Both the position numbers and the translations under genes were made by a program. 58,353 nt of DNA from Methylomonas rivi (GTDB lineage: Bacteria > Pseudomonadota > Gammaproteobacteria > Methylococcales > Methylomonadaceae). The notes below the pieces were generated by a model. That model had not been told where the DNA came from, did no database searches, and saw only the letters and a list, made by a program, of their open reading frames with translations. Location of the stretch: NCBI RefSeq assembly GCF_024505165.1, contig NZ_JANIBK010000009.1, positions 1 to 58,353 of the forward strand, given 5' to 3'. Below, piece after piece: positions 1 to 58,353 of this stretch; position 1 is the first letter of the stretch, and the number at the start of each line of letters is the position of its first letter.

Positions 1-2
1 TG

Positions 3-824
3 CCGGCCGCCGTGGCGAATTTGCACGCCGATCATTGGGACAAGGCCGCCCGCGCCATCATGACCACCGACACCTTCGCCAAAGGCGCATCGACGGTCGT
101 CGAGATCGCCGGCCGGCCCGTCACCATCACCGGCATATCCAAGGGCGCCGGCATGATTCAGCCCAACATGGCTACGATGCTGGGCTTTATTGCTACAGAT
201 GCAAATATCGAGCAAACCCTGCTGCAAGAATGTTTATCGAATGCCGCGGAACTGTCTTTCAACCGCATTACGGTCGACGGCGATACCTCGACGAACGACG
301 CCTGCGTGTTATTGGCCAGTGCCTGTAGCGATGCGCCGGAAATTACAGCGGACACTCCGGAATACGCCGTTTTTGCGGATGCGGTCACCCGCATTTGTAA
401 GCGCTTGGCCGAACTGATCATTCGCGACGGCGAAGGCGCCACCAAGTTGATCCGGATTGCGGTGGAGCAAGCGTTAGATAACAACGAAGCCGTGCGGGTG
501 GCCAAAACCATCGCTCATTCGCCGCTGGTGAAAACCGCCTTTTTCGCCAGCGACCCGAACTGGGGGCGCATCCTGGCGGCGGTGGGCAGAGCCGGCGTGG
601 AAAACATGGCATTGGATAAAATCGAAATTTATCTGGGTACCGTATGCATCGTCGAAAACGGCGCCCGCTCGCCCGCTTATACCGAGCAGGACGGACAGCG
701 CGTCATGAACCAAGCCGAAATTACCGTTACGGTGCGTTTGGGCCGCGGTGCCGCCCGCGAAGAAGTCTTAACCTGCGACTTTTCCTACGATTATGTGCGC
801 ATCAATGCCGAGTACCGTACCTAA
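3..824 (+). CDS. argJ: Glutamate N-acetyltransferase / amino-acid acetyltransferase ArgJ, C-terminal part (5' end outside window)
   Basis: ArgJ transfers the acetyl group of N-acetylornithine to glutamate, and in its bifunctional form also acetylates glutamate from acetyl-CoA, in cytoplasmic arginine synthesis. The 273 visible residues are open from the window edge, so the gene starts upstream; the usual length is about 400. The self-cleavage site is present: in the stretch GMIQPNMATML the Thr encoded at 174-176 should become the N-terminal nucleophile of the beta chain. The C-terminal beta-chain core follows in full, including SDPNWGR, and ends with an ordinary TAA. The next gene starts at the following base, so the two are probably co-transcribed. 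Identification is firm; whether it is mono- or bifunctional cannot be told from this part. Confidence 0.96.
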   Translation, partial: PAAVANLHADHWDKAARAIMTTDTFAKGASTVVEIAGRPVTITGISKGAGMIQPNMATMLGFIATDANIEQTLLQECLSNAAELSFNRITVDGDTSTNDACVLLASACSDAPEITADTPEYAVFADAVTRICKRLAELIIRDGEGATKLIRIAVEQALDNNEAVRVAKTIAHSPLVKTAFFASDPNWGRILAAVGRAGVENMALDKIEIYLGTVCIVENGARSPAYTEQDGQRVMNQAEITVTVRLGRGAAREEVLTCDFSYDYVRINAEYRT

Positions 825-1760
825 ATGACCGTAAACTCGGCCGTGCATGTTGCCGTCGGCGTGATCCGCGACGGCAACGGCAACATTCTGCTGACCCAAC
901 GCGCCAAACATGCCCACCAGGGCGGGCTATGGGAGTTTCCGGGCGGTAAACTGGAAGCGGACGAAACCGTCATTCAAGCCCTGCGGCGCGAATTACGGGA
1001 AGAGGTGGGCATAACGGTACGCACCGCCAAACCCTTGATTAAAATCAATCACCGCTATCCGGATTTACAGGTGTTGCTGGATGTCTGGCAGGTGTTCGAG
1101 TTTGCCGGCGCCGCCACGGCCCTCGAAGGCCAAGCCATGCGCTGGGTTGCGCCGCACCGGTTAAGCGATTACGCGTTTCCGGCCGCCAATGCGCCGATTA
1201 TTACCGCCTCCCGCCTGCCCGACCGCTATGCGATTCTGGAAGGCCGCAATACGAAGCAAGTGTTGGCCAATCTCGACCGCATCATCGGCAACCGGGTTGA
1301 TTTGCTGCAATTGCGGCTTAAAACGTTGCCCGCGGCGGAAATCTCCGCCGTTTATGCCGCCGTCCTGGCAAAATGCAGGGCACGCGGCATACAGGTATTG
1401 CTGAACTCCGATCTCACGTTGAGCGATCAAGCCGCCGACGGCCTGCATCTCAGCAGCCGGGCCTTGCTTGCCTGCCGATCCAGACCGGCAAACTATCCGT
1501 GGGTGGCGGCCTCTTGCCATAATTTGGCGGAACTGCGGCATGCCGAACATATCGGCGCGGATTTCGCGGTCTTGGCACCGGTTTTACCGACTTCTACGCA
1601 TCCCGCCGCTCAGGCGTTGGGCTGGGAAACCATGGCGGGCCTGATAGCGCAAGTCAATCTGCCTGTATTCGCCTTGGGCGGTCTGAACCTGGATGACATG
1701 GACAGAGTGCTGCATGCCGGCGCTCAGGGTATTGCCGGTATTAGCGCTTTTTTGAGTTAG
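825..1760 (+). CDS. Nudix hydrolase (MutT-like) fused to a thiamine-phosphate-synthase-like domain
   Basis: A 311-residue, two-domain cytoplasmic protein. Residues 1-130 are a MutT-type Nudix domain with a complete Nudix box at 41-63 (G41, E47, R55, E56, E59, E60, G62), expected to hydrolyse oxidised nucleotides such as 8-oxo-dGTP. Residues about 135-311 resemble ThiE, a TIM barrel that joins thiazole and pyrimidine moieties; LLQLRLK and the C-terminal FALGGLNLDD stretch fit. The start ATG follows the argJ stop directly. This fusion is known from other gammaproteobacteria, where it lies in the same argJ neighbourhood. Whether the ThiE half is catalytic is unclear: the family's phosphate- and metal-binding residues are only partly recognisable by eye. 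Naming it mutT is reasonable for the first domain only. Confidence 0.9.
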   Translation: MTVNSAVHVAVGVIRDGNGNILLTQRAKHAHQGGLWEFPGGKLEADETVIQALRRELREEVGITVRTAKPLIKINHRYPDLQVLLDVWQVFEFAGAATALEGQAMRWVAPHRLSDYAFPAANAPIITASRLPDRYAILEGRNTKQVLANLDRIIGNRVDLLQLRLKTLPAAEISAVYAAVLAKCRARGIQVLLNSDLTLSDQAADGLHLSSRALLACRSRPANYPWVAASCHNLAELRHAEHIGADFAVLAPVLPTSTHPAAQALGWETMAGLIAQVNLPVFALGGLNLDDMDRVLHAGAQGIAGISAFLS

Positions 1761-1770
1761 TTTTTCGGCT

Positions 1771-1974
1771 CTACTCGTCGCCGCCGAGCAAATCGGCATC
1801 AAAGTCCGTCAAAATCGGCTGGCCGGGAATTTTATGCGCTTCGGTGGCCCAATCGCCCAAATCGATCAATTTGCAGCGCTGGCTGCAAAACGGCTTGAAC
1901 GGCTGCTCCGCCACCCAGGGCACGGGGGCTTTGCAGGTCGGACAGGCGACGATGGCGGTAGCCGGTTTGCTCAT
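1771..1974 (-). CDS. yacG: DNA gyrase inhibitor / zinc-binding protein YacG
   Basis: A 67-residue zinc protein. Two Cys pairs, CPTC and CSQRC, give the four-cysteine site of YacG, which in E. coli binds GyrB and inhibits gyrase. The acidic tail ([11 protein letters not shown]) is typical. I chose the ATG at 1974, which overlaps the zapD stop by one base (TAATG), over an in-frame codon four residues upstream, because the family begins just before the first Cys pair and coupling to zapD is expected. It is the last gene of the coaE-zapD-yacG series and converges on the Nudix-ThiE gene with about 10 bp between them. Confidence 0.93.
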
Positions 1975-2744
1975 TACACCGCGCAACGGGACAAGGTAAA
2001 AGAAATATCCGCCTGTGTTTGGGTCGGCCGGTTTTCGTCATTCGACGGCATCATAAAACGGATGCTGAAGCGGTGTTTACCGCCGCTGATCTCGGCAAAA
2101 CAAGCCACCGACGCCGGCACGCCTACCCGTAGCAACTGCACCGGATGGGTTTTATCCAAGGCCAGTTGAAAAAAGCCGGCCTGGGCAATTTCTTGTTTCG
2201 GCACGCTGCTTTGGCGGATAAAGCCCAAAATCAGATCGATAGCGATGCGGATATCCGCAAACGGCTGCGTCCATTGCTGAAAATCTTTTTGCTGTACGGC
2301 CCGGTCTTGTTCCAGCCAATAATGGAACGCCGGCAAATCGAACGAACAGGTGCCGCCGGGAATCGTGCTGCGCTGCGAAATGCTCTGAAACAAACCGCTT
2401 TCCATCACGCTGGCGCCGACTTTGCCGCTGGCATTATATAAATTCCGGCTGGCTTGGTTCAGCTCCAGCAGAATCGCCTGTAATTTTTGTTTATCGACAT
2501 CCTGGCTGCTGCTCAACATCCCCAATACCTTGGCATGCCTATCCAGCTCCTTGATCAGTTCCGATTTTAAATCGCTGCGGCTGAATATGACCAAGACATC
2601 CAACAAGGTGTCGACAGCCGCGCGCTTATCGAAAACCGAATCCCCGGCCATGAAATGGCTGAGCTGTTGAAATAATTGCTCCAGGCGCATAAACACCCGA
2701 ATTCGTTCGTTAAGAGGGAATTCGTAGGTCGTTTGTGTATTCAA
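1974..2744 (-). CDS. zapD: Cell division protein ZapD
   Basis: ZapD cross-links FtsZ filaments and stabilises the division ring. The 256-residue protein matches the family end to end, starting with the EFPLNERIR-type segment and including SIPGG..CSFDLP and [13 protein letters not shown] near the C-terminus. The start is TTG at 2742-2744, overlapping the coaE TGA (TTGA). The next Met is residue 19, inside the conserved first helix, so the TTG start is required to keep the family N-terminus. This implies translational coupling to coaE. The order pilD-coaE-zapD-yacG is common in gammaproteobacteria. Confidence 0.93.
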
Positions 2745-3352
2745 GCCGATGTCGTCCCAGCGGTGGCTAATAAAAGATAGGAATTGTGCAGTCTTTTAAC
2801 CTGTTCTGCAAGGCGCTCGGGGGCGGCGGTATTGTCAATCACATCATGCGCCAGCGCTAAACGCTGCTGGCGCGTGGCTTGCGCGGCGATGACCGCCATT
2901 GCCTGTTCCCGGCCGACCTTGTCCCGGCTCATGACGCGTTGAATTTGGACCTGTTCCGGGCAATCGACCAGCAGCATCCTATCCAGCGTATAGTTATTTT
3001 GCGTCTCCACCAGCAGCGGAATCACCAATAGGCAATATATCGCCCGCAAGCGGGTAATTTGGGCCTCCATTTCCTTAAAAATCAAGGGATGCATGATGGC
3101 GTCCAATTGCCGCTTATGCAGAGGATCGGAAAAAGCCAATTGCCGAAGCCTTGCCCGGTCGAGCGATCCGTCCGGATTGACGATCGCCGCGCCGAAAGCG
3201 GCCGCAAGCCGCGATAAGGCCGGCTGCCCGGGCTCCACCAACTGCCGGGCAATCACGTCGGTATCTATAATGGGCACGCTTAAGTCGGCAAACAACCGGC
3301 AAACGGTCGATTTTCCGCTGCCGATGCCGCCGGTTAAACCCACCTTCAGCAT
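2741..3352 (-). CDS. coaE: Dephospho-CoA kinase
   Basis: CoaE phosphorylates the 3'-hydroxyl of dephospho-CoA, the last step of coenzyme A synthesis. The 203-residue protein starts with a P-loop, GGIGSGKST at 8-16, followed by the DTDVIAR segment and the lid region with HPLIFKEM. The length is normal. It starts three bases after the pilD stop and overlaps the start of zapD, so it sits inside a tight leftward series with pilBCD. No anomaly is seen. Confidence 0.97.
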   Translation of the reverse strand: MLKVGLTGGIGSGKSTVCRLFADLSVPIIDTDVIARQLVEPGQPALSRLAAAFGAAIVNPDGSLDRARLRQLAFSDPLHKRQLDAIMHPLIFKEMEAQITRLRAIYCLLVIPLLVETQNNYTLDRMLLVDCPEQVQIQRVMSRDKVGREQAMAVIAAQATRQQRLALAHDVIDNTAAPERLAEQVKRLHNSYLLLATAGTTSA

Positions 3353-3355
3353 TAG

Positions 3356-4222
3356 CTACAACCCGGCGAAATTCAGATACAGACGGTTTAAATCGCTGCC
3401 CCAGATCAACGCCAGCCAACCGGCGGCGGCCAAGTAGGGACCGAACGGAATAGGCCGGCCGGCATCGCGTTGTCCGAACGCGATCATGGCGATACCGATA
3501 AGCGCGCCGACCAGGGAGGACAAGATAATGATCAAGGGTAAATACTGCCACCCCAACCACGCGCCCAGCAAAGCCAAAAGCTTAAAATCGCCGAAGCCCA
3601 TGCCTTCCTTGCCCGTCAGCAGTTTAAACAGGCGGTAAACGCTCCAAAGGCTCAAATAACCGGCCACGGCCCCGATAATACTGGCATGCGCATCGGTATA
3701 AACGGAAAACAGACTTAAACACAAACCCAGCCACAAAACCGGCAAGGTGATCGAATCGGGCAGCAGCTGGTGATCGATATCGATGAAACTCAGCGCAATC
3801 AAACTCCAAGTCAGCACCAAACCGAACAGCATGGGCCAGCCATAACCGAAATGCCAGGCCACCAGCGCCGAACATAACCCGGTAAACGCTTCGATCAGCG
3901 GATAGCGCGGCGAAATAGGGGCCGCGCAATGTCCGCACTTCCCATGCAACCACAGGTAACTGAGTACCGGGATATTTTGATAGGCCCTGATCTCGGTCTT
4001 GCAAGCAGGGCACCGCGACCCCGGCCAGAGCAAATCGAAACGCTCGCCCTCGGGTTCCGCCGGCATTTGCAAATACGCCAGACAGTCGCGCCGCCAGCCG
4101 TTTTGCATCATGACCGGCAGCCGGTAAATCACCACATTCAAGAAACTGCCTATCATCAACCCCAATATTGAGGTCAACACGATGAGCAAAACGGGCGACT
4201 GCTGCAAGGTCGTTAGTAACAT
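3356..4222 (-). CDS. pilD: Type IV prepilin peptidase / N-methyltransferase PilD
   Basis: PilD is an inner-membrane aspartyl protease that removes the leader of type IV prepilins and methylates the new N-terminus; it also serves type II secretion pseudopilins. The cytoplasmic zinc loop with two CxxC pairs (CPACK and CGHC) follows the first membrane segment. The catalytic aspartates are in SFIDIDHQLLPD and in GFGDFK. The remaining length is hydrophobic with several membrane helices. I chose the ATG at 4222 (288 residues): it puts the GSFLN motif about 22 residues from the start as in Pseudomonas PilD, whereas the longer frame would need a TTG at 4264. It follows pilC with about 70 bp between. 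Confidence 0.95.
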   Translation of the reverse strand: MLLTTLQQSPVLLIVLTSILGLMIGSFLNVVIYRLPVMMQNGWRRDCLAYLQMPAEPEGERFDLLWPGSRCPACKTEIRAYQNIPVLSYLWLHGKCGHCAAPISPRYPLIEAFTGLCSALVAWHFGYGWPMLFGLVLTWSLIALSFIDIDHQLLPDSITLPVLWLGLCLSLFSVYTDAHASIIGAVAGYLSLWSVYRLFKLLTGKEGMGFGDFKLLALLGAWLGWQYLPLIIILSSLVGALIGIAMIAFGQRDAGRPIPFGPYLAAAGWLALIWGSDLNRLYLNFAGL

Positions 4223-4292
4223 ATTCAATTTAAAAAACAATGATTGAGCATTAATGCCGGGCAACCGGGCCCGGAATCGGGAGAATTGCTGT

Positions 4293-5513
4293 CTAGCCGA
4301 CGGCGGCGCCGAGCTTGAAGATCGGCAGATACATCGCCACGATCAAGCCGCCCACCAAGACCCCCAGCACCGCCATAATGAGCGGCTCCATCAGGCTGCT
4401 GAGGTTATCGACCAGGTTATCGACCTCTTCCTCGTAAAAATCGGCTACCTTGTCCAGCATGCTGTCGATGGAACCGGATTCTTCGCCGATAGCCACCATT
4501 TGCACCACCATATTGGGGAACAAGCCGGTCTGAATCATGGAAAATTGCAGCTGTTGGCCGGTGGCGACATCGTCGCGCATTTTCATCACGCCGTCGTAAA
4601 ACAGGATGTTTCCGCAGGCGCCCGCCACGGATACCAAGGCTTCCACCAACGGCACGCCGGCGGCCGACATGGTGGACAGGGTACGGGCAAAACGGGCTAT
4701 GGCGGATTTTTCCAGAATCATGCCGACTACCGGAATTTTCAGCAAAGTCCTGTCCAAAAAGTGGTTAAACGGCCGCGAGCGTTTTTTGAAATAACCGAAG
4801 GTATAGCCTACGCCGCCAAGCACGCCGACCACGGCCCACCACCATTCCTGCACCCATTCCGACAAACTGATGACGAACTTGGTGAAAGCCGGCAAATCGG
4901 CGCCGAAACCTTTAAACAAATCCTCGAACACCGGCACCACGAAAATCAGCAAAATAGCCGTGACGATGAAGGCCACAACCAACACCGCAATCGGATAAGT
5001 CAGGGCTTTTTTGACCTTTTTCCGAATGGATTCGGTTTTCTCCTTGTAAGTGGCGATTTTGTCCAGCAAACCTTCCAACACCCCGGCCTGCTCGCCGGCG
5101 TTTACCAAATTGCAGAATAAATCGTCGAAATAGATAGGCCTTTTTCCCAACGCTTGGGCCAAGGTATCGCCGCCTTCGATATCGGCCTTAACCCCCAGCA
5201 GCAACTCCGCCATACTGGCATTGTCGTGGCCCTTGCCGATAATGTCGAAGGATTGCACCAACGGCACGCCCGCTTCCAACATGGTTGCCAATTGCCTCGC
5301 AAAAACGGCGATATCGCCGGTGCTGATTTTTTGAACTTTTTTGCCGAACAGCGGCTTGGGCTTGGGTTTGATCTTTACCACCCGGACGCCCATTTTCCTT
5401 AATTCGGTACGGGCGACAGCCTCGCTTTTGGCGCTGATCAGGCCGCCGGTTTTCTTACTCTGCTTATCGAGACCTTCCCAGAGAAAGTCGATTTGGTCTG
5501 TTTCTTTGGCCAT
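4293..5513 (-). CDS. pilC: Type IV pilus inner-membrane platform protein PilC
   Basis: PilC is the polytopic platform protein against which the PilB ATPase works to extend the pilus. The 406 residues carry two T2SSF domains, each with the pattern of a cytoplasmic helical bundle and a membrane segment: ARQLATMLEAGVPL near residue 75 and ARTLSTMSAAGVPLVEAL near 275. Strong membrane segments lie around 175-195, 220-240 and 380-400. It begins 3 bp after the pilB stop, and full length argues for a working gene. PulF/GspF proteins share the fold, but pilB and pilD next to it fix the assignment. Confidence 0.96.
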   Translation of the reverse strand: MAKETDQIDFLWEGLDKQSKKTGGLISAKSEAVARTELRKMGVRVVKIKPKPKPLFGKKVQKISTGDIAVFARQLATMLEAGVPLVQSFDIIGKGHDNASMAELLLGVKADIEGGDTLAQALGKRPIYFDDLFCNLVNAGEQAGVLEGLLDKIATYKEKTESIRKKVKKALTYPIAVLVVAFIVTAILLIFVVPVFEDLFKGFGADLPAFTKFVISLSEWVQEWWWAVVGVLGGVGYTFGYFKKRSRPFNHFLDRTLLKIPVVGMILEKSAIARFARTLSTMSAAGVPLVEALVSVAGACGNILFYDGVMKMRDDVATGQQLQFSMIQTGLFPNMVVQMVAIGEESGSIDSMLDKVADFYEEEVDNLVDNLSSLMEPLIMAVLGVLVGGLIVAMYLPIFKLGAAVG

Positions 5514-5516
5514 GGT

Positions 5517-7226
5517 TTATTCCTTGGTGACGCGGTCAACTTCTTCCAGCGACGTGATCCCCAGGCGCACCTTTAACAAACCTGACGCCCTCAGGTCGTT
5601 AATGCCTTCGGATTTCGCCAGTTCCGCCATTTGCATGGCATTGCCGCCGCTTAAAATCAGTGCCCGCATTTTTTCGCTGATAGGTAAGACTTGATAAATA
5701 CCTACCCGCCCCTTGTAGCCGTTGTTGCAATGTTCGCAGCCCACCGGTTCGTAGACTTTGAATGTGCCGATGTCTTCTTGGCTATAGCCCGCGGACAGCA
5801 ATACGCTATCCGGAAAGTCGGCCTCTTTTTTACAATATTCGCAAAGCCGCCGCGCCAACCGCTGCGCCATGATCAAATTCACCGCCGAGACGATATTGAA
5901 CGGTTCTATGCCCATTTGCATCAAGCGGTTGATGGTTTGCGGCGCATCGTTGGTGTGCAGCGTCGACAACACCAAGTGACCGGTTTGCGCGGCTTTTACC
6001 GCAATGCTGGCCGTCTCGAGGTCCCGTATCTCGCCCACCATGATAATGTCGGGGTCTTGCCGCAAGAAAGCGCGCAAGGCCTCGGCAAACGTCAGACCGG
6101 CCTTGGGGTTGACGTTAACCTGATTAATGCCTTCCACGGTAATTTCCACCGGATCCTCGGCCGTCGAGATGTTCCGTTCTATGCTGTTCAGAATGTTCAA
6201 ACCGGTATATAAGGATACCGTTTTACCGCTACCGGTCGGCCCGGTCACCAGCACCATGCCGTAAGGCCGATGAATGGCGGATAAAAACAGTTTTTGCTGT
6301 ACTTCTTCAAACCCCAATTTTTCAATGCCGATCTGGGCGCTGGAGGGGTCGAGAATCCGCATCACCACCTTTTCGCCGAACAGGGTCGGGCAGGTGTTTA
6401 CCCGGAAATCGATGGCGCGATTTTTGGACAACTGCATCTTGATCCGGCCGTCCTGCGGCACCCGCCGTTCGGCGATGTCCATTTTGGACATCACCTTGAT
6501 CCGGGAAATAATCCGGTTGGCGATGCCTACCGGCGGGCTGGCAATCTCCGACAATATACCGTCGGTACGGAAGCGGATGCGGAATTTTTTTTCGAACGGC
6601 TCCAAATGGATGTCCGAAACGCCTTTTTTAATCGAATCCAGCAGAATTTTGTTGACGAAGCGGACGATAGGCGCGTCGTCCACATCGGAGGTGACTTCTT
6701 CCGCCGGCCTTTCCTCGCCGCCGGAAATGTCGATATTGTCCAGATCCTCATCCAGCAGATTGCCCATGGACGTATCGACGGCTTCCAATGCCGCATCGAT
6801 GGCCTTGATGAGTTTTTCCTCTTCCACCAGAATATTTTCGGTATTCAGCCGGGTATGAAATTTTATTTCATCCAAGGCCTGAAAATTAGTGGGGTCGGCG
6901 GTAGCGATAAACAGGCGGTTGCCGCGCTTGAATAAAGGCAAGGCATGGTGCTGGCGAATCAGTTTTTCGCTCACCAGCTTGATGGGGACGCCGCTTAAAT
7001 CCACCGCATCCAGATCCAGCAGCGGCACCCCAAATTCAGCCGACGCCAAATTCGCCACGGTGCGGCTGTCCACCTGCTTGTTTTTGACCAAATAGCTGAC
7101 AAAAGGCAGTTTATTTTTTTTGGCTTCCTCTACAGCGGCCGTTGCGGCCTCCTCCGTCAGCACGCCTTGCTGAATAAGGCATTTGGCCAAACCGCTAAAA
7201 TGTATATTGGAAGGTGCTGTCGCCAT
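5517..7226 (-). CDS. pilB: Type IV pilus extension ATPase PilB
   Basis: PilB is the hexameric cytoplasmic ATPase that drives pilus assembly. The 569-residue protein has an N-terminal MshEN-type domain (about 1-150), then the secretion ATPase core with Walker A GPTGSGKTVS near residue 330, the Asp box, Walker B region DIIMVGEIRD, His box (STLHTND) and a tetracysteine zinc site (CEYC and CEHC) after it. The ATG start is preceded by a 93-bp gap, which should hold the promoter for the pilB-pilC-pilD series. A PilT retraction ATPase is not in this window. Confidence 0.97.
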   Translation of the reverse strand: MATAPSNIHFSGLAKCLIQQGVLTEEAATAAVEEAKKNKLPFVSYLVKNKQVDSRTVANLASAEFGVPLLDLDAVDLSGVPIKLVSEKLIRQHHALPLFKRGNRLFIATADPTNFQALDEIKFHTRLNTENILVEEEKLIKAIDAALEAVDTSMGNLLDEDLDNIDISGGEERPAEEVTSDVDDAPIVRFVNKILLDSIKKGVSDIHLEPFEKKFRIRFRTDGILSEIASPPVGIANRIISRIKVMSKMDIAERRVPQDGRIKMQLSKNRAIDFRVNTCPTLFGEKVVMRILDPSSAQIGIEKLGFEEVQQKLFLSAIHRPYGMVLVTGPTGSGKTVSLYTGLNILNSIERNISTAEDPVEITVEGINQVNVNPKAGLTFAEALRAFLRQDPDIIMVGEIRDLETASIAVKAAQTGHLVLSTLHTNDAPQTINRLMQMGIEPFNIVSAVNLIMAQRLARRLCEYCKKEADFPDSVLLSAGYSQEDIGTFKVYEPVGCEHCNNGYKGRVGIYQVLPISEKMRALILSGGNAMQMAELAKSEGINDLRASGLLKVRLGITSLEEVDRVTKE

Positions 7227-7319
7227 GTGAAGTAATTTCTTTTAGTTATGCTGCAACTATAGATGAATTAAGGATTTTGTCCATACGCTTTAAGCGTAGA
7301 CGGCGACACCCTGGCGCGC

Positions 7320-8117
7320 TTAATTCAACAATTGCATGATGAGCCGTTTGATGGACTGAGGCTCGAACGGTTTGTCTAAAACGGCCGAAACCCCCGCGTT
7401 CTCGATCGCGGCCAGACGATTTTGATTTTGTTCGCTGGTGACCATTAAAATCGGCACGGTCGAAATCTGCTCGGCATCGCCGCGTATCGCATTGACCAAC
7501 TGCAGGCCATCCATCTCCGGCATATTAAAATCCGTGACTATCAGGTCGAAGAAATGCTCCTGAAACAACGCCAGGGCCTGTTTGCCGTCGTTGGCGCAGG
7601 TGATGCGCTCGATCCCGATATTATTCAATACCCGTTGAATGTATTTACGGGAAAACTCGCTATCGTCGACCAATAGGACGTGCAGTTCCTCCACATCGAG
7701 ATGTTCGAGAGCGGCCTTTTCCGGATGCAAGTAATCCAGCGATGCGCACAGCGCCGTATCGAGAGCCTGCTGCGTAAACGGTTTGGGCAAAATCGCTATC
7801 GCCCCCGCTTGACGAATGGGCTCCAGGTATTGAATGTTGGTTTCGCTGGAAATCAATAAAAAAGCCATGTCATAGGATTCGCCGTCCTTACGGATGCTAT
7901 GAATCAAGTCGACGCCCGTCATGTCGGGCAAATACATGCTGCTGATAATCAGATCCGGCTTGGCTTTTTTAAGCCGCGCCAGCATTTCGCCGCCGCTGGA
8001 CACAAACGTCACCGCATGAATACCGCTGGCTTGCAAGTGCTGGTTAATGATGATCTGCTGAGTATGGGAGGGTTCTACTAGAAACACCTCCAGGGCGGCA
8101 ATTCCGTTCTCATTCAT
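7320..8117 (-). CDS. Tandem receiver-domain response regulator with a degenerate first domain
   Basis: A 265-residue protein made of two CheY-like receiver domains and no output domain. The second (about 145-265) looks functional: acidic pair D151/D152, phospho-acceptor D196 in VTDFNMPEMDG, and a conserved Lys in the DKPFEP segment. The first (about 8-130) lacks the phospho-acceptor: the position after LIIS is Ser (S60), and the acidic pair is replaced by E-P; its Lys (LPKPF) remains. So the first domain is probably a pseudo-receiver used for binding or regulation. It lies 3 bp downstream of the HDOD-GAF gene and upstream of pilB, suggesting a joint signalling role, perhaps in surface motility. 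Partner kinase unknown. Confidence 0.85.
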   Translation of the reverse strand: MNENGIAALEVFLVEPSHTQQIIINQHLQASGIHAVTFVSSGGEMLARLKKAKPDLIISSMYLPDMTGVDLIHSIRKDGESYDMAFLLISSETNIQYLEPIRQAGAIAILPKPFTQQALDTALCASLDYLHPEKAALEHLDVEELHVLLVDDSEFSRKYIQRVLNNIGIERITCANDGKQALALFQEHFFDLIVTDFNMPEMDGLQLVNAIRGDAEQISTVPILMVTSEQNQNRLAAIENAGVSAVLDKPFEPQSIKRLIMQLLN

Positions 8118-8120
8118 ACG

Positions 8121-9563
8121 TTAATGATGTTTCATCCGGTATAAGGTTAGTCCGATCTGTGCTTGTTTCGCAAAATGCTTGACCGCTGAAAAATCTTCGG
8201 CGGTCAACGCCTGATGTTCAAGCCCCCGGTCGCAATAAATCAAACCGATCGGCTTATTCTCCACCTGGATCGGAAACACAAAACATTCGTGCCGGCCAAA
8301 CTGCGCTTCGATTTGACCGGTATAAAGCGCGCCGTGCTGGCCGGGCTTGAGCCAAAGCCCTTCATGATCGTACAAGGCATGAAATAGCAGATTACCCCCG
8401 GCATCCGTATTGTAGACGCGAATTTTTTCATTGGCATCGGACTTTTTCCAACCCAGGGAAATTTTTTCGTTTAGGGACTTTTTATCCGGCCCCAGCAACA
8501 GGAATACGGTTCTATCCATTTCCACTCCACGATACACCCCTTCCAACACCATCTCAAACAACACATTCAAATCGATGCTACCGCTGATATGCGCGGTAAT
8601 ATCCTGTAAAACCTGAAACTGAATTTGTTTTTTATCCGGTTGCGCCTCTTCCGGCATGGCAACAAACGGTTGGAGCCGCTCCGAACTGATATATTGCGAC
8701 GCATCGTGGGCGCCGAATTGTTGGGCAATATCGACCGCCATCAAGGTATTGGCCCTGATTTTAGCCTTGATGCCGTCAAGGCTGCCGCCGCCGAGATGCT
8801 GCAATTTCCGCAAGCATCCCTCCATCTCTTCCGAGTCGATCCCGTGCCTGAGGGCCAGACAAATCCGGCTGCCCATGCACACGGTCTGGACCCGCTCATC
8901 CTGCGACTGCGGATGGCTGATGGCCTCATGAATCAGCCCGCCCAAATGCCAGGACTTACTGAGTTTCTTGCCCAAATCATTCAGGCAAAAACCCAGCACT
9001 TGCTTTTCGGCCTCCTCGCCTTCCAGACCGCTCGACGCCAATTTCTCATGCATGCCGGCGGTTTTCCGATTGCTGGAACACCAAAAAGCCACATGGCCGA
9101 TATTATGCAGCAAGGCCGCCACGAACACCTCTTCGGGCGACTGGTCCCGTAAGGTAATGGCCAATTCGCGCGCTTGCACCGCCGCGTGAATAGCCTGGGC
9201 AATTTCCTTATTTGCCCGTTCCTTGTTGGCCGGCGACAAAATCGATTCGAAAAAAGAACAGGCCAGCGTCAGCTCGCGGATCATCTGCATCCCCAAAATC
9301 ACAATGGCGCGCGACACGGTGCTGATCTTTTGCCGGGAGGGATTGTAGTACGGGCAATTGCCGACTTTCAGCAATTTGGCGGTAAGGCTGGGATCCTGCA
9401 AAATAATGGAAGCCAGTTCCATGGCCCCCTTCTTTCTATCGTCCATGGCGGAATAAATCTTTTGCGCGGTATTGGAAAAAATCGGCATTTCCTCTTCGCG
9501 CAACAGCTCGGCCCACGCCTCCAAACCCTGGGGTTGCATCTCGTTTAAAGCGCCCGCGTTCAT
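8121..9563 (-). CDS. HDOD domain protein with C-terminal GAF domain
   Basis: A 480-residue soluble signalling protein. Residues about 15-220 form an HDOD domain, a catalytically degenerate HD-type helical domain; LLHNIGHVAFW replaces the HD metal-binding motif. Residues about 310-475 look like a GAF domain, which usually binds a small ligand and often serves in regulation. HDOD proteins in proteobacteria are implicated in pilus- and c-di-GMP-linked signalling, but no specific role can be read here. Its ATG touches the valS stop and its stop is followed 3 bp later by the double-receiver gene, so valS, this gene and the regulator probably share a transcript. Confidence 0.83.
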   Translation of the reverse strand: MNAGALNEMQPQGLEAWAELLREEEMPIFSNTAQKIYSAMDDRKKGAMELASIILQDPSLTAKLLKVGNCPYYNPSRQKISTVSRAIVILGMQMIRELTLACSFFESILSPANKERANKEIAQAIHAAVQARELAITLRDQSPEEVFVAALLHNIGHVAFWCSSNRKTAGMHEKLASSGLEGEEAEKQVLGFCLNDLGKKLSKSWHLGGLIHEAISHPQSQDERVQTVCMGSRICLALRHGIDSEEMEGCLRKLQHLGGGSLDGIKAKIRANTLMAVDIAQQFGAHDASQYISSERLQPFVAMPEEAQPDKKQIQFQVLQDITAHISGSIDLNVLFEMVLEGVYRGVEMDRTVFLLLGPDKKSLNEKISLGWKKSDANEKIRVYNTDAGGNLLFHALYDHEGLWLKPGQHGALYTGQIEAQFGRHECFVFPIQVENKPIGLIYCDRGLEHQALTAEDFSAVKHFAKQAQIGLTLYRMKHH

Positions 9564-12374
9564 TTACAGCGCTTTAATTTTGCCGTACTGCTCGTTGAGA
9601 TTTTTCAACGACGACTGCAAGCTCGCCAGTTTCTCGCGCTCCTTGGCGATAACTTCCGGCGGTGCTTTATCGACGAATGCGGCGTTGTTCAGTTTGCCTT
9701 CGATGCGCGGTACTTCTTTCTCGATGCGCTGGATTTCTTTTTCCAGCCGCGCCAGTTCGGCATCTTTATCGATCAGACCGGCCATCGGGATCAGGATTTT
9801 CATGTCGCCGACCAGCGCAATCGCAGATTCCGGCGTATTGTCCGTTAGTCTCAACCAGGTAATGCTTTCCAATCGGCCCAGTTTCAGTAAGTAGCTTTCG
9901 GTGGCTTGCAGAGCTTCTTGGTCAGCCATGGAACCGTTTTGCAGCAACACATTTAAGGGCTTACCGGGCGCGATATTCATCTCGCCGCGAATCCGCCGAA
10001 TACCAAGAATGAACTCCTTTACCCATTGGATTTGCTGTTCAGCGAAGAGGTCGATGGTTTTATCTGTCTCCATTTCCGGATAGGGTTGTAGCATGATGGT
10101 GGCGGCGGTGACGCCCGCCAGCGGTGCGACCCGTTGCCAGATTTCCTCGGTGATGAACGGCATAATCGGGTGCGCCAAACGCAGTACCGTTTCCAATACG
10201 CGTAACAGAGTTTGACGGGTGCCGCGTTGCAATAGCAAGTCATCGCTTTGCAAAGAGATTTTCGCCAATTCCAAATACCAGTCGCAGTATTCGTTCCAGG
10301 TGAATTCGTAGATGGCTTGCGCTGCCAAGTCGAAGCGGTAGGTTTTAATCGCGTCGTTGGTGGCGGCGATAGTGTGATTCAACTGCGCCAAAATCCATAA
10401 ATCAGCTTTGCTGTATGTGCATTCCGCGCAATCGATACCGTTATCCTGCTCTTCGGTATTCATCAACACGTAGCGCGCCGCGTTCCACAATTTGTTGCAG
10501 AAGTTGCGGTAGCCTTCTGTACGTTGCAAGTCAAAGCGAATGTCGCGGCCGGTCGAGGCCAGCGAAGCGAAGGTAAAACGCAGCGCGTCGGTACCGTAGG
10601 ACGAAATGCCGTCAGGGAATTGCTTGCGGGTGGCTTGCTCGATTTTTTTGGCCAGATGCGGCTGCATCATGCCGGAAATGCGTTTTTCCACCAAGGCTTC
10701 CAGATCGATACCGTCGATAATGTCGATAGGGTCCAGCACATTGCCCTTGGATTTGGACATTTTCTGGCCTTCGGCGTCGCGTACCAGGCCGTGGATATAG
10801 ACTTCCTTGAACGGCACCTCGCCTTGAAACTTCAAGCCCATCATGATCATTCTGGCCACCCAGAAGAAAATGATGTCGAAGCCGGTCACCAGCACGCTGG
10901 TCGGGTAATGCGCGGCCAATTCCGGGGTTTTATCCGGCCAACCCAGCGTCGAAAACGGCCACAGCGCCGACGAGAACCAGGTGTCCAGCACGTCCTCGTC
11001 CTGGAATAGCGGGTAATCCGCCGCCAAACCGTGTTTTTCGCGGATTTCCGCTTCCGAGTGGCCAACATAAGTATTACCCAGATCGTCGTACCAAGCCGGA
11101 ATCCGGTGACCCCACCAGATTTGCCGGGAGATGCACCAATCCTGAATGTTGCGCATCCATTCGAAATAGGTGTTTTTCCAGTTGTCCGGCACGAACTTGA
11201 TGGCCCCGGTTTCCACGGCTTCAATGGCCGGCTTGGCCAGCGGGGCAATTTTGACATACCACTGGTTGGTCAAAAACGGCTCGATCACCGCGCCGGTACG
11301 GTCGCCGCGCGGCACCATCAATTTGTGGTCGGCGATTTTTTCCAGCAAGCCTTGCGCTTCCAGATCGGCAACGATTTTTTTACGGGCCTCGAAGCGGTCC
11401 AGACCGATATAGGCTTCCGGAACCAAACTAAAGCCGTCGTCGTTACCGCGCACGGCAGCGTCGACGGTAAAGATATTGATCAAGCCGCCGTGCGGCAAGT
11501 CGGCGATGGCCGAGATTTGTTTGTGCCGCGTCCAGACTTCGTAGTCGTTGAAGTCGTGGGCCGGGGTGATTTTTACAACACCGGTACCGAATTCCGGATC
11601 GACATACTCGTCGGCAATAATGGGAATCCGGCGGCCGGTCAGCGGCAGTTCGACGAATTCGCCCAGCAAATGCTTGTAGCGTTCGTCTTCCGGGTGAATC
11701 GCCACCGCCGCATCGCCCAGCATGGTTTCCGGCCGGGTGGTCGCCACCAAGATATGCCCGGAGCCGTTGGTCAGCGGATAACGCATATACCACATGGAGC
11801 CGTTTTCTTCTTCGGACAGCACTTCCAGGTCGGAGACGGCGGTGTGCAGCACCGGGTCCCAATTCACCAAACGTTTGCCGCGGTAAATCAGACCTTCTTC
11901 GTACAACTTGATGAACACTTCCTGCACCGCGGCCGACATGCCGTCGTCCATCGTGAAGCGTTCCTTTTCCCAATCCAGCGACGAACCCATGCGCCGCAAC
12001 TGGCGGGTAATCGTACCGCCGGACTCTTCCTTCCATTCCCAGATTCTGTCGATAAACGCCTCGCGGCCGTAATCGTGGCGGGTTTTGCCGTCGGCGTTAA
12101 TGATGCGTTCCACCACCATTTGGGTGGCGATACCGGCATGGTCGGTACCGGGTTGCCATAAGGCGTTATAGCCCTTCATCCGATGATAGCGGGTCAGCGC
12201 ATCCATGATGGTGTCCTGAAACGCATGCCCCATGTGCAAACTGCCGGTGACGTTGGGCGGCGGAATCATGATGCAATAAGACGGCCCCCCGCGATTGGCC
12301 GCGAAATAGCCGCTGTCTTCCCAAAGTTGATACCAGCGTTGTTCGATTGCGTGCGGGGAATAGGTTTTGTCCAT
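9564..12374 (-). CDS. valS: Valine--tRNA ligase
   Basis: ValRS charges tRNA-Val in the cytoplasm. The 936-residue protein is full length. It has the class I signature SLHMGH (HMGH at 47-50), the CP1 editing domain with [10 protein letters not shown], the KMSKS loop in the form KMSKSKGN, an anticodon-binding domain, and the C-terminal coiled coil typical of ValRS from about residue 875 ([13 protein letters not shown] and on). Start ATG at 12374. The opposite strand carries long shadow reading frames because of codon bias, and they are not genes. Confidence 0.98.
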
Positions 12375-12484
12375 GTTCTATGTTTAATGCGCTTGGGTTT
12401 AAATTGAGGTTATTTTAACCGTAAAATGTCAGTAGAGAAGGATTATGGCCGGTTAGTCGCGAAGTCGATGAAGTTTTGCAAAAC

Positions 12485-12505
12485 GTATATACTAGCCGAA
12501 TATAC
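12485..12505. promoter_or_regulatory. Inverted repeat upstream of vapBC, likely autoregulatory operator
   Basis: The arms GTATAT (12485-12490) and ATATAC (12500-12505) are perfect reverse complements with a 9-bp spacer, about 20 bp before the antitoxin start and its AGGAGA ribosome site (12515-12520). AbrB-type VapB antitoxins bind such palindromes in their own promoter, so an operator is the simplest reading. Binding is inferred. Confidence 0.55.
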
Positions 12506-12526
12506 ACCGTTTTCAGGAGAGCAACC

Positions 12527-12757
12527 ATGGCCACCGCCCGTATTTTTCAATCCGGTAACAGTCAAGCCCTACGTTTACCCAAGGAATTTCGTTTTAACAG
12601 CGACCGTGTGGAAATTTTCCGCCGCGGCGACGAAATCGTATTACGGGAAACGCCGGTTAGCGCGATCGCAATTTTCGATGCGCTGGCAGCGTTACCGGAG
12701 GACTTTATGCCAGATGGTCGAGAGGACCTGCCGCCGCAAGAACGCGAGTCGTTCTGA
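12527..12757 (+). CDS. vapB: AbrB/VapB-type antitoxin
   Basis: A 76-residue antitoxin. Residues 1-45 fit the SpoVT/AbrB DNA-binding fold: ARIFQSGNSQALRLPKEFR, then a strand with EIFRRGDEIVL. The acidic, Pro-rich tail (about 55-76) would bind and block the toxin. The ATG at 12527 has AGGAGA 6 bp upstream; the longer in-frame start has no ribosome site and lies over the operator. Its TGA overlaps the ATG of the toxin gene (TGATG), typical of coupled antitoxin-toxin pairs. The module sits alone between valS and a MOSC gene, consistent with acquisition. Confidence 0.88.
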   Translation: MATARIFQSGNSQALRLPKEFRFNSDRVEIFRRGDEIVLRETPVSAIAIFDALAALPEDFMPDGREDLPPQERESF

Positions 12758-13170
12758 TGCGCACACGTTATTTGCTCGATACCAATATCTGCATCTATAT
12801 CGCCAAGCACAACCCTCCGGAAGTGCGGGAGCGGTTTGCTCGCCACTCCGCCAATGAGCTGGCGATGTCGGTCGTAACGCTGGGTGAGTTGATTTACGGT
12901 GCGGAGAAAAGCCAATCGAGGGAACGTGCTCTGGCAGTGATCCAAAATCTGACCAACCTAATCCCAATCCACAGCGTGCCGGAAGCCGCCGGTGAACACT
13001 ACGGACAAATCCGCGCCGAGTTACAACGCCAAGGACAAATCATAGGCAACAACGACTTATGGCTGGCAGCTCATGCCCGGTCAGCGAATTGGATTCTGGT
13101 GACCAATAACGAACGAGAGTTTTTGAGAGTAGCTGGATTACAAGTGGAGAATTGGGTGGATGGTATTTGA
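12757..13170 (+). CDS. vapC: VapC-type PIN-domain ribonuclease toxin
   Basis: A 137-residue PIN-domain toxin. Acidic metal-binding residues are visible: D8 in LLDTNICIY, E44 in LGELIYGAEKS and D100 in GNNDLWLAAHA, with the later VTNNEREF polar motif. VapC enzymes cut specific RNAs, commonly initiator tRNA or rRNA, when freed from the antitoxin; the target here is unknown. Full length and an intact catalytic set suggest an active toxin. Translation is coupled to vapB by a one-base overlap. Confidence 0.92.
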   Translation: MRTRYLLDTNICIYIAKHNPPEVRERFARHSANELAMSVVTLGELIYGAEKSQSRERALAVIQNLTNLIPIHSVPEAAGEHYGQIRAELQRQGQIIGNNDLWLAAHARSANWILVTNNEREFLRVAGLQVENWVDGI

Positions 13171-13324
13171 CTGATTTTTGCTTTTAAAATTGAGTCGCTA
13201 TCGCGACCGGTTTGTTAGAAACATTTAGCCTGGATGGCGCATTTCTCCTGAACGCTGAAGTTAAAAACTGAAAATTGTTAGGCTTTCGCATAAAAGGCGG
13301 CACATGAAAAAAGTTCATTAGAAA

Positions 13325-13351
13325 CTCTGATTAGCGATAGCGTAATCGGAG
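13325..13351. repeat. Palindromic REP-like element
   Basis: CTCTGATTA (13325-13333) and TAATCGGAG (13343-13351) pair across a 9-base loop GCGATAGCG, with one G-T position. The core GATTAGCGATAGCGTAATC resembles intergenic palindromes I recall as scattered in proteobacterial genomes. It lies in the 255-bp gap between vapC and the MOSC gene, where no gene is seen. Copy number in this genome is unknown. Confidence 0.45.
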
Positions 13352-13425
13352 GAATGAAAGACTCCAAATTCGTGTGCATTTATGCTTTTTAGGGTAAATC
13401 GCAACTACCATATCGCCACCCAATC

Positions 13426-13974
13426 ATGACTCTTCGCGAACTCACCCAACAATTCGCCTCGGAAGGCCGAATCGAAACCATCGTTTTACGTCCGGCGCGT
13501 GGCGAGCCAGCCGTTTTTGTCGATGAAGCGCGCGCGGAGCCGGGGCGAGGATTGCTTGGCGATAGACGGGCAAATACTGCGCGCTCCGGCAGGCAATCGA
13601 CCAAGCGAGAACTGACTTTATTTCAGGCCGAGCATTTACCCGTTGCCGCCAACTGGTGTGGGCTTACGAAACTGGAGCCGACTCGTTTGCGACGTAATTT
13701 GGTAGTTTCGGGGCTTAATCTTATCGGTATGCGTTCACCGTTCCCGGATATGATGTTGGAATGGGCGGTGGGTGATGAAGTGATTATCGAAATCACCGGG
13801 CCTTGCGATCCGTGTTCGAAAATGGCTGCCGAATTGGGCTTGGGAAGTTACAACGCGTTGCGCGGCCACGGCGGCATGACGGCGCGAATCGTCTCCGGCG
13901 GCTTGATTCGTGTCGGTGACAGTGTGCGTTTAAATGCCATTCGGCAACTGGAACCCAAAATCGAATCACCCTGA
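13426..13974 (+). CDS. MOSC domain protein
   Basis: A 182-residue protein of the MOSC (molybdenum cofactor sulfurase C-terminal) superfamily. The conserved segment RRNLVVSGLNL (about 89-99) is followed by the Cys motif CDPC at 127-130, the position of the cysteine thought to act in sulfur carriage or in N-hydroxylated substrate reduction in relatives such as YiiM and mARC. It is a stand-alone domain, so it resembles the small YiiM/YuaD-like group. It is transcribed away from vapC and converges on the next leftward gene with only 17 bp between. Substrate unknown. Confidence 0.88.
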   Translation: MTLRELTQQFASEGRIETIVLRPARGEPAVFVDEARAEPGRGLLGDRRANTARSGRQSTKRELTLFQAEHLPVAANWCGLTKLEPTRLRRNLVVSGLNLIGMRSPFPDMMLEWAVGDEVIIEITGPCDPCSKMAAELGLGSYNALRGHGGMTARIVSGGLIRVGDSVRLNAIRQLEPKIESP

Positions 13975-13991
13975 ACACAACGGAAAAACAA

Positions 13992-14756
13992 TCAAGCCCG
14001 TTGCCGCTGCAATATCAAAGCGGTTTTGGTAAAGGCTTGCAATACCGGACCGGCGCCGGCAATCGCCACCGCATCCACCAGGCAATACCAAGCCGCCACG
14101 CCGCTGGGCGGGTTACCTTGCGGTAATTTCGAAGCGGGATCAATCGCGGCCCAGGCCCAAGTACCGGCACCGGTACCGACAATTTCCAGCCAGGATGTGA
14201 TGAAAAATGCCCCCAAATACACCATGGGCGAGCGGCCTTTGAATAAGTAAATCAGAAACACGCCAAACAACACGGCGCCGATAATATCCTGCCGTTGCGA
14301 CCAAGCGCTAATACCCCAGAACGCCCAGAAGCCGCAGACACTCACCACAAACACGGCAATACGCCGGGCATGGCGCATAAAAAAACCCGAACGCCCCAGT
14401 GCCACCGCCGTCAGGTAGACCAGACCGTGTCCGGCAGGCACGTATGCCGGCACATTCTCGAACCGGTAGATATAGCCTTTCATATAAATGGAGGCAAAAT
14501 ACTCGCCCACCACCGCAAATGCGACGGCAACCGCCACTTGGGTACGCACGTATTTGCATTCGCCGCGCAAAAAGGCGATCAAAAAAATCCAGCCGAAAAA
14601 CGCCAATACGTATTGCATGAACCGCGGCGCAAAACCGTCGGTGGTCAAGCAAATCGTGGTGGTCACAAAAGTAAAGCCGGCGATAAAATAATCCCGCCGG
14701 TTATGCTCGGCGGCAACATTCGCAGGCGGAAAATGAGGCAGGGTAAAAAACGTCAT
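13992..14756 (-). CDS. Unrecognised multi-spanning membrane protein
   Basis: I do not recognise this 254-residue protein with confidence. It has about seven to eight hydrophobic segments between residues 25 and 240 and two distinctive conserved-looking loops: VPAGHGLVYL (about 107-116) and the segment near 210-225 with NPPSGVAAWYC followed by an Asp. The His, Cys and Asp in these loops could form a site at the membrane. Its start is 17 bp after the stop of the YqaA-like gene, so the two are probably one transcript. It lacks the Cys-Arg-His pattern of exosortases. Codon usage is like the neighbours, so it is a resident gene. No function is proposed. Confidence 0.72.
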   Translation of the reverse strand: MTFFTLPHFPPANVAAEHNRRDYFIAGFTFVTTTICLTTDGFAPRFMQYVLAFFGWIFLIAFLRGECKYVRTQVAVAVAFAVVGEYFASIYMKGYIYRFENVPAYVPAGHGLVYLTAVALGRSGFFMRHARRIAVFVVSVCGFWAFWGISAWSQRQDIIGAVLFGVFLIYLFKGRSPMVYLGAFFITSWLEIVGTGAGTWAWAAIDPASKLPQGNPPSGVAAWYCLVDAVAIAGAGPVLQAFTKTALILQRQRA

Positions 14757-14773
14757 CTGTGGTTTAGGTACAA

Positions 14774-15199
14774 TTAAATAAATGCGTAAGCAACCGCAAT
14801 ATAACGCAGTGCCTTACCAAAAAAAATAGCGAGTATTGAAGAAAATAGCGACAGCCTCAGCCAGCCGGCGGCAAAACATAAACCGTCGCCCACGACGGGC
14901 AACCAGGAAAACAGTAGCGCCCAACTGCCCCACTGTCTGACTGTCCGCAAGGATTTACGCTGCTTGCCCGTCAACAAGGTTTCCGCGGGATATTTTTTTG
15001 CCGCCCACATCCCCAGCCACCAAGTGGTCAACGCCCCCAATGTGTTGCCGACCGTGGCGACCATCACCAGTTGCTCGACTGCATGCTGCCGGCTATTCAC
15101 CAAATACGCCAATACCGCTTCCGAACCGCCGGGGGCTATGGTCGAGGATATGAATGCGCTGATGAACAACCCCGCCATGCCGAACGTCTCCAATTGCAA
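14774..15199 (-). CDS. YqaA-family (DedA/SNARE-associated-like) membrane protein
   Basis: A 141-residue membrane protein that aligns along its length with E. coli YqaA, a short DedA relative: STIAPGGSEAVLAYLV, the GNTLGALTTWWLG motif, LLFSWLPVVGDGLC and the closing FFGKALRYIAVA. DedA proteins act in membrane lipid or proton homeostasis, and some are undecaprenyl-phosphate flippases; YqaA itself is uncharacterised. The start is TTG at 15197-15199 with GGGAG seven bases upstream, and it gives exactly the family N-terminus; there is no suitable ATG. The strong terminator of the copper gene lies just upstream, so it probably has its own promoter or relies on read-through. Confidence 0.85.
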   Translation of the reverse strand: MQLETFGMAGLFISAFISSTIAPGGSEAVLAYLVNSRQHAVEQLVMVATVGNTLGALTTWWLGMWAAKKYPAETLLTGKQRKSLRTVRQWGSWALLFSWLPVVGDGLCFAAGWLRLSLFSSILAIFFGKALRYIAVAYAFI

Positions 15200-15210
15200 T
15201 TTCTTTCTCC

Positions 15211-15249
15211 CATAAAAAAGCCCCTGAAACGCGGTGTTTCAGGGGCTTT
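15211..15249 (-). terminator. Rho-independent terminator of the cupredoxin gene
   Basis: A perfect 14-bp stem, AAAGCCCCTGAAAC (15217-15230) with GTTTCAGGGGCTTT (15236-15249), and a 5-base loop. Read on the minus strand it ends in a run of six T, 13 bp after the cupredoxin stop codon. Confidence 0.92.
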
Positions 15250-15261
15250 AAATCGCTTAGT

Positions 15262-16185
15262 TTATTTATCGGGCAGCGGAATGGCTTTTTTGCTTGAAAG
15301 TTTTTTCAGCAATTTGCTTATGATATTTACCGCAAAACCGATGGCTTGGGAAATCCATTCGAATACCGTGGCGATAACTTCTCCCACGCTCATGCCTTTA
15401 AAGCGTTTTGCCAACAAAGGGGCAACCAAAACGCCGATGGCCAAACCCACCACGCTGACGCCCGACAGAAAAGAGTCGTCGGCCGCCGCGACGGTATCAC
15501 CGCTCTGCGCTTTGGGCTGGGATGCCGAGGCCTCCAACGCCGCGGCCGCAACTCTGGCCGCCGCTTCTTGGGCCTCGAACGCTTCGGCCGAGAACGGTTT
15601 GCCGCTGTAATCGTCGGGAAAAACGCTGGCCGTCAGCCCTGGAATGCTGGGCAAATCTTCGGAGCCTTTACCCACTTTCAACTGAGCCTTCATACCCTTT
15701 TCCATATGCTGGGCAATATCGCAATGCACCAGATAGGTTTTATCGCCGGGCGGCAAAATCAGCGTACCGGACACACTGCCCGGGCCGCTGACTTCCAGGT
15801 GAAACATGCCTTTCGGATACAGATACTTGGGCAAACCATGCATCATCCATTGATGGCGGATTTCGTCATCGTTGATAAAATGCACGGTCAATTTCGTGCA
15901 CGGTTCGAATTGATATTCCTGCTGATCGAAGGCCCACATGGTGCCGGGAAATTTTTCGGAATATTTATGCCCTGCATGCACCGTAAGTTCCTTGGTGCCC
16001 GCAATTTTGTCGCAGCCGCCGGGTAAAGTATCCGTGTTTTGCCCCATCACCATGCCGCCATCCATGTCCATCAAGTGGCCGTCGCCATGGTTCATCATGT
16101 TTTTGTGCTCCTGAAACTCTTTCGCGGAAACACCTGAAACAGAAAGCGCACAAACCAGGGCGGCAATCGATACTGTTTTGACCAT
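15262..16185 (-). CDS. Membrane-anchored single-domain cupredoxin (type 1 copper protein)
   Basis: A 307-residue exported copper protein. A signal peptide (1-21) is followed by a Met/His-rich segment (about 27-48), then a cupredoxin domain (about 65-172). Likely type 1 copper ligands are H111, C155, H160 and M165, in EIRHQWMMHG and VHCDIAQHMEKGM. The second motif looks like the last domain of multicopper oxidases (HCHxxxHxxxGM), but the second His of HCH is Asp here, so the trinuclear-site ligand is gone. An Ala-rich linker (about 205-235) leads to a membrane helix (about 243-263) and an amphipathic, Lys-rich tail. It should be a periplasmic, membrane-tethered electron carrier or copper chaperone. 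It follows the next gene upstream on the same strand. Exact role unknown. Confidence 0.82.
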   Translation of the reverse strand: MVKTVSIAALVCALSVSGVSAKEFQEHKNMMNHGDGHLMDMDGGMVMGQNTDTLPGGCDKIAGTKELTVHAGHKYSEKFPGTMWAFDQQEYQFEPCTKLTVHFINDDEIRHQWMMHGLPKYLYPKGMFHLEVSGPGSVSGTLILPPGDKTYLVHCDIAQHMEKGMKAQLKVGKGSEDLPSIPGLTASVFPDDYSGKPFSAEAFEAQEAAARVAAAALEASASQPKAQSGDTVAAADDSFLSGVSVVGLAIGVLVAPLLAKRFKGMSVGEVIATVFEWISQAIGFAVNIISKLLKKLSSKKAIPLPDK

Positions 16186-16273
16186 TAGAGCAATTCCTCT
16201 ATAACAAAGTCGAAATTTAAAAAATCATGAACAACATGCCGACAGACGGGCGCGGGATGCGGAAAAGGCAAAT

Positions 16274-16309
16274 CGTTCATCCTGTCCGCATGTAATGACA
16301 GGATGAACG
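16274..16309. terminator. Perfect 13-bp hairpin between the two copper-locus genes
   Basis: CGTTCATCCTGTC (16274-16286) and GACAGGATGAACG (16297-16309) pair perfectly across a 10-base loop, 10 bp downstream of the stop of the 16319-16912 gene. No clean T run follows on the minus strand, so it may stabilise the 3' end or attenuate rather than fully stop transcription into the cupredoxin gene. Confidence 0.6.
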
Positions 16310-16318
16310 CCGATAAGT

Positions 16319-16912
16319 TTAAAGCTCTTTCGCTTTACCCATCAATTCATCCACTTTTCGTTTGAAGCCGGCATGAGACAAATAGGTGATGTAAAGACCC
16401 GCGAACAACACCAATGCGTATAAGCCATAGCTACCTTTACTGGTAGGTTGACCGCCGCCGGCCTTAAAGCTCATATGGGCATCCAGACGCTCGCCGCTGT
16501 CTTGGAGCAAAGTAATATGGATCAGATATTTACCGGCTTCCGGCACGCCGTTATCCAAATTCAAAATCACGGTGCCCGATTTGTGTTTTTTGGGCTCTTG
16601 ATAGAAAACCCGAGTGCCTTCCGGCTCTTTGGTGACTTCAAACTCAATGGCTCTATCGCGGTAGCGCTGATCCTGATAATCGAATACCAGCTGGATCAAT
16701 GAATCGGTGTCGGGAATATTGCCGCAGAATTCTTCCGCCGGATAGGCTTTGGGTTGGTAGGCGGTGTAATGAATCCAATGATCTTTTTCCAGTTCGAACT
16801 TACACTGGTCGGTATCCGTACCGGCCGCACCGCCATGCGCCCAGGCCGACGCGGAAAAAATCAGCCCGACGAGAGCAAAAAGACTATTTCTGAAAATACG
16901 CGTTGTTTTCAT
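16319..16912 (-). CDS. Exported, membrane-anchored protein with predicted mature N-terminal histidine
   Basis: A 197-residue protein I cannot place in a named family. A signal peptide ends in ASAWA, so cleavage would leave H26 as the first mature residue (HGGAAG). The periplasmic part (26-155) looks like one beta-sandwich: C37 and C63 could form a disulfide, H45 and H48 lie in DHWIHY, and H110, H132 and H146 are further on. One membrane helix (about 162-180) and a basic tail follow, placing the domain in the periplasm. N-terminal His is used to bind copper in CopC, lytic polysaccharide monooxygenases and PmoB, and the neighbour is a cupredoxin, so copper binding is a fair inference but unproven. 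Start ATG at 16912. Confidence 0.78.
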   Translation of the reverse strand: MKTTRIFRNSLFALVGLIFSASAWAHGGAAGTDTDQCKFELEKDHWIHYTAYQPKAYPAEEFCGNIPDTDSLIQLVFDYQDQRYRDRAIEFEVTKEPEGTRVFYQEPKKHKSGTVILNLDNGVPEAGKYLIHITLLQDSGERLDAHMSFKAGGGQPTSKGSYGLYALVLFAGLYITYLSHAGFKRKVDELMGKAKEL

Positions 16913-16975
16913 GTTTACCCTTCCCGTTGTTAATAATTTTATTATTATTCATGCCGTTAAGCATGATGCGATTTA

Positions 16976-17008
16976 GGATTGCGATCCTTAAACCTAGGAC
17001 CGCAATCC
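16976..17008. repeat. 13-bp near-perfect inverted repeat
   Basis: GGATTGCGATCCT (16976-16988) and AGGACCGCAATCC (16996-17008) pair with one mismatch (G-U in RNA) across 7 bases. It lies in the 294-bp divergent gap between the copper locus and pgi, about 65 bp upstream of the copper-locus start, where a regulator site or repeat element could sit. No gene is seen in the gap. Confidence 0.45.
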
Positions 17009-17103
17009 CGCCAAAATCGGCTTTAACTCTAGCACATCGTCCATAGCAAATAAAGGTATTACTTATATGGCATTCCGCGCCCGCCCGCTTAACGGAATTT
17101 TTT

Positions 17104-17133
17104 TTGTCATCGGCAAAAGACAATCCTTATAAT
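17104..17133 (+). promoter_or_regulatory. Sigma-70 promoter of pgi
   Basis: TTGTCA (17104-17109) and TATAAT (17128-17133) are separated by 18 bp, close to the sigma-70 consensus, and lead to an untranslated leader of about 65 bases before the pgi ATG at 17207. Confidence 0.75.
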
Positions 17134-17206
17134 GTGGGAATGCTCTTTTTACTGCCCATAAGCCGGCATCTCCGAGGGCTCCCCTATCCGAGTTATCACA
17201 AAAAAT

Positions 17207-18847
17207 ATGTCCAAATTAATCGACTCTCCCGAATGGAACGCCGCCAAACAACATCACCAGGAAATTGCCGGCCAATTTTGCATGAAAGAGGCTTTTGCCA
17301 AAGACCCTCACCGCTTCGATAAGTTCTCCGTCACCTTTAACGACTTACTGTTCGATTATTCGAAAAACCTGATTACAGAGCAAACCATGCCTTTGCTGAT
17401 CGATTTGGCAAACCGGGCCGAACTGCGCACCAAAACCGAAGCCATGTTTTCAGGGTCGATTATCAACACCACCGAAAAAAGGGCGGTATTGCACACAGCC
17501 TTAAGAAACCGCGGCAACAGCCCGGTGCTGTTTCGCGGCCAGGATGTGATGCCGGAAATCAATAAAGTTCTGGCAAAAATGCGGATTTTCACCGAACAAG
17601 TACGCTCCGGAGCCTGGACGGGCTTTACCGGCAAACGGATTACCGACATCGTCAATATCGGCATCGGCGGTTCCGACCTGGGCCCGAAAATGGTCGATAC
17701 AGCCCTGGCGCCTTACGGCATGGAAGGCTTGAAAGCGCATTTCGTATCCAATGTCGATCAAACCGACATTGTCGAAACCTTAAAGCCTCTCAACCCCGAA
17801 ACCACCCTGTTCCTGATTTCCTCGAAGACCTTTACCACTCAGGAAACCATGACCAACGCCCGTTCGGCGCGCAACTGGTTTTTGAATACGGCGAAAGCCC
17901 CCGCTCACATGTCGCAGCATTTCATCGCCATCTCCACCAACGAGGAAAAGGTCAAGGAATTCGGCATCGACCCCGGCAACATGTTCGAATTTTGGGACTG
18001 GGTGGGCGGACGCTACTCGCTGTGGTCGGTGATCGGCATGTCCATCGCCCTGTATATCGGCATGGATAATTTCGAGGAATTGTTGACGGGCGCCCATCTG
18101 GCGGACGAGCACTTCCGGCATGCGCCGTTCGAGGAAAATATCCCCGTCATCATGGGTTTGCTGGGCATTTGGTACAACAACTTTTTCGAGGCCGAAACTT
18201 ACGCCATTCTGCCGTACGCACAATCGTTAAAGTATTTCGCCGATTATTTTCAACAAGGCGACATGGAAAGCAACGGCAAAAGCGCCACCATCAACGGCGA
18301 AAAGGTCGATTACAACACCGGACCGATTATCTGGGGCCAACCCGGTACCAATGGCCAGCATGCGTTTTTTCAGCTGATCCACCAGGGCACCAAATTGATT
18401 CCCGGCGACTTTCTGGCCGCGGCGCAAAGCCAGTACGATTTGCCGGACCATCACGACATTTTGATTTCCAACTTTCTGGCGCAAGCGGAAGCCCTGATGC
18501 GCGGCAAAACCGAAGCGGAAGTCAGACAGGATTTAAGCCACCAGCCCGAACTGGACGACGCCCTGATTGCGTCGAAAATTTTCGAAGGCAACAAGCCCTC
18601 GAATTCGTTTCTGTTCAAAAAACTGACCCCCAGAACCTTGGGCACATTGATTGCATTTTATGAGCACAAAATCTTCGTGCAAGGCGTGATCTGGAACATC
18701 AATTCCTTTGACCAGATGGGAGTGGAACTCGGTAAAGTGCTGGCCAAGGCCATTTTGCCGGAACTGAAAAACGAAGACGAAATCAACAGCCACGATAGTT
18801 CCACCAATGGTTTGATCAACACTTATAAAAAACTGCGCAAGGCGTGA
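17207..18847 (+). CDS. pgi: Glucose-6-phosphate isomerase
   Basis: Pgi interconverts glucose 6-phosphate and fructose 6-phosphate in the cytoplasm. The 546-residue protein has the family signatures: [13 protein letters not shown] (phosphate binding), [15 protein letters not shown], the Glu-containing GGRYSLWS segment, [11 protein letters not shown], and the closing signature around [15 protein letters not shown]. Length matches the large bacterial and eukaryotic form. It is monocistronic, with its own promoter and terminator. In a ribulose-monophosphate methanotroph it would link fructose phosphate from formaldehyde fixation to glucose phosphate; that pathway is not shown here. Confidence 0.98.
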
Positions 18848-18889
18848 TCCGTTTTGTCCATTTGGATTGCGCGCCGTAACGCACGCACA

Positions 18890-18914
18890 AAAAACCCGGC
18901 CGAGCCGGGTTTTT
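18890..18914. terminator. Terminator between pgi and the PEP-CTERM locus
   Basis: AAAAACCCGGC (18890-18900) pairs with GCCGGGTTTTT (18904-18914) across a 3-base loop. The A and T runs on either side let it work for both convergent transcripts, pgi from the left and the cohesin-like gene (stop at 18936) from the right. Confidence 0.92.
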
Positions 18915-18935
18915 AAATGCATTTTAAGCGAATGC

Positions 18936-19529
18936 TTAAGCCTTTTTACGGCGGGTCATCGGACCCAGCACACCCGCCAAACCGGCGCCGAACATCCATA
19001 CCGCGGCAGGCAAAGGCACCACATGCACTTGGCTGTTGACATAATTCACATCAACCAAGGCACCACCCGGTAAAGTAAAGCCAGTATCATCAAAAGCGGG
19101 ATTCCCGATGCTAATCGTTGTTTCCGAGCCCACGGCACCCAAAATGCCGAAGGTGAACGAGGCGATGGCAAAAGAATTTCCGGCATCGCCCGCCGTTAAT
19201 TTACTTAGAAAAACGTAATCAATACTGCCTGAATTTTCATCGCTGACAAAAGCGCTATCCCATGGCGGATTGGCAACCGTACTACCGACATAACTCAAGA
19301 CCAATGGATTCCAATTTAGCGAAAAGGCGGCCCCGTCAGGTCCTTGGGTAAAATTATATCCCCTTAGATCCAATGTCAACGTGTCGCCCTCGCTCGCGTT
19401 GATAACATTGCCTTGGCTGAACATCACGGTATTCGGCGCTAAAACGGTAGCCGAAACAGGGCCTGCAAACATCACAAGGATGACCAAGCCACTCACAATC
19501 GAAACAGGCTTCTTAAAAATTTCGTTCAT
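18936..19529 (-). CDS. Cohesin-like domain protein with PEP-CTERM anchor
   Basis: A 197-residue exported protein. After a signal peptide (1-27) comes one beta-sandwich domain (28-168) with the cohesin pattern: a first-strand region ending SEGDTLTLDL, then AFSLNWNPLVLSYVG (68-82), then a SGSIDYVFLS strand and a Phe-rich AIASFTFGI strand. Residues 170-197 are a PEP-CTERM tail (VPLPAAVWMF, a hydrophobic segment, then TRRKKA), which an exosortase would process for surface anchoring. I chose the ATG at 19529 because GGAGA precedes it and the signal peptide starts there. The upstream gene encodes a cytochrome with a dockerin, the usual binding partner of cohesins. Cohesin assignment is by pattern, not by search. 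Confidence 0.78.
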   Translation of the reverse strand: MNEIFKKPVSIVSGLVILVMFAGPVSATVLAPNTVMFSQGNVINASEGDTLTLDLRGYNFTQGPDGAAFSLNWNPLVLSYVGSTVANPPWDSAFVSDENSGSIDYVFLSKLTAGDAGNSFAIASFTFGILGAVGSETTISIGNPAFDDTGFTLPGGALVDVNYVNSQVHVVPLPAAVWMFGAGLAGVLGPMTRRKKA

Positions 19530-19628
19530 ATATTCTCCGAATTTATTTGATGTTGATGTATTCATTACAAATTTCTCTATTTGTGCAGGAATCGGCCCCG
19601 TGTCGCGGGCCGATCCCCTCGACAAAAA

Positions 19629-22094
19629 TTAGGGTGCAACGCCCGACGGCCCCGGCATTTTCCCCAAATATCCCTTGGCGATACTCAAGTCGGTTGGGTC
19701 GACGATCCCATTTCCATTCAAATCTTCATGCCCATTTGGAGATACTTTTCCCAGCAAAGCCTTTTGTTTTGACAGATCGGTAGGATCAACCACCTTGTTC
19801 TGATTGAAATCCGCATCGCAAATATTGCCGTAGCCGTCCCCGTCGGTATCGCGCTGATTGGCGTTGGCCACCCGTTTGCAGTTATCCAGATTATCCGCCA
19901 CGCCGTCGCCGTCGGTATCCGGCGCCGGCGGAGCGACAACCGAGCCGGCGAATTCGGCACTAGCGATTACCGTGGATTTTTGCGTGGACGCATCGAACAT
20001 GGTTTTGAAATCCACCACTTCCGGCGTTGCAGTATCCGCAAACAAGTCCTCGGCATACGCATGCGACAGGGTTTGGTAAACCAATTCGGCCTTGACCGTG
20101 TAATCACCCGCCGGCAAACCGCCGATCCGATAGCCGATCTGGTCGCCGCCGCCGATGAAGTTGCTGTCGGACAAAGCGGCACCGACAACCCGCACGTCGG
20201 CAGGCGCAGCGGCTTTATCGAAGCCGGGCGGCAGAATGCGGTTGTCTTTCAGGTATTCCTTGCCGCGCAGCAGGGTGTAGGTCACTTCGCCTTCATTGTT
20301 GCCCATGATGGCTTCATAGACCTGTACTTGATCTTCCGCCGTGATTTGGTCGTAATGCGGCTCGAAGGTATTGCCGTTGTCGTCGGCATCGACGCCTTCG
20401 ACGCTACCGTCGGCATTGACCTTGCCCGATTCCCAAACGATCCGGTTTTGCGGGTCGGTCACCGTGACGTGCAGAATGGCCCGCCTTGACGGATAGCTGG
20501 TCGGCAATTTGTGACCGGTGGTGCTGTTGATTTGCAAAGTAAAATCCAGCGCATTCGGCGTTGAACGTTGTTCGACCACACTGACTGTCGCCGCGCTTTT
20601 CAGCATCGCGTCGGTTTTGGCCAGGGTTTCGGCAAAATTGTTCGACAACACGCCGAGCTGGTTTTTGTTGTTATTCAAAATATCCAGCATCAACTTGTTG
20701 GCGCCGACCAAGTCGTGAATCGCGAAGTTGTTACGCAACCCGGACATGCCCATGGTGGAGATTTTCACCCCATCGGAACGGCTCATGTGGCAACCCTGGC
20801 AGCTTTTTTGGCCGACATAGCTGCTTTGTTCCCACTCCATATACGGGGTTTGTTCGGGAAACTCGCTTTCCGGCGTGGTGCTCAGCACGTTGCCGGCCGC
20901 ATCGACATACGGCGTTTTCAAGTTATGGCAGGACGCGCACAGTTTGGAGTCCTTGGTATGCGCGCCATAGGTCGGCGTATAACCGGTATGCATCACCATC
21001 GGCATCGTGAACAGCGCGGTATCGCCCGGTCCGCCGTAAGGGCCGTAGATGGTTTTTGTATCGTTGATTGCATAGTTGCCGGACATGGTCGCCAGCGTGC
21101 CCAAAGCCGGCGTGGCCGGAATCTGGTGGCACAAGGTACAACTGACGCCGTCCATTGCCGCATTGTGTTTGGCGTGGCCGACATCCAGAATACCGCCGTC
21201 GAAAATGGTTTGGCTGGCGATGGTGTTGTCTTTTTTGGCTTGAGCATTAGCCATGGGCGCATGGCACTTGCTGCATTTGTCGTTAATGACGCCTTGCAAC
21301 TCGGGATGACGCGCCATTTCGCTACGTACTTTGGCCCGCCAAAATGGATCTCGGCTGGAGTTCGCCATCATGGTCGACGACCAGTCGGTGACGATGGACA
21401 CATCCTTGCTTTGATTGTCGACGATGCCGTTGTGGCACATCGCGCAATTTTGCGAACCCGAGAAATGGCTGCTACTGAAGGCCGGATCGCCCGCATCGGC
21501 CGGGTCGCCGGCAAAAGGATTAACCGGAACGCTCGGACCGGTGCCTTCTTCGACCACCACCGCATCAATGTCATAGGTCTTGTAATCGGGCGTCGGCGCA
21601 CTGTTGAAAAACCTGAGTTCCGCCGCCGGATTGGTGGCACTGGCGGTAAAGGTATAGGCCAGCAATTGAAAGCTGCCGCTGACGTTGGAAAAAGCGGTAT
21701 TGAAGCCGGCCACCGAGATTTCCAGCGGCGTATAGCCGGCGGTCGTGCCCTTGCGGGCCTGGAACGACAGCGTGTAAGTCACGCCGGCGGTGACCGGGAA
21801 GGTGGTTTTGATGCCGGAACCCTGATTGATCGCCATGGCATAAATGCCTTCGACGACTCGGCTGGTGTAATTGCCGCCGGGACGATTTTTGTTCATCAAA
21901 TAGGGTCTTTCGCCGACCCCATCATCTATCGCGGTCCAGCCGGTAACGCTGGTGGCGTTATTGGATAGAAACAGATAGGTGGTGACGGTACCCGGACTTT
22001 CGAAGCCGCCGTTGTTTAATAGATTGGCGGCTGTTGCCGGCGATAACGGCAGTGCCGCCGCCAGCATCAGCAGGATGGTTTTTATAATTTTCAT
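19629..22094 (-). CDS. Five-haem cytochrome c with C-terminal thrombospondin-3 and dockerin repeats
   Basis: An 821-residue exported protein. Order: signal peptide (1-23); a jelly-roll carbohydrate-binding-like domain (24-185, with NNGGFESPG); a multihaem region with five CxxCH sites at 217, 274, 319, 386 and 432; a beta-rich domain (500-720) with GHKLPTSYPSRRA, seen in other multihaem cytochromes; calcium-binding thrombospondin type 3 repeats (726-760); and two dockerin repeats, 760-783 and 791-812, each with D-x-N-x-N and VDPTDLS followed by LGK. It should act outside the cell in electron transfer. I chose the ATG at 22094 as it opens the signal peptide. There is no PEP-CTERM tail of its own; the next gene encodes a cohesin-like anchor. 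Substrate or redox partner is unknown. Confidence 0.88.
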   Translation of the reverse strand: MKIIKTILLMLAAALPLSPATAANLLNNGGFESPGTVTTYLFLSNNATSVTGWTAIDDGVGERPYLMNKNRPGGNYTSRVVEGIYAMAINQGSGIKTTFPVTAGVTYTLSFQARKGTTAGYTPLEISVAGFNTAFSNVSGSFQLLAYTFTASATNPAAELRFFNSAPTPDYKTYDIDAVVVEEGTGPSVPVNPFAGDPADAGDPAFSSSHFSGSQNCAMCHNGIVDNQSKDVSIVTDWSSTMMANSSRDPFWRAKVRSEMARHPELQGVINDKCSKCHAPMANAQAKKDNTIASQTIFDGGILDVGHAKHNAAMDGVSCTLCHQIPATPALGTLATMSGNYAINDTKTIYGPYGGPGDTALFTMPMVMHTGYTPTYGAHTKDSKLCASCHNLKTPYVDAAGNVLSTTPESEFPEQTPYMEWEQSSYVGQKSCQGCHMSRSDGVKISTMGMSGLRNNFAIHDLVGANKLMLDILNNNKNQLGVLSNNFAETLAKTDAMLKSAATVSVVEQRSTPNALDFTLQINSTTGHKLPTSYPSRRAILHVTVTDPQNRIVWESGKVNADGSVEGVDADDNGNTFEPHYDQITAEDQVQVYEAIMGNNEGEVTYTLLRGKEYLKDNRILPPGFDKAAAPADVRVVGAALSDSNFIGGGDQIGYRIGGLPAGDYTVKAELVYQTLSHAYAEDLFADTATPEVVDFKTMFDASTQKSTVIASAEFAGSVVAPPAPDTDGDGVADNLDNCKRVANANQRDTDGDGYGNICDADFNQNKVVDPTDLSKQKALLGKVSPNGHEDLNGNGIVDPTDLSIAKGYLGKMPGPSGVAP

Positions 22095-22186
22095 GAATTC
22101 TCTCGCGTCATAGTTGCCCGAATCGTCTTGGCCTTGCGCCTGAAAGCCGGTCGGCAAGCCGCTTCCGAGCCGGCTTTCACAAACGA

Positions 22187-22972
22187 TCAAACGGCCGGAC
22201 GATTACGTTTGCCCAGTGCCAGCAAACCCATGAAGCCGGACAAGAAAGTCCAGACGGCCGCGGGCACGGGAACCGGCGCCACATTGGCGGTGATTGTGAG
22301 GTTGTCGATGCCGACCGCGCTGTTGGTGGTTGGATTGGTACCGGTATTTTCGAACAAGCCGAAACTCAACCAATACTGGCCATTGGCGTCAGCCGCACCC
22401 AGACTGGCAACGGCCAAGGTGACGCTGTCGGGACCGTACACTTTGCCGACGCTAGCGATTGATTGGTCTAAAACCGTAACCGATGTGGTTAGCGGTGAAT
22501 TGATATCGAAACCGGCACCGCCGATGCCGACCTTGAACCGGTCGGTGCTGCCGCCGGTTCCGCCCAGCACGAAGGCGCTGAAAACCCAATCGAAACCGAC
22601 GGTAATATCGGTTGTGCCGCTCGCCAAGCTAAACGGCGTGGCAAAGCCGAAAGTTCCATCACTCGGCGAGCCGGCCAATTGCCCGCTATCGTCCCCCATA
22701 ACCAGGAATTTATTCGTCGCGCTGTTATTAAAGAAAGTGGTTCCTGCGGCCAAGCTGAAACGTTGATTCGGATTGCCGGCGTTGTAGGTGTTTATCGTGT
22801 CCGTGCCTGATCTCAGGTTGACCGAAGTTCCAAGCGTCTGAGCCGAACTAGGCATGCCGGCATCGAAATTTTCATCCAGTAATGTCACCGTTTCGGCTTG
22901 CGCGGATGACCAGGAAAAAGCGCCCAGCATCAAGCCGGCAAGCAGTGTTTTTTTGATTAGCAATTGTTTCAT
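22187..22972 (-). CDS. PEP-CTERM surface protein, unrecognised ectodomain
   Basis: A 261-residue exported protein. Signal peptide 1-26 ends in SSAQA. The ectodomain (about 27-230) is a Gly/Ser/Thr-rich beta-structure starting LLDENFDAG, similar to lectin-like or choice-of-anchor PEP-CTERM proteins, and I cannot name the ligand. The tail VPVPAAVWTF, a hydrophobic segment and GKRNR form a PEP-CTERM signal. AGGAAA lies just upstream of the ATG at 22972, and this fixes the start. It lies between the 24107 PEP-CTERM gene and the cytochrome gene on the same strand, with 19- and 92-bp gaps, consistent with one transcript. Confidence 0.85.
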   Translation of the reverse strand: MKQLLIKKTLLAGLMLGAFSWSSAQAETVTLLDENFDAGMPSSAQTLGTSVNLRSGTDTINTYNAGNPNQRFSLAAGTTFFNNSATNKFLVMGDDSGQLAGSPSDGTFGFATPFSLASGTTDITVGFDWVFSAFVLGGTGGSTDRFKVGIGGAGFDINSPLTTSVTVLDQSIASVGKVYGPDSVTLAVASLGAADANGQYWLSFGLFENTGTNPTTNSAVGIDNLTITANVAPVPVPAAVWTFLSGFMGLLALGKRNRPAV

Positions 22973-22991
22973 TATTTTCCTCAATTAACTG

Positions 22992-24107
22992 TTAATAGGT
23001 TTGTTTACGTCTGCCGACGCCCACCAAACCGGCTAAAGCGCTGCCGAACAGCCAAACCGCGCCGGGCACCGGAACAGCGGACACGTTGCCGACCAGATTC
23101 AGTGTCAATTGATAAGTTTGCCGCGTGCTGCCGGCGCCCAAATCAGCATCGGACAGATTCAGCAGGTATTGCGCGCTGAAGGCGCCGGTATTGGCGGTCA
23201 GTAAATTGGCAACGAAGGCTTGGCTGCCGCCTTGCGCCAAGTCGGCGAAAGCGGACAAACCGGTTTCGAACGCAGCCGTGTCGCCGCTGCCGACAACGCC
23301 ATCCAGATCCAGACCGATACGGTCGGCGTCGGCCATATTGAACAAAGCGAAATTCAGTGATGCCGCGCTATTTTGAGCAACGTTGCCGAAATCCAGCGTC
23401 AACACATTGGAAACCGAACTGCCGTCGAATGAAGCCGCTGCATGCAGCAAATAACTGTAATTGGCTTGCAAGTCGCCCGCCCACTCAACCGAATAATGGG
23501 TGGTGGAGCCGCTGGTTTGGCCTTGGGTTCTACTGAGAGTGGTTGTGGCTTGCAACGTAGGCAGAGATAAAGCCGCATTGACAGAGCCGTTACCAACATA
23601 ATCATCCAGATTGGAATTTGCCACGCTTGCAGTCGCATTGGTAGCCGTTGCCGCGGATGAGTTTGGCCCCCAACTGCATTCGGTAAAGCCTGTCGGTCCC
23701 ATGGCCAACGAACAGGCTCCGCCGGTTTGGGAAATGGCGGTAGAAAAATTGGCGGCCGCGCCAATCGCGGCCAAAGCAGCGGTACTGCTACCGCTTCCGC
23801 TTGCGTCTCTGCCGGGCCCATTATTTTTATAGCCGTACCCGTCGATGACTTGCAGGCGGTTTGAGGTCAATTGCAGATCAACCCCCGTCAATACACCGTT
23901 AGCCGCATTAAATTGTCCCAATGAAACATTGGCGATGGATGCATTATTGTTGCTATTGCTTGCCGATGCGACCGAAGTGCCGCTGGCGGACACCGAGGCC
24001 GATCCGCTAAAGCCGACCGCTCCGCTGGACGTGGTCAATGCCGCTTGCGAGATACCGCTTACCGCCAGCAAGCCGGCTACCGCCGTTAATTGAAAGTTTG
24101 TACTCAT
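22992..24107 (-). CDS. PEP-CTERM surface protein, choice-of-anchor E type
   Basis: A 371-residue exported protein. Signal peptide 1-22 (GLLAVSGISQA). A Ser/Ala/Asn-rich ectodomain includes SLGQFNAANGVLTGVDLQL (about 62-80), the opening pattern of choice-of-anchor E proteins. The tail VPVPGAVWLF, hydrophobic segment and GRRKQTY are a PEP-CTERM signal. It is probably a structural or adhesive component of the surface or of exopolysaccharide. As the first gene of the leftward cluster (this gene, 22972, cytochrome, cohesin-like), its upstream region should hold the promoter. Confidence 0.85.
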   Translation of the reverse strand: MSTNFQLTAVAGLLAVSGISQAALTTSSGAVGFSGSASVSASGTSVASASNSNNNASIANVSLGQFNAANGVLTGVDLQLTSNRLQVIDGYGYKNNGPGRDASGSGSSTAALAAIGAAANFSTAISQTGGACSLAMGPTGFTECSWGPNSSAATATNATASVANSNLDDYVGNGSVNAALSLPTLQATTTLSRTQGQTSGSTTHYSVEWAGDLQANYSYLLHAAASFDGSSVSNVLTLDFGNVAQNSAASLNFALFNMADADRIGLDLDGVVGSGDTAAFETGLSAFADLAQGGSQAFVANLLTANTGAFSAQYLLNLSDADLGAGSTRQTYQLTLNLVGNVSAVPVPGAVWLFGSALAGLVGVGRRKQTY

Positions 24108-24628
24108 ACCTTTTCCGTTTCTGGTTTCATTAAATTGAATGCGTGAAATATGGCCTATGCCGCGACAAACCGCCGGCCAGTCGCCATTAACAATATTCCA
24201 ACGTTGTAATACTGTTACCCTTTAATAAACCAATATCCGTGCCAATTCCCCAAGTCCATGTAATTCTTTACTTACAACCCCATCAACCACTGGGATCGCT
24301 TGCATCCAATCGCCAAAAGCCGTGATTTGCCCTACTCGTTGTGGCATTTCCCTTACTTTCCCGCGCACTATTCCGGCGACTGCGTTCGAACGGCCGCCGC
24401 GATGCGTTAACTCGAACCGCTTGAATATCGACGCCGGCCGGCACGATCCGGCCCAAGCAGAGTCGATTGCCCGGACGTTAAAGCTACGAAAGAACGGATA
24501 TTTCGACTATAATCCCGCCCCGTTTGCATGGCTTTTTGCCCTGCCCATCATTAATCCTTCTATCAATAACTACCTGATCAACATGCTGAATTTTCCCCGT
24601 GTGCCGGTTTGGTATGGAGTCTGCCGAT
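24108..24628. other. 521-bp divergent intergenic region
   Basis: No supported gene. It separates the PEP-CTERM cluster from uppP and holds the sigma-54-like site at 24229-24244 and the uppP ribosome site GGAG at 24616-24619. A plus-strand frame at 24322-24639 exists but runs into uppP and has no coding character. Confidence 0.6.
24229..24244 (-). promoter_or_regulatory. Possible sigma-54 promoter of the PEP-CTERM cluster
   Basis: On the minus strand the sequence TGGCACGGATATTGGT fits the sigma-54 -24 element (TGGCACG) perfectly; the -12 element is TTGGT where TTGC is expected, so one key base differs. It lies about 120 bp upstream of the ATG at 24107. PEP-CTERM genes are often under a sigma-54 activator (PrsR type), which makes the match interesting, but the mismatch keeps it tentative. 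Confidence 0.35.
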
Positions 24629-25456
24629 ATGGACATTGAAATACTGATCAAATCTCTCATCCTGGGGGTCGTCGAAGGCCTGACGGAGTTTCTGCCCATC
24701 TCCAGTACCGGACATTTGATTCTGGCCGGGGACCTGCTCGACTTTAACGACGATAAGGCCAAGTTGTTTACCATCGTCATACAGGTTGGCGCGATCCTGG
24801 CGATTTGCTGGGAATACCGCGGCAAAATCGCTTCGGTACTTGCCGGCCTGACTAGCGACAGGCAGGCGCAAAAATTCGTACTGAATCTGGCCGTCGCCTT
24901 CATCCCGCTGGCCAGCTTGGGTTTGCTATTCGGCAAACATATCAAAGCCTTGCTGTTCAAACCGGTACCGGTGGCGCTGGCCTTTATCGTTGGCGCTTTC
25001 GTCATTATCTGGGCGGAAAAACGCGAGCATAAAATCCGCGTGCACAGTGTCGACGACCTGAGCATGCTGGACGCCTTCAAGCTCGGCATCGCCCAGGCTT
25101 TTGCGCTGATTCCCGGCACATCGCGCTCCGGTTCCACCATCATCGGCGGCCTGTTGTTCGGCTTGTCGCGCAAGGCCGCGACCGAATTTTCGTTTTTCCT
25201 GGCCATTCCTACCCTGGTCATCGCCAGCCTGTACGATTTGTACAAACACCGAGATTTGTTGCATGTCGAAAGCGACGTAGCCTCGTTCGCCGTCGGCTTG
25301 GTCGCGGCCTTCATCAGCGCCTTGCTCGCCGTCAAAGGCTTGCTGCGCTACATCAGCCACCACGATTTCATCGTTTTCGCCTGGTACCGCATCGCCTTCG
25401 GCCTAATTGTGCTAGGCACCGCATACAGCGGCTTGGTGCAATGGACAGTCGACTGA
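24629..25456 (+). CDS. uppP: Undecaprenyl-diphosphatase UppP (BacA)
   Basis: UppP is an integral membrane phosphatase that converts undecaprenyl pyrophosphate to the monophosphate, recycling the lipid carrier for peptidoglycan and other surface polymers. The 275-residue protein has both motif regions: [14 protein letters not shown] (16-29) and PGTSRSGST near residue 165. About eight membrane segments. I chose the ATG at 24629: GGAG (24616-24619) lies 9 bp before it and the family begins at this point; longer frames have no support. Confidence 0.97.
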
Positions 25457-25495
25457 ACGCACATTTCCCACATTTTTTGTTTTTATAGGTAAGTT

Positions 25496-26470
25496 ATGGC
25501 TTTGCCACTGTTGATGATCGTCCTGGGCTTAATCATTCTGGTCTGGAGCGCCGACTTGTTCGTCGAAGGCGCCGCCGCCATTGCCCGTCATTTAGGCATG
25601 TCGCCCTTATTAATCGGCATGGTGGTGGTCGGTTTCGGCACCTCCGCGCCGGAGCTGTCGGTATCCGCCCTGTCGGCCTGGCAAGGCAATCCGGGCATTG
25701 CACTGGGTAACGGTTACGGTTCCAACATCACCAACATTGCCTTGATTCTGGGCGTCACCGCGCTAATCAGCCCAATTGCCGTACATTCGCAAATCTTGAA
25801 AAAAGAATTGCCGATTTTGTTATTGGTGACCCTGTTTGCATTTATACAACTTCACGACGGCGAATTCTCCCGCCTGGACGGCGCGGCGGAATTGATCGTG
25901 TTCGTGGGCGTCATGGTCTGGATGATCGTACAAGGCATGAAACAACACCGTGCAGACAGCTTCGAACAGGAAGTCGAAGCCGAACTGGAGGCGCACGCCA
26001 TGTCCGAATATCAGGCCTGGATTTGGTTGCTTGCCGGCCTGGTTTTGCTGGTAATCAGTTCGCGCATGCTGGTATGGGGCGCGGTATCGATAGCCACCGA
26101 CCTGGGCGTCAGCGATTTAGTCATCGGCTTGACCGTGGTCGCCGTCGGCACTTCGCTACCCGAACTGGCCTCGTCGGTCATGGCCGCCCGCAAGGGCGAA
26201 CACGATCTGGCGGTGGGCAACATCATCGGCTCAAATCTGTTCAACACCCTGGCCGTGGTCGGCGTGGCCGGCGTCATTCATCCCATGAACATCCCGGCCG
26301 ACATTATCAACCGCGATTGGCCGCTGATGACATTATTGACGCTGGCTTTATTCGCCATGGGTTACGACCGTAACGGCAACGGCAACATCAATCGCTGGGA
26401 AGGCGGGATTTTGCTGACCGCATACACCGGCTACACCCTTTATCTGATCAATACCGTGGTGAGCCATTAA
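25496..26470 (+). CDS. Calcium/sodium antiporter (CaCA family)
   Basis: A 324-residue exchanger with about ten membrane helices and two inverted alpha-repeats, GFGTSAPELSVSALSA (about 42-57) and AVGTSLPELASSVMAA (about 217-232), each carrying the Glu that coordinates the cation; GN(G/I)xGSN motifs follow each. It resembles E. coli YrbG and should expel Ca2+ in exchange for Na+ or H+. The ATG has TAGGTAAG just upstream. The next gene starts 2 bp after its stop, so they are likely co-transcribed. Confidence 0.93.
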   Translation: MALPLLMIVLGLIILVWSADLFVEGAAAIARHLGMSPLLIGMVVVGFGTSAPELSVSALSAWQGNPGIALGNGYGSNITNIALILGVTALISPIAVHSQILKKELPILLLVTLFAFIQLHDGEFSRLDGAAELIVFVGVMVWMIVQGMKQHRADSFEQEVEAELEAHAMSEYQAWIWLLAGLVLLVISSRMLVWGAVSIATDLGVSDLVIGLTVVAVGTSLPELASSVMAARKGEHDLAVGNIIGSNLFNTLAVVGVAGVIHPMNIPADIINRDWPLMTLLTLALFAMGYDRNGNGNINRWEGGILLTAYTGYTLYLINTVVSH

Positions 26471-26472
26471 GC

Positions 26473-29157
26473 ATGCCGAGGGAAATCCACTTACGCAATC
26501 TGGCCTTCCGCTGGAGTAACTGGCTGATGTATTCGCCGGCGTTATTGCTGGCGAGCGCCGTGCTGTTAGGGTATTTTGCCGTTCACTACACCAGCCGCCA
26601 CCTGACGATAAATACCGATACCGCCGAACTGATCGCACCCGAGTCGGAGTTCCAGCAAAACCGCCGTAAATTCGAAAAAGCCTTCGGCCAGGACGTACAT
26701 ACCCTGTTGGTGGTCATCGATTCCACCAGCCCGGAACTGACCAAAGCCGCCGCCCACCGCCTGGGCCGCGAACTGCGCGCCGACACCGAGCATTTCAGCA
26801 CTGTCTACCGTCCCGACGAAAATGCATTTTTTCACCGTAACGGCCTGCTTTATATAGATACCGACAAGCTACAGGATTTTTCCGTCACCCTGGCCCAGGC
26901 CCAGCCGTTTATCGGCCGCATTTCCCAGGACCCCAGCCTGAACGGTTTTTTTTCGATTTTTGAAGACGCGCTGAATGCGGAAAATCCGACCGGCGAAGTG
27001 CCGATCGATTTAATGTCCTTGATCGACAAAGTCAGCCTCTCGCTGCATAAAACCCTGAACGGCGAAACCGACTTGCTGTCCTGGCAAAAACTGATTGCCG
27101 AAAACAACATTAGCGAAGCCCAGTCGGACAAAGCCTTTATTTTCGTCACCCCTAAATTCGATTTCAGCCGGATTCTGCCGGCGGAACCGGCCATCAACGC
27201 CATTCGCAGCGCGGTCGCCAAAATTCAAGATCCCAATTTACCGACGGTCAAAATATGGATCACCGGCGAAGTGGGCCTGGAACACGATGAAATGGCCGGC
27301 ATGAGCGAAGGCACGTTTACCGCCAGCATTTTCTCGCTGGTTTTGGTCTGCGGGATCTTGCTGATCGCCTACCGTTCCTGGCTGCTGATGCTGGCCACCT
27401 TGCTGACCCTGACTCTGGGCATGATTTTCTGCGGCTTGTTCGCGGCGGTGGCGGTCAAGGAATTGAACCTGATTTCGGTAGCGTTTGCGGTATCCAACAT
27501 CGGCCTGGGGGTGGAATACGCCATCCACTTTTGCCTGCGCTACCGGGACAACCTGGACCTGCACGGCAAGGACAAACTCAGGGCCATACACTCGGCCGTG
27601 CTCGATACCAGTCCATCGCTGATTTTATGCGCCGGCACCACCTCGATCGGCCTGTACGCCTTTGTCCCCACCGACTACCAAGGCATCTCCGAGCTCGGCC
27701 TGTTAGCCGGCTCCAGCTTGTTCATTTGCTTGTTCATCACCCTGACCGTGCTGCCGGTTTTGCTGAAAATTCTGCCGACGCCCGCCATCCATCCCTTGCA
27801 ACGCGGCGAGCACCCGGGCGCCTCGAAAATATCCTTGTGGCTGGCGGCTTTTACCCTGCATTACGCCAAACCCATTACCTGGGCCACCGCGCTGCTGACC
27901 GCCGCCGCCCTCTATCTGGTGTTTCAGGTCAAGACCGACTTCAATCCCATCAACTTGCGCGACCCGCATACCGAATCGGTGATTGCCTTTAAAGAGTTGC
28001 TGAAAGCCCGCGACACTTCGCCGATGACGCTGACAGTGTTGGCGTCATCGGCGGACGAAGCCAAATCCATGCAGGAAAAACTCGGCAATCTTAAAACGGT
28101 GGATAAAACCGTCAGCCTGTTCGATTTTGTGCCTGAAGACCAGGAAAACAAACTGGGCATTATCGACGACATGATGATGACGCTGGGCCCGCAGAGCCAG
28201 TCGTTCCCGCAGCTGAAAATGGGTACCGACCCCAAACCCAGCATTCTGCGCATGATCGCGGCTATCGACGCCAACCTGCCTAAAAAAACCGACCCGGCCG
28301 AAATCCGTTCCCTCCGCGCCTTCAAACAAGAACTTCAGGACGTACTGGTGGAACTCAATGCCCGCTTTCAACCCGATCGCGGCGTGTTTATCGAAAAAAT
28401 CCAGACATCGTTGCTCGGCACCCTGCCCACCGTCATGAACCAGTTGCTGACGGGCTTTCAGGCCGAGGAAATCCAACCGGCCAGCATTCCGCCCGAAGTG
28501 AAGGAACGCTGGCTGAGTAAAGAAGGCTTATACCGTATCCAAATATTCCCCAAGGAAGATCTGAACGATCTACATCATTTGCGGAACTTTATTACCGACG
28601 TACAGGCCATCGCGCCCGACGCCACCGATTTGCCGGTCATGTATTGGGAATCCATGAAAGCCGTACTAGCCGCCTTTCAACAGGCCATCATCATTGCGCT
28701 GACGGCAATTGCACTGCTGCTGTTATTCATCCGCCGCAGCATCGTCGATACCCTGCTGGTGATGACGCCGCTGGTATTGGCCGGCCTGTTCACCATGGCC
28801 AGCACCGTATTTACCGGCACGCCGATCAACTTCGCCAATATCATCGCCCTGCCTTTATTGATGGGACTGGGCGTCGACAATGGCATACACATGGTGGAAA
28901 AATTGCACCACTCCCTGTCGGAAAACCAAAATATTTATCAGTCCAGCACGGCGCGCGGCATGTTTTACGGCGCCTTGACCACCATATCCAGTTTTATCGG
29001 CTTGGCATTCTCGCCGCATCAGGGCATCGCCAGCATGGGTTTGGTCATTACCATAGGCATTTTCTGGATCATGACCAGCACCTTTATTCTGTTGCCGGCC
29101 ATTAGTAAACTGACGCTAAAACCGAAAGTGGCGCAACATCAAGTCGAGACCGCATAA
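26473..29157 (+). CDS. RND-superfamily exporter of the HpnN (hopanoid transporter) type
   Basis: An 894-residue inner-membrane protein with the RND/MMPL pattern: one N-terminal helix, a large periplasmic loop, a bundle of helices (sterol-sensing-like; NLISVAFAV..GLGVEYAIHF around residue 340), then the repeat with a second loop and helices ending in LGVDNGIHMVEKLHH. The first periplasmic part (TINTDTAELIAPE) and the NLISVAFAV stretch fit HpnN, which moves hopanoids to the outer membrane. Other hpn genes are not in view, so the substrate could be another lipid. The gene is coupled to the antiporter upstream (2-bp gap). HpnN identity is probable, not certain. Confidence 0.75.
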   Translation: MPREIHLRNLAFRWSNWLMYSPALLLASAVLLGYFAVHYTSRHLTINTDTAELIAPESEFQQNRRKFEKAFGQDVHTLLVVIDSTSPELTKAAAHRLGRELRADTEHFSTVYRPDENAFFHRNGLLYIDTDKLQDFSVTLAQAQPFIGRISQDPSLNGFFSIFEDALNAENPTGEVPIDLMSLIDKVSLSLHKTLNGETDLLSWQKLIAENNISEAQSDKAFIFVTPKFDFSRILPAEPAINAIRSAVAKIQDPNLPTVKIWITGEVGLEHDEMAGMSEGTFTASIFSLVLVCGILLIAYRSWLLMLATLLTLTLGMIFCGLFAAVAVKELNLISVAFAVSNIGLGVEYAIHFCLRYRDNLDLHGKDKLRAIHSAVLDTSPSLILCAGTTSIGLYAFVPTDYQGISELGLLAGSSLFICLFITLTVLPVLLKILPTPAIHPLQRGEHPGASKISLWLAAFTLHYAKPITWATALLTAAALYLVFQVKTDFNPINLRDPHTESVIAFKELLKARDTSPMTLTVLASSADEAKSMQEKLGNLKTVDKTVSLFDFVPEDQENKLGIIDDMMMTLGPQSQSFPQLKMGTDPKPSILRMIAAIDANLPKKTDPAEIRSLRAFKQELQDVLVELNARFQPDRGVFIEKIQTSLLGTLPTVMNQLLTGFQAEEIQPASIPPEVKERWLSKEGLYRIQIFPKEDLNDLHHLRNFITDVQAIAPDATDLPVMYWESMKAVLAAFQQAIIIALTAIALLLLFIRRSIVDTLLVMTPLVLAGLFTMASTVFTGTPINFANIIALPLLMGLGVDNGIHMVEKLHHSLSENQNIYQSSTARGMFYGALTTISSFIGLAFSPHQGIASMGLVITIGIFWIMTSTFILLPAISKLTLKPKVAQHQVETA

Positions 29158-29265
29158 GCTTCCCCGGTTCAACCACTGCCGAGCCGGCTTTTGGCGCTTG
29201 AATGTCCGAATATATCCCGCCACAATTATTTCGTCCCCTAGTTAGATTTTCCTGTTGAGGCCAGC

Positions 29266-30114
29266 ATGTTCGTAATCTTGGGTTATGTAGTAATTTTAGG
29301 CGGCGTTTTGGGCGGATTCGCACTTGCCGGCGGCCACATCGGAGTGCTTTGGCAACCCGTTGAGGTCCTGATTCTGCTCGGTGCCGGCAGCGGCGCCTTT
29401 TTGGCCAGTAATTCGTTGGGCATCATCAAAGCCGCTTTGGCCGACAGTTTTGCCGCTTTAAAACCCAGCCCTTATGACAAAAACTTTTACCTGGAATTAT
29501 TACTGAGTTTCAACGCTCTCTGCCAGAAGGCCCGAAAGGAAGGCTTGCTGTCGCTCGAAAAAGTGGTGGACGACCCGGATTACAACGGCATGTTCGGAGA
29601 ACAAATAGCCGCCGATCGGCGCCTGATGGAATTTATTTGCGACAAGCTACGGCTTATTTTGACCGGCGTCGATGTCAACCATTTGGAGGATCTAATCGAT
29701 GCCCAGCTTGAGGTGCATCTTGAAGAGGGGCATGTGCCGCTCAGAGCCGTGCAGCGGGTGGGCGACGGCATGCCCGCCTTCGGCATCGTGGCGGCCGTTA
29801 TGGGGGTGGTGCATACCATGGAATCGGTAGGCATACCGCCCACTGAGCTGGGCAAACTGATTGCCGCCGCGCTGGTGGGCACCTTCCTGGGTATCCTGGT
29901 GTCCTACGGTTTCGTCAGCCCGATAACTGCCGTGATGGAAAACCGCCTGGAAGACCAGCTTAATGCCTACCGATGCGCGCAAACCGGCTTGCTGAATTGC
30001 GCCAAAGGCACCTCGCCGACCATGACGGTCGAGTTCATGCGTACCATCGTCCCGCATCATGCCCGTCCTGGTTTTATCGAAATGGAAGAACAGCTGAAAG
30101 CCGGCAAAGGGTAA
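29266..30114 (+). CDS. motA: Flagellar motor stator protein MotA
   Basis: MotA with MotB forms the proton-driven stator of the flagellar motor. The 282-residue protein has four membrane helices (about 1-22, 30-50, 165-190, 200-225), a long cytoplasmic loop with conserved charged residues, and the signatures GGFALAGGHIG and AAVMGVVHTM. The start is ATG at 29266 with GAGG 5 bp before it. motB follows after 6 bp. The pair may serve a flagellum encoded elsewhere; no other flagellar genes are in this window. Confidence 0.96.
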   Translation: MFVILGYVVILGGVLGGFALAGGHIGVLWQPVEVLILLGAGSGAFLASNSLGIIKAALADSFAALKPSPYDKNFYLELLLSFNALCQKARKEGLLSLEKVVDDPDYNGMFGEQIAADRRLMEFICDKLRLILTGVDVNHLEDLIDAQLEVHLEEGHVPLRAVQRVGDGMPAFGIVAAVMGVVHTMESVGIPPTELGKLIAAALVGTFLGILVSYGFVSPITAVMENRLEDQLNAYRCAQTGLLNCAKGTSPTMTVEFMRTIVPHHARPGFIEMEEQLKAGKG

Positions 30115-30120
30115 GCCGCG

Positions 30121-31008
30121 ATGGCCGAAACCCCGATTATCATCAAGAAAATCAAAAAGCGGCCGCGACACGCCCATCATGGCGGTGCCTGGAAAATTGC
30201 CTATGCCGACTTCGTCACCGCGATGATGGCGTTTTTTCTGTTGATGTGGTTGCTGGGATCCACCGACGACGCCACCAAAAAAGGCATATCCGAGTATTTC
30301 CACGACCCGTTCGGCGTCAACATCAGCAGTTCCGGCGAAGGCGTGGCCGATAGAGCCTCGCTGATCCAGGGCGGCGGATCCGATCTGGCTTCCAAGGATG
30401 ACGGCCAAGTGCATATGGGCCAAACGTCCCCGCCGCCCATCGCCGAAATCACCCCGGAAGAAATAGCCAAACAGGCCGAACGGCAGGAACGGCAAACACT
30501 GGAAAAACTGGAAGGCAAAATAGAATCCATGCTGGACGCCAACGCCAAACTGGCCGAATACCGCGACCAAATCAAGCTGGAAACCACTCCCGAAGGCTTA
30601 AAAATCCAGATCATAGACGCCCAAAGCCGGCCCATGTTCAAACTGGCCAGCTCGGATATAGAAGATCACGCCAAGATGATTCTGCGCGAACTGGCCCCCG
30701 TCATCAATGAGCTGCCTAATAAAGTTACCGTCAACGGCCATACCGATGCGCTGCCCTTCCCTGGCAACAAATTCGGCTACTCCAACTGGGAACTCTCCAG
30801 CAACCGCGCCAACGTGGCCCGCCACCAACTGAACCAGGGGGGACTGGCCGAAGAAAAGATTTTACGGGTCGTGGGCCTGGCGTCCAGTATTCCGTACAAC
30901 ACCGACAACCCCGAAGACCCTATGAACAGGCGCATCTCGATCATCGTCATGAACAAAAAAACCGAAAACCAAGTGATTCATGAAGGTGCCGTGCCGGAAA
31001 AACATTGA
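30121..31008 (+). CDS. motB: Flagellar motor stator protein MotB
   Basis: A 295-residue stator partner of MotA. A basic cytoplasmic N-terminus precedes the single membrane helix (about 28-48), in which D30 (YADFVTAMMAFFL) is the proton-carrying Asp. After a linker, residues about 155-275 are an OmpA-like peptidoglycan-binding domain with NGHTDALPF and the SNRANVARHQL helix. This anchors the stator to the cell wall. Complete, and six bases after motA. Confidence 0.97.
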   Translation: MAETPIIIKKIKKRPRHAHHGGAWKIAYADFVTAMMAFFLLMWLLGSTDDATKKGISEYFHDPFGVNISSSGEGVADRASLIQGGGSDLASKDDGQVHMGQTSPPPIAEITPEEIAKQAERQERQTLEKLEGKIESMLDANAKLAEYRDQIKLETTPEGLKIQIIDAQSRPMFKLASSDIEDHAKMILRELAPVINELPNKVTVNGHTDALPFPGNKFGYSNWELSSNRANVARHQLNQGGLAEEKILRVVGLASSIPYNTDNPEDPMNRRISIIVMNKKTENQVIHEGAVPEKH

Positions 31009-31253
31009 TCCCGCAACGGTTGAAATGTAGCCGGGTACTTATTCCGCACAAAACAACCGCTACCAACCCTGCCCAATTTTGAGCACCGGAGAATTATTAA
31101 AGGTTATCGGATACCGAACCTTCAGCGCATGACTGTCTGCGATAACACTTGGCGTAGCGGCTTTAGCTTCGTCGAAACCATTAAAATTTGAACGTCGATT
31201 ATCGATATAGACTTGCCGAAATCGGCTAATTCACAGTTTCAGCCCATTGCGGA

Positions 31254-31266
31254 CCGCGCTACGCGG
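31254..31266. repeat. Short GC-rich hairpin
   Basis: CCGCG (31254-31258) and CGCGG (31262-31266) pair across CTA, within the 287-bp gap between the convergent motB and pgm. It resembles the cores of other palindromes here but is short; it may be a repeat remnant or part of a weak terminator. No gene is seen in this gap. Confidence 0.3.
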
Positions 31267-31295
31267 GGCTAACAAATTATTGGCGATTACGGTCC

Positions 31296-32939
<1,644 letters not shown>

Positions 32940-33022
32940 CTACCCTTAATGCGACAATTTAAAGCCTTTAAGTTACACCAAAACACGTATCTTTAATAGA
33001 CTTGCAGGTAGACTGATTGGTT

Positions 33023-33577
33023 ATGAGACAGAAAATATTGTTTCGCAATGTTTTGTTAAGTTTTTGCCTTGCTCCGTGCCTTAGCGCGGCCGATCCCGAC
33101 GTTAGATTAATTATCGATACCCAAACGCGCAACCTTGAAATCATAAAAGGCGAGGAAACGCTTGAGGTGCTGGAGCATGTGGTCATCGGCCGCAAAGGCG
33201 CAGGCACCAAAGAACATCGCGGCGACGATATTACGCCGCTGGGTAATTATCGGATCGGCTGGATCAATGAAAAAAGCGCTTTCCGTAAGTTTTTCGGCTT
33301 AACCTATCCGAATTTGGATCACGCCGAAAAGGCTTTACAAAATGGCAGGATTGATCAAGATACTTATGAAGCCATTGTCAAAGCGGAGTTCAGAGGTCAA
33401 ATTCCGCCTCAGAATACCGACCTGGGCGGCCAAATCGGCATACATGGCTTAGGCAGCGGCAGCTTAAGCGTTCATGAGGTTTTCGACTGGACGCATGGCT
33501 GTATTGCTCTAACAAATGACCAAATTGACCGCTTGAGCCAGTATGTTGAAAAAGGCACACTTGTGACCGTTAAATAA
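33023..33577 (+). CDS. L,D-transpeptidase (YkuD domain), short form
   Basis: A 184-residue exported protein. Signal peptide 1-22 is followed by one YkuD domain with IGIHGLG (H141) and the catalytic motif WTHGCIALTN (H158, G159, C160). Such enzymes form 3-3 cross-links in peptidoglycan or attach Braun lipoprotein to it through the Cys thioester. I chose the ATG at 33023 over the TTG six bases upstream because the signal peptide begins there. The next gene, 83 bp downstream, encodes a Braun-type lipoprotein, and a second L,D-transpeptidase follows beyond it, so lipoprotein attachment is a sensible, untested role. Confidence 0.9.
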   Translation: MRQKILFRNVLLSFCLAPCLSAADPDVRLIIDTQTRNLEIIKGEETLEVLEHVVIGRKGAGTKEHRGDDITPLGNYRIGWINEKSAFRKFFGLTYPNLDHAEKALQNGRIDQDTYEAIVKAEFRGQIPPQNTDLGGQIGIHGLGSGSLSVHEVFDWTHGCIALTNDQIDRLSQYVEKGTLVTVK

Positions 33578-33660
33578 TGTTGGTAAATTCCAAAAAAATG
33601 TTGGAGAATTGCCACCGTATGTTCTTTTTTGTTTCTTAAACCACAATCAAGGGGAAAACC

Positions 33661-33939
33661 ATGATGAAAGCTGTAAAATTATCCGCACTTGTTGCTGTTG
33701 CTGCTCTGGCTACTGGCTGCGCAAGCACTTCAGACATCGAAAACCTGCAAGGTCAAATCGATTCTCTGAAACCACAAGTTTCTGCCGCATCTGCTGACGC
33801 TGCTTCCGCAAAAGCTGCTGCCGCCGAAGCTGCTGCAAAAGCTGCTGCTGCTGAAGCTGCTGCTAACCGCGCCGCTCAATACGCTCAAGACACCAACAGC
33901 AAATTGGATCGCATGTTCAAAAAATCACAACACAAATAA
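33661..33939 (+). CDS. Braun-type (Lpp/OprI-like) murein lipoprotein
   Basis: A 92-residue lipoprotein. The signal peptide ends in a lipobox with C20 (ATGC). A heptad region follows (25-80), rich in Ala: an alanine-zipper coiled coil as in OprI/Lpp, with repeats such as AAAAEAA and a short IENLQGQIDSL start. The last residue is Lys (SQHK), the position that Lpp uses for its covalent bond to diaminopimelate in peptidoglycan. AAGGGG precedes the ATG; M1 or M2 may be used. It lies between two L,D-transpeptidase genes and ends at a strong terminator, so it should be abundantly expressed. Confidence 0.9.
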   Translation: MMKAVKLSALVAVAALATGCASTSDIENLQGQIDSLKPQVSAASADAASAKAAAAEAAAKAAAAEAAANRAAQYAQDTNSKLDRMFKKSQHK

Positions 33940-33962
33940 GCTTTATTGCTGTTGTTGATTTT

Positions 33963-33998
33963 AAAGCCCGTGAGCTAAAAGACTCACGGGCTTTTTTT
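33963..33998. terminator. Terminator of the lipoprotein gene
   Basis: AAAGCCCGTGAG (33963-33974) pairs perfectly with CTCACGGGCTTT (33983-33994) across 8 bases, followed by further T residues on the plus strand. It starts 23 bp after the lipoprotein stop and also precedes, in the opposite direction, the stop of the convergent L,D-transpeptidase. Confidence 0.93.
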
Positions 33999-34003
33999 AT
34001 GCC

Positions 34004-34951
34004 TCAGTTTTGTGCTGCTTGGCGGGTAGTTTGATTCTGGCGCTCAAAGATCGCAATCGGAAGGCCTGTCGGCTTTTCTAAGGCCAGTTTTAAGATGGAG
34101 CCCTTAATGACGGGCATTTGCCCGCCATTGGCTTGTTCGATCAAGTTGAGGGCCGAGTGCAGACGCTGTTCGAAAGTAGCAGGGGTTTCTTCCATTTCCG
34201 GATACACTTCCATGTACAGCGTATCGTGATACCAGCCCACTTTAATGGGTTGGTTGACAATATTGACCGGCGTACCCACTTTAACCATGGGAAAAAACTT
34301 TTCAATGTCTTCCGGGTACATTCTCATGCAGCCGTGACTAACGCGCATGCCTATGCCATTGGTTTTTTGCGTGCTATGAATCAGGTAACCGGGAATGCCC
34401 AGCCGAAAGGCGAATAATCCCAATGGATTGTCGGGGCCGGGCGGGTAGTATGGCTCTAAAGTATCGCCATCCGCTAAATGCTCCGCAATGATAGAAGGCG
34501 GCGGCGTCCATGAAGGATTTTCCATTTTGCCTGCAATCTGGGTTTTTACCAGAGGCGTTTTCCAGTTATTTTCCCGGCCGATGCCAATCGCATACGTGAT
34601 CACTTGGCTGGCATTGGGATAATAATAAACCCGCATTTCCGGCAAATTCACCACAATACCTTGCCGCGGCGCATTCGGCAGAATAAAACTGGTCGGAATC
34701 CTCACCGGCGTGCCGGCACCCGGCAACCAACGGTCCACATTTTGATTGGCCAGTACGATCTCATCCTGACCCAGATGGTGTTCAACCGCAATATCGATCA
34801 ACGTATCTTCATATTTGGCGGCCACATATTTAACCTCGTATGGCGGACTGCCGACGATGCCGTCTCCCGGGCGATCGGGCGCTGGCAATGTCAGCGCATA
34901 TGCAGCGCTAGTCGCAAACGCCAGTAAACTCGATAATATGCTGCGTTTCAT
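34004..34951 (-). CDS. L,D-transpeptidase (ErfK/YbiS type) with LysM-like segment
   Basis: A 315-residue exported enzyme. Signal peptide 1-19; a LysM-like peptidoglycan-binding segment (about 38-86: YEDTLIDIAVEHHLG, VLANQNVD); then a YkuD domain with IHSTQK (H192) and SHGCMRM (H206, C208). The domain order and length match E. coli YbiS/ErfK/YcfS, which attach Lpp to peptidoglycan. Its start overlaps the rdgC stop by one base, implying coupling. Together with the neighbouring lipoprotein this suggests a local lipoprotein-murein linkage module. Confidence 0.93.
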   Translation of the reverse strand: MKRSILSSLLAFATSAAYALTLPAPDRPGDGIVGSPPYEVKYVAAKYEDTLIDIAVEHHLGQDEIVLANQNVDRWLPGAGTPVRIPTSFILPNAPRQGIVVNLPEMRVYYYPNASQVITYAIGIGRENNWKTPLVKTQIAGKMENPSWTPPPSIIAEHLADGDTLEPYYPPGPDNPLGLFAFRLGIPGYLIHSTQKTNGIGMRVSHGCMRMYPEDIEKFFPMVKVGTPVNIVNQPIKVGWYHDTLYMEVYPEMEETPATFEQRLHSALNLIEQANGGQMPVIKGSILKLALEKPTGLPIAIFERQNQTTRQAAQN

Positions 34952-35859
34952 CAGACCTTACCCTCGACATTAAATAATTCAAGCAGACGCGGAAAGAATT
35001 GGGCAAGTTCCGCGCTCATAATAGAAAAATCCGCGTCAAACTGCTCGATGTCATCAAGCGCCTCAATATCGGTCGCCTGCTCCTGAACCAAATCCAGAAA
35101 CTTCAAGCGCTTAACCGCCAAGCTCTCATCCAGCACAAACGACAACCTATCCGCCCAACTCATCGCCAACTTAATCACTTGCTTGCCGCTATCAAGATGG
35201 TTTTTGATTTCCGGCAGCGCCAAATCGTGACGCTTGCAACGAATAATCCCGCCTTCATCTTCCAATGAGCGTAGCTCGCATTCATCTTCAATCAGAATGT
35301 CCTTCGGCGCATCATGATTCAACAGCCATTGCGTCATAACGGCAGCAGGTTTGACGGCAGCGCCTATCGGTACGACGGGAAGCGAGCCCAGGCATTTACG
35401 TAGCTGGCTTAATACATCTTCGGCCTTTTTGGCCGATGCGGCATCGACCACAAGCCAACCGCCTTGGCTATCGATATAAGCGAATGTTTTTTTGGAAAAG
35501 GAAAAAGCTCTAGGCAGCAAATCAAAAATGAGCTCATCCTTGATACGGGTGCGTTCCTTGCCCGCTAATTTACGCGCTTCGCGCTCTTCGATTTCACTGA
35601 TTTTATCTTGCAACATTTCATTGATCACGGAAGCGGGGATGACTTTTTCCTCTTTCTTCGCACAGATCATCATGAAACCGTTATTGGCATGCACTAAAGC
35701 ATCCGAGGTCCTGCCCAGGGGGGCTGTCCAACCAAAACTAAACTCATCATGCCCGCCGCAAGGGCGAAACGCATGTTGCCGCAGTTTTTGCTCCAGATCC
35801 TCGGGCGACAGTGAAAAAGATTCCGTAAAACGGTAAATGGCAAGATTTTTAAACCACAT
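34951..35859 (-). CDS. rdgC: Recombination-associated protein RdgC
   Basis: RdgC is a ring-shaped DNA-binding protein that restrains RecA and affects replication-fork repair. The 302-residue protein is full length with the family N-terminus MWFKNLAIYRF, GWTAPLG in the first domain and the later helical part with DRLSFVLDESLAVKRLKFLD. It is divergent from the small membrane protein gene and followed by the overlapping L,D-transpeptidase gene, an unexpected but tight pairing. Confidence 0.97.
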   Translation of the reverse strand: MWFKNLAIYRFTESFSLSPEDLEQKLRQHAFRPCGGHDEFSFGWTAPLGRTSDALVHANNGFMMICAKKEEKVIPASVINEMLQDKISEIEEREARKLAGKERTRIKDELIFDLLPRAFSFSKKTFAYIDSQGGWLVVDAASAKKAEDVLSQLRKCLGSLPVVPIGAAVKPAAVMTQWLLNHDAPKDILIEDECELRSLEDEGGIIRCKRHDLALPEIKNHLDSGKQVIKLAMSWADRLSFVLDESLAVKRLKFLDLVQEQATDIEALDDIEQFDADFSIMSAELAQFFPRLLELFNVEGKV

Positions 35860-36054
35860 GCATCAGCTCAACAAAAAGGAGAGGATTATCGCAAATTAAT
35901 GTCGGAGGGAGAACCTATTCAAACAAATACTCCACCGCCGGTGTTTAAGCAGGGCCTTGAAATTTTTCTAAACATAGTTCAATTAAAAAGGTTTGCTAGA
36001 ATGCCAATAAGCTTACTATGCCAACATTGTTCATCACACTAATAGGCCTTTTTA

Positions 36055-36234
36055 ATGTCCAGCATGGAAATGGTTATTCTCGGCGCCATGACAATATTGC
36101 TGTTGTTTTGGCTGCGGCCCGGTATTAAAGCCGCCGTGGCGCGCGGCAAACAAGCCCCGGCCGATTGGCGGAGCCTGTTTTTGCCCCTCGGTTTGGTTGT
36201 GATGTTTGTGATTTTTTTAATTGCGATGGTTTGA
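36055..36234 (+). CDS. Small membrane protein (59 residues) coupled to darP
   Basis: A short reading frame below usual cut-offs. It encodes a helix (about 5-20, VILGAMTILLLFW), then RPGIKAAVARGK and APADWRSLFLPLG, and a second helix (about 38-57, LGLVVMFVIFLIAMV). The pattern of two helices around a basic, Pro-containing loop is a coherent membrane protein, and I have the impression of similar conserved hypotheticals in other gammaproteobacteria. Its TGA is one base before the ATG of darP, supporting translation and coupling. No function is proposed. Confidence 0.68.
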   Translation: MSSMEMVILGAMTILLLFWLRPGIKAAVARGKQAPADWRSLFLPLGLVVMFVIFLIAMV

Positions 36235-36235
36235 A

Positions 36236-36838
36236 ATGATTGACGAAGAATATTTTGAAGACGAAGAGATAGACGAAAGCGAGTTTTATGCGATTCGCCC
36301 CAATAAAACCCAAATAAAAAAGCAAATCGCCGCCATTTCCACAATGGCCGAACAGATTTGCGAGTTGGCCCCGGCGCAAATTGCCGAATTCAACCTGCCC
36401 GAGCGCATTGAGCAAGCACTCCTGGACGCTGGAAAAATGGGTAGAAACGCCGCCCGTAAGCGGTTATTGAAATACATCACCGCTCAATTTCGCACACTGG
36501 ATATCGAAGCAATAGAGGAAAAGCTGGCGCGCATGAAAAATAAAAGCGCGCATGCCGTCCGAGAACACCATCAAGCCGAACGCTGGCGCGAGCAGTTATT
36601 AGCCGATACCGGCAATCATCAACTCACGCTATTCATGACCGAATACCCGGAAGCGGACAGCCAACATATCAGGCAATTGCAACGCAACGGGCAAAAAGAG
36701 GCCAAAGAAGGTAAACCGCCTAAGGCGTCGCGCCTGCTATATAAGTATTTAAAAGAATTAATTGCCGACCAACAAGTCTTTCCTTCGGATACTTTGCGGG
36801 AGGATGAGCTCTCGGACGAAGACGAAAGCGAGCAATAA
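36236..36838 (+). CDS. darP: Ribosome biogenesis factor DarP (YjgA, DUF615)
   Basis: A 200-residue protein that matches DarP, a factor acting in late 50S subunit maturation. The N-terminus is acidic (MIDEEYFEDEEIDESEF), then come helices with KTQIKKQIAAIS, a GRNAARKRLLKYI segment, the ADSQHIRQLQRN stretch, the KPPKASRLLYKYLKEL closing helix and an acidic tail. I chose the ATG at 36236 because it lies one base after the TGA of the small membrane gene and fits the family. It converges on mtgA. Confidence 0.92.
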   Translation: MIDEEYFEDEEIDESEFYAIRPNKTQIKKQIAAISTMAEQICELAPAQIAEFNLPERIEQALLDAGKMGRNAARKRLLKYITAQFRTLDIEAIEEKLARMKNKSAHAVREHHQAERWREQLLADTGNHQLTLFMTEYPEADSQHIRQLQRNGQKEAKEGKPPKASRLLYKYLKELIADQQVFPSDTLREDELSDEDESEQ

Positions 36839-36841
36839 CCT

Positions 36842-37516
36842 TCACATCGGCAGGTTTTGCATCTGACGTTTAATCCAATCCTGCCGCCTGATTAAGTAAG
36901 AACTCGGTCTAGCGGCGTTTAATTTAAGCGGATTCGGTAACGTAGCGGCCAGTAGCGCCGCCTGACTGGCTGACAACTGCTTGGCCGAAATGCCAAAATA
37001 ATGCCTGCCGGCGGCTTCTATACCGAACAAATGATCGCCAAATTCGGCGATATTCAGATATACCTCCAAAATCCTGGCTTTACTCCACAAGCTTTCTATC
37101 AAAAAGGTAAACCAGATTTCCAAGATCTTACGCCCAACATTTCTCGCCGGGCTTAAAAACAGATTTTTGGCGACTTGCTGACTGATAGTGCTGGCGCCGC
37201 GCAATTTACCGCCGCGCCTATATTGCCGGTATGCCTGGTATATCGCTTCAAAATCGAAACCGTGATGCCGATAGAAACGTTGATCCTCGGCGGCAATAAC
37301 GGCCGCAAACATCTGTTTGGATATTTGGCTGCCGCTTACCCAGCTATGTTGAATCGGCCGATAGTGTTTGCCGGCAGCTAAGTCGTCGATATGGGCATGC
37401 AGCATAAATGCGGACGTGGGCGCCGGCACATAACGCAGCACGGCAACCAAAACGATTGAGGCCGCAAACAAAGCAAATCCGGCATATCCCGCAATCTGCA
37501 GCAGACGTTTCGGCAT
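36842..37516 (-). CDS. mtgA: Monofunctional biosynthetic peptidoglycan transglycosylase MtgA
   Basis: MtgA polymerises glycan strands from lipid II at the inner membrane. The 224-residue protein has one N-terminal membrane helix (about 8-28) and the GT51 domain: catalytic E77 in VIAAEDQRFYRH, RGASTISQQVAKNLFL, a second Glu in the IAEFGDHLFGIEAAGRHYF region and the AALLAATLPNP motif. I chose the ATG at 37516, preceded by GAGAGGGC at a good distance, over a longer frame that would add a basic 22-residue extension. It converges on darP. Confidence 0.94.
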   Translation of the reverse strand: MPKRLLQIAGYAGFALFAASIVLVAVLRYVPAPTSAFMLHAHIDDLAAGKHYRPIQHSWVSGSQISKQMFAAVIAAEDQRFYRHHGFDFEAIYQAYRQYRRGGKLRGASTISQQVAKNLFLSPARNVGRKILEIWFTFLIESLWSKARILEVYLNIAEFGDHLFGIEAAGRHYFGISAKQLSASQAALLAATLPNPLKLNAARPSSYLIRRQDWIKRQMQNLPM

Positions 37517-38024
37517 GTTTTGCCCTCTCTGTCGGTACTGGCTTGGTTGGCGGTAACGGTTGGATCGGCGCTGAGACTTCAAGGCATTAATAAGATTTGG
37601 AATTGACGGATAATTTGCGATAAATCATAAACGGAAAGTTCATTCCGGATAAAGGAAATCCAAAATCGGGTTATTTGACATACAAAAGACGGTAAATAAC
37701 ATAGTTTAGACGCTAGCAAACTCCTCTTCCGTAGGCATTCCTTGAAAAATCAATAACCTAATAATATGGCATGCGGATTGCTATATTAATATCAGGTGTC
37801 AGGGATTTTAAGTTCTCTCCCCCGTGAACATGGAAAATATAGACGCCAAGGAATATCCCGGATAATTGCATAAGGAATTGTGCATTTATCCGGGCAGGGA
37901 CGGCCTCAATCCAGCCCGCCCACCTCCACCCCCTACCCAAGCAGCCGCCTGTTTCATGCCGACGTCGAAGCCTGCCAGGGTGTATCATATAAGCCGGTTC
38001 GTTTCTCCGCCCACAACTCGGTCC
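37517..38024. other. 508-bp divergent intergenic region
   Basis: Lies between mtgA and mepA. I see no gene or strong promoter consensus. In-frame extensions of mepA and of mtgA reach into it but have no ribosome sites and read as Pro/Arg-rich nonsense. The AT-rich middle (about 37600-37800) is the likely site of both promoters. Confidence 0.5.
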
Positions 38025-38867
38025 ATGTCCAAAATTTTACTCATTGCCATCTATCTGTTGGGCGCCAATAGCCTGGCCGACTCATCGCCCCAGAATTGGG
38101 CAAAGCGCACCACCCCGACTCCGGATCCGGTCCCGCAAAGCATCGGCAACTATACCAGCGGCTGCATTAGCGGCGCGGTAGCGCTGCCATTATCGGGAAA
38201 AGGTTATCAAGTCATGCGCTTATCGCGTAACCGGTTTTACGGACACGCCACATTAATTCAGTTTATTCAGCAACTCGGACACGTTGCCGCCGACCGGCAA
38301 TTGGGCACACTGTTGATAGGCGACCTGGGCCAGGCCCGCGGCGGACCGACGCCTAGCGGCCACCGCAGCCATCAGACCGGCCTGGATGTCGACATCTGGT
38401 TTTTGCTCTCCAAGCAAGCGGACCATCGCCTGTTAAGCGCCAACGAGCGGGAAAGCTGGAGCGCTCCGTCGGTAGTGAACGTGGATACAGACACCGTAGA
38501 CTACCGGCAATGGACCCAGGCGCACGAAATAATACTGGAGGCGGCGGCGCTCCATCCGGAAGTCGACCGGATTTTCGTCAACCCCAGTATCAAACAAGAG
38601 TTATGCAATCATAAAACAACCTCATCCGCGGCTTGGTTGCGAAAAATCCGGCCGTGGTGGAAACACGACGACCATTTCCACGTGCGTTTGAGATGCCCGG
38701 ACGCTAATCCGCACTGCCAAGGCCAGCCCGCGCTACCCGAGGCGGACGGCTGCGATGCCAGTTTGGCCTGGTGGTTTTCCGAAGAGGCCAAGACGCCAAG
38801 CAAGCCGAGCAAACCCGCCATTCCGCCGCCCTTGCCGGCTTTGTGCGAACAAGTCTTAAACCGATAG
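38025..38867 (+). CDS. mepA: Penicillin-insensitive murein endopeptidase MepA
   Basis: MepA is a periplasmic zinc endopeptidase (M74) that cuts D-Ala-mDAP and mDAP-mDAP cross-links in peptidoglycan. The 280-residue protein has a signal peptide (1-18), the zinc motif SGHRSHQTGLDVDIW (H116 and D123 as likely ligands) and the third-ligand motif HDDHFHVRLRCP. Six Cys residues fit the disulfides of the family. I chose the ATG at 38025 because the signal peptide starts there, although the ribosome site is weak. A Pro-rich tail (SKPSKPAIPPPLPA) is extra. Confidence 0.92.
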   Translation: MSKILLIAIYLLGANSLADSSPQNWAKRTTPTPDPVPQSIGNYTSGCISGAVALPLSGKGYQVMRLSRNRFYGHATLIQFIQQLGHVAADRQLGTLLIGDLGQARGGPTPSGHRSHQTGLDVDIWFLLSKQADHRLLSANERESWSAPSVVNVDTDTVDYRQWTQAHEIILEAAALHPEVDRIFVNPSIKQELCNHKTTSSAAWLRKIRPWWKHDDHFHVRLRCPDANPHCQGQPALPEADGCDASLAWWFSEEAKTPSKPSKPAIPPPLPALCEQVLNR

Positions 38868-38939
38868 GATGAGAGCAGCTCGGACCAAGACCCGGAAATA
38901 CCGCTTTATGCTCGTTACGGGAGAAAAATAGCGTCTTTT

Positions 38940-39164
38940 TTATCGTTCGGATGCAGTCTCCGCGGCCGATCCTCCGGATACCCCCGGACGAAGCAGTTGC
39001 CGCCGCTCCGCGTTGACCAGAATTTGTTGCCGTAACCGCGCATTCGCCCGCGACCAGCCGCATATTTCTTCTAAAGTGCGAAAACAGCCCAAGCAGATGT
39101 CTTGTTCGTTCAAGCAACAATTTCGAACGCAAGGCGACGGAATGTTTTCCGCGTCTTCATTCAT
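38940..39164 (-). CDS. DUF1289 family protein
   Basis: A 74-residue protein with the DUF1289 Cys pattern: SPCVRNCCLNEQDICLGCFR (about 10-29), then the W-containing segment EEICGWSR. The four or five cysteines suggest a metal or iron-sulfur site. Function is unknown in the family. Its start overlaps the ribF stop by eight bases, which is common for short downstream partners. Confidence 0.88.
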   Translation of the reverse strand: MNEDAENIPSPCVRNCCLNEQDICLGCFRTLEEICGWSRANARLRQQILVNAERRQLLRPGVSGGSAAETASER

Positions 39165-40110
39165 GGCACGGACCCGCGAAAAAAGCTTGCGCCGCGCTTA
39201 CGTCGCGAGCGATTTGCGCCTGCAGCGCCGGCAGGGAATCGAAGCGGACTTCATCGCGCAATCTGGCCTTGAAATGCACTTCGACATAGCGGCCGTAAAT
39301 GTCCTGGCTGAAGTTAAATAAATGCGTTTCCAAAACCGCTGTTGCGCCGCCATCCACCGTGGGGCGATTGCCAAGATTTGCCACGCCGTATAATTCTCCG
39401 CCGTCCAATCCGGTCATCGTTACCGCAAACACCCCAACCAGCGGCGTATTTTTACGAAACATTTGCAAATTGGCGGTCGGAAACCCTAATTCCCGCCCCC
39501 GCTTATCGCCATGCGCCACCCGGCCGCATACCGAATAGTCGCGGCCGAGCAAGATTTTGGCCTGCGCTAAGTCTCCTTCTCCCAGCGCATCGCGGATTAA
39601 CGTGCTGCTGATGCGCAAGCCGTCCAGTTCGAACGAATCGGTGGCTTCAACCGCAAAACCGTATTCCTCCCCCCGGTGCTGCAGCAAGGCGAAATTGCCG
39701 CGCCGGGCCTTGCCGAAGTGAAAATCGTCGCCAATCACCAAATGCTTGATGTTGAGCCTGTCCACCAAAATATCGCGGATAAACTGCTCGGCATCGTAAT
39801 CGGCCAGCATGCGGTTGAAAGGCAACACCAGTAATTCGTCGATGGGCAGTTTGGCAAATTGAATCACTTTTTCCCTTAATCGAGTTAACCGCGTCGGCGC
39901 GTGGTCGCCCAGAAAATATTCCAAGGGCTGCGGCTCGAACACCATGGCCACCGTCGGCAACCGCAAGCGTTGGCCGTGCGCCGCCACCCGCTCGATGACG
40001 CGCCGATGCCCCAGGTGCAAGCCGTCGAAATTGCCGATAGTCAGCACGCAGCCGTCACGTAACGGCTCAAGATGATGTAATCCCCGAATTAACCGCATAG
40101 CATCCGTCAT
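39157..40110 (-). CDS. ribF: Bifunctional riboflavin kinase / FAD synthetase
   Basis: RibF makes FMN from riboflavin and then FAD. The 317-residue protein has the nucleotidyltransferase half with GNFDGLHLGHR near residue 28, IGDDFHFG and SSTLIRDAL, then the kinase half with GRELGFPTANL and the beta-barrel around GVANLGNRPTV. Length is normal. The ATG at 40110 has CAAGG about 9 bp upstream; a second ATG at 40098 matches the usual family start (MRLIRG), so either could be used. It is divergent from the radical SAM gene. Confidence 0.95.
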   Translation of the reverse strand: MTDAMRLIRGLHHLEPLRDGCVLTIGNFDGLHLGHRRVIERVAAHGQRLRLPTVAMVFEPQPLEYFLGDHAPTRLTRLREKVIQFAKLPIDELLVLPFNRMLADYDAEQFIRDILVDRLNIKHLVIGDDFHFGKARRGNFALLQHRGEEYGFAVEATDSFELDGLRISSTLIRDALGEGDLAQAKILLGRDYSVCGRVAHGDKRGRELGFPTANLQMFRKNTPLVGVFAVTMTGLDGGELYGVANLGNRPTVDGGATAVLETHLFNFSQDIYGRYVEVHFKARLRDEVRFDSLPALQAQIARDVSAAQAFFAGPCHE

Positions 40111-40200
40111 ATTAAAAACCTTGGATTTTATCAGTAACGGACGGCGCGACCTATCGTCATTTATAATAGCTCGCTTATAAATCGCCCGGCCTTACCCCGA

Positions 40201-41193
40201 ATGATAGACACGCTATATATCGAATCCGCAGTCGCCGAACATCCGCGTATTACAGCGATTCGGCGGCGTTTTCCGGCAGCCCGGGTGGTAAATTGCGAAC
40301 GCTACGGCGAAGTATTCAACCCCAAAGCGCAAAATTTTCGCCTGCAAAAGCAAAAACCTGCCTTGATTATGGCCCGCAAGCACCAGAAATTCGTTTTGCC
40401 GGCCCCGGCCGGATACGGCATCGGCGGCGAGCGCAATTATTATTTCTCCCACATGCTCAACTGCCTGTACGATTGCCGCTATTGTTTTTTGCAAGGCATG
40501 TATCAGTCGGCCAACTATGTGCTGTTCGTCAATTACGAGGATTTTCAGCAGCAAATCCGCGACATTTGCCGGGAAACGCCCGAGGAAGCGATTTACTTTT
40601 TTTCCGGTTACGATTGCGATAGCTTGGCATTCGAGCCCGTCACCGGTTTTGCGGAGGCATTTTTACCGGTGTTTGCCGAATTACCGAATGCCTGGCTGGA
40701 ACTGCGTACCAAAAGCACGCAGATTCGCGGTTTGCTGAATCGGCCGGCTTTACCGCGCTGCGTGGTGGCGTTTAGTTTGTCGCCGGATTCCGTCGCCAAT
40801 AAAGTGGAAGCCAAAGCGCCGTCACCGGTAAAACGTATCGAAGCCGCAGCCAAGCTGCAACAGCAGGGCTGGCAAATAGGTTTGCGTTTCGACCCGCTAA
40901 TTTATCAACATGATTACCAAGACCAGTATCGGCAATTATTTTCGCAAGTCTTCTCGGCAATCGATGCCGATGCATTGCATTCGGTGAGTCTGGGCGTATT
41001 TCGTTTGCCGGAGCACTTTTTTAAGAAAATGCATAAACTCTATCCAGAAGAACGCTTATTCGCCAGCCCGTTGCAAAACGCTTCCGGCATGGTGTCGTAC
41101 AAAGCCGAACTGGAACAGGCCATGATGAACGACTGCGGCGAGATGCTGCTGCAATACATCCCGCGGGAGCGTTTTTTTCCGTGCCACCTATAA
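40201..41193 (+). CDS. Spore photoproduct lyase family radical SAM protein
   Basis: A 330-residue radical SAM enzyme. The iron-sulfur motif is C88-x3-C92-x2-C95 (LNCLYDCRYCFLQGMY), the spacing used by spore photoproduct lyases, and C139 (GYDCDSLA) lies where the Bacillus lyase has its hydrogen-donating Cys. The N-terminal region VVNCERYGEVFN and the fold after the motif also fit the family. Proteobacteria do not sporulate, so the substrate is unlikely to be spore photoproduct; another pyrimidine or nucleic-acid lesion is possible. It overlaps the next gene by 13 bp, implying coupling. Confidence 0.88.
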   Translation: MIDTLYIESAVAEHPRITAIRRRFPAARVVNCERYGEVFNPKAQNFRLQKQKPALIMARKHQKFVLPAPAGYGIGGERNYYFSHMLNCLYDCRYCFLQGMYQSANYVLFVNYEDFQQQIRDICRETPEEAIYFFSGYDCDSLAFEPVTGFAEAFLPVFAELPNAWLELRTKSTQIRGLLNRPALPRCVVAFSLSPDSVANKVEAKAPSPVKRIEAAAKLQQQGWQIGLRFDPLIYQHDYQDQYRQLFSQVFSAIDADALHSVSLGVFRLPEHFFKKMHKLYPEERLFASPLQNASGMVSYKAELEQAMMNDCGEMLLQYIPRERFFPCHL

Positions 41194-41894
41194 CACGCAC
41201 CGTACTGGTCACTGGTGCCAGTTCCGGCATCGGCCGAGCCATAGCTAAACTGTTATTAAACCAGGGCCATTTTGTACTGGGCTCAAGCAGGGACAGCCGA
41301 CGCTTTTGTGTCGAACATCCCCGCTTCACTCCGATACAACTGGATTTAGCTAACCTTCGCGAGATCGAGCCTTGCTGCAAACGCCTGCAAAACGACTTTC
41401 CGCAACTCGATGCGGTTGTTTTTGCCGCCGGTTATGGCCAATTCGGCCATCTTGAACAATTTTCTTTTCCGCAGATCGAGCGTTTAATGACGGTCAATTT
41501 TACCGGGCAGGCGTTTATGACCAAGGCTTTGCTGCCCAAGCTCAAACAAAAACCGCACTGCAATCTGATTTATATAGGCTCGGAAGCCGCGCTCAAAGGC
41601 GGCCGCAACGGCAGTATCTATTGCGCCAGCAAATTTGCCTTGCGCGGCTTCACTCAGGCCTTGCGCGACGAATGCGGCAAAAGCGGCGCGCGCGTGTCCT
41701 TGGTTAATCCGGGCATGGTGGATACGGCATTTTTCGAAACGCTGCGGTTCAATCCCGGCCGACAGCCGGAGCACGCTTTGCAGGCGACGGATGTCGCCGA
41801 GGCTGTCGGCTATATATTGCATGCCAACCCGCATTGCGCCGTGGACGAAATCAATTTAAGCCCGCTGAATAAAGTCATCGAATTTAAGAAATAA
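41181..41894 (+). CDS. Short-chain dehydrogenase/reductase (SDR)
   Basis: A 237-residue classical SDR. The NAD(P)-binding motif TGASSGIG is at 11-18, the acidic or basic specificity region is ...SSRDSRR (about 34-40), suggesting NADPH, and the active site has GSEAALKGG followed by YCASK (Tyr and Lys). Substrate unknown. The start is GTG at 41181, within the last codons of the radical SAM gene; coupling of an SDR to a radical SAM lyase is curious and may mark a shared pathway. Confidence 0.9.
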   Translation: MPPITRTVLVTGASSGIGRAIAKLLLNQGHFVLGSSRDSRRFCVEHPRFTPIQLDLANLREIEPCCKRLQNDFPQLDAVVFAAGYGQFGHLEQFSFPQIERLMTVNFTGQAFMTKALLPKLKQKPHCNLIYIGSEAALKGGRNGSIYCASKFALRGFTQALRDECGKSGARVSLVNPGMVDTAFFETLRFNPGRQPEHALQATDVAEAVGYILHANPHCAVDEINLSPLNKVIEFKK

Positions 41895-42233
41895 CCGGCC
41901 TATTGTGTACTTTTGTTATTGCATAAAAACCCGGACGCGGGAATGACCGGGGCTGATAAAATTATCGACCCGTATCAAATATGCGGTTGCAAGGCTTTTG
42001 GACGAAACGGCTTGAATTTAGCGGAAGCGGCGGTGTCGGAGATCTGCTTTTTACCCGCTACAGTGTCGGCCGGTTGGCGCTGAACTGGTATTACAATCCG
42101 ATCCTAATGGGCGTATTAATAAACAAATTAACGATCGAATGCATTTTGCCGCCGCGGAAGAGAACGCAAAACTCAACGCCGGCGATATTTTGGGGCCCCT
42201 TCCTGGGGAATGAGAGCATTTAAAAAGACTTGA
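41895..42233. other. 339-bp intergenic region without a clear gene
   Basis: Between the SDR gene and dsbB. A reading frame at 41981-42223 (80 residues) has no recognisable sequence, no ribosome site and a mixed composition, so I leave it out. It could hold the dsbB promoter. Confidence 0.5.
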
Positions 42234-42746
42234 ATGATGAACTTTGTAAAATTTAATCCTCGGCTTTGGTTTTTATTGGGTTTTATCGGCTGCTGTTCGT
42301 TACTGGCGGCCGGTGCTTACATGCAATTCGTGGCGGAATTGGAACCCTGCCCGCTTTGCATATCCCAACGTCTGGCCATTCTGGCTACCGGCGTCATTTT
42401 TTTATTCGCCGCTTTGCATAATAAAGCCCATAAAGCCTATGCGCTCGGTGCCGCTGTTTCCGCGCTGATCGGTGCCGGCATTTCGGCCCGGCATGTCTGG
42501 CTGCAACATTTACCCCCCGACCAAGTCCCGGAATGCAGTCCGGGGCTTGAATATGTATTTCGGCATTTCCCGTTAACCGAGACCATCAAGCTGATGCTGA
42601 CCGGCACCGGCGAATGCTCGCAAATCGAAGGTATATTTCTGGGATTAACCGTCCCGGCGTGGACATTGCTCGCCTTTTTGATATTGGCGGTCTTCAGCTT
42701 GTTAACCATACGGCTGCAAGCAAAAGCGGACGAATCCCGGATTTGA
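42234..42746 (+). CDS. dsbB: Disulfide bond formation protein DsbB
   Basis: DsbB reoxidises DsbA, passing electrons to quinone. The 170-residue protein has four membrane helices, the first periplasmic loop motif CPLC (C39, C42), the second pair C101 and C128 in the larger periplasmic loop, and the conserved Arg near the quinone site in ISQRLA. Complete catalytic set. The start is one of two adjacent ATGs (42234 or 42237), the first given here. Confidence 0.95.
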   Translation: MMNFVKFNPRLWFLLGFIGCCSLLAAGAYMQFVAELEPCPLCISQRLAILATGVIFLFAALHNKAHKAYALGAAVSALIGAGISARHVWLQHLPPDQVPECSPGLEYVFRHFPLTETIKLMLTGTGECSQIEGIFLGLTVPAWTLLAFLILAVFSLLTIRLQAKADESRI

Positions 42747-43094
42747 AACCTTTTTCGGGGACCGTGCCCGGGCGTCGGTTTTCCGGCAAAACAGTATCGA
42801 TTCGAAGCAGGGTCCAAACTGTTATGCACAAATTTGGGGCGATGGCAATTTCTAACATTCGTTTTCAGCCCCGGCATTTAACCCAGCTCAATTAAACGCG
42901 TAAGCCATTGAAATTATTAATATAGTTTTTGTGATTTAAAATTACTCAAGTTAACAAATCCGTAACAAAAACCGGCACTAAGCTCACTTAAGCCAATGTA
43001 ATCCACAGAGTTATCCACAACTTTTGTGGGTAACTCGAATTCCTTAATCTCCGCAAATACTTAGGGTTGTAACATCAAAATAACATCACCAAGC
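42747..43094. other. 348-bp region upstream of priA with AT-rich stretch and DnaA-box-like sites
   Basis: No gene. An AT-rich stretch (about 42897-42980) is followed by DnaA-box-like sites: TAATCCACA (42999-43007), TTATCCACA (43011-43019, the consensus box) and TGTGGGTAA (43025-43033, reverse of TTACCCACA). The last two form the palindrome listed separately. The layout resembles a small origin-like or DnaA-controlled promoter region. Confidence 0.55.
43008..43036. promoter_or_regulatory. Palindrome of two DnaA-box-like sites
   Basis: GAGTTATCCACAA (43008-43020) and TTGTGGGTAACTC (43024-43036) are 13-base arms with one mismatch and a 3-base spacer. Each arm holds a DnaA-box-like 9-mer. It lies about 60 bp upstream of the priA start, so DnaA could bind here; a hairpin in the priA leader is another possibility. 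Confidence 0.6.
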
Positions 43095-45311
43095 ATGGCT
43101 AAATGCAACACCTCGCGAACGCTCATTGCGCAAATTGCCATCCCGGTTCCGTTGCAGGGTTTGTTCGACTATTTACTGCCGGAGCCGGCGGACCCGCAAA
43201 GCATCCAAGCTGGCATGCGGGTATTGGTGCCGTTCGGCAAGGGGACAAAAACCGGGGTCATCTTAAATATAACCCACCTTGGCGACAGCCGGATAGACCC
43301 CCAAAAATTGAAACGGGTCGAGCAGATTATCGACTCCGTGCCGCTATTGTCCGCCAAGGATTTACAGTTGCTGAAATGGGCCAGCCGCTACTACCACCAC
43401 CCATTGGGCGAAGTTCTGTCCACCGCGTTTCCGGCGGCACTACGGCAGGGAAAGCCCGCGATTTTGCCACACGACTATTGCTACAACCTGACCGAACAAG
43501 GCCGGCAAATCCTGCCGACAACCTTGAAACGCGCAAGCAAACAACAGGCTTTACTGACTGTATTTCAAGCCAGTCCGCTTGCTATTGCGGCAACCGAGTT
43601 AACCCGGCACAAGACCGCGTTAAAAGCCTTACAGGATAAAGGCCTTATTCGGAAAGACACCCGCCAAGACCATAGCCTTGCCTGGGACAAGCAAACACAA
43701 GCGTTAACGGCCAATCCGGAGCAGCAGCACGCTATCGATACCGTGCTATCCGGTTTAGGACAATTTTCCGTATCCCTGCTGCAAGGCGTGACCGGTAGCG
43801 GCAAAACCGAGGTGTATATGCAGATCATCACGGAAGCGTTATTGCGCGGCCTGCAGATATTGGTTTTATTGCCCGAAATAACCTTGACGCCGCAACTGGA
43901 ACAACGTTTTCGCCGGCGTTTTTCCGCCCCCATCGTCTGCTTCCATTCCAAACTCAACGATAACCAGCGTCTGCATGCTTGGCTGAATATGCAGCAAGGC
44001 CATGCCGCCATCATGCTCGGCACCCGCTCGGCCTTGTTTACCCCGTTGAAAAATCCGGGCTTGATCATTCTGGACGAAGAACACGACAGCTCTTTCAAAC
44101 AGCAGGAAGGCTTTCGTTTTTCCGCCCGCGATGTCGCCATTGCCCGCGCCAAAATATTAAATATTCCGGTATTGCTTGGCTCGGCGACCCCTTCCTTTGA
44201 AAGCCTGTTTAATGTCGCCCAACATCGTTACCGGTTATTGCAGCTGTCTATTCGGGCAGGCAATGCCGCGGATCCGGTATACCAATTGCTGGATATCCGT
44301 AACAAACCCATGCAAGCCGGATTATCGGAAGCGTTGATTACCGCTATCCGATCCACCCTGGCGCAAGGACAACAGGTGTTACTGTTTCTCAACCGGCGCG
44401 GCTTCGCACCGGTACAGATTTGCCATGGCTGCGGCTGGGTATCGCGCTGCGGCCGTTGCGACGCCAATATGGTGATACACGCGGCGGAACGCCGACTACG
44501 CTGCCACCATTGCGGCAGCGAACAGCCATTACCCAAGGATTGTCCGGCCTGTAAAACCGGCGAATTGCAACCGTTGGGCCTGGGCACCGAGCGCATCGAA
44601 CAGATGCTGGCGGAGCTATTTCCCAACAACGCCATCATCCGCCTGGATAAAGACAGCACCCAACGCAAGGGTTCGCTGGAAGGTTATCTGGAACAAATTC
44701 ATAGCGGCCAAGCCGACATTATTCTCGGTACGCAGATGCTGGCCAAGGGTCATCATTTTCCCGACGTGACCTTGGTGGCAATATTGGATATCGACAGCGG
44801 CCTGTTTAGCGTCGACTTTCACGCCGGCGAAAAGCTGGCGCAGATGATTGTGCAAGTCGCCGGGCGCGCGGGCCGGGCCGACAAGCGCGGTAAAGTGATA
44901 CTGCAAACCCGGCAACCGCAACATCCTTTATTGACGACCTTGATCGAGAAGGGCTACCAGGCTTTTGCGGAAATTGCCCTGCGGGAACGCCGGCAAGCCG
45001 GCTTGCCGCCTTTTAGCTACCAAGCCCTGCTTCGCGCGCACGCCAACAATGCCCAGGCGCCGCAACAGTTTTTACAGGACGCGACAACTGCGATTCTGGG
45101 TTTTAATACCGGCAACACTCAAATTCTAGGACCGGTTGCCGCCCCGATGGCGCGCCGGGCCGGACAATTCCGCTTTCAATTGTTATTACAAAGCCCGCAG
45201 CGCAAGGATTTGCATCAATTGCTGGATCAAGCCATACCGAAGATTTCCAAGCTAAAACAAGCCGGCAAGGTCCGTTGGTCGCTGGATGTCGATCCGGTGG
45301 ATTTATATTAA
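43095..45311 (+). CDS. priA: Primosomal replication restart helicase PriA
   Basis: PriA recognises stalled forks and reloads the replisome. The 738-residue protein has an N-terminal 3'-end-binding domain (about 1-105), Walker A GVTGSGKTE (231-239), the DEEH box (327-330), helicase motifs III to VI and a zinc domain with eight cysteines (C443, C446, C452, C455, C470, C473, C483, C486). Full length. It is followed by a membrane protein whose gene starts 105 bp after its stop. Confidence 0.97.
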   Translation: MAKCNTSRTLIAQIAIPVPLQGLFDYLLPEPADPQSIQAGMRVLVPFGKGTKTGVILNITHLGDSRIDPQKLKRVEQIIDSVPLLSAKDLQLLKWASRYYHHPLGEVLSTAFPAALRQGKPAILPHDYCYNLTEQGRQILPTTLKRASKQQALLTVFQASPLAIAATELTRHKTALKALQDKGLIRKDTRQDHSLAWDKQTQALTANPEQQHAIDTVLSGLGQFSVSLLQGVTGSGKTEVYMQIITEALLRGLQILVLLPEITLTPQLEQRFRRRFSAPIVCFHSKLNDNQRLHAWLNMQQGHAAIMLGTRSALFTPLKNPGLIILDEEHDSSFKQQEGFRFSARDVAIARAKILNIPVLLGSATPSFESLFNVAQHRYRLLQLSIRAGNAADPVYQLLDIRNKPMQAGLSEALITAIRSTLAQGQQVLLFLNRRGFAPVQICHGCGWVSRCGRCDANMVIHAAERRLRCHHCGSEQPLPKDCPACKTGELQPLGLGTERIEQMLAELFPNNAIIRLDKDSTQRKGSLEGYLEQIHSGQADIILGTQMLAKGHHFPDVTLVAILDIDSGLFSVDFHAGEKLAQMIVQVAGRAGRADKRGKVILQTRQPQHPLLTTLIEKGYQAFAEIALRERRQAGLPPFSYQALLRAHANNAQAPQQFLQDATTAILGFNTGNTQILGPVAAPMARRAGQFRFQLLLQSPQRKDLHQLLDQAIPKISKLKQAGKVRWSLDVDPVDLY

Positions 45312-45415
45312 GTCATGGAAAACAAAGCCAAAGCCCCGGCTTTTTATGGGATAATTCCGCGCTTTTGTGGGTCAGGCCCGCACCGATAATCATAAAAATT
45401 ACTGAGGGTATTGCA

Positions 45416-46168
45416 ATGTGTTGGAGTGGAGAAGCGTCCGGCGTTTTAGCCGCCGCGGGTTTAACAACCGCCGTGTATGTGGCGTATAAGGGGGAATCAA
45501 AAGAACTATGGATTCCGTTGACCTATTTTGCCCTGATGGAGTTATTGCAGGCGGCCACCTATGTTTATATAAACTTGTGCGGTAATCCCAATAATCAGGT
45601 GTTGACCCTGCTTGGTTACCTGCACATCGCCTTCCAGCCGTTTTTTGTGAATATGGTGGCGATGTACTTCATCCCCGAGAGCGTCAAACTGAAAATACGC
45701 ACCACGGTTTATGCTTTATGCTCGATTAGCTCACTGGCCATGTTGATCAAGATGTACCCCTTTGCCTGGGCCGGCGAATGCGTGCCGGGCGTGGAAGGCT
45801 TTTGCGGCGCGCAAACCTGTTCGGTCTCCGGCGCCTGGCATATCGCCTGGCAAATGCCGCTTAACGGCCTGATGTCGCAACCGGTTGAATGGTTATTCGG
45901 CTTTAACTGGGGCTTGCATGCATTTTCCTATATCCTGGCGGCGTTTTATCTGCCGATCATGTACGGCTCATGGCGCTTCGTTGGCTTTCATTATTTGATC
46001 GGGCCTTGGATTTCCGATATTACTACCGACGACCCGAACGAATATTGCGCGGTCTGGTGTTTGTTCTCGATTGCCTTATGCGTATCGGTGATCAAAACCC
46101 CGATCAGAAAACATTTGCACGTCAAAAAATGGCCGTTTTATCAGCGCGAAGTAGGCGATAGCTTATAA
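45416..46168 (+). CDS. Multi-spanning membrane protein, possibly of the DUF5765 family
   Basis: A 250-residue protein with seven to eight hydrophobic segments. The start MCWSGEASG is distinctive: I recall this opening from uncharacterised membrane proteins (perhaps DUF5765), but cannot confirm it. Conserved-looking features are Cys residues in a loop around 122-140 (GECVPGVEGFCGAQTC) that may form disulfides, His-rich and Trp-rich loops (NWGLHAFSYI, GFHYLIGPW) and a cytoplasmic basic tail. GAGGG (45404-45408) precedes the ATG at 45416. No function is proposed. Confidence 0.75.
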   Translation: MCWSGEASGVLAAAGLTTAVYVAYKGESKELWIPLTYFALMELLQAATYVYINLCGNPNNQVLTLLGYLHIAFQPFFVNMVAMYFIPESVKLKIRTTVYALCSISSLAMLIKMYPFAWAGECVPGVEGFCGAQTCSVSGAWHIAWQMPLNGLMSQPVEWLFGFNWGLHAFSYILAAFYLPIMYGSWRFVGFHYLIGPWISDITTDDPNEYCAVWCLFSIALCVSVIKTPIRKHLHVKKWPFYQREVGDSL

Positions 46169-46185
46169 GCCGAGCCTATCAAAAA

Positions 46186-46226
46186 CATTTCGGCAGGCTC
46201 ACAAGCAATTCCAGGCCTGCCGAATG
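46186..46226. terminator. Hairpin between convergent genes
   Basis: CATTTCGGCAGGC (46186-46198) and GCCTGCCGAATG (46215-46226) form a 12-bp stem with one bulged T and a 16-base loop. It lies between the stops at 46168 (plus) and 46240 (minus). It lacks a clear T run, so termination is likely but not certain. Confidence 0.55.
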
Positions 46227-46239
46227 ATCCATCAGGCAA

Positions 46240-46776
46240 TCAGTTTAGGTTGCAAATATTTTCATCGCTAGTATTCAGCGATAAGCCCGATAAGAATTGA
46301 GGGCGCCTTACGGCCATAAATCGTTCCCGCCAATAGGGATTACGCAGACTGGACACCATCACCCGCCCGGTTCGGGCACTGGGCGCATGCACGAAGTCAT
46401 CGTTACCGACGTAAATGCCCACATGGGAATAAGGCTTTTCGGTGTTGAAAAACAATAGATCGCCGGGCTGCCGCAGTTCGGGTTGCACCCCGGGCAGCCG
46501 TTGCACCAAGGACTGCGTAGTACGCGGCAGTTTTATCCCTTGTTGGTTGTAAACATACACCACCAAGCCGCTGCAATCGAAGCCTTCTTGCGGCGATTTA
46601 CCTCCGTAAACATAGGGGTGGCCTTGTAACTGCAAAGCATCCAATGCCGCCCGCGTGTTCCCCCGCTCGGGAACGGACATATTTAAAGGCGCTTTATCCG
46701 TGCCGGCGCAACCGGACAGCAACCCCGCCAACAAGGCCATGGGAAATATCAGTTTAGGGCGAAAAAACGCTATCAT
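46240..46776 (-). CDS. NlpC/P60 family lipoprotein, peptidoglycan endopeptidase
   Basis: A 178-residue lipoprotein. The lipobox LLSGC (C23) is followed by a linker and an NlpC/P60 domain with the catalytic Cys in FDCSG (C68), His in SHVG (H118) and a third polar residue H130 (VHAPS). Such enzymes cut gamma-D-Glu-mDAP bonds in cell wall peptides (Spr/MepS and YafL type). I chose the ATG at 46776 because the longer frame would need a TTG at 46785. Residue 2 after the lipid Cys is Gly, not Asp, so outer-membrane sorting is expected. Confidence 0.92.
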   Translation of the reverse strand: MIAFFRPKLIFPMALLAGLLSGCAGTDKAPLNMSVPERGNTRAALDALQLQGHPYVYGGKSPQEGFDCSGLVVYVYNQQGIKLPRTTQSLVQRLPGVQPELRQPGDLLFFNTEKPYSHVGIYVGNDDFVHAPSARTGRVMVSSLRNPYWRERFMAVRRPQFLSGLSLNTSDENICNLN

Positions 46777-46883
46777 CTGCTTCAAACGTCATAAGGAATA
46801 TCACGGGCAATTATAGACGGGTTCCGTTACATTGTTTCCGCGGCGACAATAGTTAACTTCGTTAACAATTGCCTAACCGAATA

Positions 46884-47972
46884 TTACAACAGGCTGAATA
46901 GATCCGTTTGCCGGTATTGGCCCGCCTCTTCGAATTCTTGCAGCGTAGATAAGCTCACCCCCAGCAATCGTACTTTTTTCTCCCCTATGGCCGTATTTTT
47001 TAATAAATCGGCCAGCAACAATTTGGTTTTGGAACCGTTCGCAATCGCTTGCGGCAGGGTGCGGCTGCGGGTTATTTGTACAAAATCCCTATATTTAATT
47101 TTAATGGTCAAGGTATGGGCGGCCAATTTCTTTTCCGACAATTTGCCCAATGCCTGGCTCAATAACAACTGCAGCTGGTGAATAATGACCTGTGCATCGC
47201 CGATATCCTCGGCAAAGGTGGTTTCAACGCCGATGGATTTTCGATCGCGGTGGGCTTTGACGGGTCGGCAGTCTATCCCGCGCGCAATATCGTAATAATG
47301 CCGGGCGGCCTTGCCGAAATGTTGCTGCAGCCTCGGCAGAGGGATTTGTTTTAAATCGTAACCGTTTTGAATGCCCAAATCGCGCATTTTCTTTTCCGTC
47401 GCGGGGCCTATGCCATGAAACTTGCCGATCGGCAATTTTTCTATGAATTGCGCCGCCTGCTCCGGGGTAATGACATGCAGCCCGTCCGGTTTGTCCAAAT
47501 CCGAAGCGATTTTTGCCAAAAATTTATTATAGGAAATACCGGCCGAGGCGATTAAACGAGTCTGGCGACGAATGTCTTGTTTGATTTGCCTGGCCAGCAA
47601 GGTGGCCGAACCTTGGCAATACCCGCTGTTACTGACATCCAGATACGCTTCGTCCAAAGACAGCGGCTCGACGCAATCGCAATATTGGCTAAAAATATGG
47701 CGGATATTTTCCGACGCTTCCCGGTAGGCATCGAAGCGGGGGTTAATGAAAATAGCTTGCGGACAAAGCCTAACGGCTTGCGATGAAGGCATGGCGGAAT
47801 GCACCCCGAACAGCCGCGCCTCGTAGCTGCAAGTGGCAACCACGCCGCGCGAATCGGGTTTACCGCCCACGATGACCGGTTTATTTCGATAGACGGGGTT
47901 GTCGCGCTGCTCCACCGCGGCATAAAACGCATCCATATCGATATGAATGATTTTGCGCGGCGAGTCTTGCAT
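46884..47972 (-). CDS. dinB: DNA polymerase IV
   Basis: DinB is an error-prone Y-family polymerase used in lesion bypass. The 362-residue protein has the palm motifs HIDMDAFYAAVE (N-terminal metal site), YEARLFGVHSAMPS and SLDEAYLDV, the helix-hairpin-helix IGKFHGIGPATEKKMRDLG, and the little-finger domain. The C-terminal QTDLFSLL is a beta-clamp-binding motif. No clear LexA box was seen upstream, where DUF4389 is only 3 bp away, so it may be read with the DUF2333 and DUF4389 genes. Confidence 0.96.
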   Translation of the reverse strand: MQDSPRKIIHIDMDAFYAAVEQRDNPVYRNKPVIVGGKPDSRGVVATCSYEARLFGVHSAMPSSQAVRLCPQAIFINPRFDAYREASENIRHIFSQYCDCVEPLSLDEAYLDVSNSGYCQGSATLLARQIKQDIRRQTRLIASAGISYNKFLAKIASDLDKPDGLHVITPEQAAQFIEKLPIGKFHGIGPATEKKMRDLGIQNGYDLKQIPLPRLQQHFGKAARHYYDIARGIDCRPVKAHRDRKSIGVETTFAEDIGDAQVIIHQLQLLLSQALGKLSEKKLAAHTLTIKIKYRDFVQITRSRTLPQAIANGSKTKLLLADLLKNTAIGEKKVRLLGVSLSTLQEFEEAGQYRQTDLFSLL

Positions 47973-47975
47973 GGC

Positions 47976-48278
47976 TTAGGGTTTGTCGGGCGACTCCAGC
48001 TCGGCTGTCAAATTCCAGTCGGAAAAAGGAAACGGCAGCTGTTCGGTATTGAAAGTCAAAAATAACAGAATATGGTAATGATAGGTGGACAAGCTGCGGC
48101 CAAAACCCAAAATATTGGCATTCGTGGCGCCGGTTATCAACACCGAACCCACTTGCAGCAATACCACCAGCCACAACAACAGCTTGACAATGCTGTCGAT
48201 TACAGCATAAATCAGCATAAAAATGATGCGCTTCCAGGTGGCGATGCTTTTCAGGTTTTCGTTGATTTGTTCCTGCAC
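47976..48278 (-). CDS. DUF4389 family membrane protein
   Basis: A 100-residue protein with two membrane helices (about 18-45) and the family ending FNTEQLPFPFSDW near residue 85. The basic-and-aromatic motif TWKRIIFMLIYAV and the YHYHILLFLTF stretch fit. Function is unknown. Start is GTG at 48276-48278 with GGGGG seven bases upstream, inside the last codons of the DUF2333 gene. It lies between dinB and DUF2333. Confidence 0.88.
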   Translation of the reverse strand: MQEQINENLKSIATWKRIIFMLIYAVIDSIVKLLLWLVVLLQVGSVLITGATNANILGFGRSLSTYHYHILLFLTFNTEQLPFPFSDWNLTAELESPDKP

Positions 48279-48282
48279 GGCG

Positions 48283-49302
48283 TTACCCCCTGTTCATTAC
48301 GTCCCGCAAATCCAGCGCGGCGGCATTGGCGCGGGCAATATAATTGGCCATGGCCAAGGAGTAGTTGGCAAACAGACCGAATCCATCGCCATTCAAAACC
48401 ACCGGGCTCAAGGTTGGCGTCAACGCATTTTCCAAGGCTTGAATCATGTTATCCAGCGTATTCATGGCCCGTTTGTCCAGCAGAATATCGGAAAAGTCGT
48501 GTTTAATGGCTTTTAAGATATGCAACAGCGCCCAACAGGCACCCCGCGCCTCGTAAAACACGTTATCGATTTCCATCCAGGGCGTTTGACCGATGGTTGG
48601 CATATTGATATCGACCGGATTGTTCGGGTCGCCGTGGGTGGCACCGGAAAACTTATCGGTACTGGCGGCCAAACGGGTAGACAAACCGCCCAGCCGTTTA
48701 ATCACGACTTCGGTATATTGCCACAGGTTATCGGCCCGGGAGTGAAACTGGGCCGCTCTGGAGGTGGAAGTCGGATTTTGCAGGCGCAACATGTACTTAT
48801 GCAGGGCCTCGACTCCTTTTACGTATTCTGCCTCCGTAGACGGCAAGGCCCACGAATTGTGCTCATAATAAAAATATGGCTCGGCCATGGCCAAATCGGG
48901 ATCTTCGGCCGATTGCGATTGGTCGCGGGCAAAATGGTTGCGCAATGCGGTCGTGGCGTCCCGCAGCATAACCAGCGCGCCGTATTCCCAATTTTGAATG
49001 TTGTCGCAAAACAGGCCGGGGGGGGCCACGTCGTTGGTCAAATAACCGCCGGGTTTAAACAAAATCACATCGGCGATATGCGCCAAGGTATTGGCATAAA
49101 CATAACCGATCGGCATTTGATCCGTATGGGTAACGTTCATGCGCTCGATGGCTTCGTCCTGAACATTGAACTGGGCCGGCTCCCGGCTCCACCATTCGCC
49201 CAGCACCAGCATAATAATTGCCACTACGCCTATCAGTGTGCCAAAACCCCAGAGTATGCCTTTAGACTTCGCGTCTTCGTAAGCTTGTGGACTATCCGAC
49301 AT
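48283..49302 (-). CDS. DUF2333 family membrane-anchored protein
   Basis: A 339-residue protein with one N-terminal membrane helix (about 16-37) and a long periplasmic or external helical domain. DUF2333 features are FKPGGYLTNDVAPPGLF, the ARDQSQS segment and a Trp-rich mid-section. Its role is unknown; it is widespread in gammaproteobacteria. I chose the ATG at 49302 because AGGA lies nine bases before it, while the in-frame ATG at 49311 has AGGA directly adjoining, too close. It heads the DUF2333-DUF4389-dinB series. Confidence 0.88.
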   Translation of the reverse strand: MSDSPQAYEDAKSKGILWGFGTLIGVVAIIMLVLGEWWSREPAQFNVQDEAIERMNVTHTDQMPIGYVYANTLAHIADVILFKPGGYLTNDVAPPGLFCDNIQNWEYGALVMLRDATTALRNHFARDQSQSAEDPDLAMAEPYFYYEHNSWALPSTEAEYVKGVEALHKYMLRLQNPTSTSRAAQFHSRADNLWQYTEVVIKRLGGLSTRLAASTDKFSGATHGDPNNPVDINMPTIGQTPWMEIDNVFYEARGACWALLHILKAIKHDFSDILLDKRAMNTLDNMIQALENALTPTLSPVVLNGDGFGLFANYSLAMANYIARANAAALDLRDVMNRG

Positions 49303-49398
49303 GTATTGCATTCCTGATTGGACAAAATAATTTAAGCAAGCAATCGACCGCTTTTCCCATGCTTATGGTAGCACGGTTTATTAGGATGACATCCGATT

Positions 49399-49671
49399 TC
49401 AGTGCAGCTGATGATTGGCGACTCTTAACGCCGACGGCACCACAACCGGCGGCATCTGCACGTAAAACCCCTTATTTTCGAGGCTGGCGATAACCTTGAC
49501 GGCATCTTCCCTGGCTAATTTACGTTCCGCGGACAATTGCAATTCCATCACAAATTGCAACGGCCCAAAACTATTGAATAAATTTTCCGGCAGCGCGGAA
49601 AAATCGTCTTTTTTATCCAGATATAAATAAAGTTCTTCTTTTTTTAAGCTTTTATAGATAAAACATAACAT
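49399..49671 (-). CDS. YcgL domain protein
   Basis: A 90-residue protein matching E. coli YcgL: the start LCFIYKSLKKEELYLYL, KKDDFSALPE, FGPLQFVMELQL and the closing GFYVQMPP. YcgL is a small conserved protein of unknown function. The C-terminus (SALRVANHQLH) is family-variable. It is divergent from the CPBP gene, with starts about 90 bp apart. Confidence 0.92.
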   Translation of the reverse strand: MLCFIYKSLKKEELYLYLDKKDDFSALPENLFNSFGPLQFVMELQLSAERKLAREDAVKVIASLENKGFYVQMPPVVVPSALRVANHQLH

Positions 49672-49760
49672 TGCGTTACCCCAAACAGACTACTGCTGCC
49701 AATTCTAACGGTTTTTCGATAAAATTTTCAGCTGGCTTTTTCCGACCTTTAATCTATCTC

Positions 49761-50348
49761 ATGCCACACTCCACTCAATTAGCCGCTAATTTTTTTAGAG
49801 TGGCCTGTTATTTCGAGGCCGCACTTACCTTGGTGGCGCTTGCCTTAGGCTGGCTGGTCGATATAGACCCTTTTGCGAATCTTGTTTTGGATGAGCAAGC
49901 GTTGCTTCATGGCCTGCTGCTTACATTACCTTTATTGATGTTGTTTTTTGCCATGCAGGAGATTCCTCTCCAAGCCTTGGAAAAGATCCGAACTCTCTTG
50001 CTAGAGACATTAGGCCCTCGTTTATATCGCAATCATTGGACTGACTTATTGATACTGGCCGCTATCGCCGGATTTTCCGAAGAGGTCTTATTTCGCGGCA
50101 CCTTACAGCCTTGGATGGAAAATACGCTAGGTATGACGGCAGGATTATGGATCAGCAATGCAGTATTCGCGCTTGTGCACGCGGTGACGCCGCTGTATGC
50201 GCTGCTGGCCATGCTGATGGGCCTATATTTGGGTATCAGCCTGGATTACGGAGGGGAACGCAATTTGTTGACACCCATTGTGATTCACGGCTTTTATGAT
50301 TTCATCGCATTCCTTGTTATTTTACGCAACTATCGCAACAGCCTTTAA
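49761..50348 (+). CDS. CPBP family intramembrane glutamic endopeptidase
   Basis: A 195-residue membrane protease. The ABI (CPBP/Rce1) motifs are E107-E108 with R112 in SEEVLFRGTL, and H140 in NAVFALVHA, with a later helix in the C-terminal half. About six membrane helices. Family members cut prenylated or signal peptides or protect against bacteriocins; this substrate is unknown. I chose the ATG at 49761, since the longer frame begins with a TTG at 49671. The next gene begins 10 bp after its stop. Confidence 0.9.
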   Translation: MPHSTQLAANFFRVACYFEAALTLVALALGWLVDIDPFANLVLDEQALLHGLLLTLPLLMLFFAMQEIPLQALEKIRTLLLETLGPRLYRNHWTDLLILAAIAGFSEEVLFRGTLQPWMENTLGMTAGLWISNAVFALVHAVTPLYALLAMLMGLYLGISLDYGGERNLLTPIVIHGFYDFIAFLVILRNYRNSL

Positions 50349-50358
50349 AGAATCCGCC

Positions 50359-50826
50359 ATGCCCAATCCTCCGATAGAAAAGCCAAACGCCTTAATGCCT
50401 CACTGGTTGATCTGCTTAGCCATGCTATTATTTTTGTCGATTTACAACCTGATCTGCCACTTGTGGGGAGACGAAATCCGCCAGCCCTTGCAAGAGCCGC
50501 AACGGATACTGATTCGAACCGTTTTCTATGTCATAGCCATCGTCCTGTTCCCGCTGACTAACCTGCTGCGCTACATCCTGCTGCGACTGAACCAAACCAT
50601 GCCCGGCGAAAGAACCGCCGAACAGCGCTATCTGATTACCATACTCGTCACGCAAGGCGCGATAGAAATCGTCAGCCTGTTCGGTTTAATCATGTTTATG
50701 CTGGGCGATGACTTTAATACCTTATACATTTTTACCTTGCTGGGCGTGGTGGGCATTTATCTGCACAAACCCAAGCGCGAGGAACTTCAAAGCATAATCG
50801 ATGCCTTGGCGGTAAAAAACCCTTAA
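50359..50826 (+). CDS. Uncharacterised membrane protein
   Basis: A 155-residue protein I do not recognise. It has about four hydrophobic segments (about 14-30, 47-66, 92-118, 122-134) and a conserved-looking Pro/Arg-rich loop with TMPGERTAEQRYLITILV. The start at 50359 (ATG, 10 bp after the protease stop) is the only ATG near the coupled position. It is probably read with the CPBP gene. No function is proposed. Confidence 0.7.
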   Translation: MPNPPIEKPNALMPHWLICLAMLLFLSIYNLICHLWGDEIRQPLQEPQRILIRTVFYVIAIVLFPLTNLLRYILLRLNQTMPGERTAEQRYLITILVTQGAIEIVSLFGLIMFMLGDDFNTLYIFTLLGVVGIYLHKPKREELQSIIDALAVKNP

Positions 50827-50840
50827 GCTCATACACCTAG

Positions 50841-52385
<1,545 letters not shown>

Positions 52386-52444
52386 GCGGTTAAACTCAAC
52401 GCATACCTATGTCCTGCCTTAGGACCGCACTGTGGAGTAACTTC

Positions 52445-53425
52445 ATGCAACAAAATCAGCCAGTAACATCTTCGATGCCGTGCAATTTGTGCGGCAGCCA
52501 CGATGTTTCGGTTTTAGCCAATCACAGTAGAAACGGCGGCCCTTTGCGCACCGTTATCTGCAATCACTGCGGACTGGTGTGGAGCGACCCGTTTCCGCAC
52601 GACCCTCGGCAGTTTTACGAGCACGATTATCGGGTCGAATATAAAAACACTTACGCGCCGAAACCCAAGCATATTTTGCGGGCCGGCAAAATCGCGCTGG
52701 ACCGTCACGGCAAGATCAAACAATTTTTGGCCGGCAAGAAACACGTGCTCGACGTCGGCACCGGCGGCGGCGAATTTGCCTACCTGCTGAAATCGTTAGG
52801 CCATGAGCTGCAAGGCATCGAACCCAATAAAGGCTACGCGGAATATTCGGCGGCCGCTTACGGCTTAAATCTGCAAATCGGCTTTATTCAGGATGCCACA
52901 TTACCGGATGAGCATTTCGATCTGATTACCATTTGGCACGTCCTGGAACACACGGAAGATCCAAGCTCTGTATTGAGTACGCTACGCAAGCTACTAAAAC
53001 CCGAGGGGACTCTGGTGGTGGAAGTACCAAGTATAGAAGCCACCTGCCAAGCCCCGAAAAGCACCTTCCATGAAGCGCATCTTTACAATTTCAATTTGGC
53101 CACCTTGCGCAAAATGGGCGAGAAAGTCGGTTTGCGCGAACACAGCCATGTGTTTTCGGCGGACGGCGGCAATGTAACGATATTTTTCCGCCGCGCCGAT
53201 TCTGAAAGCACTAACGCCGAGGACTTGCGGATAAACGGCAATGCCGCGCGCATTCAAGCCATAGTCCAAGGCCATACCAACCAGGCGCATTTTTTGACCG
53301 CCGCCCCTTATGAGCGTTTTGTCCGCCGGATGAGCAGGGCGTTGTCGGAAAAAATCGCTCTCAAGAACTTTGAGAATAATAAGGATTTGCTCGACCAACT
53401 CTACCGGTCTTGCAAATCGAATTAA
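52445..53425 (+). CDS. SAM-dependent methyltransferase with N-terminal zinc ribbon
   Basis: A 326-residue protein. The N-terminus has two Cys pairs (C13-C16 and C39-C42; CNLCG, CNHCG), a zinc-ribbon pattern seen in some sugar or natural-product C-methyltransferases. A Rossmann fold follows with the SAM motif VLDVGTGGGEFAYLL (about 100-114) and LITIWHVLEHTEDP, and a further C-terminal domain. The substrate is unknown; sugar-nucleotide or cell-surface polysaccharide modification is possible. I chose the ATG at 52445 because GGAG lies 7 bp upstream. Its place between guaB and guaA is unusual. Confidence 0.85.
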   Translation: MQQNQPVTSSMPCNLCGSHDVSVLANHSRNGGPLRTVICNHCGLVWSDPFPHDPRQFYEHDYRVEYKNTYAPKPKHILRAGKIALDRHGKIKQFLAGKKHVLDVGTGGGEFAYLLKSLGHELQGIEPNKGYAEYSAAAYGLNLQIGFIQDATLPDEHFDLITIWHVLEHTEDPSSVLSTLRKLLKPEGTLVVEVPSIEATCQAPKSTFHEAHLYNFNLATLRKMGEKVGLREHSHVFSADGGNVTIFFRRADSESTNAEDLRINGNAARIQAIVQGHTNQAHFLTAAPYERFVRRMSRALSEKIALKNFENNKDLLDQLYRSCKSN

Positions 53426-53439
53426 AACTTACAATATAC

Positions 53440-53497
53440 GCCGCCTAAACACACAGCCGAATATTGGCTTTAGGCGGCAGACTACTAATTAAGTAGT
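53440..53497. promoter_or_regulatory. Two inverted repeats in the guaA leader
   Basis: GCCGCCTAAA (53440-53449) and TTTAGGCGGC (53469-53478) are perfect arms, with AGCC and GGCT inside. Four bases later ACTACT (53481-53486) and AGTAGT (53492-53497) form a second hairpin, followed by AAATTTTT. The pair could stop or attenuate transcription between the methyltransferase and guaA; no purine-riboswitch core is recognisable. Confidence 0.5.
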
Positions 53498-53527
53498 TAA
53501 ATTTTTCATATCTTCGAAGGCCCGACC

Positions 53528-55114
53528 GTGACACAACCGCACGCCAATATCCATTCCGACAAAATTCTGATTCTCGACTTCGGCTCGCAATACACGCAAC
53601 TGATTGCCCGCCGCATCCGCGAAATAGGCGTCTATTGCGAAATATACTCCTGCGACAGTTCCGCGGACGACGTCAAAAGTTTCGACGCAAAGGGAATTAT
53701 TCTGTCCGGCGGCCCGGAAACGGTTACCAGCAGCGATACGCCCAGGGCTCCCGCTTGCGTCTTCGAACTCGGCATTCCCGTGCTGGGCATCTGTTACGGC
53801 ATGCAAACCATGGCCGAGCAATTGGGCGGCAAGGTCGAATCCTCCGACCACCGCGAATTCGGTTATGCGCAGATTCGGGCTCGCGGGCATTCCAAACTGT
53901 TACTGAATATAGAAGACCACGCATCGCCGGAAGGTTACGGTCTTTTGGACGTGTGGATGAGCCACGGCGACCGGGTCGTCGAATTGCCGACCGGTTTTAA
54001 ATTGATCGCCAGCTCCGACGGCGCGCCGATTGCCGGCATCGCCGACGAAGATAGAAACTTCTACGCCCTGCAATTCCATCCGGAAGTCACCCACACCAAA
54101 CAAGGCGGCCGGATTTTGAGCCGTTTCGTGTTGGAAATTTGCGGCTGCCAGGCACTATGGAATGCCAACAACATTATCGAAGACAGTATCACTGCCGTTC
54201 GCGAAAAAGTCGGAACCGACCAGGTGATTCTGGGCTTGTCCGGCGGCGTCGATTCATCGGTAGTCGCCGCCCTGTTGCACAAGGCCATAGGCGAGCAACT
54301 GACCTGCGTATTCGTCGACACCGGCCTGCTGCGCTTGCACGAAGGCGACCAAGTCATGGCGATGTTCGCCCAACATATGGGCATCAAAGTCATCCGCGTG
54401 GATGCGGAACAACGTTATCTGGACGCCTTAGCCGGCGTCAACGACCCGGAAGCCAAACGTAAAATCATCGGCGGCCTGTTCGTGGACATTTTCGACGAGG
54501 AAGCCGGCAAACTCACAGACGCCAAATGGCTGGCGCAAGGCACCATCTACCCGGACGTGATCGAATCGGCCGGCGCCAAAAGCGGCAAGGCCCATCTGAT
54601 CAAATCGCACCATAACGTCGGCGGCCTGCCGGAAAACATGACCTTGAAACTGGTCGAACCGCTGCGCGAACTGTTCAAGGATGAAGTGCGTAAACTGGGC
54701 CTGGAACTGGGCCTGCCGGCCGACATGATCCACCGCCACCCCTTCCCCGGCCCCGGACTGGGCGTGCGCATCCTGGGCGAAGTTAAAAAGCAATATGCCG
54801 ATTTATTACGTCAGGCCGACGCCATCTTCATTGAGGAACTTTACCGCCACGAGTTGTACGACAAGGTCAGCCAAGCCTTTGCCGTGTTCCTGCCGGTCAA
54901 GTCTGTCGGCGTGATGGGCGACGGCCGCAAATACGATTACGTCATCGCCATCCGCGCCGTGGAAACCATTGACTTCATGACCGCGCGCTGGGCGCATTTG
55001 CCGTATGATTTTCTGGATTTGATCTCGCGGCGGATTATCAACGAAGTGAATGGGATTTCAAGGGTGACTTACGATATTTCCGGCAAGCCGCCGGCTACGA
55101 TTGAGTGGGAATAA
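53528..55114 (+). CDS. guaA: GMP synthase (glutamine-hydrolysing)
   Basis: GuaA aminates XMP to GMP using glutamine. The 528-residue protein has the class I amidotransferase triad C89 (GICYGMQ), H184 and E186 (LQFHPEV), the ATP pyrophosphatase PP-loop SGGVDSS (238-244) and the C-terminal dimerisation domain with [15 protein letters not shown]. The start is GTG at 53528, with GAAGG upstream (53515-53520). Complete. Confidence 0.98.
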
Positions 55115-55145
55115 AAATAGGCGAAAGGCGCAAGACTAAAATCCC

Positions 55146-55174
55146 GTCGTTAACACGCTCCGCGTGGTAACGAC
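55146..55174. repeat. Palindromic REP-like element
   Basis: GTCGTTAACACGC (55146-55158) and GCGTGGTAACGAC (55162-55174) pair with one mismatch across TCC. The core resembles a palindrome I recall as frequent in proteobacterial genomes (CACGCTCCGCGTGG type). It lies just after guaA at the edge of the accessory stretch. Confidence 0.55.
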
Positions 55175-55199
55175 TCCTCCTCAAATCGAAAAAGAATCT

Positions 55200-55538
55200 A
55201 TGACACAACAAAATACCAGTAGCGGTGAATTCTCCGGCTATGTTTTATTCTCTCAATATAAAGATGATGTAGATGGAAAGAGAATTTTAATCTTTATTGA
55301 AGAAAGCGAGGATCTGGCTAAAGTTGAAGAGCGTAAGGCTGAGCTAAATAGAGAAATGCCCGTTCCAATTAAAGACGCAACGGTAAGCGTGGGAATGGCT
55401 ACCTTTCATCCTCACCCAGAAAGCGAAGAAAAGGATTACATGTTAGTTACTCCAAGAGACGGCACGGAGCCTTTCTTCTGGAATCAAATGATCGATGTAA
55501 AAGAGATTTTGGAATTTGCGAAAGATCGAAAAATATAG
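55200..55538 (+). CDS. Small hypothetical protein
   Basis: A 112-residue acidic protein without a recognised family. It is probably alpha/beta, with a polar N-terminus (TQQNTSSGEFSGYVLF), a middle stretch ERKAELNREMPVPIKDA and PFFWNQMID near the end. No signal peptide or membrane segment. Base composition is clearly richer in A and T than guaA, suggesting a recently acquired gene. The ATG at 55200 lies 25 bp after the palindrome. It is not obviously linked to the HNH gene. Confidence 0.6.
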   Translation: MTQQNTSSGEFSGYVLFSQYKDDVDGKRILIFIEESEDLAKVEERKAELNREMPVPIKDATVSVGMATFHPHPESEEKDYMLVTPRDGTEPFFWNQMIDVKEILEFAKDRKI

Positions 55539-55633
55539 CAGTACGATTACGTCGATTGAAGGAATTTTTCTTGACTTCGTTCCCCCGTCGAAAAAAGAAA
55601 GATGAAAAGCATTTGTAGAAAACCAATTATTTA

Positions 55634-56290
55634 ATGTTTAAAAATAAAGTCATAGAAAGAATTACCAAGGAATTCGGTACACCGTCCCGCCAAACTGTGA
55701 AAGTCACAGCGTGGGAAATTGGTAGCAATTTGGGAGTGGTTGTACAGACTGATCAACCAAATAAAGAAGATCAGGCTTTTGTATGGCTTCCATATCCTCC
55801 AGATTCTGAGTCTGTTCCTGAAATAGCTTTAGAGTACGCAGCAGAATCAGGGCGCCATAGTAATACATATCCTTCGGCCGGTTTGGAGCGAGGAAAGCCA
55901 GCGCTAAAATTGATTGTTACTAGTACACAGGAGCTAGACGACCTTATTTCTTACATCCAGGCATTTAAAGCCTTTGCCCCTCTGCCAAAGGTAAAAGCAA
56001 ATCCAGAAATAGACCAAAGCAGTGAATCAATCACTACTGACACTTTAATTCCTGTGGATGTTTCATCAATGCCTAAGGCGAAACCTGTGAAACCTCGACG
56101 GGAAGCAATTCCACGGTCCGTACAGCGTGAAGTTTGGCAGCGAGATGGAGGCAAATGTGTAGAATGCGACTCAAAGGCTAAGTTATGTTTTGATCATATC
56201 GTTCCTTTTTCTAAGGGTGGTAGCAACTCGGTTAGAAACCTTCAATTGTTGTGCGAAAGTTGCAATCTTTCAAAAGGTAATCGTATATAA
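55634..56290 (+). CDS. HNH endonuclease
   Basis: A 218-residue protein. Residues 160-218 form an HNH domain with zinc Cys residues C175, C178, C207 and C210 (GGKCVEC, LCESC), D187-H188 and an Asn near 202 (VRNLQ). The N-terminal part (1-150) is unrecognised, with a beta-rich segment (VTAWEIGSNLGVVVQ) and a helical end. It may be a defence or homing-type nuclease, or a stand-alone restriction-like enzyme; there is no partner methylase. AT-rich codon use differs from the core genes, pointing to transfer. Confidence 0.85.
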   Translation: MFKNKVIERITKEFGTPSRQTVKVTAWEIGSNLGVVVQTDQPNKEDQAFVWLPYPPDSESVPEIALEYAAESGRHSNTYPSAGLERGKPALKLIVTSTQELDDLISYIQAFKAFAPLPKVKANPEIDQSSESITTDTLIPVDVSSMPKAKPVKPRREAIPRSVQREVWQRDGGKCVECDSKAKLCFDHIVPFSKGGSNSVRNLQLLCESCNLSKGNRI

Positions 56291-56406
56291 GGTCAACAGG
56301 GCTGTAGGTGTCAACGATAGGAAGCGCATCGATCGCGAATGATGCGCTTCATTTTATTCAGCACATCCTACGTTTTTAAATTTCAAAGAAACCGAGGTGG
56401 TATGTA

Positions 56407-56616
56407 ATGGGTAGCCAGGAAATTCTTGAACAAGCATTGCGACTAAGACCGGACGAACGCTTTACGCTGATTGAGGGCTTGCTCCGTAGCCTGGACGAAC
56501 CGGATAAACAACTTGATGCTATTTGGGCGGATGAGGCTGAAAAAAGACTCAAGGCCTATAGGGAAGGACGTTTGGAAGCGATACCGATGGAGGATATATT
56601 TAGGGATGCAACATGA
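56407..56616 (+). CDS. Antitoxin of the addiction-module (Unstab_antitox) family
   Basis: A 69-residue antitoxin. The N-terminal helices (SQEILEQALRLRPDERFTLIEGLL) fit the family usually paired with RelE/ParE toxins, followed by a polar segment (LDAIWADEAEKRLKAY) and an acidic C-terminal end. Its TGA overlaps the ATG of the toxin gene by four bases, as expected for translational coupling. The upstream sequence has GAGGTGGT before the ATG at 56407. Confidence 0.88.
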   Translation: MGSQEILEQALRLRPDERFTLIEGLLRSLDEPDKQLDAIWADEAEKRLKAYREGRLEAIPMEDIFRDAT

Positions 56617-56909
56617 AGGTATTGTTCTCGGAATACGCCCGGCAAGAATTATTGGGTGCCGTGTGCTACTATGAGCTTGAGTACCCAGGGTTAGGCCGAA
56701 GATTCAAGGAAGAAGTCGGGAAAGCCGCCTTAAGAATTTCCGAATACCCCCTAGCATGGTCGCTTGAGCGCGGAGAAGTCAGAAAATGTTTACTCCATAA
56801 ATTTCCTTACAAATTACTCTATTCGATCGAGAATAATCATATTTTAGTGTTGGCTGTGGCGCATCAACACAGGAAACCGGATTACTGGGTCGGTCACGAT
56901 GAGGAGTGA
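56613..56909 (+). CDS. RelE/ParE superfamily toxin
   Basis: A 98-residue toxin with the RelE/ParE fold: FSEYARQELLGAVCYYE, then the helix LGRRFKEEVGKAALRISEYPL, strands with RKCLLHKFPYKLLYSIENN, and the ending VLAVAHQHRKPDYW. Whether it cleaves mRNA on the ribosome (RelE) or poisons gyrase (ParE) cannot be told by eye; the antitoxin family leans to the ParE side. Four-base overlap with the antitoxin. Confidence 0.9.
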   Translation: MKVLFSEYARQELLGAVCYYELEYPGLGRRFKEEVGKAALRISEYPLAWSLERGEVRKCLLHKFPYKLLYSIENNHILVLAVAHQHRKPDYWVGHDEE

Positions 56910-56948
56910 AAACCTTTTCTTCTCACTTGCTTCTTTTTCCTGAGCCTA

Positions 56949-58016
56949 ATGCCCCCCGAACAATTCCAGCAAAAAATTCTAGCTTGGTTCGATGAACATG
57001 GCCGCAAGGACTTACCCTGGCAACAAGACATCAATCCTTACCGGGTTTGGGTGTCGGAAATCATGTTGCAACAGACTCAGGTGGCCAGCGTTATCGATTA
57101 TTTCAATCGATTCATGGCGCGCTTCCCAAATGTTCGAAGCCTGGCGGACGCCGAGTTGGACGAAGTCTTGCAACATTGGGCCGGACTGGGTTATTACGCC
57201 CGCGCCCGCAATCTGCATAAGACCGCACAACGGGTCGCCGCCAACCAAGGTCGGTTTCCGCAAACAGTGGAAGACTTGAGCGCCTTACCCGGCATCGGGC
57301 GTTCCACCGCCGGGGCGATACTCAGTATCGCTTGCGGCCAAAGCCAATCCATACTTGACGGCAACGTCAAACGCGTATTGGCGCGTTTTCACGCCGTGCA
57401 TGGCTGGCCGGGCGACAGCAAGGTCACCGCCCAACTTTGGACCATCAGCAGCCAATATACGCCGGGGCAGCGCACGGGCGATTACACCCAGGCCATGATG
57501 GATTTGGGCGCCACCCTTTGCACGCGCAGCAAGCCGCGCTGCGAAATCTGCCCGGTAATCAACGGATGCCAGGCTTACAGACTTGATTTGGTCAATCAAT
57601 TGCCCGAACCCAAACCGCGAAAAACGCTGCCGGTCAAGCGACTCTTGTTTCTGGTTTTACAGGACAAGCAAAAGCGGATTCTGCTGGAAAGGCGCCCGCC
57701 AGCCGGCATCTGGGGCGGCTTGTGGAGTTTGCCGGAATTCGCCGACCGCCAGCAGTTGCAAGATTGGTGCTTACAGCATGGTTATCAATTGAACGAACCG
57801 GACGCGCTGCCCGGCCTACGGCATAGTTTTTCCCATTACCATCTGGACTACACTCCGCTACTGGCCACCCTGCAAAACCCCATAAACTGTGTGATGGAAG
57901 CCGATAGCCCAGTCTGGTATAAAGCCAACGACGTTTATTCATTAGGATTGCCGGCGCCTATCAAACGCTTGCTCCAACAACATTATTTAGAGGAACACTA
58001 TGACGAGAATGGTTAA
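56949..58016 (+). CDS. mutY: Adenine DNA glycosylase MutY
   Basis: MutY removes adenine paired with 8-oxoguanine. The 355-residue protein has E37 in SEIMLQQTQV, catalytic D137 in ILDGNVKRV, the helix-hairpin-helix LPGIGRSTAGAI, the [4Fe-4S] cysteines C191, C198, C201 and C207, and a C-terminal Nudix-like domain from about 230 for 8-oxoG recognition. Full length. It overlaps yggX by 17 bp. It returns the window to core chromosomal genes after the accessory stretch. Confidence 0.97.
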   Translation: MPPEQFQQKILAWFDEHGRKDLPWQQDINPYRVWVSEIMLQQTQVASVIDYFNRFMARFPNVRSLADAELDEVLQHWAGLGYYARARNLHKTAQRVAANQGRFPQTVEDLSALPGIGRSTAGAILSIACGQSQSILDGNVKRVLARFHAVHGWPGDSKVTAQLWTISSQYTPGQRTGDYTQAMMDLGATLCTRSKPRCEICPVINGCQAYRLDLVNQLPEPKPRKTLPVKRLLFLVLQDKQKRILLERRPPAGIWGGLWSLPEFADRQQLQDWCLQHGYQLNEPDALPGLRHSFSHYHLDYTPLLATLQNPINCVMEADSPVWYKANDVYSLGLPAPIKRLLQQHYLEEHYDENG

Positions 58017-58272
58017 ATGCGTAAAACTGGGCGTGGAAGCGGAAGGCTTGGACGCGCCGCCATTTCCGGGCCCTAACGGCCAACGTATTTTCGATCATGT
58101 TTCCAAACAGGCCTGGAAGGATTGGCTAGCGATGCAAACCATGATCATTAACGAACGCCGGTTGGCTAGCTTCGATCCGTCCGCCAAAAAGATTTTGGAA
58201 GCCGAACGCGAGAAATTCCTGTTTGCCGGCGGATTTGAAGTGCCGGAAGGCTATGTACCTACCCAAAACTAA
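58000..58272 (+). CDS. Oxidative damage protection protein YggX
   Basis: A 90-residue protein that matches YggX, which protects iron-sulfur proteins and limits Fe-driven oxidative damage. The start MTRMVKCVKLG with Cys7, the PFPGPNGQRI segment, the QTMIINERRL helix and the end EVPEGYVP fit. The gene overlaps the last 17 bases of mutY, an arrangement common in gammaproteobacteria. Confidence 0.94.
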   Translation: MTRMVKCVKLGVEAEGLDAPPFPGPNGQRIFDHVSKQAWKDWLAMQTMIINERRLASFDPSAKKILEAEREKFLFAGGFEVPEGYVPTQN

Positions 58273-58293
58273 TGACTTTTTACTAAAGTTTCC

Positions 58294-58328
58294 CCCCTTG
58301 CTTGAATTGAATTATTTTCAAGCAGGGG
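58294..58328 (+). terminator. Possible terminator after yggX
   Basis: CCCCTTGCTTGAA (58294-58306) pairs with TTCAAGCAGGGG (58317-58328), with one bulged T and a 10-base loop, 22 bp after the yggX stop. The bases that follow are AT-rich but not a clean T run, so efficiency is uncertain. Confidence 0.5.
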
Positions 58329-58353
58329 AATTATCTGTAGGCCAAATTCAGTG

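Follow-up and report, generated by a model that had tools for sequence, protein, structure and literature searches.

We consider it likely that two adjoining genes of Methylomonas rivi encode a redox protein and its clip-on anchor, in which a dockerin-bearing multihaem cytochrome is held outside the cell by an exosortase-sorted cohesin. The arrangement points to a mode of surface attachment for such proteins that has not been described before. The window, i.e. the whole stretch of DNA analysed, comprises 58,353 nucleotides, and the features of the locus are presented in Table 1. The cytochrome gene runs from an ATG at 22094 to a stop at 19629-19631, and the cohesin gene begins 99 bases past this stop. 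The preliminary description had placed both genes correctly and had credited the cytochrome with five CxxCH motifs; exactly five were counted. It did not include the N-terminal DUF642 domain, the thrombospondin type 3 (TSP3) repeat or the two upstream genes (22187-24107). The DUF642 region also gave a weak choice-of-anchor C match (TIGR04362, 30.4 bits), below the cut-off of 120. No family match was obtained for the nearer upstream protein. Full-length relatives of it were found by tblastn upstream in 7/10 named dockerin-type loci, and those of the farther upstream protein in 9/10, the tenth contig starting too near. A promoter and terminator scan returned sites that were rarer than in shuffled sequence.

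Table 1 Features of the dockerin-cytochrome and cohesin locus.
Feature	Position	Strand	Details
Cohesin-VPLPA-CTERM gene	18936..19529	-	197 aa; signal peptide by eye
VPLPA-CTERM-like sorting tail of cohesin protein	18942..19019	-	residues 171-196; TIGR03370 24.0 bits, cut-off 25.35
Cohesin domain (predicted)	19026..19448	-	about residues 28-168; family profile and predicted fold
Pentahaem cytochrome gene	19629..22094	-	821 aa; N-terminal signal peptide by eye
Type I dockerin of cytochrome	19665..19811	-	residues 762-810; two calcium-loop repeats; PF00404
TSP3 repeat of cytochrome	19809..19919	-	residues 726-762; PF02412 30.3 bits, cut-off 25
Conserved cytochrome core	19941..21509	-	about residues 196-718; five CxxCH haem sites and C-terminal beta domain
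DUF642 domain of cytochrome	21585..22025	-	residues 24-170; PF04862 34.8 bits, cut-off 27
Nearer upstream protein gene	22187..22972	-	PEP-CTERM-like end by eye
Farther upstream protein gene	22992..24107	-	PEP-CTERM-like end; TIGR03370 20.6 bits, cut-off 25.35

The two dockerin repeats previously proposed at the C-terminus of the cytochrome were confirmed. PF00404 scored barely above its cut-off (23.2 versus 22.9 bits; 24.8 bits in the genome scan), and at positions 1, 3, 5, 9 and 12 of both calcium loops the ligands were acidic or amide residues in 11/11 dockerin-type orthologues, the window protein included. With two repeats and D/N ligands in each calcium loop, the domain corresponds to a type I dockerin. 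The cytochrome was not among the matches at E up to 1 to NF041540 (GC-type dockerin domain-anchored protein), and two other proteins of the genome scored 21.7 and 21.2 bits with this model, short of its cut-off of 29.

Assignment of a cohesin-like domain to the next gene was upheld by profile and predicted fold, but not by Pfam: PF00963 did not match the 197-aa protein, nor any protein in its genome at E 1. Among 13 aligned relatives of the cohesin protein, 4 matched PF00963 at E up to 1 (best 4.8e-5). A single-sequence search of the PDB returned seven chains, all from antibodies and none better than E 0.14, and the profile of the 13-member family matched the PDB at a best E of 1.7e-7, its 10 best matches all being cellulosomal cohesin or scaffoldin chains. 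The 197-aa protein is predicted to adopt the cohesin jelly-roll, and it is on these family-profile matches together with the predicted fold that the assignment rests. In the Foldseek and VIA lists, coverage falls mostly on model residues 129-273, and the absence of other folds there is uninformative.

The cytochrome core is related, by profile comparison, to proteins that have been considered in connection with extracellular electron transfer. A profile of 29 cores matched Thermochromatium tepidum cytochrome c552 (5ze8, E 1.6e-7); a narrower 19-row profile (A3) matched no PDB chain at E 0.1. Foldseek with the low-confidence cytochrome model placed 5ze8 alone under E 0.001 (E 8.9e-8), a match that the 29-core profile bears out independently. 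Having five CxxCH motifs and detectable homology to 5ze8, the protein can be classed as pentahaem c552-like. The ExtKL model NF040886 was matched in 19/19 cases, and its score on the window cytochrome (36.1 bits, against a curated score of 250) indicates a relative rather than a member. The MtrC/OmcA model PF22113 gave 28.6 bits on the window cytochrome, below the curated score of 30, and 41 bits on a nonahaem dockerin protein of genome G107. Cable-bacteria PHC has also been linked to the pentahaem family (PMC11976967). The haem protein probably moves electrons, and kinship of its core with the c552/ExtKL/PHC family points to extracellular electron exchange or redox chemistry as its likely job.

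What that job would be is the point on which the strongest competing explanation differs. The cytochrome may be held at the surface by the same clip-on anchor and act there as a terminal oxidoreductase, with a metal or chalcogen oxyanion as one conceivable substrate, rather than as a conduit; we regard this as a sizeable possibility, if a less probable one, and it shares the anchoring part with our preferred explanation. It is favoured by the study of ExtKL within a gene cluster for selenite and tellurite reduction (PMC5877670), as well as by the surroundings of the core: no neighbour was common to more than two of the 8 loci compared, and therefore no conduit genes consistently adjoin it. Against it counts the poor cytochrome model (mean pLDDT 47.4), because of which the haem ligands are unreadable.

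Surface location itself would depend on how the cohesin protein is sorted. The PEP-CTERM tail proposed for it was partly borne out: the tail is VPLPA-CTERM-like, with a C-terminal helix in the model, but TIGR03370 fell just below its cut-off. The genome encodes an XrtD exosortase (TIGR04152, 602 bits; cut-off 400). Cohesin and dockerin could instead bind in the periplasm or at the inner membrane, making the cytochrome a periplasmic redox enzyme close to its partners. This is unlikely, although several points favour it. No MtrB/PioB porin was detected (no PF11854 match at E 0.01 in the 99.97% complete genome; the sensitivity of this search is uncertain, as 14/14 control genomes were likewise below the cut-off), which also counts against surface electron transfer. 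The route of PEP-CTERM proteins across the outer membrane is, to our knowledge, not settled; T. tepidum c552 is reportedly a low-potential cytochrome, and we know of no surface role for it. The opposing evidence points outwards. Surface sorting is suggested by lipoboxes in 14/80 core orthologues (simple pattern, some doubtful) and by GlyGly- or MYXO-like tails, seen by eye, in some; type II secretion GspD is present in the genome; and the cargos of the scheme include nuclease-like and PhoX-like proteins, which are usually secreted. In addition, the PEP-CTERM protein PepA is active in flocs and is possibly one of the constituents of extracellular polymer (PMC9850573).

Gene pairing of dockerins with cohesins was strong and specific. 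A cohesin-profile match occurred within 3 kb of 34/53 dockerins, against 0.15 expected, and the paired genes shared a strand in 34/34 cases across several unrelated cargo groups. Most profile members had been chosen for adjoining dockerin genes and 6/13 rows came from the scanned genomes; 28/47 dockerins were paired once the pairs behind those rows were removed. Relatives are counted as independent in the Poisson and Fisher figures, and we do not take these as proof; in the Fisher table, negatives were entered by hand as 66, the exact count being 63/70 with at least 700 bp downstream. Counting against the anchor, 19/53 dockerins had no cohesin-profile match within 3 kb, and 5/15 fetched unpaired cohesins had no dockerin in view. 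Mostly, one cohesin gene lay beside one dockerin gene, with exceptions in which one cohesin accompanied two or four. The 11 dockerin-type cytochromes formed one clade (100/100), so their co-occurrence with cohesins represents one gain. A dockerin-free form of the cytochrome is carried by L179, a MAG labelled Methylomonas.

Divergence of dockerins and cohesins was correlated (Mantel 0.87 over 35 pairs), mostly through shared descent within families. Between cargo groups the correlation was weak (r 0.16 with p 0.13 for a single choice of representatives; mean r 0.24 and median p 0.04 across 50 choices), and we therefore claim no residue-level matching of partners. Modelled as one AlphaFold chain, dockerin and cohesin gave confident domains and a pTM of 0.57, which speaks neither for nor against binding. 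Chance or secretome clustering was rejected as the main reading, being hard to reconcile with the pairing and strand counts above. That the TSP3-dockerin region is only a calcium-stiffened structural tail, its neighbour an unrelated Ig-like PEP-CTERM protein and their adjacency a product of such clustering is very improbable: the 0.3-bit margin of PF00404, the absent Pfam cohesin and the weak between-group correlation speak for it, but the neighbour is predicted to be specifically a cohesin fold, same-strand pairing far exceeds expectation in several unrelated cargo groups, and orthologues without the dockerin tail also lack the cohesin neighbour.

Under the clip-on anchor, the cytochrome would be exported by Sec and receive its five haems c in the periplasm. 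Its C-terminal dockerin, folding with calcium, would be bound by the single cohesin of the adjoining gene's protein, both folds being predicted, and XrtD, whose gene is present, would process the VPLPA-type tail. The cohesin would then reach the cell surface or extracellular matrix and hold the cytochrome there non-covalently, and there the cytochrome may, in the weakest step, exchange electrons or carry out a redox reaction. The anchor would be mostly private to its cargo, with the same scheme serving other cargos in the genus.

The folds are those of the cellulosomal type I pair of Clostridium and Acetivibrio, with dockerin on the cargo and cohesin on the anchor, and by the titles of the best fold-search matches the cohesin is nearest to type I. 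In contrast to cellulosomes, the anchor ends in a VPLPA-type exosortase tail rather than an S-layer or sortase signal, the cargo is a cytochrome and most pairs are confined to a single locus. No multi-cohesin scaffoldin was found: the profile located cohesins at 3 separate sites in the genome, spread over 3 contigs. Because each anchor protein carries one cohesin, it is an anchor rather than a scaffoldin, and the surface electron-transfer interpretation of the preliminary description, supported in part by the dockerin, cohesin fold, gene pairing, sorting tail with XrtD and related core, was too strong in its word 'scaffold'. Non-cellulosomal cohesins and dockerins were reportedly treated by Peer in 2009. 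Roles outside cellulose breakdown, at the cell surface and in adhesion, have been proposed (PMC9012536, PMC5244752, PMC10553843).

The same description had held that no example was known in a methanotroph. Dockerins and cohesins are reported in anaerobic methanotrophic (ANME) archaea, with a cytochrome adhesion role suggested in passing (PMC5244752, PMC9012536); for aerobic methanotrophs, titles and some passages of the literature yielded none. In the passages on ANME, the dockerin proteins mentioned by name belong to ABC-transporter binding proteins and S-layer proteins, scaffoldin-like proteins carry up to five cohesins, and adhesion of multihaem cytochromes figures as a hypothesis only; neither these nor the non-cellulosomal passages describe a PEP-CTERM-type anchor on a cohesin. 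T. tepidum c552 and Geobacter ExtKL are related to the core by profile, and compared with these and PHC the window cytochrome adds DUF642, TSP3 and dockerin and falls short of the ExtKL cut-off. The combination of VPLPA-type tail and XrtD resembles PEP-CTERM/exosortase sorting elsewhere, whereas the sorted protein here looks like an adaptor holding another protein rather than the functional protein itself. The name of NF041540 shows that dockerins have already been thought of as anchoring tags, and includes no cohesin partner.

The inspected cargos comprised cytochromes, nuclease-like proteins, PhoX-like proteins and others; within the genus, those besides the pentahaem cytochrome include nuclease-like proteins, a PhoX-like protein and an MtrC-like nonahaem cytochrome. 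The scheme would serve four proteins with haem motifs, each in its own sequence cluster (the pentahaem protein, the MtrC-like nonahaem protein, a MauG/MbnH-like dihaem protein and a 767-aa protein with two CxxCH). Methylomonas and its relatives may, as a plausible but tentative extension, possess a general clip-on display, in which each dockerin-tagged secreted protein is received by an exosortase-sorted socket with one cohesin, mostly encoded next door, and cargos can be loaded, exchanged or released by calcium; with the four haem-motif proteins, this would form an outer electron-transfer tier in aerobic methanotrophs that lack MtrC/OmcA. An anode enrichment of the aerobic methanotroph Methylobacter produced methane-dependent current, yet MtrC/OmcA-type cytochromes of the outer surface were absent from its genome (PMC13322032). 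The laboratory Methylomonas LW13 has the locus, and in Methylomonas sp. WSC-7 the cohesin (socket) gene is naturally split by a prophage. The Methylomonas locus is a concrete candidate; the redox protein and its presumed surface anchor are encoded separately, and the anchor gene can be deleted. On this reading, some exosortase-sorted proteins would acquire a defined molecular function, the holding of other proteins, and Gram-negative bacteria would have a compact, calcium-dependent pair for display that may serve as a tool.

The preliminary description proposed a cohesin-dockerin pair linking a multihaem cytochrome to the product of the next gene, an observation that was confirmed and proved stronger than sequence reading alone could tell. 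The five CxxCH sites were counted exactly on the cytochrome's translation and the C-terminal dockerin was recovered by profile search (PF00404, 23.2 bits, cut-off 22.9). The full domain order is signal peptide (by eye), DUF642 (PF04862, 34.8 bits), five-haem core, thrombospondin type 3 (TSP3) repeat (30.3 bits) and dockerin. The neighbouring protein, read as cohesin-like with a PEP-CTERM tail, has a predicted cohesin fold; the Pfam and NCBIfam scan matched its sorting tail alone, with the PEP-CTERM (15.6 bits, cut-off 20.7) and VPLPA-CTERM (24.0 bits, cut-off 25.35) models each scoring below cut-off. At two other loci, the cytochrome has 5' of it a stand-alone DUF642 protein whose end resembles PEP-CTERM (L147, 8001-8633; L137, about 8001-8621); this protein shares 46-47% identity with the cytochrome's own N-terminal domain and is a likely source of that domain.

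Cytochrome and cohesin genes and a nearby feature in the window
Feature	Start	End	Strand	Remarks
Pentahaem cytochrome gene	22094	19629	minus	821 residues, exactly five CxxCH
Cohesin gene	19529	18936	minus	197 residues, 99 bases past cytochrome gene
Two more proteins	15262	16912	minus	307 and 197 aa, secreted-looking; first cupredoxin-like by eye

The five-haem core is widespread. Among the named loci compared (best 80 of 155), the TSP3-dockerin tail occurred in ten, from Methylomonas, a Methylobacter MAG, a Methylococcaceae MAG and an unclassified proteobacterial MAG. A cohesin frame came next in all ten, its mechanical start lying 7 to 95 bases past the cytochrome stop codon; in WSC-7, only the first half of this frame stands beside the tailed cytochrome. 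No downstream cohesin was found in the 63 of the 70 other loci in this best 80 of 155 that had at least 700 bases downstream, and the sole weak cohesin-profile match among the 70 (E 0.0092) was a 3-kb frame on the opposite strand, >4 kb off. Orthologues from Methylobacter, Methylotuvimicrobium and a MAG labelled Methylomonas (L179) end where the TSP3-dockerin would start. Dockerin-like tails of another kind, with no visible cohesin, occur in two more of the 70: a gammaproteobacterium (L168), whose contig runs out after 240 bases, and a planctomycete (L197). A lipobox occurred in 14/80 core orthologues (simple pattern, some doubtful), further tails were GlyGly-CTERM-like (L177, L186) or MYXO-CTERM-like (L188) by eye, and still other orthologues had long extensions of different kinds. 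In an IQ-TREE phylogeny of 80 rows (79 loci plus the window), the 11 dockerin-type rows formed one group (support 100/100) with no other row inside, so the co-occurrence of tail and cohesin represents one evolutionary event. At this WSC-7 locus (G038, contig C3, about 39107-77283; L253, L254), a prophage of ~38 kb interrupts the cohesin gene. It looks Mu-like, the seven proteins searched including transposase, portal, terminase and tape-measure families, and it leaves the cytochrome-dockerin gene whole, so that the socket is naturally disrupted.

Independent replication of the pairing is its recurrence in unrelated cargos. Across 37 genomes of the genus, PF00404 (E 0.001) matched 53 places, 51 above cut-off, and a 13-row cohesin profile with the tail removed matched 50. 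A cohesin lay within 3 kb of 34/53 dockerins (chance expectation 0.15), always on the same strand and downstream in 31/34; six of the profile rows were drawn from the scanned genomes, and 28/47 dockerins stay paired without those six pairs. The 16 leftover cohesins comprised the broken half in G038 and 15 others, ten of which were accompanied, within the fetched stretch, by a dockerin-like frame according to a local profile (E 0.01, small database, weakest 0.003) that is biased towards finding dockerins because it was built from those of such loci; the other five had none in the fetched stretch even with this more sensitive profile. Among all loci collected, 35 non-redundant pairs in which the cohesin immediately follows the dockerin gene fell into 12 cargo groups; apart from the dockerin end, the groups share no BLAST match at E 1e-8, and several of the frames are truncated by the fetched stretch. 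In a class-level sample, the cohesin profile was present in 16/274 genomes; leaving aside the window's own genome, 6/15 of these also had a dockerin-like frame, located within the 1.5 kb flanks or, once, in the same frame. The anchor is mostly private, one cohesin per adjoining dockerin gene, with exceptions such as a second locus of the window's genome, where one cohesin has a dockerin gene on either side, and G094, where one cohesin gene precedes a run of four dockerin genes. Elsewhere, L213 (G286, 919-1977) has a tandem pair of cohesin genes beside one dockerin gene, and L223 (G326, 28-3387) has cohesin-like and dockerin-like domains in one long frame, as in a chain-forming protein.

The pentahaem cytochrome was a dockerin cargo in ten genomes of the genus. 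A nuclease-like family, which presumably resembles ExeM, had 18 members; the one scanned matched Exo_endo_phos above cut-off, and lamin-tail and dockerin below theirs. A nonahaem cytochrome occurred in two genomes; the one member scanned scored 41 bits for an MtrC/MtrF domain (cut-off 30). In L066 (G107), the scheme has a distinct cytochrome cargo, as this MtrC/MtrF-like protein with dockerin (7549-10206) is followed by its own cohesin gene (10234-10824). Further cargos near a cohesin gene were PhoX-like (42.6 bits, cut-off 24; dockerin by local profile, not Pfam) and a MauG/MbnH-like dihaem dockerin protein, such a protein being the last of the G094 run (L074, 12424-14805). The window's own genome has a second cohesin locus (contig C6, 56369-64313; L061), where the cohesin is flanked by two dockerin proteins, one PhoX-like (577 aa) and the other with two CxxCH (767 aa); a nine-CxxCH gene with an MtrC-like domain (PF22113, 34.9 bits) lies ~3 kb away.

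The genome encodes the VPLPA-specific exosortase XrtD (602 bits, cut-off 400), exosortase A and the type II secretion protein GspD. XrtD would sort the cohesin protein to the cell exterior, where it may hold the cytochrome via its dockerin. Loop positions 10 and 11 of cellulosomal dockerins help decide partner choice. In the dockerin of the cytochrome, the residues at these positions were identical between both repeats in 8/11 orthologues and varied across species (PT, PA, PV, PL), a symmetry that would be expected of a dockerin able to bind in two orientations. PEP-CTERM proteins have been tied to flocs and perhaps extracellular polymer (PMC9850573), and the predicted location is therefore no finer than 'surface or matrix'.

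A profile of 29 cores matched the Thermochromatium tepidum pentahaem cytochrome c552 (5ze8, E 1.6e-7), with a multihaem selenoprotein as a marginal match (E 0.02); the ExtKL model matched 19/19 cores, all below its cut-off. A cable-bacteria study (PMC11976967) places ExtKL together with the pentahaem proteins of those bacteria, notes the c552 likeness and, via c552, a likeness to an archaeal cytochrome nanowire. This kinship speaks for a redox function, either outside the cell or at its envelope. No MtrB/PioB match was found in the genome, which counts against a simple electron conduit; the sensitivity of this search is uncertain, as no control genome reached cut-off. A Methylobacter study reports such a porin complex, yet no surface cytochromes (PMC13322032).

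Cohesins and dockerins outside cellulosomes have long been recognised, ANME archaea being rich in them, and one review raises in passing a part for them in cytochrome adhesion (PMC5244752, PMC9012536, PMC10553843). Among open-access full texts, no paper joined dockerin, with or without cohesin, to PEP-CTERM (older subscription papers may); dockerin and exosortase met only in the ANME review, and Methylomonas and dockerin only in one metagenome paper. Portions of the open-access literature on dockerin, cytochrome and methanotroph gave no account of this arrangement. The anchoring scheme is a variant of known cohesin-dockerin use, itself undescribed in the open-access literature searched. An electron-transfer role for the cytochrome is plausible and carries less weight than anchoring; that the cohesin would serve as a clip-on anchor for the cytochrome is well supported by sequence comparison and predicted fold.
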